Positions 1 through 64,000 of a stretch of DNA of 64,000 nt are shown here, piece by piece. Origin of the DNA: Nymphaea colorata (taxonomy: Eukaryota; Streptophyta; Magnoliopsida; Nymphaeales; Nymphaeaceae). Where the stretch lies: contig NC_045145.1 of assembly GCF_008831285.2 (NCBI RefSeq), positions 4,320,723-4,384,722 of the forward strand. The letters run 5' to 3'. How positions within the stretch are numbered: the first letter of the stretch is position 1; the number at the start of each line of letters is the position of its first letter. Below the pieces are notes generated by a model that worked only from the letters and a program-made list of their open reading frames with translations, searched no databases and was not told the origin of the DNA. A program made the translations under genes and the position numbers.

Positions 1-2398
1 TTTATTGTGATTAAATTGAGTAAACAGATCAATACTCATGATCTACCTTGACTAAGTATGGCTAGTAAAGAGAAGATATAAACACATATGTTGAGTCTCA
101 TGCATCTAAATAACTTGATAGTTATTTGACCATCACAATAGAAGAAGAAGAATAAGAAGAAGAAGTTTGAAAACTAGTCTATTGTGTCATAAAACTGCTT
201 ACCTGGTTTTGTACTATCAGTTATAGGAAGGGAGCCACATGTAAGCTTGTATAGGAGTAGAATGGTTTGATAGAAGCCTGGGCATTGGGACCAGTACTTG
301 ACAGGAACTCAGTACCCAAACCAACCCAAGCCCCCATCCGGCTCAAAATTGGACATGGAGCCAGCCTAATAAATAAGGGTGGATGTTATTTGACCATCAC
401 AATAGGAGAAGAAGAATAAGAAGAAGAAGTTTGAAAACTAGTCTATTGTGTCATAAAACTGCTTACTTGGTTTTGTACTATCAGTTATACGAAGGGAGCC
501 ACATGTAAGCTTGTATAGGAGTAGAATGGTTTGATAGAAGCCTGGGCATTGGGACCAGTAATTGACAGGGACTCAGTACCCAAACCAACTCAAGCCCCCA
601 TCCGGCTCAAAATTGGACATGGAGCCAGCCTAATAAATAAGGGTGGATGTTGAGGCCGAGCCCCAGACCAAATCAGAGCTCGGGCTCCGGCCTGAAATCT
701 TTCTCTAAAAAATTAATTTTATATGTTTTCTTTATAAATTATATATTTAAATTTTAAAAATAAATAAATAAATTGAGCCATGACTACTGAGATATTGTTG
801 GGCTGGCTCGGGTGGACCCAACTTGGCCTAATAATTTACATATATTTTTTCACTATAAATATGTGTTTATATATTAAATCTGTATATTTTAAAACATTTA
901 CTTTTATGAAAATTGGGTTGGCCTAAGCCAAGCCCGACTTTCGATTTAAAACTTTAAAAATTTATATGTAAATCTAAAAAGTTTTAGCTTAATGTATATG
1001 AAAAGTTTCAAAATTTTTATTTCAGCTTTTGTTAAAATTTTGAAACTATAGTTTGACCTCTACAAAAAATTTATGACTCCACCCCCACTGGCCATGACCC
1101 CATAATGTTTATTTATTTATTTTATTTTTATACAAATATAACTCATAGCTTTGTGCAACAACCAGCATTAGATGATTGTTAAAGTTATGGTGAATAGAAT
1201 GTGGGGCTTGCTGACAACAATTGTTGAGAAAACTCAATGTGCTTTCATCAAATCAATTACTATTAATCATTTGTTGCAAGGTAAGAAAGATGAGGTGGCA
1301 TACCTCAAACAAGATCCATAGCAGAGTGTCATGGAGCTTCTTTTGAAACTGAATGCTTTGGATCAGTTTCCACCTTAGATGAGTTTAAAGTATACCGCCC
1401 AACCAGTGATACAAGCGGCGTAGCTATGAATTGTAGAACATTTTTATCCCTTTTAGAAAAGTATGCAATAAATCTGCTTTCAATTTATCGCCGTATTTTG
1501 CATTCGGGTATCTCTCTTCCAGCAGATTGCAGCTGTCGATTGAAAGGCGACCACAGAAACATAATTTTTGAAAGGAACAACTTTGAAAACGATAGATAGT
1601 GGTCAGATCCCTATCTCAATTTTTTTTTTCAAATTTACATGTAAATTTTAAAAAAATTTAATTGTCTTATATGCAAATCTTGAAAAATGATATTGGGTTT
1701 CTATTAAAATTCTGACTCCACTTATACATGCACGCTGCCCTCCAAACAATATGGGAGCCTTTTCAACTCATACCGTTCACACTCCTAATCTTCATCGCAC
1801 CTTCTCCACCATAGTGTGAGTTGGAAGCAAAAAGGTAGGCCTACTCGTTTTCATGCCAACAACACCGCCACGAAAAAGGTACACTATGGTTGCCCATGAA
1901 TTTGACTGTGAAATCCAATCCCTTTGCTTCTACCTAGCGAGTTACACCATTGTTCGGAGAGACGCCTAACTTGTGTAGCCCTTGCTCTGCAACAACTTGC
2001 ACCTGCACCTGCACCTTAACATGTGTAGCCCTTACTCTACCAATACAGTGCAGCCTAAGCAGTAGCGAGCCTCCACATGTGTAGTCTGTGTGGAGCAAGC
2101 TGAATCCCAAACTCATAATACATGAAAAAAGAATAAAAAAAAAGCAGGTTTGTAGTATTTGCCCATTCTTTTATTTCAAGTATTAGACCTGAGCTTAGAG
2201 TCAGGCTCTGGGTACCAGGTACTTGACTCGATGCTCAACTTTTAACTGGTGCATGAAAATTTAATATGCCAATATTATTAATAACAATAGTAGTCTTGTT
2301 TAATAAGCAAATTTAAGGCAAAAAATAATAAAAGGACTTGAAAAAAACATTTTTTCTACTAATTAAAAAATTTCCCTTTTTCTTTCGAGTGCGTGTGT
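1..2398. other. Upstream flank of UGT-C1, no gene seen
   Basis: AT-rich noncoding flank on the 5' side of UGT-C1. The same sequence lies upstream of C2 (about 12180-14571) and, more diverged, upstream of copy A (about 19640-21560). It contains a tandem repeat near its outer end and fragments that look like old hAT-type insertions, for example the stretch near 1075-1105 whose complement reads GGGGGTGGAGTCATAAATTT. No reading frame here resembles a known protein. Confidence 0.7.
121..649 (+). repeat. Tandem duplication, 2 x about 264 bp
   Basis: The unit starting GTTATTTGACCATCAC at 121 starts again at 385. Both copies run through the same GAAGAAGAAT tract, an ACATGTAAGCTTGTATAGG block and a GGGTGGATGTT end. 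The right arm carries the same two units (13949-14459). The homologous flank of copy A (about 21140-21400) has only one. Confidence 0.85.
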
Positions 2399-2549
2399 CA
2401 CGTGTACATGGAGTTTTTTTTTTCGTAAAGAAATGACATCGTGGTTGATTTAGTCAGGTTGATTCAGCTGTTGCCGTTAGTTATATGACGGACAGAGAAT
2501 GGTAAGTTCGTAGTTACTGCACATGTTGGTGAATCTGCAATTATAAAAG
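2399..2549 (+). promoter_or_regulatory. UGT-C1 promoter: G-box and TATA box
   Basis: A G-box core CACGTG lies at 2399-2404, about 220 bp before the ATG, and TATAAAAG lies at 2542-2549, about 75 bp before it. Both are at matching positions upstream of copy A, and the G-box is also upstream of copy B. That conservation is the argument that they are real promoter elements. The gene downstream is broken, so any transcript would be non-functional. Confidence 0.55.
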
Positions 2550-2739
2550 AGAGGGACAGAAAAGGAAATAGAGAGCAGGCTTTGCTGCAGAAGAGACGTC
2601 TGCAAAGAGGACGCAGAAGAAGAATGGCTATTCCACACGCTCTGGTCATCCCTTTCTGTGGGCAAGGCCACGTATCAGCGCTCTGGCAGATCATGGTATT
2701 GTTGTTAGCTTGGTCTACACTGAGTACACACATAGACAA

Positions 2740-5427
2740 TGAAAGAAAAGATGCAAGACTAAGATTTTTAAGTGGTTCGGAGTAAAATCCTACGTCCGCT
2801 GTCTCTCACACCTATTAGGTGATGAATGTGAGGTTCCCTTAATGTGAGAATTTATACATGATTTGTTGAAGAGATTGTTAAACAATCCTTCCTTGATTTT
2901 TTTGTTTCTATAATCCTTTCTTTCTCTTTTGATAAACGGACGTTGCCACTTTTCTTGCCTAGATTCTTGCCTTTGTGATCTTGATTGATTTCTCCAGATT
3001 TAACAAGAACAGTTGCCTTTTTGCTGGATTTGTCACGATCTTCATGATTTTCTTCAATCGCCATGTGATCTTGATTGATTTCTTCCAATCTAACGAGAAC
3101 AGTTGCCTTGTTGCTGGATTTGTCTTGATTTTCTTCATTTGTTGAACTGGCATGATCTCCACAATTTCCTTCATCCGGTGGACAGCTGTAACTATCAGCA
3201 GTTTGTGCGTTTACATCCCCCTTCAATCTCGAGCGTAGGTTGTAGCAAAGATCGAGATTGTGGCCTAGAGCTGTCAACCGATGATGGGGAAGAGGCTTGG
3301 TAAACATATCAGCTAGCTGATGAGTGGTCGAAATATATTGAGTAACTAACGATCCAAGAGCCACATTTTCTCATACGAAATGAAAATCAAGCTCAATATG
3401 CTTTATCCGAGAGTGATGTGCCGTTTTGATGGTGGATTGCAGGGCGGACAGATTGTCACATAACAACAAGAGAGATTGAGAAAGAAACATTCCAAGATCT
3501 CGAAGAATAAATGTGATCCAAGTGAGCTCTGCTATTGTTGTTGCAAGGGCACGATATTCAGCTTCACAAGAAGATCTTGCAACACTGTTGTTTTTTGGAT
3601 GCCCAAGAAATACAATTGGGGCCTAGAAAAGTGCAGTAGCCAGTGGTAGAACGACGAGTGGACGGACAGCCGGCCCAATCTGCATCAGAATAAGCTCGGA
3701 TTGATAATTTTCTGGGCTTAAAGAATTGCATTCCAAGAGAGATAGTGCCCTGAATATAATGAAGAATGCGTTTCAGCAGCTGAAAATGTCGCAGGGAAGG
3801 AGCATGCATAAACTGTGACGCATAACTAACAGCATAAGTGATGTCTGGTCGAGTGAAAGTAAGATATTGCAGAGCTCCAACATGACTGCGATACAACGTA
3901 GCATTGGGATATGCTTCTTCTTCTACAGTGCTGTTGTTATAGACATTAGTAACTATTGGCATAACAGTTGATCGGCATGATTGCATCTGAGCACGTTCTA
4001 GGATGTCCATAGCATAGCGTTGCTGATTGAGAAACAGGCCGAAAGCAGTGCGTTGGACTTGAATGCCTAAGAAGTAATGTAAGTCCCCAAGATCTGTCAT
4101 AGCAAAAGTACGAGATACTTCATTCTGAAAGGATGCAAGAAAAGTTGGACTGCACCCGGTGAGAATAATATCATCCACATATAAGAAAAGAATGGTTACA
4201 GTCGATTGTTGGAGTCTCACAAATAACGAAGGATCTGCAGAGCTGGCTTGAAAATTGTGAGAGAATAAAAATTGAGCAAAGCGATCATACCAACCTCACG
4301 GGGCTTGTTTAAGACCATATAGAGCATGATTTAATTTGCAAACATGGTGAGGAAACCGAGCATCTTGGAAACCTGGAGGCTGCTCAATAAAAACAGTTTC
4401 AGTCAAATATCCATTCAGAAATGCATTTTTGACATCAAGTTGTTTAAGAGGCCAGCCATACATAAGAGCAATAGAAAGTATGATCCGAATAGTTGCTGGT
4501 TTAACAACTGGTGAGAAGGTTTCAAGAAAATTCACGCCTTCAATTTGAGTATAGCCCTGGGCCACCAGCCTTGCTTTAAGTCTTTCAATGTGGCCTTCAC
4601 TATTCAATTTTGTTTTGTAAACCCATCGGCTGCCAATAATATGCATGGAGGGGTCACGAGGTACCAAGGTCCAAGTATCATTTGCAATCAAAGCTGTCAT
4701 TTCATCTTCCATAGCATGCCTCCAGCTGGGATGTTTAAGGGCAATGGAGAAATGTTTAGGTTCAGCGGGAGCAAGGGTAGTTAATATGTATTTGGGATTG
4801 AGTTTGACAATACCATGTTGAGAACGTGTGACCATAGGGTGAGACGGTCTGGTCATGGTATTAGGTAAGGCATTAGATGGGATAGGAGGAGGAGGACTAG
4901 GTGGCGATGGTGAAGGAGGAGGTGGCGAGCTAGGAGATGGCTCTGATACAATGAAAGAAAAGATGCAAGACTAAGATTTTTAAGTGGTTCGGAGTAAAAT
5001 CCTACGTCCACTGTCTCTCACACCTATTAGGTGATGGATGTGAGGTTCCCTTAATGTGAGAATTTATACATGATTTGTTGAAGAGATTGTTAAACAATCC
5101 TTCCTTGATTTTTTTGTTTCTATAATCCTTTCTTTCTCTTTTGATAAACAGACGTTGCCACTTTTCTTGCATAGATTCTTGCTTTTGTGATCTTGATTGA
5201 TTTCTCCATATTTAACAAGAACAGTTGCCTTTTTGCTGGATTTGTCATGATCTTCATGATTTTCTTCAATCGCCGTGTGATCTTGATTGATTTCTTCCAA
5301 TCTAGCGAGAACAGTTGCCTTGTTGCTGGATTTGTCTTGATTTTGTTCATTTGTTGAACTGGCATGATCTCCACAATTTCCTTCATCCGGTGGACAGCTG
5401 TAACTATCAGCAGTTTGTGCGTTAACA
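2740..5427 (-). mobile_element. Non-autonomous Copia LTR element (left arm)
   Basis: The element lies on the minus strand. LTRs of 476 bp are at 4952-5427 (5') and 2740-3215 (3'), each starting TGTTAACG or TGTAAACG and ending CTTTCA. The target duplication GACAA is at 2735-2739 and 5428-5432. The primer-binding site next to the 5' LTR (4940-4951, TTGTATCAGAGC) is one base off the usual initiator-tRNA-Met site. The polypurine tract GAAGGGGGA abuts the 3' LTR. Only about 1.74 kb of interior remains. Compared with the full-length relative at 40831-46007, everything from just after the PBS to the end of integrase (gag, protease, most of integrase) is missing, and the join lies at a short shared CCTAGCTC-type sequence. 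Confidence 0.92.
2852..4932 (-). pseudogene. Copia pol remnant: reverse transcriptase and RNase H
   Basis: The frame begins in the proline-rich linker after integrase (PSPPSPPPP) and enters reverse transcriptase (TWTLVPRDPSMH, RLVAQGYTQIEGVNF, LDVKNAFLNGYL). The catalytic YVDD is intact within FLYVDDIILTG. RNase H follows with the SDADWAGCPSTRRSTTG and TFTRPDITYAV blocks. Damage: one TGA after GLKQAP near 4297 (an Arg-to-stop transition) and a small deletion near 3585 that shifts the frame before the SCEAEYRA motif. The frame after the RNase H end (LADMFTKPLPHH) continues through the polypurine tract into the LTR and stops at 2852. Confidence 0.85.
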
Positions 5428-5784
5428 GACAAGTGATGGCGGCACTGCCTGAAAACTTTAGCAGCGACTATGCCGGAAGAATACGGGTGGTAACCATACC
5501 CGACGGCTTATCTACAGATGACGACCGCAAAGATGTCTGCAAGGTCTTGTCCAGCTCAATGAGCGCCATTCCGAGTTTCTTGGAGGAGCTCGTACTGAAG
5601 TTCAGTGAGAAGGATGAAGAGAAGAATACGTTTGTAATTGCCGATGGTGCGATGGGTTTTCTGTTTGATGTTGCCGAGAGGCTCAACCTTCCAAGAGCTG
5701 CCGTCTCAACTGCCTCAACCTGGACACTGGCCACTCTCCTCAACATTCCATTGCTTATTGAAGATGGAGTCATCGATGAAAATG

Positions 5785-7976
5785 GTAAATGGTTACTATT
5801 CTTGACCAAATGATTTGGATGTTTGGCATGTTTATGTTTCTTTTTATGTTTCTTTTTTAGCAGTGACACAGTGCTACAAACTTTTTATGAGAAAGTCAAA
5901 CTACAGTTTCAAAATTTTTAATTTTTAAAATTGCATAATATGTCTTGGGGTGTTGCCTTTGCCACGCTTTAACTTGTATGTTAGTGGTTTCCTTTTTACA
6001 CAAAGTTGAACGATCCAAGGATTTAAAACAGGAACTGGCCACCTACCAGCCCCTTTTTCAACTATTATGCCAACCCCCTTGAGGTTGCTTGCAAACACTA
6101 TTTGAAAATTGTTTTTAAGTTGTCTTCAAGTTTAATATGTTTGGATATGATCTTCATGGTCTCAAATAATATTTGACTAATATATATATTGGAATCAACT
6201 CATGTGGATGTTTGGCTAATCATTCACCAATTAATTGTTAATTTTATTCTTGTAGATCTTATTTATGCAACAAAATTAGTCAATTGGTTTCAACAACCGA
6301 ATTTTGTTTGCTTTGAGCCATCTAGAAAACAGTTGAAATTTAAATAGCATTCATAAAGAGTTGATCATGCATGTCTAGAATATGATTTTCTCGGATCCGC
6401 CATAATAGGAACCTTCTCATGTCTAGGTGCTTCAATTGACATATCCGGTTTGGGTCGCTCCATGATATTGAGATAAATATAATTTGAATCTGAATATCCG
6501 ACCAAACGGCTTAAGAAAATCAGTTATGAAAAAGTATAGGTTAACACTTGATAAGAAATCGGTTCGGATTTTGGATATGAAATGACATCTAATCATATTT
6601 GGATTTGAAGTTAAATAAATATCCAATCAAATGTTGGATTTGGATCGGGTTTAGTTATAAATAAATAGTTTACATGCAATTTTTATACATTTTGAATCAG
6701 TTCTTAACTTGTCGTAATGCAGTTCAGATCCAGTTTAAGAGTTTGATTCAGGTATAAAATTAAAATCAAAATTCAGCTTGTTAATCCAGATTCAGACATG
6801 ATATGGACTTCTTCATTCATGTTTGAGTTTGAATTCCAATTCAAATATTTGAAGGGTTTGTGAACATCGTGAAAAGGAAAGCATGATCAGTTTAGGGTAG
6901 CGAGTTTATTACTTTCATGATCAAAGAGAGAAATAATTTCTTATGATTTCTTAACAAATTTTCTGTTTCAACGGGTATCCGCAGGAAGAATAATTTTAAG
7001 GTCAAAGGGACCTTTAACACCAAGTCTTTACATGACCAGTCGATGACTATATGTAAGAGAGGTCATGTTTAAAATCAAGCCCGTGGGTTTAACCGAGTCA
7101 TTTCTGGATATGCTCTAACTGTCATGTACATAACTGTTGTGCAACTTAATTCCGTTTTGGCCCGTTCCATTGTTGAGATCGGGTGGCATAATACTGAATC
7201 TTTGATTTCTTCCTACCATCCAAGTTTTGAGATCCAAAGGGGTTGGTTTAGTGGGATAAGCCACATAGCAGTAAAGCAAACCCAAGGATTTAATACAAGT
7301 CATGAGCTCAAACCAGGCTCTAGCTCCTGCATGCTGATCTGGGTAAAGATTCTTACGTCTTAGAGTCCAAGGAGACTTCACCTCAGAGTTTTTCACCATT
7401 GAGAATGCTAGCAAAGGCGTAGGAAGTTAAACCAGCAAAGTTCTCTGCAATCAGAAAAGAAAAAGAGAGTCCACAGCTGCCGATTTGTATCAGCAAATCC
7501 TTTACACAAGAATATTTACCAGGAATGGGTGAGTCAAAAGAATACTTTCGTTTAGAAAACTACCTCCTCTTTAGCTACTCCTAAATACTGGCAAGGATCC
7601 TACATAAATTAGTTATTAATAAATTAATGCAAGACTAAAGTACTGGTTAGTACCTTAAAATTAGTGAATTACACCAAGGCTCCACTGTTCACGTCAGGCT
7701 AGAGTCATCACTTTCCTTCCTCTCACACCCACCCTGTTTAATTGGCAGGAGAGGGAGAGAAATGAATGGAAAAAAGGTCTCCCTTGTGGTTGGCACCACG
7801 GAATATGCATGCAGCTTGCCCTCCAAGAACTTAGGGTCTTGGTATTCCTTCTATTAAAAGTCCTCTCTACGGCAAGTGTAGTGCTATATGGTGATGCAAT
7901 TGGTCTCCGTCAACCACAACAGCTTTGCAATTTCTTCTCTATCAAGCAATTGAACTTGCTTCCTCCTCCATTTTGG
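5785..7976 (+). other. UGT-C1 intron, deletion scar and 3' flank
   Basis: From the splice donor to about 6885 this matches the intron of UGT-B read in the same sense. From about 6890 to 7130 it matches the sequence after the stop codon of UGT-B (55.9-56.25 kb), including a shared block around GTTTAACCGAGTCATTT. So exon 2 and the distal intron were lost in one deletion. From 7130 to 7976 I see no recognisable gene, and this part has no counterpart in the other arm. Confidence 0.65.
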
Positions 7977-8076
7977 NNNNNNNNNNNNNNNNNNNNNNNN
8001 NNNNNNNNNNNNNNNNNNNNNNNNNNNNNNNNNNNNNNNNNNNNNNNNNNNNNNNNNNNNNNNNNNNNNNNNNNNN
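7977..8076. other. Assembly gap of exactly 100 N
   Basis: A run of 100 N, the conventional placeholder for a scaffold join of unknown length. The inverted arm begins at the very first base after it. The orientation and distance of everything on its two sides rest on scaffolding, not on contiguous sequence. Confidence 0.99.
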
Positions 8077-9173
8077 TTTCATAACTGATTTTCTTAAGCG
8101 TTTGGTCGGATATTCAGATTCAAATTATATTTATCTCAATATCATGGAGCGACCCAAACCGGATATGTCAATTGAAGCACCTAGACATGAGAAGGTTCCT
8201 ATTATGGCGGATCCGAGAAAATCATATTCTAGACATGCATGATCAACTCTTTATGAATGCTATTTAAATTTCAACTGTTTTCTAGATGGCTCAAAGCAAA
8301 CAAAATTCGGTTGTTGAAACCAATTGACTAATTTTGTTGCATAAATAAGATCTACAAGAATAAAATTAACAATTAATTGGTGAATGATTAGCCAAACATC
8401 CACATGAGTTGATTCCAATATATATATTAGTCAAATATTATTTGAGACCATGAAGATCATATCCAAACATATTAAACTTGAAGACAACTTAAAAACAATT
8501 TTCAAATAGTGTTTGCAAGCAACCTCAAGGGGGTTGGCATAATAGTTGAAAAAGGGCTGGTAGGTGGCCAGTTCCTGTTTTAAATCCTTGGATCGTTCAA
8601 CTTTGTGTAAAAAGGAAACCACTAACATACAAGTTAAAGCGTGGCAAAGGCAACACCCCAAGACATATTATGCAATTTTAAAAATTAAAAATTTTGAAAC
8701 TGTAGTTTGACTTTCTCATAAAAGTTTGTAGCACTGTGTCACTGCTAAAAAAGAAACATAAAAAGAAACATAAACATGCCAAACATCCAAATCATTTGGT
8801 CAAGAATAGTAACCATTTACCATTTTCATCGATGACTCCATCTTCAATAAGCATTGGAATGTTGAGGAGAGTGGCCAGTGTCCAGGTTGAGGCAGTTGAG
8901 ACGGCAGCTCTTGGAAGGTTGAGCCTCTCGGCAACATCAAACAGAAAACCCATCGCACCATCGGCAATTACAAACGTATTCTTCTCTTCATTCTCACTGA
9001 ACTTCAGTACGAGCTCCTCCAAGAAACTCGGAATGGCGCTCATTGAGCTGGACAAGACCTTGCAGACATCTTTGCGGTCGTCATCTGTAGATAAGCCGTC
9101 GGGTATGGTTACAGCCGTATTCTTCCGGCATAGTCGCTGCTAAAGTTTTCAGGCAGTGCCGCCATCACTTGTC

Positions 9174-11850
9174 TGTTAACGCACAAACTGCTGATAGTTA
9201 CAGCTGTCCACCGGATGAAGGAAATTGTGGAGATCATGCCAGTTCAACAAATGAACAAAATCAAGACAAATCCAGCAACAAGGCAACTGTTCTCGCTAGA
9301 TTGGAAGAAATCAATCAAGATCACACGGCGATTGAAGAAAATCATGAAGATCGTGACAAATCCAGCAAAAAGGCAACTGTTCTTGTTAAATATGGAGAAA
9401 TCAATCAAGATCACAAAAGCAAGAATCTAGGCAGAAAAGTGGCAACGTCTGTTTACAAAAGAGAAAGAAAGGATTATAGAAACAAAAAATCAGGAAGGAT
9501 TGTTTAACAATCTCTTCAACAAATCATGTATAAATTCTCACATTAGGGAACCTCAATCCATCACCTAATAGGTGTGAGAGACAGTGGGCGTAGGATTTTA
9601 CTCCGAACCACTTAAAATCTTAGTCTTACATCTTTTCTTCATTGTATCAGAGCCATCTCCTAGCTCGCCACCTCCTCCTTCACCATCGCCACCTAGTCCT
9701 CCTCCTCCTATCCCATCTAATGCCTTACCTAATACCATGACCAGACCGTCTCACCCTATGGTCACACGTTCTCAACATGGTATTGTCAAACTCAATCCCA
9801 TATACATATTAACTACCCTTGCTCCCGCTGAACCTAAACATTTCTCCATTGCCCTTAAACATCCCAGCTGGAGGCATGCTATGGAAGATGAAATGACAGC
9901 TTTGATTGCAAATGATACTTGGACCTTGGTACCTCGTGACCCCTCCATGCATATTATTGGCAGCCGATGGGTTTACAAAACAAAATTGAATAGTGAAGGC
10001 CACATTGAAAGACTTAAAGCAAGGCTGGTGGCCCAGGGCTATACTCAAATTGAAGGCGTGAATTTTCTTGAAACCTTCTCACCAGTTGTTAAACCAGCAA
10101 CTATTCGGATCATACTTTCTATTGCTCTTATGTATGGCTGGCCTCTTAAACAACTTGATGTCAAAAATGCATTTCTGAATGGATATTTGACTGAACTGTT
10201 TTTATTGAGCAGCTCCAGGTTTCCAAGATGCTCGGTTTCCTCACCATGTTTGCAAATTAAATCGTGCTCTATATGGTCTTAAACAAGCCCCGTGAGGTTG
10301 GTATGATCGCTTTGCTCAATTTTTATTCTCTCACAATTTTCAAGCCAGCTCTGCAGATCCTTCGTTATTTGTGAGACTCCAACAATCGACTGTAACCATT
10401 CTTTTCTTATATGTGGATGATATCATTCTCACCGGGTGCAGTCCAACTTTTCTTGCATCCTTTCAGAATGAAGTATCTCGTACTTTTGCTATGACAGATC
10501 TTGGGGACTTACATTACTTCTTAGGCATTCAAGTCCAACGCACTGCTTTCGGCCTGTTTCTCAATCAGCAACGCTATGCTATGGACATCCTAGAACGTGC
10601 TCAGATGCAATCATGCCGATCAACTGTTATGCCAATAGTTACTAATGTCTATAACAACAGCACTGTAGAAGAAGAAGCATATCCCAATGCTACGTTGTAT
10701 CGCAGTCTTGTTGGAGCTCTGCAATATCTTACTTTCACTCGACCAGACATCACTTATGCTGTTAGTTATGCGTCACAGTTTATGCACGCTCCTTCCCTGC
10801 GACATTTTCAGCTGCTGAAACGCATTCTTCATTATATTCAGGGCACTATCTCTCTTGGAATGCAATTCTTTAAGCCCAGAAAATTATCAATCCGAGCTTA
10901 TTCTGATGCAGATTGGGCCGGCTGTCCGTCCACTCGTCGTTCTACCACTGGCTACTGCACTTTTCTAGGCCCCAATTGTATTTCTTGGGCATCCAAAAAA
11001 CAACAGTGTTGCAAGATCTTCTTGTGAAGCTGAATATCGTGCCCTTGCAACAACAACAGCAGAGCTCACTTGGATCACATTTATTCTTCGAGATCTTGGA
11101 ATGTTTCTTTCTCAATCTCCCTTGTTGTTATGTGACAATCTGTCTGCCCTGCAATCCACCATCAAAACGGCACATCACTCTCGGATGAAGCATATTGAGC
11201 TTGATTTTCATTTCGTACGAGAAAAGGTGGCTCTTGGATCATTAGTTACTCAATATATTTCGACCACTCATCAGCTAGCTGATATGTTTACCAAGCCTCT
11301 TCCCCATCATCGGTTGACAGCTCTAGGCCACAATCTCGATCTTTGCTACAACCTACGCTCGAGATTGAAGGGGGATGTAAACGCACAAACTGCTGATAGT
11401 TACAGCTGTCCACCGGATGAAGGAAATTGTGGAGATCATGCCAGTTCAACAAATGAAGAAAATCAAGACAAATCCAGCAACAAGGCAACTGTTCTCCCTA
11501 GATTGGAAGAAATCAATCAAGATCACATGGCGATTGAAGAAAATCATGAAGATCGTGACAAATCCAGCAAAAAGGCAACTGTTCTTGTTAAATCTGGAGA
11601 AATCAATCAAGATCACAAAGGCAAGAATCTAGGCAAGAAAGTGGCAACGTCCGTTTATCAAAAGAGAAAGAAAGGATTATAGAAACAAAAAAATCAAGGA
11701 AGGATTGTTTAACAATCTCTTCAACAAATCATGTATAAATTCTCACATTAAGGGAACCTCACATTCATCACCTAATAGGTGTGAGAGACAGCGGACGTAG
11801 GATTTTACTCCGAACCACTTAAAAATCTTAGTCTTGCATCTTTTCTTTCA
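9174..11850 (+). mobile_element. Non-autonomous Copia LTR element (right arm)
   Basis: The same insertion as in the left arm, here on the plus strand: 5' LTR 9174-9641 (468 bp), PBS TTGTATCAGAGC at 9642-9653, polypurine tract just before 11376, 3' LTR 11376-11850 (475 bp), target duplication TTGTC at 9169-9173 and 11851-11855. The interior again lacks gag, protease and most of integrase. The reverse transcriptase segment has additional small deletions near 10194 and 10215 that break the frame after NGYLTE. Confidence 0.92.
9590..11682 (+). pseudogene. Copia pol remnant: reverse transcriptase and RNase H
   Basis: Proline-rich linker, then the reverse transcriptase N-terminal half (to about 10190), then the YVDD-containing half (10371 onward) and RNase H (SDADWAGC near 10900). 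Frameshifts lie near 10194 and 11005, and a TGA follows GLKQAP near 10290. The catalytic YVDD and RNase H motifs are still readable. The C-terminal frame (11101-11682) passes through the polypurine tract at 11365-11375 into the 3' LTR. A one-base loss near 11635 changes the last codons relative to the left arm. Confidence 0.8.
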
Positions 11851-11869
11851 TTGTCTATGTGTGTACTCA

Positions 11870-14800
11870 GTGTAGACGAAGCTAACAACAATACCATGAT
11901 AGAGCGCTGATACGTGGCCTTGCCCACAGAAAGGGATGACCAGAGCGTGTGGAATAGCCATTCTTCTTCTGCGTCCTCTTTGCAGACGTCTCTTCTGCAG
12001 CAAAGCCTGCTCTCTATTTCCTTTTCTGTCCCTCTCTTTTATAATTGCAGATTCACCAACATGTGCAGTAACTGCGAACTTACCATTCTCTGTCCGTCAT
12101 ATAACTAACGGCAACAGCTGAATCAACCTGACTAAATCAACCACGATGTCATTTCTTTACGAAAAAAAAAACTCCATGTACACGTGACACACGCACTCGA
12201 AAGAAAAAGGGAAATTTTTTAATTAGTAGAAAAAATGTTTTTTTCAAGTCCTTTTATTATTTTTTGCCTTAAATTTGCTTATTAAACAAGACTACTATTG
12301 TTATTAATAATATTGGCATATTAAATTTTCATGCACCAGTTAAAAGTTGAGCATCGAGTCAAGTACCTGGTACCCAGAGCCTGACTCTAAGCTCAGGTCT
12401 AATACTTGAAATAAAAGAATGGGCAAATACTACAAACCTGCTTTTTTTTTATTCTTTTTTCATGTATTATGAGTTTGGGAAGCCTGTTTCAGCTTGCTCC
12501 ACACAGACTACACATGTGGAGGCTCGCTACTGCTTAGGCTGCACTGTATTAGTAGAGTAAGGGCTACACATGTTAAGGTGCAGGTGCAGGTGCAAGTTGT
12601 TGCAGAGCAAGGGCTACACAAGTTAGGCGTCTCTCCAAACAATGGTGTAACTCGCTAGGTAGAAGCAAAGGGATTGGATTTCACAGTCAAATTCATGGGC
12701 AACCATAGTGTACCTTTTTCGTGGCGGTGTTGTTGGCATGAAAACGAGTAGGCCTACCTTTTTGCTTCCAACTCACACTATGGTGGAGAAGGTGCGATGA
12801 AGATTAGGAGTGTGAACGGTATGAGTTGAAAAGGCTCCCATATTGTTTGGAGGGCAGCGTGCATGTATAAGTGGAGTCAGAATTTTAATAGAAACCCAAT
12901 ATCATTTTTCAAGATTTGCATATAAGACAATTAAATTTTTTTAAAATTTACATGTAAATTTGAAAAAAAAAATTGAGATAGGGATCTGACCACTATCTAT
13001 CGTTTTCAAAGTTGTTCCTTTCAAAAATTATGTTTCTGTGGTTGCCTTTCAATCGACAGCTGCAATCTGCTGGAAGAGAGATACCCGAATGCAAAATACG
13101 GCGATAAATTGAAAGCAGATTTATTGCATACTTTTCTAAAAGGGATAAAAATGTTCTACAATTCATAGCTACGCCGCTTGTATCACTGGTTGGGCGGTAT
13201 ACTTTAAACTCATCTAAGGTGGAAACTGATCCAAAGCATTCAGTTTCAAAAGAAGCTCCATGACACTCTGCTATGGATCTTGTTTGAGGTATGCCACCTC
13301 ATCTTTCTTACCTTGCAACAAATGATTAATAGTAATTGATTTGATGAAAGCACATTGAGTTTTCTCAACAATTGTTGTCAGCAAGCCCCACATTCTATTC
13401 ACCATAACTTTAACAATCATCTAATGCTGGTTGTTGCACAAAGCTATGAGTTATATTTGTATAAAAATAAAATAAATAAATAAACATTATGGGGTCATGG
13501 CCAATGGGGGTGGAGTCATAAATTTTTTGTAGAGGTCAAACTATAGTTTCAAAATTTTAACAAAAGCTGAAATAAAAATTTTGAAACTTTTTATATACAT
13601 TAAGCTAAAACTTTTTAGATTTACATATAAATTTTTAAAGTTTTAAATCGAAAGTCGGGCTTGGCTTAGGCCAACCCAATTTTCATAAAAGTAAATGTTT
13701 TAAAATATACAGATTTAATATATAAACACATATTTATAGTGAAAAAATATATGTAAATTATTAGGCCAAGTTGGGTCCACCCGAGCCAGCCCAACAATAT
13801 CTCAGTAGTCGTGGCTCAATTTATTTATTTATTTTTAAAATTTAAATATATAATACATATTTATAAAGAAAACATAAAAAATTAATTTTTTAGAGAAAGA
13901 TTTCAGGCCCGAGCCCGAGCTCTGATTTCGTCTGGGGCTCGGCCTCAACATCCACCCTTATTTATTAGGCTGGCTCCATGTCCAATTTTGAGCCGGATGG
14001 GGGCTTGAGTTGGTTTGGGTACTGAGTCCCTGTCAAGTACTGGTCCCAATGCCAGGCTTCTATCAAACCATTCTACTCCTATACAAGCTTACATGTGGCT
14101 CCCTTCCTATAACTGATAGTACAAAACCAAGTAAGCAGTTTTATGACACAATAGACTAGTTTTCAAACTTCTTCTTCTCCTATTGTGATGGTCAAATAAC
14201 ATCCACCCTTATTTATTAGGCTGGCTCCATGTCCAATTTTGAGCCGGATGGGGGCTTGAGTTGGTTTGGGTACTGAGTCCCTGTCAAGTACTGGTCCCAA
14301 TGCCCAGGCTTCTATCAAACCATTCTACTCCTATACAAGCTTACATGTGGCTCCCTTCCTACCAGGAAGGAGTTTTATGACACAATAGACTAGTTTTCAA
14401 ACTTCTTCTTCTTCTTATTCTTCTTCTTCTATTGTGATGGTCAAATAACTCTCAAGTTATTTAGATGCATGAGACTCAACATATGTGTTTATATCTTCTC
14501 TTTACTAGCCATACTTAGTCAACGTAGATCATGTGTATTGATGTGTTTACTCAATTTAATCACAATAAAGTAGTGGAAAACCACCAAATCATACTGCACA
14601 AGTAGCCTAGTGAGCAAGAAAAGTATTTTATCCTATCACCCAAAAAAACCTGAGATCATCCAAGCCCTTGTCTCTGTAAGGTACATGACTCATGCATTCA
14701 GTGCACGGAAATGCTACCCCCACCACGCTTTAACTTGCACATCAGTGGCCACCCATTTAAAATACAAAGAAGTTGACACCGAAGAGATTTAGAATGGAAA

Positions 14801-15950
14801 ACAGCCACCCATCCATGTTGTGAATCATAGTTTTGATACTATTGCTATGCTAACCTCTTTGTAATTTTGCTCTGTAATGCTGCCTACATAGCAATTTTTG
14901 ATATGTTTTAATAAAAGTGTTGGAGGCCATTGACTCCTAAGGTTTGATTCGAAAATGTGCCACCATTTATATCCTATATGTCGATGTAATTCACTCTTTA
15001 ATGTTAAAAACTTAATCGATGTTTAACACGAAATTGTTTTTATCTTACAAGTTATATATGTACATGACGGTTTGAACTTTAATAATTAAAAAAGATAACG
15101 GAAATTGTGAAACTATTTAAATTTAAAATATGTATTAATATTAAAGTGATGCATTTAACCAAGATAAAGCAATTTAAAAGAGTAAGCGGAAACATTGACA
15201 TAGTTATTTATCAAAGTTAAAAAAGTAAATACAGATGTGGATATAATCGGGCCAAAATAATCTATAACTAAACGTGCCAAATAAAATTAAATGATAAAGG
15301 AGGAAGTAAAATAGCAAAATTGAAACGATGTTACCCATCACACACAATAGCCATGGGGAACAGAGGGGAGGCAAAAGTATACGGAAATTTGCCACCATTC
15401 TTTCCATCGAAAAGGCCTTTTTGAAACTTTTGAAAAATTTTGATAGGAGTACATTAATATTTTCAGTTTTTGGAAAGCCGAAAAAAATGGCTGTACAAGA
15501 AAAAGAAATCAAAAGATAATATACATATCGAAGTGTAAGTTGTTTGATCTGAGAAGACCATCCACAATAATATAAATCATTAATTTTCTTTTCCAGTTTT
15601 CTTTTTATGGGTGAGCGGTTTCCTCTACCGCCCTAAGAGATGCCGCTGGCCCCCTCATGTCCACCACAGACAGGTTCATAGACCTTGTTTCGGGACTTAC
15701 TAGTCTAAAAAAAGCACAACAAGATGTGACAACGACTACCATAGGATTTGAACCCTTTATAAAGTAAACAACCTTGCCGCCTATTGTGACAACGACTACC
15801 ATACTCTACTCTAATCAACAACCTTGATCAATTTCTTCTATCATAAAGTTTGCACTATTGCAGCATAAATTCCTAGGGTGCTAAAAAGAGGAGTCAGTAT
15901 TAATTTAGACAAGAGTTTTTGATAACTGTCATCATTTCTGTTAACGTAGA
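11870..15950. repeat. UGT flank, proximal member of a direct segmental duplication
   Basis: This block, upstream of UGT-C2, recurs in the same orientation and order at 19270-22860 upstream of UGT-A, with moderate divergence and indels. Shared landmarks are the UGT 5' end and TATA region, the two Gly/Asp-type AT-rich tracts, the GGGTGGATGTTGAGGCC region, and the GTAAAAAAGTAAATA tract near 15215 and 21975. It shows that a UGT gene plus about 4 kb of upstream DNA was duplicated in tandem. No protein-coding gene is recognisable within it. Confidence 0.8.
13949..14459 (-). repeat. Tandem duplication, mirror of 121-649
   Basis: Two copies of the unit starting ATCCACCCTTATTTATTAGG, at about 13949 and 14201. 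The first lacks part of the TTCTTC tract and the second lacks part of the TATAACTGATAGT segment, so the two units decayed differently from those in the left arm. Confidence 0.8.
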
Positions 15951-17290
15951 TTGAGCTACCTTTGTTACCACTACCAGGTGAGAATGAGAAACCCTAAAGG
16001 TTTGCTTTTGGTGTCTCAAGGTGCCGCCCTTGCTGCGCTTCAACTTGTGCATTGGTAACTCTCATTTTACAAGCTGACACCTCTAACACCCAAAATAGAG
16101 ACTGACCGTTTATCAACTCTCATTCCAAACTGCATTTTTTTATTTTTCATTTTTATTACTCTTATTTATTATTTTTATTATTTTTTGTTTCTTTTTGTTA
16201 ACGATAAGGTTGAAAGGCAACTGTTCCAAAGAGATGCAATGAAACAAATCCCAACGAGATCAATCAAAATTAATGATAAATGAAACTAAAAACTTTCCAC
16301 AAAATCAGATTTAGTCTTTCATGCTTATTGTTGTCAATATTATGGAAACTTCACCTATTTAAGTTCTTTCTATGCTTTCTGTAACTAAGGCTCATGTTGA
16401 CCTTCCATAGTGAAGTGAAAAAAAACTAAGGCTCATGTTGACCTTCCATGGTAAAAAATCATGCACGTTTAATAAAAACAACTTTTTCATTTTTTGTTCT
16501 TATTTGTTCTGTTTCTTTTATATTTTTTCAACACTTTTTATGTGATTAAAGGCAGATCTTATAAGATCCTTTTATGTGGAACTCACTGTGTAAATAAATA
16601 CCAGATTTTGCCGCTCTAGGAAAAAAAAAAGGAATTGATACCGTCATTTTATGGTTAAAGCCTAAGAGTTTATGACGGGGTGGGAGGGGGATCAGATCAT
16701 AAATCTATAAACATGAAATACTCACTCATCTCAAATCACCTCCAACCTCAAATCCAATGGGATTTGTTGTCTTGTCTTAGCAACTTCAACCGGGACAGGA
16801 AAAGTGTTGGGTCAACAAAAGTAGACCCACCAATTGATGTGGTGGCAGGCAAGAAGATGCTCAAATGTTTGAATATTCAGCTTTGAACCAGGGGCAGAAC
16901 TAAAAATTTGTCTACGAGACAGTAAATATATAGGCAAAAAAAATTTCAACTAGCGTTGGGATAATAACCCAATTCTCACGAAAATGATTCATATAATTAG
17001 GTGTAAATTTATCCATATCAAAACATTTAAAAGAAGATTCAGAATGGGCTTCGTGGGGGATATGCCCATACCGACCACACCTACCTCCTTTTCTTCTTTG
17101 AACCTTTTGAGATCGTTCAAGCTAATGTTGCTTTTTTTGTTCTCATGAGGGATATGCATGCCAGCGGTGCATGAAACACAACCCGATCTAAACATGGTAT
17201 TCTCATACTCATTGATTGGAGGGACACTTGTTTATAAATACTCATGGGTGGAAGATATACACACATATATATATCTATACACACACACAC

Positions 17291-17323
<33 letters not shown>

Positions 17324-17560
17324 GTAAAGAAATTTTAAAAAGGCTGGTGTCAGCCACATATGGTTCGGTTCCTCGGTCCAGACAAGAAAAAATTTTGAGT
17401 CCAAGCATCCAGGTCCTTAATTTTAACCTTGGCTTATAGCCATAGAATTACACAAGTTTTAATAAACAATCATAGAAATCATACACATCTTTTACAGTTG
17501 AAACAGCACTTGTTAAGATACCATAAGAAAACAATACACACTTATTTGCAAACAATAAAC
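15951..17560. other. Intergenic, AT-rich, no gene seen
   Basis: Sequence 3' of UGT-A. I see no recognisable coding region. Near 16887 the text CAGGGGCAGAACTAAAAATTT resembles the terminus of hAT/Tip100-type elements, but no matching opposite end is visible. A CA/TA microsatellite is at 17265-17324. Short reading frames here run through repeats and have no family resemblance. Confidence 0.6.
17265..17324. repeat. CA/TA microsatellite
   Basis: Alternating ACACAC and ATATAT tracts, interrupted by single bases, just downstream of UGT-A. Confidence 0.9.
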
Positions 17561-19412
17561 TTAATGCTCCAAACTGCTCATTTTCCCCTTTTTCATCATG
17601 TCTACAAACCCTTCGAAATTCCTAGCAGAAGCACCGCCCTTCATGGTAGCCTTCTTTCCCTTCTCTTCCAAGTGGGTCAACCTCTCCCTTATTCCTTCAT
17701 CGTTTATCACCAACTCCAGCTTCTCCCTGATTTCTTCTTTTCCAACAGTCCCGTCATCCTCCTTCTCCAACTCCAAGCCCACCTTCCACACCTCAACTAT
17801 GGCGGTCTGGTTAAGAAACTGGTCGCCAAAGTAAGGCCAACACAACATGGGGACTCCATTGCTCACTGCTTCCATGGTCGAGTTCCAGCCACAGTGAGTC
17901 AAGAAACAGGCAACCGAGGGATGAGAGAGTACTTCCTTTTGTGGGGCCCATCCAACAATAAGTGCACGCCTTCCAACCCGTTCCATGAACCCTTCCGGAT
18001 AGGCAGCACCACCGAAACTGCCCATGATGTCAGGTCTAGAGACCCAGAGGAATGGCCGGCCGGTGAGCTCAACCCCGATGGCGAGTTCGCCAAGTTGGTG
18101 CTGGCTAAGCACCGTGGTGCTTCCCAGTGAGACGTAGATGACTGAGCAAGTGGGTTGCTGATTGAGCCAGTCGATGCAACTCCAATCCTCGGCCCAGATT
18201 GAAGATGGTTGGTGCTTGGCTTTGTTGGCTGGAAGAAGAGGACCGATTGGAATTGCATTGTTGATGAGATCAAGAAATGGCGACTCGAGCTCCTCAAATG
18301 TGTTGCAGAGTACGTGACTTATGCCTTTCATGGACTCGCTGGACTTCTCAACGCACTTGAAGAAAATCTCTGTGATTTTGGTGTCTTCAAAGGGCAACCA
18401 TAACAGGTGAGCTGACCGGAAGGCAGGTACTCCTTCGGAAAGCTGAACCATCTTGTCACCTGTTTGAAAACCTGTTTACCAGTCAAAAATCTCCGTAAGG
18501 GGCCTTTGATTAGGTTATAATTATAGAATATAGAATTAAAATTTAAGATACCAAAAATAGTCCATGTATTTTATAAGAGATTAGGAATTAAATAAGATGA
18601 AATACTCATCTTACGCACCTAAAAATAATGTTCACGAAAAAAATATGTGAAATTTCATGGCACATAATTACTCTAATAACTAATAGCAAACACTAAATGA
18701 CAGGAACAGAACCAGGAGAGGCGGCAGTAGGCCTTGGCCAGCCTACCCCCTCCACACCACAAAATTTTTGTTTTAAAAAATTTATATTTAAATTTCTTTA
18801 AATAAAATCATTTATTTGATATAAAATTTAAAAAATTAAAATTTTGAAACTGTAGTTTGACAAAACAAGGAAACATAAACATGCCAAACATCCAAATCAT
18901 TTGCTCAAGAATAGTAACCATTTACCATTTTCATCGATGACTCCATCTTCAATAAGCATTGGAATGTTGAGGAGAGTGGCCAGTGTCCAGGTTGAGGCAG
19001 TCCAGACGGCAGCTCTCGGAAGGTTGAGCTTCTCGGCAACATCAAACAGAAAACCCATTGCCCCATCGGCAATTACAAACGTAATCTTCTCTTCATCCTT
19101 CTCATTGATCTTCAGTACGAGCTCCTCCATGAAACTCGGAATGGCGTTCATTGAGCTAGACAAGAGTTTGCAGGCATCTTTGCGGTCGTCATCTGTGGAT
19201 AAGCCGTCAGGTATGGTTACCAGCCGGATTCTTCCGGCGTAGTCGCTGCTAAAGTTTTCAGGCAGTGCTGCCTTCACTTGTCTGTGTGTGTACTCAGTGT
19301 AGACGAAGGTAACAAGAACACCATGATCGGCCAGGTGATGAGAGAGCTCCATGAGAGCTGCTACGTGGCCTTGCCCACAGAAAGGGACGACCAGAGCGTG
19401 AGGAACAGCCAT
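17561..19412 (-). CDS. UDP-glycosyltransferase, UGT83A1-like (UGT-A), intact two-exon gene
   Basis: Transfers a sugar, probably glucose from UDP-glucose, to a small acceptor in the cytosol; the acceptor cannot be read from sequence. Exon 1 is 19412-18926 and exon 2 is 18459-17561. The 466-bp intron has donor GTAAAT and acceptor CAAACAG and splits a Gly codon (phase 1). The 461-residue product has normal family length. The start ATG (19412) gives MAVPHALVVPF, directly before GQGHV with catalytic His16; the acid partner is Asp116 in FVIADGAMG. The 44-residue PSPG box spans about 333-376, from WAPQKEVL through HCGWNSTMEA to YFGDQ. Its terminal Gln is typical of glucose donors. The N-terminal motifs and PSPG text resemble the UGT83A group. 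The lysine-rich C-terminus ends at GKMSSLEH. No stop or frameshift is present, making this the only intact copy of the cluster. Confidence 0.93.
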
Positions 19413-22400
19413 TCTTCTTCTGCGTCCTCTTTGCAAACGTCTCTTCTGCAACAAAGCCTACTCTCCATCTCCTTTTCTCTCCCTCTCTTTTATAATTGCA
19501 GATTCACCAACATGTGCAGTAACTGCGAACTTACCATTCTCTGTCGGTCGTAGAACTAACGGCAACAGCTGAATCAAATCAACAACGATGTCATTTCTTC
19601 ACGAAAAAAAAAAAGGCTCCATGTCCACGTGACACACGTACGTCGAAAGAAAAAGGGACATTTTTTAATTAGTAAAAAAAATATTTAATTTTTAAGTCTT
19701 TTTATTATTTTTTGCCTTAAATTTGTTTGTTAAACAAGACTATTATTGTTATTAATAATATTGGCATATTAAATTTTCATGCACCATTTAAATTAATGTT
19801 GAGCATCCAGTCGAGTACCAGGTACCCAGAGCCCGACTCTAAGCTCAGGTCTAATACTTGAAATGAAAAAAGAGGGCAAATACTACAAACCCTCATTTTT
19901 TTTTGTCCCAAAGGGATTGGGTTTCACATTCAAATTCGTGGGCAACCATAGTGTACCTTTTTCGTGATGGTGTTGTTGGCATGAAAGCGAGTACGCCTAC
20001 CTTTTCAGAGCTGCTTCCAACTCGCACTATGGTGCAGAAGGTGCCCTGAAGATTAGGAGTGTGAATCATATGAGTTGAAAAGGGTCCCATATTGTTTGGA
20101 GGGCAGGGCACATGCATGGGTGGAATCAAAAATTTTTTATGAAGTAGACCGAGTTAAAGTTTATAATTTTTTTCAAAATTTTTATATAAGACAATTAAAA
20201 CTTTTTAAATTTTACATGTAATTTTTTTTTTAAAGAAAATTGGGATAGGGACCTTACCATTACCTATCGTCTGAAAAGCTGTTCCTTTCAATAATTATGT
20301 TTCCATGGTCGCCTTTCAATCGAAAGGCTGCAAGCTGCTGGAAGAAAGATACTACGGAGATAAATTGAAAGCAGACTTACTGCATACTTTTTTAAAAATG
20401 ATAAAAATGACCTACAATTCATACTACACCGCATGCAAACGATTAATAATAATTGATTTGATGAAAGCACATTGAGTCTTCCCCACAATTGTTCTCAGCA
20501 TGTCTACATTCTATTCACCATAACTTTAACAATCATCTTAAGGTGGCCGTTACACAAAGCTATGAGTTATATTTAAAATAAAGTAAATAAAAGAACATTA
20601 TGGGGTCATGGTCAGTAGGGACGGAGCTAAATTTTTTTTGTTAAGGGTCAAACTATAGTTTCAAAATTTTAACAAGGATTGAAATAGAAATTTTCAATTT
20701 TTTTATATATGTTAAACTAAAATTTTTTACATTTACATATAAAATTTTAAAGTTTTTAAAATCTAAGTTGGGGTTGGGGGCCCCCCCTGCCACCCACCCT
20801 TCCCTTCGCCCCTGATGGCTACGGCTGGGCACTTGGTAGGCCTGGCCTGATCCAAAGTCGAGCTTGGCTCAGGCCAACCCGATTTTAGTAAAAGAATTTT
20901 TTTAAAATATATAGATTTAATATATAAACATATATTTATAGTAAAAATATATATATTATCAGGCCGAGTCGGGTCCAATCGAGCCAGCCCAACAACTTCT
21001 TAGTAGTAGTGGCTCAATTTATTATTTTTTTAAATTTAAAATATATAATACATATTTATAAATAAAATATATAAATTTAATTTTTGAGAGAAAGATTTTG
21101 GGCCCAAGCCAAAGCTCAACCTCATTTAGTCTGGGGCCCAATGTCCACCCTTATTTATTAGGCTGGCTCCACGTCCAATTTTTTGAGCCGAATGGGGGTC
21201 TCAGTTGGTCTAGGTACTGAGTACCTGTTAGGTACTGGTCTCCTCTATTAGGCCATTCTACCCTTACACAAGCCTACATGTGGCTCCCTTCCTATAACTG
21301 ATGGTACAAAACCAGGCGAGCCCTTTTATAACACAATATACTAGTTTTCAAAGAGATAATATGTCTTCTTCTTCTATTGTGATGGTCAAATAACTATCAA
21401 GATGTATGAGACTCAACATATGTGTTTATATCGTCTCTTCACTGGCCATACTTAGTCAAGGCAACGTTGGTTGTAGATCATGAGTATTAATGTGTTTGCT
21501 CAATTTAACCACAATAAAATAGTAGAAAACCATCAAATCATACTACACGAATAGTCTAGTGAGCAAGAAAAGTATTTTATCCTATCACTAAAAAAAAAAC
21601 TCCTACCACACTTCAACTTGTGTATCAGTGGCCTCCTAGACTCCTAAAGTTTGATTTGTTTTAGTAAAAGTGTTGGAGGCCCTAGACTTCTAAGGTTTGA
21701 TTCGGAAATGTGCCACCATTTATATCCTATAGATCGATGTAATTCACTTTTTAATGTTAAAAAACTAATTGATGATTCGCATGAAATTGTTTTTTATCTA
21801 AAAGTTATATATTTACACGACATTTTGAACTTTAATAATTAAAAAAAGATAATGGAAATTCTGAAATTATTTAAATTTAAAATATGTATTGATATTAAAT
21901 TGATGCATTTAACAAAGATAAAGCAATTTAAAAGAGTAAGCGCAAAGATTGACATAGTTATTTACCAAAGTTAAAAAAGTAAATAACGATGTGGATATTA
22001 CGGCGCCAAATTAATCTATAACTAAATGTGCCGAATAAAATTAAATGATAAAGGAGGAAGTAAAATAGCCAAGTTGAGGGAACAGAGGGAGGCGAAAGTA
22101 CATGGAAAATTGCCACCATTCTTTTCATCGGAATGGCCACTGATTTTTTTTTCACTTTTTTGAAAAATTTCCATAGGAGTCCACTATTATTTTTAGTTTT
22201 TGGAAAGCCGGAACAAATGATTGTACAAGGAAAAGCAATCAAAAGATAAAATACATATCGAAGTGTAAGTTGCTCGATTGAGAAGACCATCCACAGTAAC
22301 ATTTATCATTAATTTTCTTTTCCATTTTTCTTGAATTTCTCTACTGATCTAAGAGAGGCCGCTGGCCCCTTCGTGTCCAACACCCTCGGGTTCATAGAGC

Positions 22401-22860
22401 TTGTTTTGGGACTTATTACAGTTTAAAGAAACAGCGCACTGAATATGACAGTGACTACCATAGGATTTGAACCCAAATCCTTTTATAAAGTAAAATGCAT
22501 TGCCACCTAGTGTGCTATAACCCCTTGGAGATATATTCGTCAATAATTTTCTCAATTTATTTTCATACTCATCAACAAATGATATATATATGTGTGTTTT
22601 CGTTATGGAACCTTGATCAGTTTTTTTCTATCATAAAGTTTCCACTATTGCAGCATAAATTCCTAGGGTCGCTAAAAGAGGAGTCGTTATTAATTTGGAC
22701 AAGAGATCTTGATAACTGACATGTTTACTTTCTGTTAACACAGATGGAGTTGTTACTAAGGCTGGGCATCGGGTCGGGCCGGAGGAGTCGTTATTAATTT
22801 AGACAAGAGATCTTGATAACTGACATGTTTACTTTCTGTTAACACAGATGGAGTTGTTAC
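19270..22860. repeat. UGT-A flank, distal member of a direct segmental duplication
   Basis: Homologous to 11870-15950 in the same orientation. It has the single version of the 264-bp unit and lacks parts of the 12.6-12.7 kb stretch. Similarity stops exactly where the hAT terminus begins at 22861. Near 20614 (CAGTAGGGACGGAGCTAAATT) there is another hAT-terminus-like fragment, shared with the other flank. No protein-coding gene is recognisable. Confidence 0.8.
19487..19631 (-). promoter_or_regulatory. UGT-A promoter: TATA box and G-box
   Basis: On the minus strand TATAAAAG lies at 19494-19487, about 75-80 bp before the ATG, followed by a GA-rich leader. A G-box CACGTG lies at 19626-19631, about 215 bp before the ATG, next to ACGTAC-type sequence. 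bZIP and bHLH factors bind G-boxes in plants. The same arrangement occurs upstream of C1/C2, and the G-box is also kept upstream of B. Confidence 0.6.
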
Positions 22861-22888
22861 TAAGGCTGGGCATCGGGCCGGGCTGGGC
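22681..22888. repeat. Tandem duplication of 104 bp including a hAT-like terminus
   Basis: GAGTCGTTATTAATTT at 22681 recurs at 22785, and each copy runs through AACACAGATGGAGTTGTTAC into TAAGGCTGGGCATCGGG. The first copy ends after about 25 bases of the terminus. The second continues into the GC-rich GGGCCGGGC repeats of the element. Confidence 0.85.
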
Positions 22889-23563
22889 CGGGCTTTGAGG
22901 CGGGTCTGCCTTCTTACTCCAATGATACATGTCAACCAATATTCATCTTGCAATTATGCTAGGATCAACCTTCAAGAATTCTAAGGCCTGCTCTTCAATC
23001 TCCTTATGTCCTCATCAAGCTCTAAGATAAACTTGACTTTCACTATAAGAAAACATCCTATAGAAATTGCCAATAAGCAGATTAAGGCTTTGCGGGTTGC
23101 TAGCCTCTAGCTCAGTCAAAAAATGAGCACGAACGTAAACCATGTGCACTTAACAGAAGCAAGAAATTATACTAGTAAACTTAACAAAGGGTCTATAATA
23201 AGAAGACTCTCGTTTGATGCAACACATCCTTAAAAAATAGAAGTAGCAGGGCCCGGTTTCTTGACTGATACAATCTCAATGAATTACCAACATTTAGGCA
23301 ATGAAAGCTATAAATTGTCAACAAATTACCAACATTTAGCCAAAGAAAGCTATATAAAAACTGAATATATTGAAAATGTCAGCAATATATGAGAGACTGA
23401 ATCTAATAAAGAGCATATATCACACCATTCTGTAAAAAATTGAGCACCTCAGTCCATTGCAATATAAAATCATTCATCGGTTCAATGTGATTTAACAAGC
23501 AGTAATAGAAATAAAAAGATTCAAATAAGACACAACAATGAACAAGCAACAACCCTTTTTTGT

Positions 23564-23804
23564 GTCTATAGACAAATGAAAATCATTTAATCAGTGGGCT
23601 GGTTACATATGTTCACTAACAAATCTGAATAACCCTCTAAGGGGTCTATAGACAAATGAAAATCACTCAATTAGTGGCCTGGTTACATATGTTTCACTAA
23701 CAAATCTAAATAACCCTCTAAGGGGTCTATAGACAAATGAAAATCACTTAATCAGTGGCCTGGTTACATATGTTTCACTAACAAATATGAATAACCCTCT
23801 ATGT
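23564..23804. repeat. Tandem repeat, 3 x about 81 bp
   Basis: Units begin GTCTATAGACAAATGAAAAT at 23564, 23644 and 23725 and end with AATAACCCTCTAAGG or a close variant. The middle and last units differ from each other by a few bases. A shorter duplicated phrase, TATGTCCACCATGATTG, follows at about 23798-23845. Confidence 0.9.
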
Positions 23805-24740
23805 CCACCATGATTGCAGTCCTCCTCTATGTCCACCATGATTGGTGGTCCTGCTGCTCCTACACTTGCAATGGCCCAATGGCAAACTTGGATTTCACCT
23901 ACAAGAGCAACGATAGGAAACACAAGTAAAAATTAATTCAATAAAACCTACACATATAAAAGGCTAAGTTGATTAATATAACCAATAAGCCGTTGGCTAG
24001 CTCCAACAGCCAGACTAGCTCATTCCTGCCCTCTTTAAATAATGAGGGCAGCTTCTCTTTGTGAATACATGTTTTTGTATTTGAATGTTTCCTTGTCTAT
24101 TCACCAAATTTATATAAATGTAAAAAGGTTGCAAGCACTTGAGCATGTACAAATACATGCTCAGAAAAGGAGGAACCAATTGGGGAAAAGCCAAAATCCA
24201 TCTCAACAGTATCATACATTATAATAATTTCAGACCCTTAGATGTCCCATGAGCAAAGAAAGTCACTGATCTAGCACTTCTGAACACACAATAAGGAACA
24301 ATGTTGATGGTTACATAAAATAGATACCCTTCCATCTCGGCTCCTTTTTCATACATACTGGTTTACATGCAATTCTTTAAGCTTAACCTTTGCAAACATG
24401 TGTAGGCAGGTGAACTCACAAACAAATATAATGCTTTAATTCAAAAATTATCCTTGATGGGCATGCATGCTGCTATGCTAGAGTGGAGCTAGCTATGTTA
24501 TATGGACACTTGCAAGAATTTGAAGGCAGTCATGTGTGTCAAGGAGATTTTATAAAATGTCAAGGAAATGTTATAACATTTTACCAGAACGAAATATGAA
24601 TCATGCTAATTCGTCACCAGAAGAGTCATCCTTATCTTCAAAACTACAAAAACACATCACCACAAGCAAACAACAATGTTAGTATATCATAAAAAACAAA
24701 AGGAATGAGCAAAATTTAACATTAAACAATGAACATCTTA

Positions 24741-26118
24741 CATTTCGCATGAGTTATCTTCATCACGAATCCAAGTATGTGTACAAACTAGTGCTTCAAC
24801 AGTTTTAGGAGTGGTTGAACATCGATAATCATTAATGATTCTTCCAACTGTACTGAATGAAGACTCAGATGCAACCATGGATATGAGGATTGCCAATATA
24901 TCTCGAGCCATTTTGGATAAAACTTTATATTTACTTTCATTTACCTTCCACCAATTTAATATATAGAACTTTTCATTAGGCCAAGGTCATTCTATTGGAT
25001 CAGTTAAATATGCTTTCATGGATCAGTTAAATATGCTTTCAGATCTGTATGAGGTACTTGAGGAGATACAGAACTCATGTAATATGTGAAGAAGACATCT
25101 CTTGAAAAAGCTGAAGGTCTCTCTTCTTCAAATTCCACATTGGGGTTGTTTGCATTTTCATTTTCTTCATTATTTGTTGCATACACATTTTTGTATTCAG
25201 CATACAATTCATGAAGACTTCTCTCTACTTTTCCATATTGTACCATTGCATTATGTTCATTTAAATTCTCAAGTACATACTTCAAACATCCCAATTCGGA
25301 CATGGAATCTAAGACAAATGCAATTGCAAAGAGGATATTGTAGTCATTTTTCCAATACTTGTCAAATTTTTCTTGCATTTTGACGGCTTTATGATCTTAT
25401 ATACATTGTCTGCCACACTATGTGTATGCAAATGGGTGCGTACCTTCTGTATTTCTTCAAAAACCACATTAGCTGTTACATTTCTGGTAGTGGAGAAGAT
25501 ATTTGTAATATTATAGAATAACTTCAAAAATTGGCACAAGGTAGTTGCATAAGACCATTCATCCTCAGAAGGTAAATTTATATAATTGGGATCCACAGAA
25601 GCCAAATGTTGAAATGCATCTTTGTAGAAAAATGCATCTCTCAACATGATATATGTAGAGTTCCATCGAGTTGGAACATCATATTATACCAATCAAGCCC
25701 ACTGTTCTTATACAATCCTTAAAGGAATGTAACCGCTTTGGTGATTCCTTTACATATTTGACACTTTCACGAACTTTTGAAATTGTATCATGCAGATCCT
25801 GCATACCATCTTGAACCATAAGATTTAGAATATGCGCACCACAGTGAATATGCAAATGTTGCCCTTGCATTGGAATAAAATGTCTTCTTCATAAGTTCAT
25901 TTTCAATGTAGTTATTGCACTATCATTTGTCAAACAATTGTCAGCAGTAATAGAAAATAACTTTGATTGAATGTTCCATTTAGAAATGCAATCTAATAAA
26001 GCCTCACACAAACTATTTGCATTATGTGGTGGAGGTACATATACAAAACTGAACATATGAGCATGCAACTTCCAATACCTATCAACATATTGCAGGTTTA
26101 TCCATTTACCTGCACGGG
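24741..26118 (-). pseudogene. hAT transposase (RICESLEEPER-type), truncated and frameshifted
   Basis: Read on the minus strand, blocks appear in family order: AGKWINLQYVDRYWKLHAH and FVYVPPPHNANSL (RNase H-like core), SITADNCLTNDSA, HCGAHILNLMVQDGMQDL with KVRESVKYVKESPKR, then the segments around LYAEYKNVYAT. The C-terminal dimerisation domain follows near 24990-24741 (WWKVNESKYKVLSKMARDIL, VASESSFSTVGRI, TPKTVEALVCTHTWI). The BED zinc finger and N-terminal part are missing. The frame changes near 25880, 25675, 25380 and 25010. Such proteins cut and paste hAT elements; RICESLEEPER members are also domesticated in plants, but this copy is plainly dead. Confidence 0.88.
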
Positions 26119-26262
26119 TCCCCCTCAAATCTTGACCGATAATAATAAAAATGCCCCAGTGTAATTGTCATGTTTAAAAACTCGAAAAAATCTATATTGA
26201 ATGGTAGATTGGATGTGAAAACATAAATATTTGACATTGATTGGAAAATGAATAGAAGAAGA

Positions 26263-27600
26263 CTAGACATAGAATTTCTTGAGGTGAAGGACATTAATAG
26301 GATCGACAAGTTCCACTCCATCAGCATGAATCTGTCGGTATGAATTATGGGGCAAGGCTTCATTAATAACATATGAGCCTTCCCACTTTGGTGCCCACTT
26401 ACCACGTGGTTGTCCTCTAAGGTATACTATCGATCGTAGAACCAAGTGATTTACTTTGAACTGTCTCTCAATAACTGACTTGGCAAATTGTCTAACCACC
26501 CTTTGGCGATAAGCTTCAGCGTGCTTGACCACTTTTTGCCTCTTTTCATCTAGCAAATCAAGTTGCATTAGTCTTTTCTGGTGATATTGATTTAAAGGAA
26601 GCTCTATCAGAGAAGCAAACTTCAAAGCGGGTTTCAACACATGTAATGGTAGAACCACTTCTGTTCCATACACTAGCTCTGCTGGAGTAGCATTTGTTGG
26701 AGTTCTCATAGTGGTGCGATATGCCCACAAAGCGTTATGCATCTTTTCATGCCAGTCCCTTCCTGTTTCTACTGTTCATTCCAGTATGCGGATCAGAATC
26801 TTATTGGTGGCCTCTGCTTGTCCATTACCTTGGGGGTAGTAAGGAGCTGAAAAATGATGCATGATGCGGTATTTACTGCACAACTGTCTCATCTTTTCAT
26901 TTTTAAAATGAGTCTCATTGTTAGATACTATATCGCGAGGGACTCCAAATCTGCAAAGAAGATGTTTGTGAATGATGGACACTACATTACGTCCTTCCAC
27001 TGTTCTGAGTGTGACGACTTCTACCCATTTGGTAAAATAGTCTTGTCATTAGAAGCTGTAGGGGATATTTGTTCAACCACGTCAAATGCCCATATTGAAA
27101 ATGGCCAAGGAGATGTCACCGAATGCAAGTGAGAGGCGGGGGCATGAATGACTGGAGCATGCAGTTGACATTCTTTGCATCTTTTGACGAATTGGTAACA
27201 ATTTTTTTTGCATAGTAGGCCAATAATATCCTGCTCGAATTATCTGTTTGGTGAGGGTTTGGTAACCAACATGGCCCCCACAGTCTCCTCTATGTGATTC
27301 TTCGATGACTTCATTCGCCTCATCTTCATCAAGGCACTGAGAGTATTCAGTACTAAATCCATGTCAGTATAACGCCCCTGCAAGAATAAAATATCTTGCT
27401 AACATACGCTGAATTGCTTTATGTTCATTCTTGGATATTCCAGCTGGGAATTCTCTGCTTTCAATGTACCTTTTGATATCATGGTGCCAAGGTGTACTCC
27501 CCTCTTGGATATGATGAACATGCGTCGTTGTTTCAAAAGCAGGGCGTTCCAATCTTCCAATCTCAAAAGAACAGATTGCTTCATTGGTTCGAAAGGTGAT
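26263..27600 (-). pseudogene. Tat-type integrase, broken
   Basis: N-terminal HHCC region: REFPAGISKNEHKAIQRML, then a degraded GDCGGHVGYQT-type stretch near 27290. The catalytic core is readable at 27000-26776: EGRNVVSIIHKHLLCRFGVP, IVSNNETHFKN (second Asp position altered, N for D in the usual SDNGTHF), and the final Glu block YYPQGNGQAEATNKIL. The C-terminal part (26742-26263) runs from ALWAYRTTMRTPTNATP to PKWEGSYVINEALP and LHLKKFYV. The frame is interrupted near 26775 and 27010-27350. No chromodomain is seen, as expected for this lineage. Confidence 0.85.
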
Positions 27601-27642
27601 AGTAGATCCTAAGCTCGCAAGGCCATCCTGAATAGGGTTACC

Positions 27643-27972
27643 TTATTTCTTTATGTGAGCCAGTTGTACTTCTTCAAACTGACAGATTAAAGAGGTAGAG
27701 ATCTCTTGATATGACACAAAATTTTCGTTTTTGACTTGCCATTCTCCATTCACTTGGTTTATAATAAGTTGAGAGTCACCGAAGACATGCACCCTTTTCA
27801 CTTGAAAACTCAATAAAGAACGAAGTCTTTGAATGAGGGCTTCATATTCAGCCATGTTATGGGTACATGAAAAATCGAACTTCAAAGAATATGAGATCAT
27901 TTCATCTTTTGGAGTGATAAGTAGGATGCCTATGCCTTCTCCCATCATGTTTCTGGATCCGTCAAAGTACAT
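27643..27972 (-). pseudogene. Second (archaeal-type) RNase H domain
   Basis: Begins MYFDGSRNMMGEGIGILL (first catalytic Asp in YFDGS), continues through HNMAEYEALIQRL (catalytic Glu) and VHVFGDSQLIINQVNGEW (catalytic Asp), so the three visible acidic residues are retained. Its position between the normal RNase H and integrase identifies it as the extra RNase H of Tat elements. The frame is open for 109 codons. Confidence 0.88.
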
Positions 27973-28083
27973 CTTTCATATTGGAACTGCTTCCAATCTT
28001 AATACGTGTTCGTTTGCAAACTCATCATTCATTCTGATTTCCTCATATTGGGGAAAGTCTGCTAACTGATCCGCAATTTCTTG

Positions 28084-28437
28084 TCATTTGATTGTCTTTT
28101 GGGACACATATTCAAAATCATATTGCATCAGTAGAACTTGCCACTTAACGAAGCGTCCATTAAGAAAGGGCTGTTCTAAGATGTACTTAAGAGGATTTAA
28201 CTTGGAGAGTATCTTGACCTCACAAGCTAACAAATAATGTCTCAGCTTCTGACACATCCAAACCAATGCTAGACAAGTTTTCTCTATTGGAGAGTACTCC
28301 TTCTCATACTGGACAAAAGTTTTGCTAATGTAATAAATTACATGCTCAATGCGACATCCTTCCTTATATTGTGCCAAAAAGCCACCACATGCTGACTCAT
28401 TTACTGTAATATAAAGCAGCAATGGTCTACCCAGCAC
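28084..28437 (-). pseudogene. Ty3/gypsy RNase H domain
   Basis: RNase H attached to reverse transcriptase. Visible blocks: LLLYITVNESACGGFLAQ, YYISKTFVQYEKEYSPIEKTCLALV (catalytic Glu), and KWQVLLMQYDFEY near the end. The first Asp of the usual L-Y-x-x-x-D-A-S pattern is replaced in this copy (TVNESA). Open for 117 codons, separated from reverse transcriptase by a short frame-disrupted segment at 28440-28610. Confidence 0.82.
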
Positions 28438-28614
28438 CAGGGGTCTTAGAATTGGCAGATTTAGAAGGTATTTCTTGATCTTTTCAAATGACTATTGGCA
28501 TTCAAAACCCCATTCAAACTTGGCACCTTTCCACAACAACTGGTTGAACGGTTCGCATCTCATGGCTATATTGAAAATGAATCGTCTGATAGACTGGATT
28601 CGCCCTTAAAAACT

Positions 28615-29670
28615 TCACAGTTCCCTAATACTGGTAGGTGGTGGCATATCCATGATTGCTTTAGCTTTGGTGAGATCCATCTCGATCCCCTTTTTACTGA
28701 CCATGGAACCCAAAAGTTTAACTGATTCAACTCTAAATACACATTTTTGAGGATTCAAATGAAACTTGTACTGTAAGAACCTCTCGAACACCTGGGCGAG
28801 AGTTTCAATGTGGTCTTCCCTCACTTTAGATTTAATCAATATGTCATCAATATATGCATCCACGATTTTGTGCATCTGATCATGGAAGATAGCGGCCATG
28901 GCTCTTTGATAAGTTGCTCCTGCGTTTTTCAACCCACATGGCATTACCGTATAATAGAAAGTGCCCTAGGGTGTAGTAAAAGTGGTCTTAGATTGATCAT
29001 TGACTGCTAATTTGATTTGGTTATAGCCCGAATATCCATCCATAAAAGAGAACATTGCATGTCCTGTGGTACTATCAACCAATCGATCGATGTTTGGAAG
29101 TGGATAATCATCTTTTGGCGTGGCTTTGTGCAGGTCTCGAAAGTCGATGCATAATCTGACTTTGTCATTTTTCTTGGGGACAACCACGATATTAGCCAAC
29201 CACCCTGGGTAATCGATGACACAAATGAATTTTGCCCTTAGTATGTCTTCTAATCCATCTTTTACAGGCTCTTCTAGTCGAGGATCAAGCTTGCACAACT
29301 TTTGTTTAACTGTCTTACAACTAGAATTTAAGGGCAAATGGTGTTCAACCAACTGGGGGTCTAAGCCTGACATATCTTCATAAGTACAAGCAAAAGCTTT
29401 TTGGTTGCTTATAAGAAAGTCTACCAATCTTTTTTTCTCGTTTACTGACAAACTGGTACCAATTTGACGGATTTTAGGATTCTCGTCAGTTTCAATATTA
29501 ATCTCTTCGATTGGATCATTAACCAATGATGATGGATGTTCTTGTTTCTGAATCTGAGTAAATTCCATTAACTCTGACTCGGGTATTATCATAGATTCTA
29601 TTTCACCGACTGCTTGTTTGACAAATCCTTTGTTGGGGCACTTCCGAGGAAAAAGAGGAAATTGAGACAT
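28615..29670 (-). pseudogene. Ty3/gypsy reverse transcriptase, one nonsense codon
   Basis: 29670-28966 holds the linker and the first half: DPRLEEPVKDGLEDIL, VVVPKKNDKVRLCIDFRDLH, ATPKDDYPLPNID and the SFMDGYSGYNQI palm motif. The frame stops at TAG (28968-28966) after FTTP, where the family has Trp; the same frame then continues through YYTVMPCGLKNAGATYQRAM and the catalytic DAYIDDILIKSK (YIDD intact) to 28615. The stop is a single TGG-to-TAG transition, so the domain is otherwise complete. Confidence 0.88.
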
Positions 29671-30327
29671 GTAGAATTATGACATTCTGTAAAGAGGAGG
29701 ATAAAGAGAAAATTGAACAAAATTAAAATTAATAACAAAGATTACTTTGTATTGCATATCGAAACGAAGTTCTTAGTTTATAGAGGGGGGTCCTCTCATA
29801 AGACCAGACAAAAAGAAGTTCAAGTTTACAAAATTCGTGGGAGGATTTGAAACAAAGGTGAACACTATCAGCCCGCAAGATCTTCTTCAAATTTCTTCAT
29901 GGTATCCCAGTCCCATGGTATTCATTTGAAAATGGATACTGATCGGCTGCAAGATGTCATCTTCATTTTTCCCGAGGTCACTGAACGGACGATAACCACC
30001 TTTGAGAGGTAACTGAAATTCCTTAGGGTTTTTCATGAAATGAACATATAAGGGATATTTTTGATAACTTGCACGATTGCTTGAAATAGTATGGGCACTC
30101 TCAGATGATTCGCCTATCTCCATGCTCTGCATCCATTCTTCCAAAGGTCCGTCCTTTGTTGTTCTTATGCTCGGTACATCTGCCGGATCAGTTGGCCTAG
30201 GGATCATGGGTTGCACCAACCTTTCGACCGGATCCTCAACACATACAGTGATGATTGGTGGACCAAAATTTCATTTGAGGCATTGATGAAGAGTGGATGG
30301 AATCCTTCGTACTTGGTAGATCCAAGG

Positions 30328-30891
30328 TCACCCCAAGAGCAAGTTATATGATGGTGGTACATCCACTACATGGAATACAATGCGATGACTAGTGTTTTCA
30401 ATGATCACGTTCCTGTCAATGGTACCTTTGCTGCTCATGCCTTGACCATCATATCCGTAGATCTTGATATCATCAGAGTGGTATTTGTCTTCACGAAACC
30501 CCAAAGCTTTGGCCGTAAGATCAGGACAAATATTTAAGCCGCTTCCTCCATCGATCAATACATGTGGCACAATCATCCCACTGACCTGGACGACAATGTA
30601 AAGAGCCTCTTCATGATAATAACCCCATTTTGAGAGATCCTTCTCTGAAAAAGTAACCGACTGGTCCTTAAAGGGGAGAATCCAATCTCCCTCAACCATA
30701 CGCTCTACCAAGGGGAGAACTTCACCCAAGTAGCCTGGGTCTTCGCCCAAAGAGTCATCTGATGATTCATCATTGCCACCTCGTAGGATGAAAGTCTTTG
30801 GGATTATTGGAAGTTTTTTTGGTGAACTTTCCACCTTGCTACTCATCATAACAATAAAATCCAGAGGTTTCTCACCTTGATCTGTCATCAT
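30328..30891 (-). pseudogene. Ty3/gypsy aspartic protease
   Basis: Open for 187 codons. The active-site loop reads VLIDGGSGLNICP, close to the ID[NG]GSSLN form usual in Tat elements, followed by the hydrophobic stretch RIVFHVVDVPPSYNLLLG near the end. It processes the element's polyprotein. The region between here and reverse transcriptase (29671-30327) is partly open (29887-30219) with no named domain. Confidence 0.78.
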
Positions 30892-30933
30892 GACTTTATG
30901 TAAACTGCTTTCATCACAAGGTCGAATGTGCTC

Positions 30934-32061
30934 CTATGGATGATATGGAAGTGGAGTGTTTGTGGTGATCATGGCCACTGCCGTCTTCCCATGGTCAGGA
31001 AATGGATTCCTCAACACCTCAAGGATGCTATGATCACCAATCTGGAGATCCTTGTTGACGAAGTCCTGGATAATATTTTTGTGGACAAAACAATCCTCAG
31101 TATCTTGACCAGGGGCCCGATGAAACTTACATAGTTTTTCTTTATTTCCTCCCATCATTTTCAAAGGCTCTGACATTTTTGGCAAGACGATGGTTCCCTT
31201 GGCAAGGAGATATTCTAGGATCTTCTCAAGGAACTGACTGAGAGGCGTGAATTTTCAGTTGTAACTCCAACGTGGGTGTTTATTTTTTCTTTCGTCATTG
31301 CCTTTGGGAAACTGCGTGTTCTTCTTGAGACTGACTTCTTTATCATGCTTATAACTATTGCCATTGTCCTTTCGAATGCCGGCATTAGCTATAAAGTGTA
31401 CAGGCAATTGTATTCTTCCTCCTTTCTTACCCTCTTCCTTGTACTTAGAAGCAATGATTCCATCAAAATTTCCCTCCTCAATTCCTTCCTCTATTGAATT
31501 TGCTTGTTCAATCAACTCAGCAAAGGTTTTGATCAAGGCGTTGCGGATGAGAATTTTTAAGAGTTGGGCAAGATTCTTCCTTATGAGTGACAAAGCTTGT
31601 GTTTTAGAAATGGGCTCCTTCATTTTGTTACATTGAATTCTCTATTTTTTGATGAATTCTCGAGCCTTTTCTCTTTGTTTCTGACGGAGACTGCAAATGG
31701 TACTGAGGATTGGAGTCATGAGAGCATTCTGCTCGAATCTTTCGACAAACATGTTAATCAACTTGTCAAATTCCTTGAGTTCGACTGAGTTGACATTTTC
31801 TTTGTACCACTATGCAGTGATGCCTTTAAGACTTTTTGGGAAATAGCGAAACAAAGCTCTGTTATTTGTCCAAATTTTGTAGCAATCGTTGAAGAAGGTT
31901 GAAAGATGAACATGCGGGCAGGTGGTTCCATCATATCTGACGAACTCCCTGGATAAGCATTTCACGTCCTCGTTTCCTTCAATACCAAGGTAATAATCTT
32001 CGCATGAATATGAGCGTTTTCCTTTCCCCCTCAGTTCGAGATTATTCATCATTTTGTCCAT
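30934..32061 (-). pseudogene. Ty3/gypsy gag core, broken by stops
   Basis: Retrotransposon gag homology: FRYFPKSLKGITA, a stop where Gln is expected, then WYKENVNSVELKEFDKLI and FVERFEQNALM, the characteristic F-x-x-S-L...W-Y pattern. Downstream come KTFAELIEQANSIEEG and, at 31185-30934, CKFHRAPGQDTEDCFVHKN, the C-terminal Cys/His-containing segment common in Tat gag proteins. Separate open stretches are 32061-31810, 31623-31255 and 31185-30934. Confidence 0.78.
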
Positions 32062-32297
32062 TTCATAGAAACTGCACTTAGTTGGACTTTCATTATCACT
32101 TGACTCGATTAATTCTGGCTTTGCCTTTTTCTTTTTGCCCTTGATCTGCTTTACTTTCTCTACCGAACTTTCACTGTCTGAGCTACTGTTAGGGATCTAT
32201 CTCCTTTTCTTTTTGCCCTTTTTGGTGGGCTTTCTCTTTCTTTTGGGTGTCTCTTCTGAACTTTCATTGGTGATAGGGTTAAGTGAGCTACTTTCCG

Positions 32298-32753
32298 TTA
32301 TAATTTCTTTTCCCTTCTTCCTTTTCTTTGTTGTCTTTTTCTTCTTGAGAGAAAGCAACATGAGTTTTTATTCCTTGCTAGTTGTTGAATCTGAGCCCAT
32401 ATCATATTCATCCCGATCTGTAGGAGAAGATTTGTTGTTTTTCTCATTCTCTTCTGCTTGGTAGCTTTTTCATTTTCTGGTTCTAGAGCAATCATCAAGG
32501 CCTTTTGTTCTTCTTGTTCCCTCAAGAATCGCTCCATGAACAACCGAAACATATGATAGCCTTCTGGCTCAATTGCTGGGAGACCAAGTGTTTCTGGCCT
32601 AAGCTCAGAAGATGAAGCCTCGTTCTGAGGAACCTGTTTAGCTTGCGATTTGGTTTCAACCATCTTGTGGACTTTCAAGTATTCACCTTGTGAGACATGA
32701 AAATGAAGAGTCATTGAAAGGAAATGATGACAAAATGAAGGTTCATATTGCAC
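32298..32753 (-). pseudogene. Gag N-terminal region, low-complexity
   Basis: Open for 151 codons on the minus strand, rich in Gln, Glu and Lys (RFLREQEEQKALMIALEPENE). It lies directly upstream of the gag core in the same element. 32062-32297 continues as lysine/serine-rich sequence with the frame disturbed. No named domain. Confidence 0.5.
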
Positions 32754-32946
32754 TAAGAGTTTTTAAAAGTTACAGCGAAAGAAAACACTAACAAAGATGA
32801 CAACAATTGAAGATGAAATAAGGAGTACAAAGTTGACAACATAAACTTTAAGGAAGTATGGATGGTGGTCAGTTGGCATCCCACCACTCGGCATATTCCT
32901 TCTTCACCACTTGGCTTGTGAACCAAGTATATGATATCTGTGTCTT

Positions 32947-34062
32947 CTATTCTTGTCGAGTTACTGCAAACAATGCCGCCCATTGAGGAGAACTAAGGTC
33001 GAATTCGGGAATAGCTCCGATTAGTGCATGCAAGGAAACCATCTTTTGTCTCTGAGAGAACTGTCTCATGCATCTATCAGCACAATAATAAACTATGAAA
33101 TAAGAGCCCAAGAGTGTGGTACGTTCATGATAATGATGAGTGTATCGAGGTGGGCTCTGACGATGGTCACAATAGTCCCAAATGATCTCATCTCCATCTA
33201 AGTGCTCAATCAAACGGCGGTATTGTTCTAAGACTGTCAATGTTCCATCACTATTCCTGAATAGACTGGCTTGGCGTCCCACATGCTTGAGGAACCACAA
33301 TTGCAGAGTATATGTGCATCCTTCTATGAAGTCGGTATCTTCAATAGTGAAGCGGGTGTGTCCGCAGTAGAGAAAGGCTAAGGCTGTCATTGCTACTGAC
33401 AAGTGTCGGGTACCACTATGTCTCCATATCCAAAAAAGTTGGGCAATACAGACATCTAAGAAGTCACTTCCATTGGTGAAAAGGGTCACTCCTACTGTGC
33501 AGAGCATCACACAATGTTTAATTCTCCTTATGGCTTTTCGAGGTAGGGTAGAAGGTTCAACATAGGCTCCAAATTTTTCATACAAAATTTTTCAAGTTGA
33601 TACTTTAGCACAAATGGTTTTCTACTAGGGGCCAAGTTTTTCTTCCAGTATGGCCTATAAGGTCATTTGAATTAACCTTAGTCGGGTTCGTGAGACATTG
33701 TTTCTCTAACGGTTCATTTGGTCACAGGTTGGGGTAGGAAGGTCTAGTATTTCAGCAAATTCATCTAGTAATATTGTCATTTCTTCCCATGGAATCCAAA
33801 AGGAGGAGGTCCTTGGGTTCCAACGCTCGGTGATTGCATGTACAAAATTTCCATCATCTGACTGCATTCCTCCGGCTGCCACTGTCTCTAGCCCACATTC
33901 TTCAAAGCATGAAGGAAACATCCAAGAGAGAAATGTAGGTGGATCGTTTGGGACCTTCCCCAAAGGTTTAGAATTAAGAGAAATGTAGGTGGATCGTTTG
34001 GGACCTTCCCCAAAGAGAATGTGGTCATAAGGGAAGGTGACACCACGTTGGAAAGAATGCAT
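32947..34062 (-). pseudogene. Extra ORF upstream of gag, plant-mobile-domain-like
   Basis: Two open pieces, 34062-33706 (118 codons) and 33585-32947 (212 codons), interrupted near 33600-33700. The first has RTSSFWIPWEEMTILLDEFAEILDLP, the second HLSVAMTALAFLYCGHTRFTIEDTDFIEGC. The layout (helical, Trp/Leu-rich, 'W..L..L' repeats, followed by LRNSDGTLTVLEQYRRL) resembles the plant-mobile-domain/DUF7745-type proteins found as ORF1 in Ogre-like elements. Its biochemical role is unknown. A 47-bp direct repeat at about 33930-34017 (AGAAATGTAGGTGGATCG twice) lengthens the first piece. The family call is by resemblance only. Confidence 0.55.
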
Positions 34063-35685
34063 CTTGAATGATGACTCTAAAAGACAAAGATTTGAATTAG
34101 TGAAAAAGATTGACTAGGTTGACAAAGACAATATGAAATAGAGGTACATAATGAGGTTGAAAAACATCATACTAGGTTTTATGCACATCCATATGTCATT
34201 TGAAATAATTTTTTTTTTAAAAGATTGGTATAGGGACCTGATTGAGATAATTTTATGTCATGAGAGTCCAATGTCAAGTTATGCTTATATACCTTAGCCA
34301 AATAGCTTAGTACAAGCATAGATACTTCCTTAAGCAACTAAGGGTAGGGTTCATCAACTTCTTCTTAATCACTCGTCGATATATCACAAAGTACTACTCA
34401 TAGTACTAACGAGGGGGCTTTTCCGCCCAAGGTGTGGTCTAGCTGTAAGACTTAGTCTTGTGCTACCGCCAAAGGCCAAGCTCGGCAACATGCTGATCAG
34501 GACAAATAAGTATAAGAAATTTTGAAATAAGAGAAATCATGTATAATGAGTTGTCTCAAATGAAATGTTCCCTAGAATAATGATTAAAATAAATAGAAGA
34601 GCAAACATTGTTTTCAAACAACTCTTAAATTGAAGAGGATTGTATTTGATACTAGATCTAAGTGAACATGATTGATCATTTTCAATTGGTCTTATGTGCA
34701 AGGAAGCAAACACAATCACCAAGTAATGCAACAAAGTGCCAATGGAGTCAAGGTCAAAATAGAGGACATGTTTTATCATTGGCAATATATGAGATGTTCA
34801 AGTTAGTAAAATGCACCAATTATAACCATAGTCAAACGATGATGGGTCCCCAAAATTTTTGGTTTTAGTTTGCTCTAGAAAAATAAGTTTTGTTTTGAAA
34901 ATAAGAGAAAAAGGGGCTCGCCCATCGGTACGAGGATCGACTATTCCCGGCGCCTTTACCGGGGGTAATCAATCCAATGGCTATATCTATTATTGATGCA
35001 TTTTATTTTGGCTTAAACAATTTTTTCATTCTATATGCGGTATATAAAAATATGGAAAGTTCGATGTTTCAAACTTTTCAAAAAATTCTTGAAGAATTGC
35101 TTGGGAATGTAAAACATTTTGAGGGAAACTAGAGTTTGGAAATCTTTGTAGATATCACTTGGAAAGCTTGGGAAATTACTTTGAAGTCATTTTAGTGTTC
35201 TCTTAAAACTTTAAGTAGGCCTGAGATTTTGCTCTAATTCAGTTACCACCTATTTAGAGCTCCATCTCATCTTTCTTAAATTCTATTAGAGATGTGATTG
35301 TGTTCATTTGTGATATTGAGTGGAAGTGAATGCATGAATGCATTGATCCTAAGATGAATGAAAGAAAAATAACTCATTCCTACCACAACATTCATCTAAG
35401 GCATTCCTACCATAACATACATCTAAGATTTTTGTTTTTAGAGTTATCATATATAAGAAAGAAAAGTTTTTGAAAATGGATTGGGGTTGTAGACCATCAA
35501 ACATTGGGTCATTACTTGAGTTGTGGTTTTAATGAAGTCGATAAATAAAAATGATCTTAGAGAAAGAAATGTCCAAAAGAATGCAAAAGATAAGATACTT
35601 GATCGTGAGAAAATTTAAAGAAGGAGAGAGAGAAAGAGGTCTTGAAGATTACAAAATCAAATATCTAAAAGAAAGAGAGATATGC

Positions 35686-35688
<3 letters not shown>

Positions 35689-35774
<86 letters not shown>
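35689..35774. repeat. TA microsatellite, about 86 bp
   Basis: Uninterrupted TA dinucleotide run. Reading frames across it (Ile-Tyr repeats) are artefacts. Confidence 0.98.
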
Positions 35775-35779
<5 letters not shown>

Positions 35780-35839
35780 TGTACATGAAGGCATTTGACT
35801 TGAAGGGGGAAAAAGATTCTAGAGAGAGAAAGTAGGAGA

Positions 35840-35842
<3 letters not shown>

Positions 35843-35890
<48 letters not shown>
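35843..35890. repeat. AT microsatellite, about 48 bp
   Basis: Second uninterrupted AT run, 70 bp after the first, separated by a non-repetitive stretch. Confidence 0.98.
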
Positions 35891-35893
<3 letters not shown>

Positions 35894-36494
35894 TTCATAT
35901 TGATACAAAAATTTGTAAAATGAAATATGTAAACATAGAGACAGAATGATAAAAATCATTATGTGCACACACATGTATATAACATGTATATACATGTATG
36001 TATTCATGAGATTGGACATCAAAGAAATGACTTTAAAATAACCGACTTCAAATTTGATGTAGGTCGGAGGGGAGCTTAGACTCATGCAAGAGCCTAAGCT
36101 AAGTCTCCCAAGCCACGTTAGAAGGTTTCTTTTAAAAATGTTTTGGAAAATATGATTTATATAAACATATAATGTTATCACTTTATTGGTTGCAAGGAAA
36201 TATGTTTCTTCCATCGTTGGGTATGAAAGAAACTCAAACCATACGATAAGGTGCTCATTAGGTTCCTAATGTGATGATAAAAGGAAGCTAACGCAAAATG
36301 ACATGCAAATGCATATTAACATGTACACTTTCGTAAGGATTTTTCTTCGGGTTGGACAAGCCCCAACCTCAAAATCAACATAAAATGAAGAAATCTCAAC
36401 CCCAAGCACTCATTCTTACCGTGCATTCATATAGAAATGAAAAACTAAGCAACAAAACATGGATAGTATATAGACGAAATTCAATGAAGGAAAG

Positions 36495-36495
36495 C

Positions 36496-36526
<31 letters not shown>

Positions 36527-36538
36527 AGAGAGAGGGAG
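36495..36538. repeat. GA microsatellite
   Basis: GAGAGA run with interruptions, in purine-rich sequence. Confidence 0.95.
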
Positions 36539-36610
36539 CAAGATGGAGGTAGAGAAAGAAAAAACATAATGTAAAGAGAGATAGAACATGAGGTAACTAT
36601 GAAATGATAT

Positions 36611-36895
36611 ACCATTTCATCTTTCCATGCTCCCGGTGCACTCGAGCATAACCTCTTGACTCTAAAATAGAGATTGAGTGCTATCTCCTTTGGCCATGGG
36701 GAGATGAAGGTGAGAAGAAAATGAAGACAATGTCATATTTAATAGAAAATATGATTTAAGCATGAAATGAAAGATCCTCTCATCTTTCTATGCTCCTGGT
36801 GCACTCAAGCATAGCCTTTTGTCTCTAAAATAGAGATTGAGTGCCATCTCCTTTGACCATGGGGAGATGAAGATGAGAAGAAAATGAGTTGAGTG
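36611..36895. repeat. Direct repeat, 2 x about 115 bp spaced 167 bp
   Basis: CATCTTTCCATGCTCC...AGAGATTGAGTGCTATCTCC...GGGGAGATGAAGGTGAGAAG at 36615-36725 recurs with about ten changes at 36780-36890. A third partial copy (GAGTGCCATCTCCTT) follows at 36893. Confidence 0.85.
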
Positions 36896-37316
36896 CCATC
36901 TCCTTCTGAGATAGTAGCATATTGTTACAATTGTCAAACAAACACTTAATGGCACCATCTAAGAGAGACGGGTTCCTCTAGTATCCCGGTAGGAGCCTGG
37001 GGGAGGTTGAGTTGTGTGCACAATTCAGGGCAAGCAACAAGTTTGCACCAAAGGGGGTTGGAGCAGTTTTGAATTTTTTTATTAAGTAATGCCCATTTAT
37101 GACTTTCGCACTTTTTTTTACAAACAAGTGTTTTGGTCTTTGCACACTATTGTGCACAGCGAAGCTGTTTATATGCACCACAAACTTTTTGTGTGCCAGT
37201 ACGCTTACCAAGCGAAAAACTTTTGAAACTAAAAAGAATTTTTGTAGGGACAAAAAAATAAAAAAGAAAAGTTAAAAGATTAAAAAATATTTCTTTTTAA
37301 ATAATTCTCAAAATAC

Positions 37317-37517
37317 TTCAACTCTATCTTGGCGGTCCTCATCACTAGCTAAGCCGTCCGGTAGGGTCACCATCTGGATTCTTCCAACATAGTCGCTGCA
37401 AAAGTTTTCGGGCAGCTCTGCCATCATATGTCTGCCTAGATGATGTGAGAGCTCCATTTGAGGAGCAACGTGGAGTTGGGCACCAAAAGGGATAACTAAA
37501 GCATGTGGAATGACCAT
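37317..37517 (-). pseudogene. UGT-D: glycosyltransferase exon-1 fragment
   Basis: The ATG at 37517 opens MVIPHALVIPFGAQLHVAPQMELSHHL. The conserved GQGH is changed to AQLH (the Gly before the catalytic His is lost). About 18 residues present in copy A (the GVLVTFVYTEYTHRQV region) are missing, and the frame continues through LPENFCSDYVGRIQMVTLPDGLASDEDR before losing similarity near 37320. The remainder of exon 1 and exon 2 are absent. The 5' leader (CTTCTGCAACAGAGCCTG, 37593-37610) also matches the other UGT copies and ends in a CT tract where the LINE begins. Confidence 0.85.
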
Positions 37518-37672
37518 GCTTTGGGGATTCTCGTTCAAGTTGTTCCTTATGCGAGAAAGATTTCCGATCAGTTCTCCTCTTCCAAGTAGTTGCTTCTGCA
37601 ACAGAGCCTGTTCTCTCTCTCTCTCTCTCTCTTGCGGCTGTCCTCGCAACCCCGCCTACCTACCCCTTCCCC

Positions 37673-38095
37673 ATGTTAGCCCTACCCCCACCCACTTCCC
37701 TTGTGTCGACACTTTTTCCCCTACCCTGCATCATCATTCTGCGTCCACCACTACCCGCCCCCCCTCTCTCGCCTGCTTGGTTGCCTGGTCCCACCACTAG
37801 ACCAACTGTTTGTCCCCTCCTACCTGACAGGTTGCCGCCTGTTCCTCCCTTGTTAGATGTTGAGCTAGGCATCTCCCTTCCGGATGTGCTAGCCGCTCTT
37901 ATGGTCTCTCTCCCGCAGGAGCAACTTGATATCCTGTGTGCTTCTTTGGATGCCACTGTTGCGCCGCCCTCCCACTCCAGCCTAGCCAGGTTGCGGTGGG
38001 AATTGCGTAGGTTTGGGGCTTCCGCAACCTCCTTCCTACCTCCCGGTGCTGCTAGGACGGCCAGGCGTACGTCGCTTCGCGTGGTTTCCCTATGA
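37673..38095 (+). pseudogene. LINE ORF1 C-terminal part
   Basis: Proline/leucine-rich frame of 140 codons ending in RRTSLRVVSL. Its TGA (38093-38095) overlaps the ATG (38092) of the endonuclease ORF in an ATGA, the compact ORF1/ORF2 arrangement of plant L1-like elements. The start is not known because the 5' part is missing. Confidence 0.55.
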
Positions 38096-38884
38096 GGGTT
38101 GCGTGTTGGAATGTGCGGGGCCTGAGTGCCCATTATCGGCATAGATATCTCTCTTCTTGGGTCCGATAGCATGGACCTTCAGTGCTTATCGTGCTTGATT
38201 TGTACTCTGATGTGTCAGCCGTCTTTTGGGTTCGTATCGGCTAATGGGGCGGCTGGTGGCATCCTTCTCGCTTGGTCTTCGCCTCTTACAGGGGTTGTTG
38301 TGCATGTTGGTAGGTACTCGATCTCAGCTTCTCTCAATGGTCTCTGGTCCAATGGCCCGATCTTAGTTACTGCAATATATGGCCCTTGCGTTGGGGCTTT
38401 GCGCGGCCATCTGTGGGCTGAGCTGCATCATGCTCGTCAGCTTGCATCTTCGCCTTGGCTTTTGGTAGGGGACTTCAATTGCTTGCTTAGCCCTGCTGAC
38501 TCTTCCTTCCCTGTCACTTCTGGTCCGTCTGTGTCTGCTTTTTGCTTGTTCATTGAAGAGTTTGGTCTCCTTGACGTGCCTCTGAGTAATGGTAAGTTTA
38601 CTTGGTCCAACAATAGGAATCCTCCCATTTTTCGTAGGTTGGACAGTGTTTTCCTCTCGCCTGAGATGTTCTCTTCTTTTCCTTTGTCCTCCTTGGTTCT
38701 AGGACCGAGACACTTGTCTGATCATGACCTGCTGCTCCTCTCCCTTCTTCGGGGTAGGGCTGTTACCATGCGCGCCAGGTTCCGTTTTGAGCTTTGGTGG
38801 CTTCGTGGTGATTCCTTTGTGGCTGTCGTCCCTAAATGGTCGGCTCGCATTGTCTATGCTAGGTGGGCTGCCTTCAGGCTCTAA
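38092..38884 (+). pseudogene. LINE endonuclease domain
   Basis: Starts MRVACWNVRGLSA, the AP-endonuclease opening with catalytic Asn, then shifts frame near 38150-38170. The domain then reads openly through GILLAWSSPLTGVVV, VTAIYGP, SPWLLVGDFNCLLSP (GDFN catalytic motif), GLLDVPLSNGKFTWSNNR, RRLDSVFLSP and the final HLSDHDLLLL (SDH motif). The enzyme nicks target DNA for target-primed reverse transcription. Inactive because of the frameshift. Confidence 0.88.
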
Positions 38885-39143
38885 CGGAAGTTGCATTCCA
38901 TCAGGAGGGAGGTCCTCGCTTGGAAACACATTTTCTGGAGCGACAAATTCTCTGAGGTGAGCATTTGGGATGAGGAGATCCTATCCATCCAGTCTTCTGA
39001 CAATATTTCTACGGATCAGTTTTCCCGTCTCCTTTGCCTTCAGTGTCTTACTCAGGAGTGGCACATTAGATAATCCATCTATTGGCAGCAGCGTTCTAGG
39101 TTGGGTTGGCTTTCGTATAGACTAGAACTTTAGATTCTTCCAC

Positions 39144-40836
39144 TTGGCCGCGTCTCAAAGGCGCTGTCAGATGTTGCTCCAGTCCATAGTTATTGGACAC
39201 AGGGTTTTTCTTGGTGATGACATTCTCCCGGCTTTGACCGCTCATTTTTTAGATTTCTACTCTAAGCCCCTTCGCTTCCGTGCCCCGTTGCCGGATTTTC
39301 ACCTCTCCCCCCTCTCTATCTCGTGCGCGATCACTCTTGAGCGGCCTTTCCGGCACCAAGAGATCAAGAACGCTGTCTAGGCCCTTCGCTCTGGTAAGGA
39401 GCCTGGCATTGATGGTTTTCCTATTGAATTTTTTCGCACCTTTTGGGAGGCTTATAGCGCCGATGTGTTTGAGTTTTGAGATGAATTTTCATTCAACTCT
39501 GTCTTCCTTAAAGAATTTAATCAAGTCACTTGTGTCTTGGTGCCTAAACATTCTAACCCTACGGACGTCACTCACTTTTGCCCGATCTCCATCTTAGGCA
39601 CTCCTTACAAGATTATTGCTAAGTTGCTTTCCTTATGGCATGTACCTGTTTTGCCGTCTATCATTAACCCCTTCCAGGTTGCCTTTATCAAGAGTCGCTG
39701 TTTGCAGGACGCTGTAGTTCTCGCCAATGAGGTTGTTCATTCCTTATACTGACTGCGTCTTCCTTTCTTCATCCTTAAGTTGGACATCTGTAACGCTTTT
39801 GATTCAGTCAGTTGAGAGTTTCTTTCTGACCTCCTCATGCACCTTGCTTTTAGTCCGTCGTTTAGGCAGTAGATCCTTCCACTTGTCACTGGGGCCCAGC
39901 TAGCGGTCTCCTTCAATGGGTTGTGTGGCGATTTCTTTTGTCCAGGTCGTGGCCTCCGTCAGGGTTGTCCGTTATCGCCGTTGCACTTCAACTTAATTGC
40001 TGAATGCTTTTCAGGTTTATTCCGTCACGCTGAAGTCGTAGGCTTCCTCACTCCGCACTCACTGCCCCACTTACAGGCCCTCTCCCCCCTTCAACTTAAT
40101 TGCTGAATTGCTGTTTGGCATTGCTTCCCGCCAATAGATTGTGAGAACTTGGCTTATCCTTCGAGTTTTCGAGCTCATCTCAGGTCTTTCTATTAATTCT
40201 TCTAAGTGTCACCTTTCTCTCATTCACGCAGATCCCGCCACGGTGCTTCTTGCGGAAGCTTGCTTTGGGTGCAAGGCTACTGGCCTGCCTATGGAATACT
40301 TGGGTCTTCAGATTATGTTGTCGCCTCCTGCACCCTCCTTTTGGGAAGGTGTGGAGCAGAAGCTCGTTGATTGCCTCAAGTGTTGGCAGGGAAGACTGCT
40401 TTCTCTCCCGGGTCATATTACTCTTACTAAGCACTTTCATGCGTCTGTTCCCCTCCATGCTCTGGCAGTCTTTCGACCTCCGGTGGCAGTTCTGAAAAGG
40501 TTTGACAAGATCATTCGTAAATTTATCTGGGATGGTGATCGGCCTTCAGATCACCTTGCACATTGGGATGTGGTTGTCCTTCCGCGTCTTCTTGGGGGTG
40601 CTGGGATTACCAACCTTAGTAAGGCTTGTGAGTCTTATTTGTGTTCTTGGTGGTGGTGTTTGGCAACTGAGCACTCTCTCATCACCTTGTTCTTTTGCTC
40701 CAAATTTGACCTGCCTCTCCCTAGTGTTTGGAGTACTTCCATCTCTCACACCTCTCCCTCCCACTTTTGGTGCGACCTGCTTTCTGCCCTTCCTCTCTTC
40801 CTCCGCCTTGCTGATCTCTCATCGTTCGCATGTTAA
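39144..40836 (+). pseudogene. LINE reverse transcriptase, catalytic box lost
   Basis: Blocks in order: SGKEPGIDGFPIEFF (39385-39430), VLVPKHSNPTDVTHFCPISI, NPFQVAFIKSRCLQDAVVLANE, LKLDICNAFDSV, PGRGLRQGCPLSPLHFNLIAE. The expected FADD catalytic box should follow within about 30 residues. Instead the text reads LPHLQALSPLQLNC and stops; the bases here are a second copy of a 20-bp phrase from 39986. The downstream thumb region continues from 40141 (LISGLSINSSKCHL, YLGLQIMLSPPAPSFW, KFIWDG, GGAGITNLSKACES). Several stops and frameshifts are present. Confidence 0.85.
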
Positions 40837-41293
40837 CGCACAATCTGCTGATCGTTACAGCTGCCCACCGGATGAAGGAAATTGTGGAGATCATGCCAGC
40901 TCAACGAATGAAGAAAATCATGAAGATCATAACAAATCCAACAAAAAGGCAACTATACCCATTAGATTTGAAGTGATCAATCAAGAAAGAACACCTCACA
41001 AGGTAGGGAATCTTGGCAAGAAAAGTGGCAACGTATCCTCATCAAAAGAGAAAGAAAGGATTATAGAAACTAGAAAATCAAGGAAGGATTGTTTGAATTT
41101 TAAACAAATCTGTAACAATCCCTCCAAGAATCGTGTATAAATTCTCTCATCAAGGGAACCTCACATCCATTGCCTAGTTGGTGTGAGAGATAGTGGATGT
41201 AGGATTTTTTAATCCGAACCACTTAAAATCTTAGTCTTGCATTTTTTCTTTCATGGTATCAGAGCCATCTTTGTGAGGATTATCGATTTCTCC

Positions 41294-42925
41294 ATGGCTT
41301 CCAGCGCATCCTCTTCGACCGGATCATCCTCTTCGTTCGTCATGGCAACTAAGTATCCATATCCTTCAACGGTTAATGTTGCAAATTTTGTCTCTATCAA
41401 ACTCTCTCACAAGAATTACTTGCTTTGGAAAACCCAAATGCTTGGACTCATTGAAAGCCAAGAAACGATGGGTTTTATAGAGGGACAAATCTCCAAACCG
41501 ACCTCCACCATTGAAATTGTTGAAAATGATGATGCCCGTTCTATCCCAAATCCAGAATTTCTTGCCTGGAAAAAATCAGACCGACTCCTTAGAGGGTGGA
41601 TCACTGGATCACTCTTTGAAGAAGTGCTAGGTCTTGTGGTCGGACTCCAAATCTCTTCTGAAGTTTGGAATGCTCTTATAAAGGTCTTTGCTAGAGAATC
41701 TAAAGACCGAGAATTTCTGTTAAACAGAAAATTGCAGACATTTCAAAAGCAAGATAAAACTGTTACTGAGTATATAACAAGTTTCAAAACCATATGTGAT
41801 GAGTTGGCAGCCATTGGGAAACCTCTGTCAGATCAAGACAAAGTTTATTGGCTCATAAATGGGCTTGGATCAAGTAATGAATCGTTTATGACATCGATAC
41901 TTCGACCTCCTATTCCTGCATATATTGATGTTGTCTCTCTGCTTGAAAGCCACGACAACATGAAAAACATCCATGGGTTTCAACTCAATCTTAATGCTGC
42001 GTTCATAAGCTAGCAAGTTCCGGTTCAACCCTCCTACTCTCACAATTACAGAGGACGTGATCATTATGCCAGAAAAAACAGCAACCCTCACTTCAACTCA
42101 CGAGGACGTGGATTTCCACCCGCTTCTCAATCTCATCCCACCAATACTCCAGCCAACACTGGGCGAAATACCACCCAGTCTTCAGTGAAAGCAGCATGTC
42201 AAATTTGTGGGTTGAGTAATCACACGACATTCAAATGCTACCACAGATTCAATCAGGCGTATCAGCCCAAAGATCTTCCAAAATTTTTTTCTACCGTTCA
42301 AGTTGCTGATCCTAATAATGCAGACTGGTATCCGGACGCTGGCGCAACTTCTCATGTTACAGATGATCCAGGTACACTCAAACATCTGATTAAATACCAT
42401 GGAACTGATTCAGTTATGGTTGGAAACAGGCAGCATTTACCGATAACTCATATTGCATCTACTAATCTTGATCTTGGAAATACGACTCTTCCTCTTGATA
42501 ATGTGCTGGTTGTTCCTACGATAAAGAAAAACCTTATTTCCGTAAGTCAGCTTACATCTTCTATGCCTTATGTCTTTGAGATTACATCTGATTCATTTGT
42601 GATTAAGGATAAGGAAACCAATCAGACGATTGCCAAGGGAGCTAGAGAGGGAGATTTATATGTGCTCAAGACCAGACCGAAGGTAGTATTCTTTTTTGAT
42701 CGTTTCAGGACAGCAACTTCAGAGATTTGGCACAGTCAGCTCGGGCATCCATTAGCTATGATCATTGATTTTTTGTCATCCAAGGGTAGAATAAATTTAG
42801 CAGCAAAAGCATCTATGTTTTCTATTTGTCAAAGTTGTCTATTGGAAAAAGCAACACGTTTGCCTTTTCTTCCATTAGAGGATGAATATTATGAACCTTT
42901 TGAAAAAATTCATTGTGATCTCTAG
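41294..42925 (+). pseudogene. Copia gag, zinc knuckle and protease
   Basis: The ATG at 41294 opens MASSASSSTGSSSS, then the gag domain (LSHKNYLLWKTQMLGLIES, SSEVWNALIKVFA, QDKTVTEYITSFKTICDELA). A TAG at 42011-42013 interrupts it; the same frame continues through the zinc knuckle CQICGLSNHTTFKC (CX2CX4HX4C, 42197-42238) and the protease site DAGATSH (42335-42355). The GAG-pre-integrase block EIWHSQLGHPLAM and CQSCLLEKATRLPF follow. The frame stops at TAG (42923-42925) just after HCDL, where the family has Trp. Confidence 0.88.
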
Positions 42926-43948
42926 GGACAAGCATCGATTGATTCATGTCAAAAATTTCGATATTATGCTCTCTTTGTTGATCACCATTCTCGATACTCT
43001 TGGATCTATCCATTAAAATCTAAGTCTAATTTTTTTGCAAAGTTTATGGAATTTTATAAGATGGTGAGTACGCAATTTGGAAAATCTGTAAAAAATTTTC
43101 AAAGTGATGAAGGTGGTGAATTTAATAGCAATGCATTTCTCTCTTATTTAAGAGAATGGGGAATAAAACATCTCAAGGCGTGTCCAAAAACACCTGAACA
43201 GAATGGGTTGGTGGAGCGGAAACACAGGTCAGTTACTGAACTTGGATTAACTCTACTGTTTCATAGTAATGTACCAGCAAAACATTGGGTGGAAGCCATT
43301 TCTACAGCTGTTTGGCTCATAAATCGGTTGTCGACGTCCACGCTCCAAATGCTAAGTCCATATGACAGCTTATTTCATAAACCTCCTGGCTATTCTTGCC
43401 TAAGGACTTTTGGGTGCAGATGTTTTCCCTACATCAAGAGCTACAACAAACACAAATTTGAACCCAAATCTTTACCATGTGTCTTCATAGGGTATAGTGA
43501 CCAACACAAAGGTTATCGCTGCCTTTATCCATTGACAAATCGGGTGGACATTTCAAGACACGTGGTGTTTGATGAAAAATGCTTTCATTTCAATCAAGGT
43601 TTGGCTAGCACACAACTGAATTACAACTTTGCTCATGATCTAGTGTCTTTCTCTCCCGTCACCACACAACCTAACCAGCCTGCTCTCATTGAAGTGAACC
43701 CTCATGATGTTGCGAAACTTCAAAATAGTGAACTAGAACCTCCCCTTTGTGCTCCTACTCTACCACCACCAGCCATGTCTCCCTTACCTTTATCACCACC
43801 AGAGTCGCCAGCCCTTAACTCACCATCGCCGCCTAGCTCACCAACCCTTCATTCACCATTGCCACATAGCTCACCTTCTCCAATCCCATCAAATGCCTTA
43901 CCCAATACCCTTACTAGACCGTCTCATCCTATGGTCACACGTTCTTAA
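42926..43948 (+). pseudogene. Copia integrase core
   Basis: Continues in frame after the TAG: ALFVDHHSRYSWIYPLKSKS, then NFQSDEGGEFNSNAF (second catalytic Asp), PEQNGLVERKHRSV (catalytic Glu), HWVEAISTAVWLINRLS, FGCRCFPYIKSYNKHKFEPK and VFIGYSDQHKGYRC. A proline/serine-rich linker (43740-43900) joins it to reverse transcriptase. A TAA at 43946-43948 replaces Gln. All domain motifs are otherwise intact. Confidence 0.9.
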
Positions 43949-45551
43949 TATGGTATTGTCAAACCCAATCCCAAATACATATTAACTACCCTTGCTCCTA
44001 CCGAACCCAGACATTTCTCCATTACTCTTAAACATCCCGGTTATAGGCAAGCTATGGAGGATGAAATGGCAGTTTTGATTGCAAATGACACATGGACCTT
44101 GGTACCTCACGATCCCTCCATGCATATTATTGGCAGCCGATGGGTTTACAAAACCAAATTGAATAGTGACAGCCACATTGATAGAGTTAAGGCAAGGCTG
44201 GTAGCACAGGGTTATACTCAAATTGAAGGCATGGATTTCCTTGAAACCTTTTCACCAGTTGTTAAACCAGCAACTATTCTGATCGTTCTCTCTGTTGCTC
44301 TCATTAATAGCTGGCCACTTAAACAACTTGATATCAAAAATGCATTTTTGAATGGCTATTTGACCGAAACTGTATTTATTGAGCAGCCTCCAGGTTTTCA
44401 AGATGATTGGTTTCCACATCATGTTTGCAAATTGAATTGTGCTCTATATGGCCTCAAATAGGCCTCGCGGGCTTGGTATGATCGGTTTGCTCAATTTTTA
44501 TTCTCTCACAATTTTCAAGTCAGCTCTGCAGATCCATCGTTATTTGTTAGACTCCAATAGTCGACTGTAACTATACTTCTATTATATGTGAATGATATCA
44601 TTCTCACTGGCAGCAGTCCAACTTTTCTTGCATCCTTTCAAAATGAAGTATATTGTACTTTTGCTATGACTGATCTTGGGGACTTACATTATTTCTTAGG
44701 CATTCAAGTTCAACACACTGCTTCCGGCCTATTCCTCAACCAGCAACGCTATGCTATGGACATTCTAGAACATGCTCAGATGCAATCATGTCGATCAACT
44801 GTTACCCCAATGGTTACTAATGTTTCCAGCAACAGCACTGTAGAAGAAGAAGCATATCCCAATGCTACATTGTATCGCAGTCTTGTTGGTGCTCTGTAAT
44901 ATCTTACATTTACTCGACCAGACATCACTTATGCTGTTAATTATGTGTCATAGTTTATGCATGTTCCTTCCCTGCGACATTTTCAGTTGTTGAGACGCAT
45001 TCTTCGCTATATTCAGGGCACTATCTCTCTTGGAATGCAATTTTTTAAGCCCAGCAAATTATCAATTCGAGCTTATTCTGATGCAGATTGGGCCGGATGC
45101 CACTCCACTCGTCATTCTACCACAGGCTACTGCACTTTTCTGGGCCCCAATTGTATTTCTTGGGCATCTAAAAAACAACAAAGTGTTGCGAGATCCTCTT
45201 GTGAAGCTGAATATCGTGCCCTTGCAACGGCAGAGCAGAGCTAACTTGGATCACATTCATTCTTAGAGATCTTGGACTGTTTCTTTCTCAACCTCCCTTG
45301 TTGTTATGTAACCATCTTTCCGCTTTGCAATCCACCATCAAAACGGCCCATCACTCCCGGATGAAGCATATTGAGCTTGATTTTCATTTCGTACGAGAAA
45401 AGGTGGCTCTTGGATCATTAGTTACTCAATATATTTTGTCCACTCATCAGCTAGCTGATATGTTTACAAAGCCATTGCCCCATCATCGTTTGATAGCTCT
45501 GGGCTACAATCTCAGTCTTCGCTACAATCTACGCTCGAGATTGAAGGGGGA
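43949..45551 (+). pseudogene. Copia reverse transcriptase and RNase H
   Basis: Motifs in one frame: MEDEMAVLIANDTWTLVP, RLVAQGYTQIEGMDFLETFSP, LDIKNAFLNGYLTE, FLGIQVQHTASGLF, then RNase H (SDADWAGCHSTRHSTTGY, SCEAEYRALAT, HHSRMKHIELDFHFVRE, STHQLADMFTKPLPHH). In-frame stops: TAG 44459, TAG near 44559, TAA near 44898, TAG near 44952. The catalytic YVDD reads YVND (Asp to Asn at 44591), which should abolish polymerisation. A small insertion near 45235 shifts the frame. The frame then runs through the polypurine tract into the LTR and stops at 45892-45894. Confidence 0.88.
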
Positions 45552-46083
45552 TGTTAACGCACAAGCTGCTGACCGTTACAGCTGCCCACTGGATGAAGGA
45601 AGTTGTGGAGATCATGCCAGCTCAACGAATGAAGAACATCATGAAGATCATAACAAATCCAACAAAGAGGCAACTATACCCGTTAGATTTGAAGTGATGA
45701 ATCAAGGAAGAACACCTCACAAGGCAAGGAATCTAGGCAAGAAAAGTGGAAACATATCCTCATCAAAAGAGAAAGAAAGTGGCAACGTATCCTCATCAAA
45801 AGAGAAAGAAAGGATTATAGAAACCAGAAAATCAAGGAAGGATTGTTTGAATTTTAAACAAATCTGTAACAATCCCTACAAGAATCGTGTATAAATTCTC
45901 TCATCAAGGGAACCTTACATCCATCGCCTAGTTGGTGTGAGAGATAGTGGATGTAGGATTTTTTAATCCGAACCACTTAAAATCTTAGTCTTGCATTTTT
46001 TCTTTCAATCTCCATCCTGACCCTTTTCACCTTCCCGTGAATTCACTTTTTCTTCTTGCTACCTGGCCTCCTTTGGTTCTAAA

Positions 46084-46509
46084 GTGGCATTGCTCTCACC
46101 CCGATCCCTTTGGTCCCCTGGCCCTTCTCCTCATGCTATTGCTTTTGTTTGGCATCATCTTGCTGGCCACAACAAAACTTTTAACCACTTGCAGCGCCTT
46201 GGCATCAGTTTAGCTAACCAGTGTCCCTTCTGTCTCGTCCTGGCTGAGTCTTGGGTCCACCTTTTTACCTTTTGCCCTTTTTTCTTTAGTATTATTGTCT
46301 CTTCCTGGCCTTCCCTTGTTAGTAGCCTTCTGTATCTACCCTTCATTCTTCTTTTTTTCCTCTTCTGTCCTTCTCCCCGCTGGCGGTTTCCTGGGGTCGT
46401 GTCTGGAGGTTGTGCTCATTTCAACTTGGTGGTGCATTTGGGAAGAGCGCAACAACAGGGTCTTTAGGGACACCCTCTATTCGTCGGAGTCTGTGGCTCG
46501 TCTTGAGTA
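46084..46509 (+). pseudogene. LINE C-terminal zf-RVT-like region
   Basis: Downstream of the Copia insertion the LINE resumes: FVWHHLAGHNKTFNHLQRLG, NQCPFCLVLAESWVHLFTFCPF (the Cys-x2-Cys...His...Cys pattern of zf-RVT) and, in another frame, TWWCIWEERNNRVFRD, the usual terminal block. A frameshift separates the two parts near 46390. Confidence 0.75.
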
Positions 46510-46670
46510 AGGGGTGTTCATTTTCCTATTCGGCTACGACGTCATCCTTCGTCTGCGGCTGGGTGATTGTACCACTCCGTCTCCCCACTCTCTCTCCACC
46601 CCTCTTATTTTGTTTTACTATACATTGTATTGTATATTTTGTCTCCTTGCTTACGTTCTGCGGCTGTTAT

Positions 46671-46790
46671 CGGCTCTTTCTCTCTCTCATATAATTGTGG
46701 AAATGCGACGTGTATAATGGGTTTAAAATTTACTAGTAACAGCCAGATCAATTAATAGCAATGTCTGTCTTATAACTAACGGCAAAAGCT
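46671..46790 (-). repeat. Remnant of the UGT-D upstream flank
   Basis: GTCTTATAACTAACGGCAAAAGC (46768-46790) matches the segment upstream of the other UGT copies (for example ATAACTAACGGCAACAGCTG near 12100). CTCTCTCATATAATTG (46682-46697) matches the TATA/leader area. These are the distal side of the UGT-D leader, pushed 9 kb away by the LINE. Confidence 0.6.
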
Positions 46791-46799
46791 TAATGATCA

Positions 46800-49700
46800 A
46801 CAAGATTACAAGAATACCTTTTTGTCTTAAGGAAAGTAAAAGACGGTTATAACCTTGAGAAAAAAAGATGACAAAGTGCTTCTTCATATTTGGCATTAAT
46901 TTTTTAAGAAAAATACCACCAGCTGTGCAGGAAAATTTTAAAAAATCTGTCTCTTTTGGGCTTCTGATGCGGACCCCTCAATGACATTTTTATGTTTCTT
47001 CTTTTTTTTTTCATAAAAGAGAGTTGTTTTTCTACAGAAAGCAGGTAGGAACGGGAGAAAAAAAGAAGCTGATTGGATTTCTAATTCCCTCGCAAGAGCT
47101 TGTTACTTTTAAGAAATCAATCGGTAGCGGTATACTATGTGAGCATTTCATGAATCTATCCCAAAGATTAGGGCAGACTTATGGTGTGAACAACGTTCTA
47201 CGACATATCAGTCCCAATGTTTAGGATAAGATTTATAAAACACTCACACTGTGTTCTTAATGCTAAACAGCCCTTTACAGCCAATATATGTAAATGAAAA
47301 CTAGTTGTATAGCTGACTTAGCCAAGAGGTATGATGGAGCTCAGCCGGTTGAGAGAAATTGTCACAACAAAAAATTCATTGTGAAAAAAATGTAGCACAC
47401 AGAAGGTGAAAGGTTCACCTTTCAGAAAAGACAGGGATGCCCAAGTGGAGGCCTTGTGAGGAGTCAACCACTGAATTATGATCTGACCCCTAACATTCTC
47501 AATCGCAATTCCATTAGAAATTACTGCCGTAAATATGCTCTACCTTTACATACATAATCGTCTATTCTTCTTCCTTATGGATTACAGACAATACTCGTCA
47601 AATACCAACCCTACACACAACCTTAATTTTATGTACCGGTCCACCTCATGACAGATGGCCTTCTCAATTCCCTTCTTCAAAGAGTAGAGCAAAAGGCAAC
47701 TATGGCAACAATTTCTTAGGCATTTTCGTGGTGAACCTCATTGTACTTCTTCTCCAGGGAAAATTAATGCGACTACTAAGTAAATACAGCAGATATGACA
47801 CTAATTCTTTTCAGTTTCTTTCTTATAAATTTATTATGTAGTTTATATTCCCATGTACCATAAATTGAAGAAGTTTGTTGCTTGCACCAGGACAGATAGA
47901 GAGACAAAGGCAAATGGATCAGGCCCCATTACTGCCACTGTATCTACTTGTGCATGACTTCTAGATGTGACTAGAAAAGTCACATGACAAGAGATCACAT
48001 ATGATATTTTTCTTTTCTATTGAAAAGAAGCTGCTATAGACTATATTGGTGCCAATTATAAACGCTATTTGTCTTAGATCTTTTTTTTCTAATCCCTCTT
48101 AATGGCCATTGAGGATGAATAGGTGTAGAAACATTTTATTATTATTGTGCTCTGCATATAATCTCCTCAATGGTGCAAACTACAAACTTCATCCACCAAT
48201 TCCTAGTGTACTCCATGGTGCAAACTGCAAACTTCATGAACTTATTCTGCGATGGCATTTATCCTAAAGAAGAGGCAAAGTGAGGGTCGCGATGAAAATA
48301 CACAAAAAAAAACAGTCGGAAGTAGGGAAGTCATCATTGCCTTTTACTCTACTCTTTGGGAAAGAAAATTGAGAAGGTTGTCTGATATGAGGAGAAGTAT
48401 CTGGAAGTTTAGTGGTGGTTGGTGTTTGATGAGTTTTGTCTATAGCAGAACAAAACAAGAATGGAAAGTTGTGTATGTAAAGGTGGAAAATATTTATGGC
48501 ATAAATTTGTAATCAAATTGCAAATGAGGTAGGTAGAGTTTACAAGGCCCACATTTATAATGGTGGCTTTTGTATCTTTTCTTAAAGGTGAAATCCTTCT
48601 CTTTTTTAGCCATCTCAAACAGTTGAGGAGAGTGCTCGGTTAGCTCCAACTACGTACCCCTCTTTGCACATCTATTCCAATTTCTTAGTCTCCTTATGCA
48701 AATGTTCGCTCCAACTACCTCAGCAATGCGTGACTGTATTTTCCCTGTCTTATTGGAGTAATTTGACTTCGTGACAGCATATCTATAGCTTGAGGCCGTG
48801 AAGAGATGTCAGAGGGATTTGAATGTGAACACCATTCATCTTCTCACCTATGGCTTGTCCTTGAGATAGACCTCTTCATCTACAACTTTAATAGGCAATT
48901 CTGAACATTTTTCTTGTTTTTTATAACTTTAAATGTTAATTTTTTGGGTGAGCGGACGGACCCCACCACTAAAATGAGAGGCCGAAACTCCACCCCTCCC
49001 ATTCTTTCATCTTTTCCTTGGGGTCCAAAGCTGTTTCATGACTTAGGTGGTTCTATGGTGCACTCTTCAACTCAAGTGTTGAGTGTGTCACTGTTTTCAG
49101 TCCAAAAGATTAGCACCCACGAGAATTGAACTAAGGACGCATCAACAGCAAGCTACACAACCCAACCAGCTATGCTACACTACTTGAGGCATGTGTAACT
49201 TTTAATTCTGAATTTCAAATACTGGTAAATTCATATTTGGTGCTCGTGCCCTTAACCATATGTTTTCAAAAACTCAATTGAAGCAATCACTGATTCATGT
49301 TACATATTGTTATATGATATCTTGTTAAAAGTAAGGTGTTGGGTAGGTGAAAAAAACTTGAAGCGGGAAGAAATTATGAATGCAAATCGCCTTTTCTTTT
49401 TGGGAAGTGAAGAGAGTCTGTATGGTTTGGTAAACTCTAAACTGTGCCATCTCCATGCATCCATTCATCTACCATGATGATGGATAGCATCATTTTTTGA
49501 TCGGTTCACAAATCCTTTGTAAGTGATGTCAATTCAATGTCAAAGCTAACTATTAATGATAAAAGAAGGTAAAAATCCTTTTTTCTTTTATTTGAGAATA
49601 AAAGTTTAGTGAGGATTTCATTCTAGAAATAAAAGTTCCTGGTTGGGATGCTTAGGGTGTGGAAAAAAAAGGGGTGATATAGATTTTGAGATTAATGTTG

Positions 49701-52700
49701 TGTTGAAGCAAATCTCTTTTCTTTAATCCTCCATCAGTGGCAAACCTGCCCAAGCCCCAGTGCATTTTGTAGTGATTTTATCATATGAATGGTACAACTT
49801 GATGGTTTCTTCAAGTTGATTTTAGAAATAATGTTTTTAAATCATGTTCTTCGCTTGCATATTTGCTTGTGGAGACACAATTTGGCATAGTTGGTAGCTC
49901 CTTGAGAAGTTCGCTGTCCATATTCCGGAATTTCAATATTTGAGTTTGAGTTAAAACACTGCCAAGAGGTATATAGAAGACTTTATCTCAAGTTAAATTC
50001 AACCTTTGGTAAATTCAATTTAATCAGAATTCAAGTAACTGTATTCAAGCTCTGCCACAGGCTCATACTTATTGTTAATATCCAATTTAGGTCCCGACTA
50101 ACATAAGATCCACATTTATATGTAATTTGATCGAGTTTTATCATCTCGCAGGCAAATATCAGTCTCTGACACCCATTTGTTCATAAACTGCATACCAAAA
50201 TTTGAATCTATGTTTGTTTAGTAGATCAAGCTAAATAGTTTCAAAATTAGATCAATGTTTAAATACATTTGATCCATTTACATCCCTACCACTTTTGTAT
50301 TTTAATCATAACATTCTCAAAAGGGTTCGATGGGGAGAACACTCACTCCCTTTTTTCCTGCCCTAAAGGTCCAGGACTACTTTTGCTGGCATAAAGAGTT
50401 GGCATCTATGCCAGTGAAAACCTCTACCAGCTATTGCCGCTAACTGCTTTTGTACATATACCAAACGTGAAAAAAAAAACCCTCAAAATTGCACTTTGCT
50501 TTCTGTCATACACTTTCGTAAATATTGGTATCGGCTCCATTCATCCAATTACATATTAGCTTGTATCGCCTTACGCCTGTATCACATTCATTTTTCTTCA
50601 ACTGGAGAAAGAATGTTTTCAGGAGTAAGCGAATCTCAAACTCAGTGATATGTCCTTAGAAATTAAAACAACTGTCATTAATAGTCGGCCTGCACAGTTA
50701 GAGGACTGCCTAGGACTTCTGTAGTCGGGTAAAGGAAAAGGTTATGTACAACCAAATAGCAGGAATTTAGTGTAACTTTCAAATTGGTACCTAGTTTCGA
50801 GGTCAACATATGGAAAGAAAAAGAAAATAATTGAATGCACATGGAAGAAACCAATGAATCAACAAGCCAAGGAAAGAACGAAAGAAAAGAAAAATCCTTC
50901 TCTTGGGGCCAAAGTGTGAGGATCCGTTGTGGCTGAGTGACATTACGCGCCATTCTAGTCCTACTATTTCCTTTGAAGAAATATATGAAGTCCCATCTTA
51001 CAATTTTAATCCTCCATGCATCTGTTTCTGCCACATTTTTATCAGCAGTCGGTACTACATGCATATAAAATATATGTTGTATACAGCTGAAAGTATAATA
51101 CCTCATCCATATATACTTGTGGAATATTTAAGGGCATGCTTGGTTACCCCAGCAACGTCCAAGTGCAGGAGTTCTGGTCTGTCAGTTGGATACCCAACCA
51201 GAAAAACCGTGTTCATATCACGTTAAATTGAAGAACATTGATCGAGTGGGATGTCGTTCGGCTGCACACATCTGTTCTTCAAACAAGCCCCAAATAACAA
51301 AACCTCAGGTCTGTTCAATCACCATAGATACAGCACGACCATCCAACAACATCTATACAGCCATGAATTCTGCAACTTTTGAGTTGTCAACAATTTCAGT
51401 TTTCTTCCAGAAAGAGCATGTTTTTAAGTGAAGGTGGAAATTAAAGACATACCTATTGGATAAGGAAGATTTTTCTTAAAAGACCATCGACAAACGATGC
51501 CTCAGCAGAAGCTTACATCACAAAACAGATTCAACTGATCTCCGCAATCCAGGAAGTGTTTAAATCACTACATTGGGAGGAGGTCATAATGAAATAGCTT
51601 TAAAAACACACTGTTGAGAAATTAATGCGTCTTGCCAATCCTTGAAGATGCATATGATAAATCACAAGATTCCACAAGTAGCGCGTATTTGTGCTTCCAG
51701 TTTGCAGGCATACCCTTTTAAGAACCAACCATGACAATTATATGGTGAACACATTCCCTATACCTTTTACAAGGCCTCTACAAAAGGTGTAGCTCAAGCT
51801 GGACCAGCAGAGGAGAAGCAAGTATGCCTAAGGAACCAACAGCAAGGAGGTTTTTGCTTCCTGAGGAACTTTCGTTGTCATGAAAACTTTGATCCTGAGT
51901 GCTAGTGCAGGCTTTCTCATTTCATGCGAAAGCTGGAAGAAGCAACAAATAATGATTTCTACGTGGCTTCCCCAATGCGCAGTAGAAAGGAATCCTACTT
52001 CCATATCGACCCTTTGGGACTAAAGGCTATAATTGAACATTGAATTCTAGAAAAGTTGGTGAGAAGAACAAAATTCAGATGTTTGCTTATAAAACTCCCA
52101 AATCCCCTGAATTTAATGCCGCCTCAATTGTCAATCCAGGAAAGAGATTGGAATAGTCTTCGTTGGGAGGACCTAAGGTTGGGAGAGGCTACGATATATT
52201 GTCTAGTGACTTAGAAGATAATATAGACAGCATCCTATTTGTTTGTGCAATAATCTGCACATTATTCTGCCAATAAAAAATGAAAATCCCCTTGATTTTC
52301 AGCAGTATTCACCTTTGCCTTGCCTGTCTAATCATCTGCTTCATGGCTCCATCATAATTTGCAAAAGAAACTCACTTGAAAAACTTGAAACACCGAGAAT
52401 GGTATCGTAAGATCTGTCAGTGAAAAATGAGTAACAAGTCCACAGTTGAACTAGCTGCGACAGCATGATGCTGGTCTGAGGTCTTCCCAACTTGTTTGCG
52501 TTGCAGATCAAGTACAAACAGCCAAGTTGTGCTTCATCCTGAGCATTTGATAGATGCCATGGCATTTATCAGTGCATCAGACAGCACCATGGATTCACAA
52601 GAATTATCTTGGTTACATGATTCAACCTGGAACGAGTTCTAACAGAGGAAGCAGAATGTCAAGAACATGCCACCATCGAACTCTCCATTTTGAAGAACAA

Positions 52701-52830
52701 TCAGCTACATTCACAAACATTAATCCAGTGGAGGCACTCATGTCTGGCAACTTCCAGAGCCAAAAGGGTGCATAATTCTATGGCCACCGTCAATATGCAC
52801 AAATCAACTTCACCTTGATAATCATATGCC
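46800..52830. other. About 6 kb intergenic, no recognisable gene
   Basis: I examined both strands. Short frames exist, such as 50678-51106 (minus, 142 codons), 50903-51226 (plus) and 52341-52565 (minus, with LGCLYLICNANKLGRPQ), but none shows a motif of a family I know, and codon content does not separate them from background. The stretch 51100-52780 is less AT-rich and could hold exons of an unidentified gene or an old gene fragment. Confidence 0.5.
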
Positions 52831-53694
52831 TGAAAAGAATGATGGTTAACGGCACACACATGATAAGGATGCCAACATCATAGTAAGGATCGTTTGGAAA
52901 GGATCATGGCAAAAATCAAGACGATGGATTATGGAAACAGTTACAGCAAAAATCAAGAAACGGTTTTGTTGATAATGAATATCTTGTAACAGCTCCTTAA
53001 AATAAGGAGTTATTTCAGCTGTAATGCCTATAAGATATTGGCATACTTTGTTAATTTTAAGGCCGATGGCCTTCCGTGGGTAAAGAAAATATGCTCCACG
53101 TTAATCCCCTAAGCTTTTTTTTGTTATTGCTTTATGTTTTCCAACATGGTATCAGAGCATGATGCTTGAAGAAGAAGATCAACGCCCAAAAATGACTTGC
53201 AGATGACCAAAGAGATTGCTGCCTTCTTCACCAAAGCGAGGACTCGATCCTGTGAACAAAATCTTCAAGAATCAAGCTTGAGATTTCTGAATTGCTGCCA
53301 GAGCATGATCTGCCTCCATAAAATCTCCATGGCAAATTTAGACTTTGTGAAAGGCATCCAATTTGAGGGAAGATGAAAAGAATGATGGTTAACGACACAC
53401 ACATATGATAAGGATGCCAGCATCATAATAAGAATCGTTTGGAAAGGATCATGGCAAAAATCAAGACGATGGATTATGAAAACAGTTACACCACAAATCA
53501 AGGAACGGTTTTGTTGATAATGAATATCTTGTAACAGCTCCTTAACATAAGGAGTTATTTCAGATGTAATGCCTATATAAGATATTGGCATACTTTGTTA
53601 ATTTTAAGGCCGATGGCCTTCCGTAGGTAAAGAAAATATGCTCCACCTTAATCTCCTAAGCTTTTTTTTTGTTATTGCTTTATGTTTTCCAACA
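52831..53694 (+). mobile_element. TRIM (miniature LTR retrotransposon), complete
   Basis: LTR 52831-53146 (316 bp) and LTR 53374-53694 (321 bp), both starting TGAAAAGAATGATGG and ending TTTTCCAACA. Directly after the first LTR is the PBS TGGTATCAGAGC (53147-53158, initiator tRNA-Met type). A purine tract TTGAGGGAAGA precedes the second LTR. The interior is about 227 bp and codes for nothing. The target duplication is ATGCC/ATGCA (4 of 5 match). The total of 864 bp fits the TRIM class. LTRs differ at only a few positions, suggesting a fairly recent insertion. Confidence 0.93.
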
Positions 53695-53799
53695 ATGCAG
53701 ACTCCTAGAGGGCAAAATGATCATAAGTACTATTTCAATTTCATTCTAACAAAAAGAAACAATGTTTGTAAACAAAGAACAAAAGTGGCAATGAGCTTT

Positions 53800-54189
53800 T
53801 CACGGTTCATCTCTAGAGCTCTGGTTGTTGCTCAGAGAGAACATGGAAAGCTGCTCATCCAGTGATAAATCAACATGACAAGAAGTACGACATGAGAAAA
53901 CTAGCCCGAGGCAACGTTGTTCCATGGGAGATGGCGAGGAACGATGTATACTTCGATATTCTACGGTGTCCTGAAGTATGAGGTTACCTTGTTTGTCAAG
54001 GCAATGGAAGGAGCCAACGAAGAAGCGGCCGTCCTTAACACCCACCAGGAGGCGACGAAAGAGCAGCTTCCGAACGACATTGACGGCGGGCGTCTCGGTG
54101 AGATTGGCATTGAAGGACGTTTCTTCCTGAAGATCATTTTGAGGTTGCTGATGAACAGTAGATGATGATCCCTGGATTTGCTCCTCCAT
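53800..54189 (-). CDS. NAA38: NAA38/LSMD1-like LSM protein, NatC auxiliary subunit
   Basis: A 129-residue protein with one LSM (Sm-fold) domain. Sm1 spans about residues 40-78 (VRKLLFRRLLVGVKDGRFFVG, CLDKQGNLILQDTVEY). The tail has SSPSPMEQRCLGLV and CRTSCHVDLSLDEQLS, the conserved ending of plant NAA38/LSMD1 proteins. In the NatC complex it accompanies the catalytic NAA30 and the NAA35 scaffold, which acetylate the N-terminal Met of proteins starting Met-hydrophobic, at the ribosome. The ATG at 54189 gives MEEQIQGSSS. One or two residues seem to be missing from the usual GLV-IP-SCRT segment. The coding region has no intron; a CAG acceptor-like site 15-30 bp upstream allows a 5'-UTR intron. 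A TRIM ends 105 bp beyond the stop codon. A partial copy lies at 60834-62455. Confidence 0.85.
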   Translation of the reverse strand: MEEQIQGSSSTVHQQPQNDLQEETSFNANLTETPAVNVVRKLLFRRLLVGVKDGRFFVGSFHCLDKQGNLILQDTVEYRSIHRSSPSPMEQRCLGLVFSCRTSCHVDLSLDEQLSMFSLSNNQSSRDEP

Positions 54190-54960
54190 CAGTGGAGAAC
54201 TAGGAAGAACTTCCCCTGCCAGTCACAAATAAACACTGTCAGATCAGATCATCCTTCCTGACTATAAACCTCATTTATTCCGCTACCATTGAACGTGCCT
54301 TCCGGACAACTTCGGACATCATTAAAATTGAATCTACAACCACAATTGACATAATTTTTAAGGACCTTGGCCTGATACGCCTAAGGGTTACTAAATGAAG
54401 TCCTCAAAGAACAACTTTTCTATCAACGAAGCTAATCCAGGCCCTAAATAATTTCAGTAGATAAACAGAAGTTCTAGTTGCATATGCGTTGAAGCAATTC
54501 AAAACGAAAAGTTCAAAAATCTATAGAGACCAAAATTAAGATGTGCCCATCTCCTGATTTTGCAATTTTGATATGCAATTGTTCATGGTGTGCTTCAAGA
54601 TTACTTCACCAAGGGGGAAGGTGCTAATCAACTTCACTTCTTCACCGAGGAGAAGAAAAGAGAAAGGGCAAAAAACTCATGCGTGTTTGCGAACGATTCA
54701 AACCACGTAAGCCCTAACGAAAAAAAAAACAGGGTACCGATAACCAAATAGCACACATCAGAAGCGAGAATGAAGAAAGCAAGAAATCGTTTCTCGGAGG
54801 TCTGTCGGTGGAACAGGAAAAATCGCATGTACACCGCCAAAATGGTACTTCAAATAAAGAGAAACCAAGAACAAAAACAATGTAAGAAACAACTAAACTG
54901 TCTCTTTTCTTTCACCAGTATCAGTAGTCGATGTAAAAGGAGCCCGACGTGAGCCCGTCC
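54190..54960 (-). other. NAA38 5' region (leader, possible 5'-UTR intron, promoter)
   Basis: About 770 bp upstream of NAA38 that is duplicated with few changes at 62456-63228. Near 54720-54840 it is richer in GC and reads on the minus strand as a plausible leader, and GACTGGCAG just before the ATG is a plausible acceptor. No coding sequence is recognisable. The duplication ends at 54950-54960, which marks one breakpoint. Confidence 0.5.
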
Positions 54961-55090
54961 CTGCCCATTTGAATTTAAAAAATCATTTTCTTAATTATAA
55001 AATAATTTTTTAAAATATAAAATATATTTATAATACTAAATATATATTTTTAAAATAAAAAAAATTAAAAAATATATATTTTTAATGTAA

Positions 55091-55213
55091 ACGGGTTGGG
55101 CCGGGCCGGGCTGCCGCCGGCCGACCTATCGGGCCCGGGCCCGGCCCGGGCCGAAAAATTCCCGGCCCAAGCTCGGGCCCAATCGGGCCGGCCCGGCCCG
55201 TTGCCCAGGCCTA
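55091..55213 (-). mobile_element. hAT terminal fragment, GC-rich
   Basis: GGGTTGGGCCGGGCCGGG...CGGCCCGGCCCGTTGCCCAGGCCTA: an array of GGGCC/GGCCC palindromes ending in the inverted form of TAGGCCTGGGCAACGGG, the style of plant hAT ends, preceded by a very AT-rich stretch. No transposase is adjacent. It is similar in type to the terminus at 22861 but is not its partner. Confidence 0.6.
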
Positions 55214-55945
55214 GACTTTAACTACAAACCGTCGAGCTCAAGTTTAATTTTTTTTTAGTCGAGTTTGTGTTTGAAATGTTAAATGAGTCCAATTCGAGTT
55301 ATAAAAACAAGCTTTATTTAAACTTTGCTCTCTTGATTACATAAATATGTTGTCTATGAGAAATTTTCTGTCCTTAAGTTTTGTTTAAGGAATATTTGGA
55401 TGAAGAATATGTACATATCTTTCTTTATATTTTATGTTAGATGATTGGCCACAGTTAAAATAATTAAAAAAACTAGTTAAACGAGTTAACAAGTAAAAAA
55501 AAATGAGACAAATCAAGTAAACAAATCGATTCTAGCCTTGCCTTTGATAAAAATTGGTAAACCTAATGGCCAGGTTTCCTAAAACAATCTTTTTGAAATA
55601 AATTCGAAGAAAATATGCATTACTTCGCGTGAATAGACTTCTAAGATCAGTAACGCGAATAACTTTTTAAGAGAAAAATGGATAGAAACGAGTATTCAAC
55701 TGAATTCTTGTTGGGGGCGTTTGATTCCACTGGAGTCGGTGGAATTCTAGAACCAAAGTACCTGTTTTTAAAAAATAGGAATTATTTTTTTCAAACATGA
55801 TCTGGACATTATGCTATTATTATTAACCTGTCACAGCTTGTCTGCACCGTGGCGTGTGGATTGATATTGTTTAACTAGTGTACCCGATAGTGAATCAAAC
55901 CCAAAGGTGGAGGCATTTATTACATATATACAACACTGAAAATTT

Positions 55946-55990
<45 letters not shown>

Positions 55991-56246
55991 CTGCACTGAA
56001 ATTTAGATATAGCATGTGGTTTTGGTATCATTTGTAAGTACATATGCACATGTAATATGCACACTTAGGATCATATCCACAAATGACTCGGTTAAACCCA
56101 CGGGCTGGGTTTTAAACATGACCTCTTACATATAGCCATCGACTGGACATGTAAAAACTTGGTGGCAAAGGTCCTTTTGAAACAGAAAATGTATTAAGAA
56201 ATCATAAGAAGTTATTTCTCTTTTGATAATGAAAGTAATCAACTCG
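55214..56246. other. 3' flank of UGT-B, no gene
   Basis: AT-rich noncoding sequence. From about 56050 to 56246 it matches the 3' flank of UGT-C1 (6890-7130), including the GGTTAAACCCACGGGC block. An AT microsatellite lies at 55949-55988. Confidence 0.65.
55949..55988. repeat. AT microsatellite
   Basis: Uninterrupted AT run of about 40 bp in the 3' flank of UGT-B. Confidence 0.97.
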
Positions 56247-57096
56247 CTACCCTAAACTGCTCATTTTTCCCTTTTTCATCATGTCTACAAACCCTTCGAA
56301 ATTCCTAGCAGAAGCACCGCCCTTCATGGTAGCCTTCTTTCCCTTCTCTTCCAAGTGGGTCAACCTCTCTCTTATTCCTTCATCGTTTATCACCAACTCC
56401 AGCTTCTCCCTGATTTCTTCTTTTCCAACAGTCCCGTCATCCTCCTTCTCCAACTCCAAGCCCACCTTCCACACCTCAACTATGGCGGTCTGGTTAAGAA
56501 ACTGGTCGCCAAAGTAAGGCCAACACAACATGGGGACTCCATTGCTCACTGCTTCCATGGTCGAGTTCCAGCCACAGTGAGTCAAGAAACAGGCAACCGA
56601 GGGATGAGCGAGTACTTCCTTTTGTGGAGCCCATCGAACAATAAGTGAACGCTTTGCAACTCAGTCCATGAACCCTTCCGGATACACGGCACCACCGAAA
56701 CTGCCCATGATGTCAGGTCTAGAGACCCAGAGGAATGGCCGGCCGGTGAGCTCAACGCCGATGGCGAGTTCGCCAAGTTGGTGCTGGCTAAGCACCGTGG
56801 TGCTTCCCAGTGAGACGTAGATGACTGAGGAACTCAAATCCTCAGTCCAGATTGAAGATGGTTGGTGCTTGGCTTTGTTGGCTGGAAGAGAGGACCGATT
56901 GGAACTGCATTGTTGATGGGATCAAGAAATGGCGACTCGAGCTCCTCAAATGTGTTGCAGAGTATGTGACTTACGCCTTTCATGGACTCGCCAGACTTGA
57001 AGAAAATCTCTTTGACTTTGGTGTCTTCAAAGGGCAACCATAACAGGTGAGCTGACCGGAAGGCAGGTACCTCAAAAAGCTGAACCATCTTGTCAC

Positions 57097-57333
57097 ATGT
57101 TTGAAAACCTGTTCACTAGTCAAAAATATCCTCAGGGGCCTTTGATAAAGTTGCAATTATGGAATTTTAGAAATAAAATTATCCTTTTTATTAAAATCAA
57201 ATATAGAATTTTGATTTTAGAATTATTGGTTCGAACTTAAATAAAAATTTCCAAACCATGATTCTACTTAGGGGTGAAATTATGCTTCTAAAATTTTTGA
57301 ATTTTTGAGTTTTTCTTTAAGGCGCAGGCCATA

Positions 57334-57366
<33 letters not shown>

Positions 57367-59896
57367 ATATATATATATTGTTTTAGTTCATCAATTCTAA
57401 CCAGCATGCAGTTTGATCATAACATTTTACCAGAAATTAACCCCATGAGATAGCTTAATTAAAATGCAGAATACCCAAACTTGGTCTCACCTCGAAATGG
57501 TTTTTCATTCACTTAAAAATTATGTTCCGTCTAAAATACTAGCTAGAGATGCATGAATCATGTACATAAATTTGTCAATATTTTTGAAATAATTAAAAAT
57601 AAAATCTTCTCCTTGTGAAGGTTAACTTCCAACATCACATGCTCGCAGTTCTACCTCAAGGGGCATAACACAATTGGAGAGTAAGATGGTTCATACTCAA
57701 TAAATCCGAAGTTTGAATCTCATGGTTGTTGTCACACTTTGGTGTGTTACTCATTTGAACCGCAAAAGATAGAAGAGTTAAAGAATGTACCATAACACCA
57801 CCTAGGCTCCAAAGCAAGAAAATCCTTGAGAGCATGGTATGAATAATTCTGCCTTTTTTTCCCATTCATACAGTCACTTTGACACGCCAAGAAAACATTT
57901 TTTGAGCAGGATTGCATACAGTGTCCATTGCTTCGTATATATATTCTATTGAAAGGGCACATGAGCCATGAATAATTGGTTGTTTTGCCATACAGCGTTG
58001 ATCAGCTTCTGCATGTTTTCACATCTATATATTAACATGTGACATACAAGAAGAGTCGCATGCCTGATTGCCTGGTCATCAGAAGCGAGTTACAAATTTT
58101 TTACGAGATGATCCAATTAAAGTTTTTAAATTTTGACATGAGCCAACATATCATTTTTCAAAATTTAATATAAGACAAGTAAATTTTTTTTTAAATTTAC
58201 ATGTAAATTAATCTTTTTTTTTTTTTGAGTGGGAGCTAAGGCCCCCTTTCCTTCATGAGATCTAGTTGCATGGACATGGGTGTCAGTGTGTATGCACCAA
58301 TATATACCAAAGGAAAGAAAAAAGGGGTTGGCATATTTGTCAATTTTTTTATAGAGAAATATATATTTTAAACTTTTAAATTTTTCATAATCCCCTTTTT
58401 CATTCTAAAAGACTTCTTCTTTTTTTGCTTAATAGAGTATTACAGCTTTCATCAACTTCATATGCGTTCACGTGCATATATTAACATGATGACAAGAAAA
58501 GTCACATGCCTAGTGAGTTGCGTGCACAGAGGTGTTCCCACTCAAATATACATCAAAGGAAAGAACAAGGCAGGTTGGGGTATCACATATATATTAAACT
58601 TTTAACTTTTTCTTAATTTCTTTTTTGTCTTCCTTAAAAGCTTTTTTTTTTTTTTTTTTACTTCATTGAGGGTGTTTTCGTCACTCCACACCCATGTGCA
58701 CAAAATTTCATGCACATGGGCGTGCACAACCAATTTCAGGTCTGAACCAACAAAAAAAGAAGTTTACACATGAATCTAAAAATTTGGACGAACAAAATAC
58801 TATTTAAACCTTAATTGCCGATTATTTTATGACCATGTAAATGAAATCGCACTAATCAGTAATTCCTAGAAAGTTAATCAATCTGATTGTCAGCATTTTA
58901 CCCAATGGACTAGATTCGAATTGATTAGCATATTCTTAATCATATCCACTACTTCGGAAGTTCATATATTTGAATTGGAATTCAAACTCAAACATGAATG
59001 AAAAAAAGTCTATACCATATCTGGAACTGAATCTGGATTGACAAGCTGAACTTTGATTTTAATTTGATACCTGAATCAAATTCTTAAACTGGATCTGAAC
59101 TGCATTACTTTTAAGAACTGACTTTCAAAATATATATACATTGGATGTAAACTATTTATTTAGAACTAAATCTGGTCTAAATCCAACATTCGGTTGGATA
59201 TTGATTTAACTTCAAATCAAAATATGATCAATGTCATTTCATATCCAAAATCCGAACCGATTTCTTATCAAATGTTAGCCTATATTTTTTCATGACCAAT
59301 TTCTTATTTGAGACCATGAAGTTCATGTCCAAACATATTAAACCTGAAAACAACTTAAAAAAAGTTATCAAATAGTGTTTGCACAAAGGTTAAAGGGGTT
59401 GGTGTAATGACAGACCTCTAAGGGGGTTGGCATAATGGTAGAAAAAGGGGCAGGTAGGCAGAGTTTCGTTTTAAATTCTCCGATTGTTCAACAATTTGTA
59501 GAAAAACACCACCACGACAACAGAAAAACCATGTACCTTATGAAAGACTAGGAATTGGATGAGGATGAATTACTTATCTTACACCACTTAAAAAATTTGT
59601 AAAATTGCATAGCACATAATTCACCCTAATAACAAACACTAAAAGGGCAGAGACAGAGCCACGAGGGGGCTCAATGGCCTTGCCACCCCCCTCCACACCA
59701 CAAAATTTTTGTTTTCAAAAATTTATGTCTATTTTTTTAAATAAAATAATTTATCTGATATAAAATTTAAAAAAATTAAAATTTTAAAAAATTCGACCCC
59801 TCATAATTTTTTTTTAACTCTGCCATTGTAAAAAAAAAAAAAACATAAACATGCCGAAACATCCAAATCATTTGCTCAAGGATAGTAACCATTTAC
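57097..59896 (-). other. UGT-B intron, enlarged
   Basis: The two ends match the 466-bp intron of copy A. About 2.3 kb between roughly 57200 and 59520 is extra. Part of it (58950-59540) is shared with UGT-C1/C2, so the long form predates the split of B and C. A TA microsatellite lies at 57334-57379. No coding sequence is recognised in it. Confidence 0.65.
57334..57379. repeat. TA microsatellite
   Basis: TA run with one TT interruption, inside the UGT-B intron. Confidence 0.97.
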
Positions 59897-60403
59897 CATT
59901 TTCATCGATGACTCCATCTTCAATAACCATTGAAATGTTGAGGAGGGTGGCCAGTGTCCAGGTTGAGGCAGTCCAGACGGCAGCTCTCGGAAGGTTGAGC
60001 TTCTCGGCAACATCAAACAGAAAACCCATTGCTCCATCGGCAATTACAAACGTAATCTTCTCTTCATCCTTCTCATCGATCTTCAGCACGAGCTCCTCCA
60101 CGAAACTCGGAATGGCGTTCATTGAGCTAGACAAGAGCTTGCTGGCATCTTTGCGGTCGTCATCTGTAGATAAGCCGTCAGTTATGGTTACCAGCCGGAT
60201 TCTTCCGGCGTAGTCGCTATTCTTCCGGCGTAGTCGCTACTAAAGTTTTCAGGCAGTGCTGCCATTACTTGTCTGTGTGTGTACTCAGTGCAAACGAAGG
60301 TAACCAGAACACCATGATCGGCTAGGTGATGAGAGAACTCCATGAGAGGTGCTACGTGGCCTTGCGCACAGAAAGGGATGACCAAAGCGTGTGGAATAGC
60401 CAT

Positions 60404-60833
60404 TCTTCTTCTGCGTCCTATTTGGAGACGTTCTTCTGCAACAAAGCCTGCTTTCCATCTCCTTTTCTGTCCCTCTCTTTCATATTTGCAGATTCGCCAA
60501 CATGTGCAGTAACAACTGTGAGCCTACCATTCTGTAAATAACGGCAACAGCTGAATCAACCTCACCAAATCAACAACAATTATGAGAAAAAAGGTCCGTG
60601 TGCACGTGGCACACGTACGTAGAAAGAAAAAGCGTACATTTTTTTAAATAAAAAATACATTTTTTTCATTTTTTTGCCTTAAATTTTTTTAATAAGCACA
60701 ACTATTTTTGTCATTAACAATATTGGCATATTAAATTTTTCAGCTTTGGGTCGAAGATTAGGTACCCAGTACATAACTCGACTCTCAGCCCACCTGAAAT
60801 GGAAGAAACTATGTATACTTCGATGGCGCCCGT
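60404..60833 (-). promoter_or_regulatory. UGT-B promoter, truncated
   Basis: The G-box CACGTG (60603-60608) about 200 bp before the ATG is kept. The TATA position reads AATATGAAAG instead of TATAAAAG, so the box is probably lost. Homology to the other UGT flanks ends near 60783, where NAA38-like sequence begins. Confidence 0.55.
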
Positions 60834-62455
60834 TGAAGATGGCGAGGAACTATGTATACTTCCACGGTGTCCTGAAGTATGAGGTCACCTTGTTAGTGAA
60901 GGCAATGAAAAGAAGCAACCAGTGGGGGAGCTAAAAATTTTTTGCTATGGGACAGTAGGTCATGTGAAAAAAATTTCAAACTAAAATATATATAAATCAT
61001 ACCAAACTGTTTGAAATGGAGATGCATATGAAACTGTTTGTATTGTGCTTAAGGCTTACCCCAAAATTATCCTCTAACAAGCATGCTACATAATTGCAGA
61101 TTCTGGTAGCTCATGAATCTCACATTCTATAAGAAAAAGCTAAAATTGCAGTATTTTTACCAAAGTGAAACTTCAAAAGAGTTTTTGACAAGATAGAATG
61201 GAGCACCTATGTGTTAGACATAGAACAAAAGATTTTACAAAGCTTTCAACCAGAAAATCAGCAGGAAAAAGGAGACTCACGAGGATCAATTTTTTGGAAA
61301 AAGACCCCGACGTGGGTCAAAATTTTCCAACATGAAGGGAAAATGAAAAGAATGGCCAATATTTTTCAAGAGCGTGACGGAATATAAGTTATATAACAAT
61401 AACATGAAGATGCAGCCCGAAGACCTCAAACACCACAAGATTCAACCATGAACAAACAGATTACAGAAGCCAAACTCCTCCATCCACCAGAATATGAACT
61501 CATTTGGAAGCCATAAAAAAGACAAAAGCAATAAACCAAAAAAAAAAAAAACGAGGAAGAAGATAAACGTACCCAGGAGGAAGAGACAAAGTAACCTCCA
61601 CGGCATCGACCGCACAAGGGAGAAGAGATCCAGATTCCAGGCTCTTCTTCTGTTTTTTAGCACAAAAATCGGACCAAGAGCCAAGAGCATGAGGCAAAAA
61701 CGTTAAAAAAAGGGGGGGGGGGGAGGGAAAATGAAAACCCAAGAAGAAACTATTCAAGAAAAAGAGGAAAAAGCACAAAAATCAGATTCCAGGCTAGCAC
61801 AAAAATCAGATTCCAAGAGCTTCTTCTGTTCTTCAGTACAAAAATCAGACCAAGAGGCATGAGGCAAAAGCGTTGATACTTGAAAAAAGGGGGAAAATGA
61901 AAAAAACCCAGCACATTTGAAGAACAAACGATTCAATCATTCAAGAAGAAGAAGAAAGAAGAAGAAACACATGGTGCCCGCCGCCCTGCCTGCTGCTGGC
62001 TGCTGCCGCCCTTGCGGCCTTGCCCTTCGCCGTTTCGTGGCTTCAGCACTTCTCCCCTTTGGCCTTCCTTTCTGAGTTTGAGTGAATTTGGGCATAAAGG
62101 GTGGGCCGATTGTTTTGAATTTTTGGTGGAGCTGGTTCGCTCATCGCTGCTGGGACCCAATCCATTTCTGGCATGGGCAACCCAGCGTCAACATGGGCGT
62201 AACACGGTCGTGAGGCTCCATTTCACATGGAACTATCATGGGCTGGTGTGGGCAGGCACCCACGCCAGCCCCACGCTGGCTCGGCCACTGGAAGCAATGA
62301 AGGAGCGGCCGTCCTTAACACCCACCGGGAGGCGACGGAAGAGCAGCTTCCGAATGACATTGACGGCGGGCGTCTCGGTGAGATTGGCATTGAAGGACGT
62401 TTCTTTGAGGCTGTTGATGAACAGTAGATGATGATCCCTGGATTGGCTCCTCCAT
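60834..62455 (-). pseudogene. NAA38 partial copy, split by a hAT element
   Basis: A duplicate of the NAA38 5' half. The ATG at 62455 gives MEEPIQGSSSTVHQQPQ, then 11 bp missing relative to the intact gene (after GACGTTTCTT near 62403) shift the frame. Homology continues to 62291, is interrupted by a 1371-bp hAT element (60920-62290), and resumes at 60919-60834 with the segment encoding GDLILQDTVE. Everything from the SPSPMEQRCLG region onward is absent, and part of the DTVEY segment is itself repeated near 60803-60860. It cannot encode an LSM fold. Confidence 0.85.
60920..62290. mobile_element. Non-autonomous hAT (Tip100-like) element, 1371 bp
   Basis: Terminal inverted repeats CAGTGGGGGAGCTA (left) and CAGTGGCCGAGCCA (right, complement), in the style of Tip100-type hAT ends. 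The 8-bp target duplication is GAAGCAAC (60912-60919) and GAAGCAAT (62291-62298). NAA38 homology is continuous when the element is removed. It has no transposase. The interior contains an approximately 150-bp internal direct repeat (61625-61775 and 61785-61950, CAAAAATCAGATTCCA-type text), a G homopolymer, and a GC-rich right third (61970-62290) of possible host origin. Confidence 0.85.
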
Positions 62456-63228
62456 CAGTGGAGAACTAGGAAGAACTTCCCCTGCTAGTCACAAATAAAC
62501 ACCGTCAATCAGATCATCCTTCCTGACTATAAACCTTATGTATTCCGCTACCATTGAACGTGCCTTCATGACTACTTCGGACATCATTAAAATTGAATCT
62601 ACAACCACAATTGACATAATTTTTAAGGACCTTGGCCTGGTACGCCTAAGGGTTACTAAATGAAGTCGTCAAAGAACAACTTTTCTATCAACGAAGCTAA
62701 TCCAGGCCCTAAATAATTTCAGTAGATAAACAGAAGTTCTAGTTGCATATGCGTTGAAGCAATTCAAAACGAAAAGTTCAAAAATCTATAGAGACCAAAA
62801 TTAAGATGTCCCATCTCCTGATTTTGCAATTTTGATATGCAATTGTTCATGGTGTGCTTCAAGATTACTTTACCAAGGGGGAAGGTGCGAATCAACTTCA
62901 CTTCTTCACCGAGGAGAAGGAAAGAGAAAGGCAAAAAACTCATGCGTGTTTGCGAACGATTCAAACCACGTAAGCCCTAAAGAAAAGAAAAACAGGGTAC
63001 CGATAACCAAATAGCACACATCAGAAGCAAGAATGAAGAAAGCAAGAAATCGTTTCTTGGAGGGCGGTTGGTGGAACAGGAAAATTCGTATGTACACTGC
63101 CAAAATGGTACTTCAAATAAAGAGAAACCGAGAGAAGAAAGAACTAGAAACTAAAAATGGAAGAACAAAAACAATGTAAGAAACAACTAAACTGTCTCTT
63201 TTCTTTCACCGGTAGCAGCAGTCGATGG
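62291..63228 (-). repeat. Duplicated NAA38 5' region
   Basis: Matches 54040-54960 with few substitutions, one 11-bp deletion in the coding part, and an extra AGAGAAGAAAGAACTAG-type insertion near 63130. It ends abruptly at 63228, where an LTR begins. Confidence 0.9.
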
Positions 63229-64000
63229 TGTTGGGTCGGGTCCAGCCTCAAGAGAGGACCCGACCCAAAAGGGGGAGTGGGCAGCGACGATGCCCTAACC
63301 CCTCGTCTCTCTCTCTCTCTCTCTCTGAGGCTCTTCCGTCGAGATGGAAAGAGGAAGAAGAGCACGGCTGTGGCTTTGTGCTGCCGTGTGGGTGCAAGTG
63401 TAGAGAGAGAAAGTAAAAAAACAAGAGAAAGAAAAGAGAACATACAATGATTTCTTTTCTTATAGTTTTCTTGTGCATTCATTCTTGAGAATGATTTATT
63501 TTGAAAAACACATATTGATGTGGTTGTATTGTCTCTTTGAAATATATACATATATCTCTCTTGCCTATGGACTTTTACTCCATTATTGGTGGTTTTTTCA
63601 CGTATATTGTGTCTCTTATTTTCTACATTATCTAGTATATATTTTGACATATATTACTGCAATATTAGTGTTGGAAACTCGATTTTGTGCTCGCAACCGA
63701 GTGATTCCGATTTTCAGCAGTCTTGTGCAATCCCTGTTATGAAATCGGCTTGCTTGGATTGTTTTATTGATGCTAAAGGCTGCCATTAGCTGCGTAATTA
63801 TTGAATATATGCATGTTTGAAAGCGTTTTTTACAGTACTAAGAGTTGTTTTTGGTTGGTTATTATCTTTTTAAGCATTTTTTTAGGGAGAAACATCTATA
63901 ACAAAGTGGTATCGGAGCCACATTTGTTGTGTGCATTCTTATTGAAAGATGAAGTCGACCCCCACTATGATGGTCTCTTTAAATGGGGAACATTTGGACA
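63229..64000 (+). mobile_element. LTR retrotransposon, 5' LTR and gag start, cut by the window end
   Basis: The probable LTR runs from TGTTGGGTCGGG (63229, just where the NAA38 duplication ends) to TATAACA (63903), about 675 bp. A primer-binding site TGGTATCGGAGCCA (63907-63920) follows, one base off the initiator tRNA-Met site. The ATG at 63949 opens MKSTPTMMVSLNGEHLD, resembling the start of Copia gag proteins (V-S-L-N/D-G). The left LTR limit is inferred from the break in homology. The target duplication cannot be checked within the window. Confidence 0.65.

Follow-up and report, generated by a model that had tools for sequence, protein, structure and literature searches.

The U3 region of a long terminal repeat (LTR) is usually regarded as noncoding promoter DNA. 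In the window, a 64,000-nucleotide stretch of Nymphaea colorata DNA (contig labelled C8; genome, 408 Mb), the pol frame of a Copia retrotransposon continues past the polypurine tract into the 3′ LTR, which raises the question of whether this U3 encodes protein. Judged from sequence, it is rather likely that the U3 of the 3′ LTR forms part of the pol coding sequence, both in the main family represented in the window and in further Copia groups that share this genome. The product is probably a translated, hydrophilic, fast-evolving, and disordered end of pol.

The full-length copy in the window lies on the forward strand. Its 5′ LTR (40831–41253; 423 bp, TG..CA, without the duplication described below) directly abuts the primer binding site TGGTATCAGAGCC (41254–41266), a string that occurs identically in a section of PMC3852365. 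A decayed gag–pol frame follows (41294–45549), with Pfam matches in successive pieces to gag (PF14223), the integrase core (PF00665, rve), and RVT_2 (PF07727). This domain order, the TG..CA LTRs, and TGGTATCAGAGCC as a tRNA-Met primer binding site are those of the Ty1/copia superfamily. No nucleotides separate the LTR end TTTCA from TGGTATCAGAGCC, which is the arrangement expected of the Ale lineage; in a section of PMC3852365, two Jatropha Ale families are likewise described without nucleotides between LTR and primer binding site.

Between the ATG at 41294 and position 45150, the pol body of this copy contains 7 in-frame stops in 1285 codons, and the frame changes near 45150–45210. The frame from 45211 to 45894 is open (227 aa); it passes LADMFTKPLPHH, reads the polypurine tract GAAGGGGGA (45543–45551) as part of RLKGD, and enters the 3′ LTR (45552–46007; 456 bp, TG..CA). 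From the motif LADMFTKPL, the part upstream of the tract is presumably the RNase H end; a Pfam search of 45211–45891 returned no family, RNase H included. The U3-encoded C-terminal tail (45550–45894) comprises 114 codons and the stop codon TAA (45892–45894), which is contained in the TATA box TATAAAT (45890–45896), a relation that the family's other open copies share. An R/U5 motif, GTGGATGTAGG..CCGAACCAC (45947–45976), is similar in other Copia groups. The 33-bp tandem duplication to which the original prediction had drawn attention is present within the tail, but only in the 3′ LTR; the 5′ LTR of this copy lacks it.

The flanks of this copy differ (TCGCA at 40826–40830 versus ATCTC at 46008–46012), leaving it without a target-site duplication; given this and LTRs that differ by the 33-bp repeat, the copy may be recombinant. 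By eye, 5-bp target-site duplications were seen at L032, L035, L036, L038, L042, L045, L046, and the window arms. A second, inverted version of the window copy (L031, C8:4412180–4420776) lies on the same contig and is identical over the 597-bp query, which points to a recent segmental inverted duplication.

Positions 1–14569 of the window form a large inverted duplication, its listed arm pairs being 93–100% complementary, with an internally deleted element in each arm; the element is present once more in L044 (C8:4386500–4396200). In the left arm, on the reverse strand, the LTRs were placed at 4952–5427 (5′) and 2740–3215 (3′), and the pol end and tail (2852–3370) are open up to the TATA box, with 121 LTR codons and a stop at 2852–2854. 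The right arm, on the forward strand, has frameshifts in the tail of its 5′ LTR (9174–9641) and a frameshifted tail in its 3′ LTR (11376–11850). The arm LTRs contain an internal repeat spaced at 90 bp (self-matches 111–187 and 201–277). The read-through of the tract as RLKGD, the stops at 45892 and 2852, and the 90-bp spacing in the deleted elements had all been proposed from the window sequence and were confirmed.

To place these copies in a family, a DNA search gave at least 43 matches (40 of 135 candidates scored) and a protein search at least 163 (150 of 6644 candidates scored). LTRs were placed in 22 copies, and the partial copy L052 was added; the sample omits L031 as the duplicate of the window copy, more duplicates and truncated copies (mainly on C16 and small contigs), and some members found by the protein search. 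Counted from shared flanks, these copies represent 14 independent insertions, with L037/L039/L040/L048/L049/L050, L033/L034, L042/L043, and window arms/L044 each taken as one. The 3′ LTR tail is open to the TATA box in 8 of the 14 (window copy, arms, L032, L033, L035, L037, L041, and L052), is shortened by about 8 codons in 2 (L038 and L047), owing to an 11-bp deletion, and is frameshifted in 4 (L036, L042/L043, L045, and L046). In L036, L045, and L046 the tail frame is open in the 5′ LTR despite the frameshift in the 3′ LTR. Tail length up to the TATA box takes values of 102, 113, 116, 120, 131, and 134 codons among insertions. In the codon alignment, stops created by substitution in the reference frame occur in 3 of 41 LTR rows, every one a 5′ LTR, a count that leans low, since 14 of the 41 rows had been truncated where a stop or a break in the frame first occurred.

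Two further arrangements were seen among the matches. At L041:5741–5842, another pol end and polypurine tract precede the upstream LTR, in a tandem-like LTR–internal–LTR–internal–LTR order. By eye, L020–L026 and L028–L030, mainly on C16, break off within U3 and continue as leucine-rich-repeat-like sequence (LRVLSLRGCEMDELL..); they probably multiplied together with a resistance-gene-like cluster.

Differences between the 5′ and 3′ LTRs of one element represent changes made after insertion and provide an internal control for changes that predate it. This post-insertion set comprised 16 LTR pairs from 12 insertions (L033 and L039, with partial 5′ LTRs, were omitted; the 5′ LTR of the L041 pair may belong also to its tandem neighbor). 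The pairs differ by a K2P distance of 0.021–0.064; the copies are therefore old, and an open tail in a dead copy is not in itself evidence of selection. The earlier observation that the frame is open despite the stops in the pol body is correct as a description but, for the same reason, no proof of selection.

The evidence for selection lies in the changes that are older than insertion. After insertion, codon positions 1, 2, and 3 took up substitutions about equally over the first 300 bases (55/56/57), and a length that is a multiple of three is found for 1 of 17 indels in U3 and for none of 9 in R-U5. Before insertion, 7 of 8 indels are multiples of three (hand-read, two by net length; 81, 90, 9, 33, 33, net 18, and net 9 bp), the remaining one measuring 11 bp; a 37-bp insertion of one LTR was subtracted, and a 9-bp gap in L052, represented by a single LTR, was omitted. 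The excess of in-frame length changes that had been predicted is thus found before insertion and not after it (Fisher P = 1.3 × 10⁻⁴; without the two net or composite cases, 5 of 6, P = 1.0 × 10⁻³). Tail columns whose difference is shared by at least two rows are distributed 13/29/27 over codon positions 1, 2, and 3 (P = 0.037), compared with 21/10/27 for pol. This pattern of mutation suggests that active elements kept the tail readable.

Protein-search matches of 39–46% identity, some of which reach beyond the polypurine tract, led to other Copia groups, and ten places were read. L052 belongs to the main family, and the other nine fall into five further groups: {L051, L057}, {L053}, {L054}, {L055, L056, L059, L060}, and {L058}. 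These nine tails (L051 and L053–L060) are a biased sample, having been chosen because the tblastn alignment entered the tail, and their layout is that of the main family. In other distant matches of the listing, among them C4:17673841 and C2:24651475, a long open frame terminates at the tract. From the tract to the first in-frame stop there are 118 codons in L051, 65 in L057, 87 in L053, 99 in L054, 127 in L055, 106 in L058, and 156 in L060, and in L056 (158 codons) and L059 (133 codons) the piece ends with the frame still open; a single early stop is present in each of L053, L055, and L057. With respect to the TATA box, L051 stops immediately before it and L053 (at the second stop) within it, while L058 stops in a TATTTAA stretch; the frame goes beyond the TATA box in L054, L055, L056, L057, and L060. 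A search with the L051 end gave at least 155 matches (150 of 724 candidates scored), and by hand count 66 listed rows cover the tail, 30 of them with no stop, 19 with one, and 17 with two or more, copies in 5′ LTRs included.

Downstream of the TATA box, the window copy, L051, L053, L054, L055, L057, L058, and L060 carry a GTGGACGTAGG..CCGAACCACGT-like motif, with some mismatches, although the U3s of these elements are hardly alike. The ends of this motif can pair; parts of it appear in a citrus LTR-marker paper.

Stop content and codon periodicity were analyzed in 14 U3s, 5 from the main family (chosen among open ones) and 9 from the other groups. In frame 0, the continuation of pol, all 14 contain 0–1 stops, where dinucleotide shuffles lead one to expect 4.5–9.5 (P < 0.04 in 14/14, and ≤0.0095 in 12); the window U3 has none, compared with 6.1 expected (P = 0.002). 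Frame 0 is uniquely the frame with fewest stops in 13 of the 14. In every one, codon position 1 is richest in G and position 3 in T, with a permutation P ≤ 0.023 for periodicity in frame 0. The R-U5 of two copies showed no periodicity, though it is only 36–37 codons long, and the same measure gave P = 0.067 for the RNase H end and 1.6 × 10⁻⁹ and 1.4 × 10⁻⁴ for two pieces of pol. When 3024 overlapping segments from both strands of the window served as controls, 0.8% had no stop, 3.3% had at most one, 4.9% had periodicity with P < 0.01, and 0.8% combined at most one stop with periodicity at P < 0.03.

Constraint on the amino acids themselves is weak. For the main family, codon models were fitted to 14 tails, 11 of them from 3′ LTRs and 3 from 5′ LTRs, which either were selected as open or had been shortened to the point where the frame breaks. 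Omega was 0.87 for the tail (2ΔlnL 0.64) and 0.69 on internal branches (2ΔlnL 1.46), neither significant; the pol end gave 0.52, and 0.14 on internal branches (2ΔlnL 29). Leaving out the last 22 columns of the tail gave 0.80, and 0.53 on internal branches (2ΔlnL 3.2). Read in the wrong frames, the same tails gave 1.32 and, in frame +2, 0.75, so that dN/dS fails to single out frame 0 in the main family. Neutral simulation predicted 2.7–2.8 stop positions on internal branches and none in 7% of runs, a result that is only suggestive. In a three-sequence fit, the deeper L055/L056/L060 group gave 0.58 (2ΔlnL 7.5; frames +1 and +2, 1.31 and 0.89), and three close pairs gave tail values of 0.74 (L055/L056), 1.06 (L059/L060), and 0.73 (L051/L057), none significant. 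Frame +2 lay below frame 0 in L059/L060 and in L051/L057 (0.58, 2ΔlnL 2.7, in the latter). The selection on a protein that the original prediction proposed therefore stands in one part and not in another: the multiples of three, the stops, and the periodicity indicate that the frame was kept while the elements moved, but the expected dN/dS below 1 was obtained only in the deeper group, and the main-family value is not significantly below 1.

What the tail encodes can be described in general terms. In 12 of 14 tails, hydrophobic residues are depleted relative to shuffled codons (P < 0.05; the exceptions are L054 and L057). A known domain in the tail was considered and rejected, searches of Pfam, NCBIfam, and the PDB having returned only weak, chance-level matches. 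A structure model of 147 residues, built on 11 sequences, has a mean pLDDT of 53 and one helix in the tail; such low confidence would be compatible with disorder. Near the tail end, SK.KE...ET is common to 10 main-family rows and L051; because the DNA is alike there too, constraint on the peptide and constraint on the promoter are inseparable at this motif.

The U3 of the 3′ LTR sits inside the mRNA of an LTR retrotransposon, which makes translation of the tail possible. We favor a model in which the tail is a translated, loosely constrained part of pol. The transcript would start in the 5′ LTR and end in R of the 3′ LTR, with U3 inside the mRNA, and ribosomes would pass the polypurine tract into U3. 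The outcome would be a hydrophilic, charged, probably disordered tail of ~100–160 residues behind RNase H, under weak sequence constraint and retained mainly as a tolerated, mildly useful part of the protein (for solubility, or for contact with chromatin or nucleic acid). A shorter 3′ UTR may be a second benefit. The U3 DNA must double as promoter, which would limit the reach of the frame.

The runner-up to this model turns that second benefit into the cause: the frame would be open for the sake of translation and not of its product, since an early stop would leave a long 3′ UTR as a possible target of nonsense-mediated decay, and selection would act on openness and solubility rather than on sequence. 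To our knowledge, Copia lineages with far longer LTRs (BARE/Angela and SIRE) lack such an extension, which counts against this explanation, as do the five elements whose frame runs beyond the TATA box; the constraint at codon position 1 and the weak purifying selection in one group suggest that the product is constrained to some degree. We regard it as possible but somewhat unlikely, and it would account for several observations. With a stop at the start of the LTR the 3′ UTR could reach 456 nt, and with one at the TATA box it measures at most 113 nt; the stop lies within the TATA box in the open main-family copies and L053 and just before it in L051; omega is near 1 although the frame is kept; and long 3′ UTRs induce mRNA decay in plants, as described in a section of PMC3711448. 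A broader version, that throughout a plant Copia group of many families the U3 promoter doubles as the end of pol up to the TATA box, open less for the peptide than for a short 3′ UTR, with LTR length, promoter, and frame evolving together, is a tentative extension that we hold to be a little less probable still.

Two further explanations leave translation aside. An A-rich, T-poor U3 might contain long open frames by chance, and T does make up only 17–24% of these U3s, with a second frame holding only one stop in L055, L059, and L060; nonetheless, the shuffles predict 4.5–9.5 stops against the 0–1 seen (P < 0.04 in 14/14), in 13 of 14 frame 0 alone has the fewest stops, and all 14 show the coding phase, making an artefact of composition highly improbable. 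Constraint on the DNA itself, from enhancer repeats in threes or purine tracts with the open frame as a by-product, seems improbable too, if less so. It would fit the internal repeats spaced at 33 and 90 bp and the purine-rich stretch ahead of the TATA box, which is similar between groups in DNA as well, but it predicts neither a deficit of stops in one phase nor the contrast between indels before and after insertion, 9-bp changes included. 

Translation of the tail would mean that LTRs and solo LTRs of these elements carry sequence derived from coding DNA, that the evolution of the LTR is bound to a reading frame, and that annotation stopping at the polypurine tract omits the tail of RNase H. 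More generally, comparison of the 5′ and 3′ LTRs of one element offers, in any genome, an internal neutral control when sequence encoded in LTRs is tested for selection.

Coding sequence in the U3 of the 3′ LTR is familiar from HIV nef and MMTV sag. Those are separate retroviral accessory genes, whereas the tail in the window family is an extension of pol. The original prediction had not recognized an overlap of this length, but precedents exist among plant Gypsy and Copia elements. In the centromeric chromoviruses of CRM group A, the coding region extends into the 3′ LTR, as described in a section of PMC3059260; these are Gypsy elements in which an integrase tail with a conserved motif, the CR motif, is encoded, whereas here the tail follows RNase H and is hardly alike between groups. 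Membership in CRM group A was rejected, the domains being of Copia type and the LTR-encoded tail lying after the RNase H end. Bingo1–4 and Bingo7, chromoviruses of beet, resemble the window family in a gag–pol frame that reaches the flanking LTR but belong to the Gypsy superfamily, and in non-CRM clades the chromodomain lies upstream of the polypurine tract (both from a section of PMC3605345).

The precedent among Copia elements is the family Jc8 of Jatropha curcas, in the Ale lineage, whose pol extends into the 3′ LTR according to a section of PMC3852365. As in the window copy, its primer binding site abuts the LTR directly, and the window family has in common with it a gag–pol frame that stays open through the polypurine tract and on into the LTR. 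Jc8 differs in an LTR of just 210 bp, and the section gives no tail length, stop position, or selection test. Such a Copia extension was not found in the sections considered of PMC6317226, PMC7264820, PMC2576258, and PMC9784723, nor was a fuller description for Copia found in the open-license papers considered, although an earlier one elsewhere is possible. Set beside these systems, the length of the tail, its end at the TATA box, its recurrence across several groups within a single genome, and the use of a test that contains its own control seem to be new.
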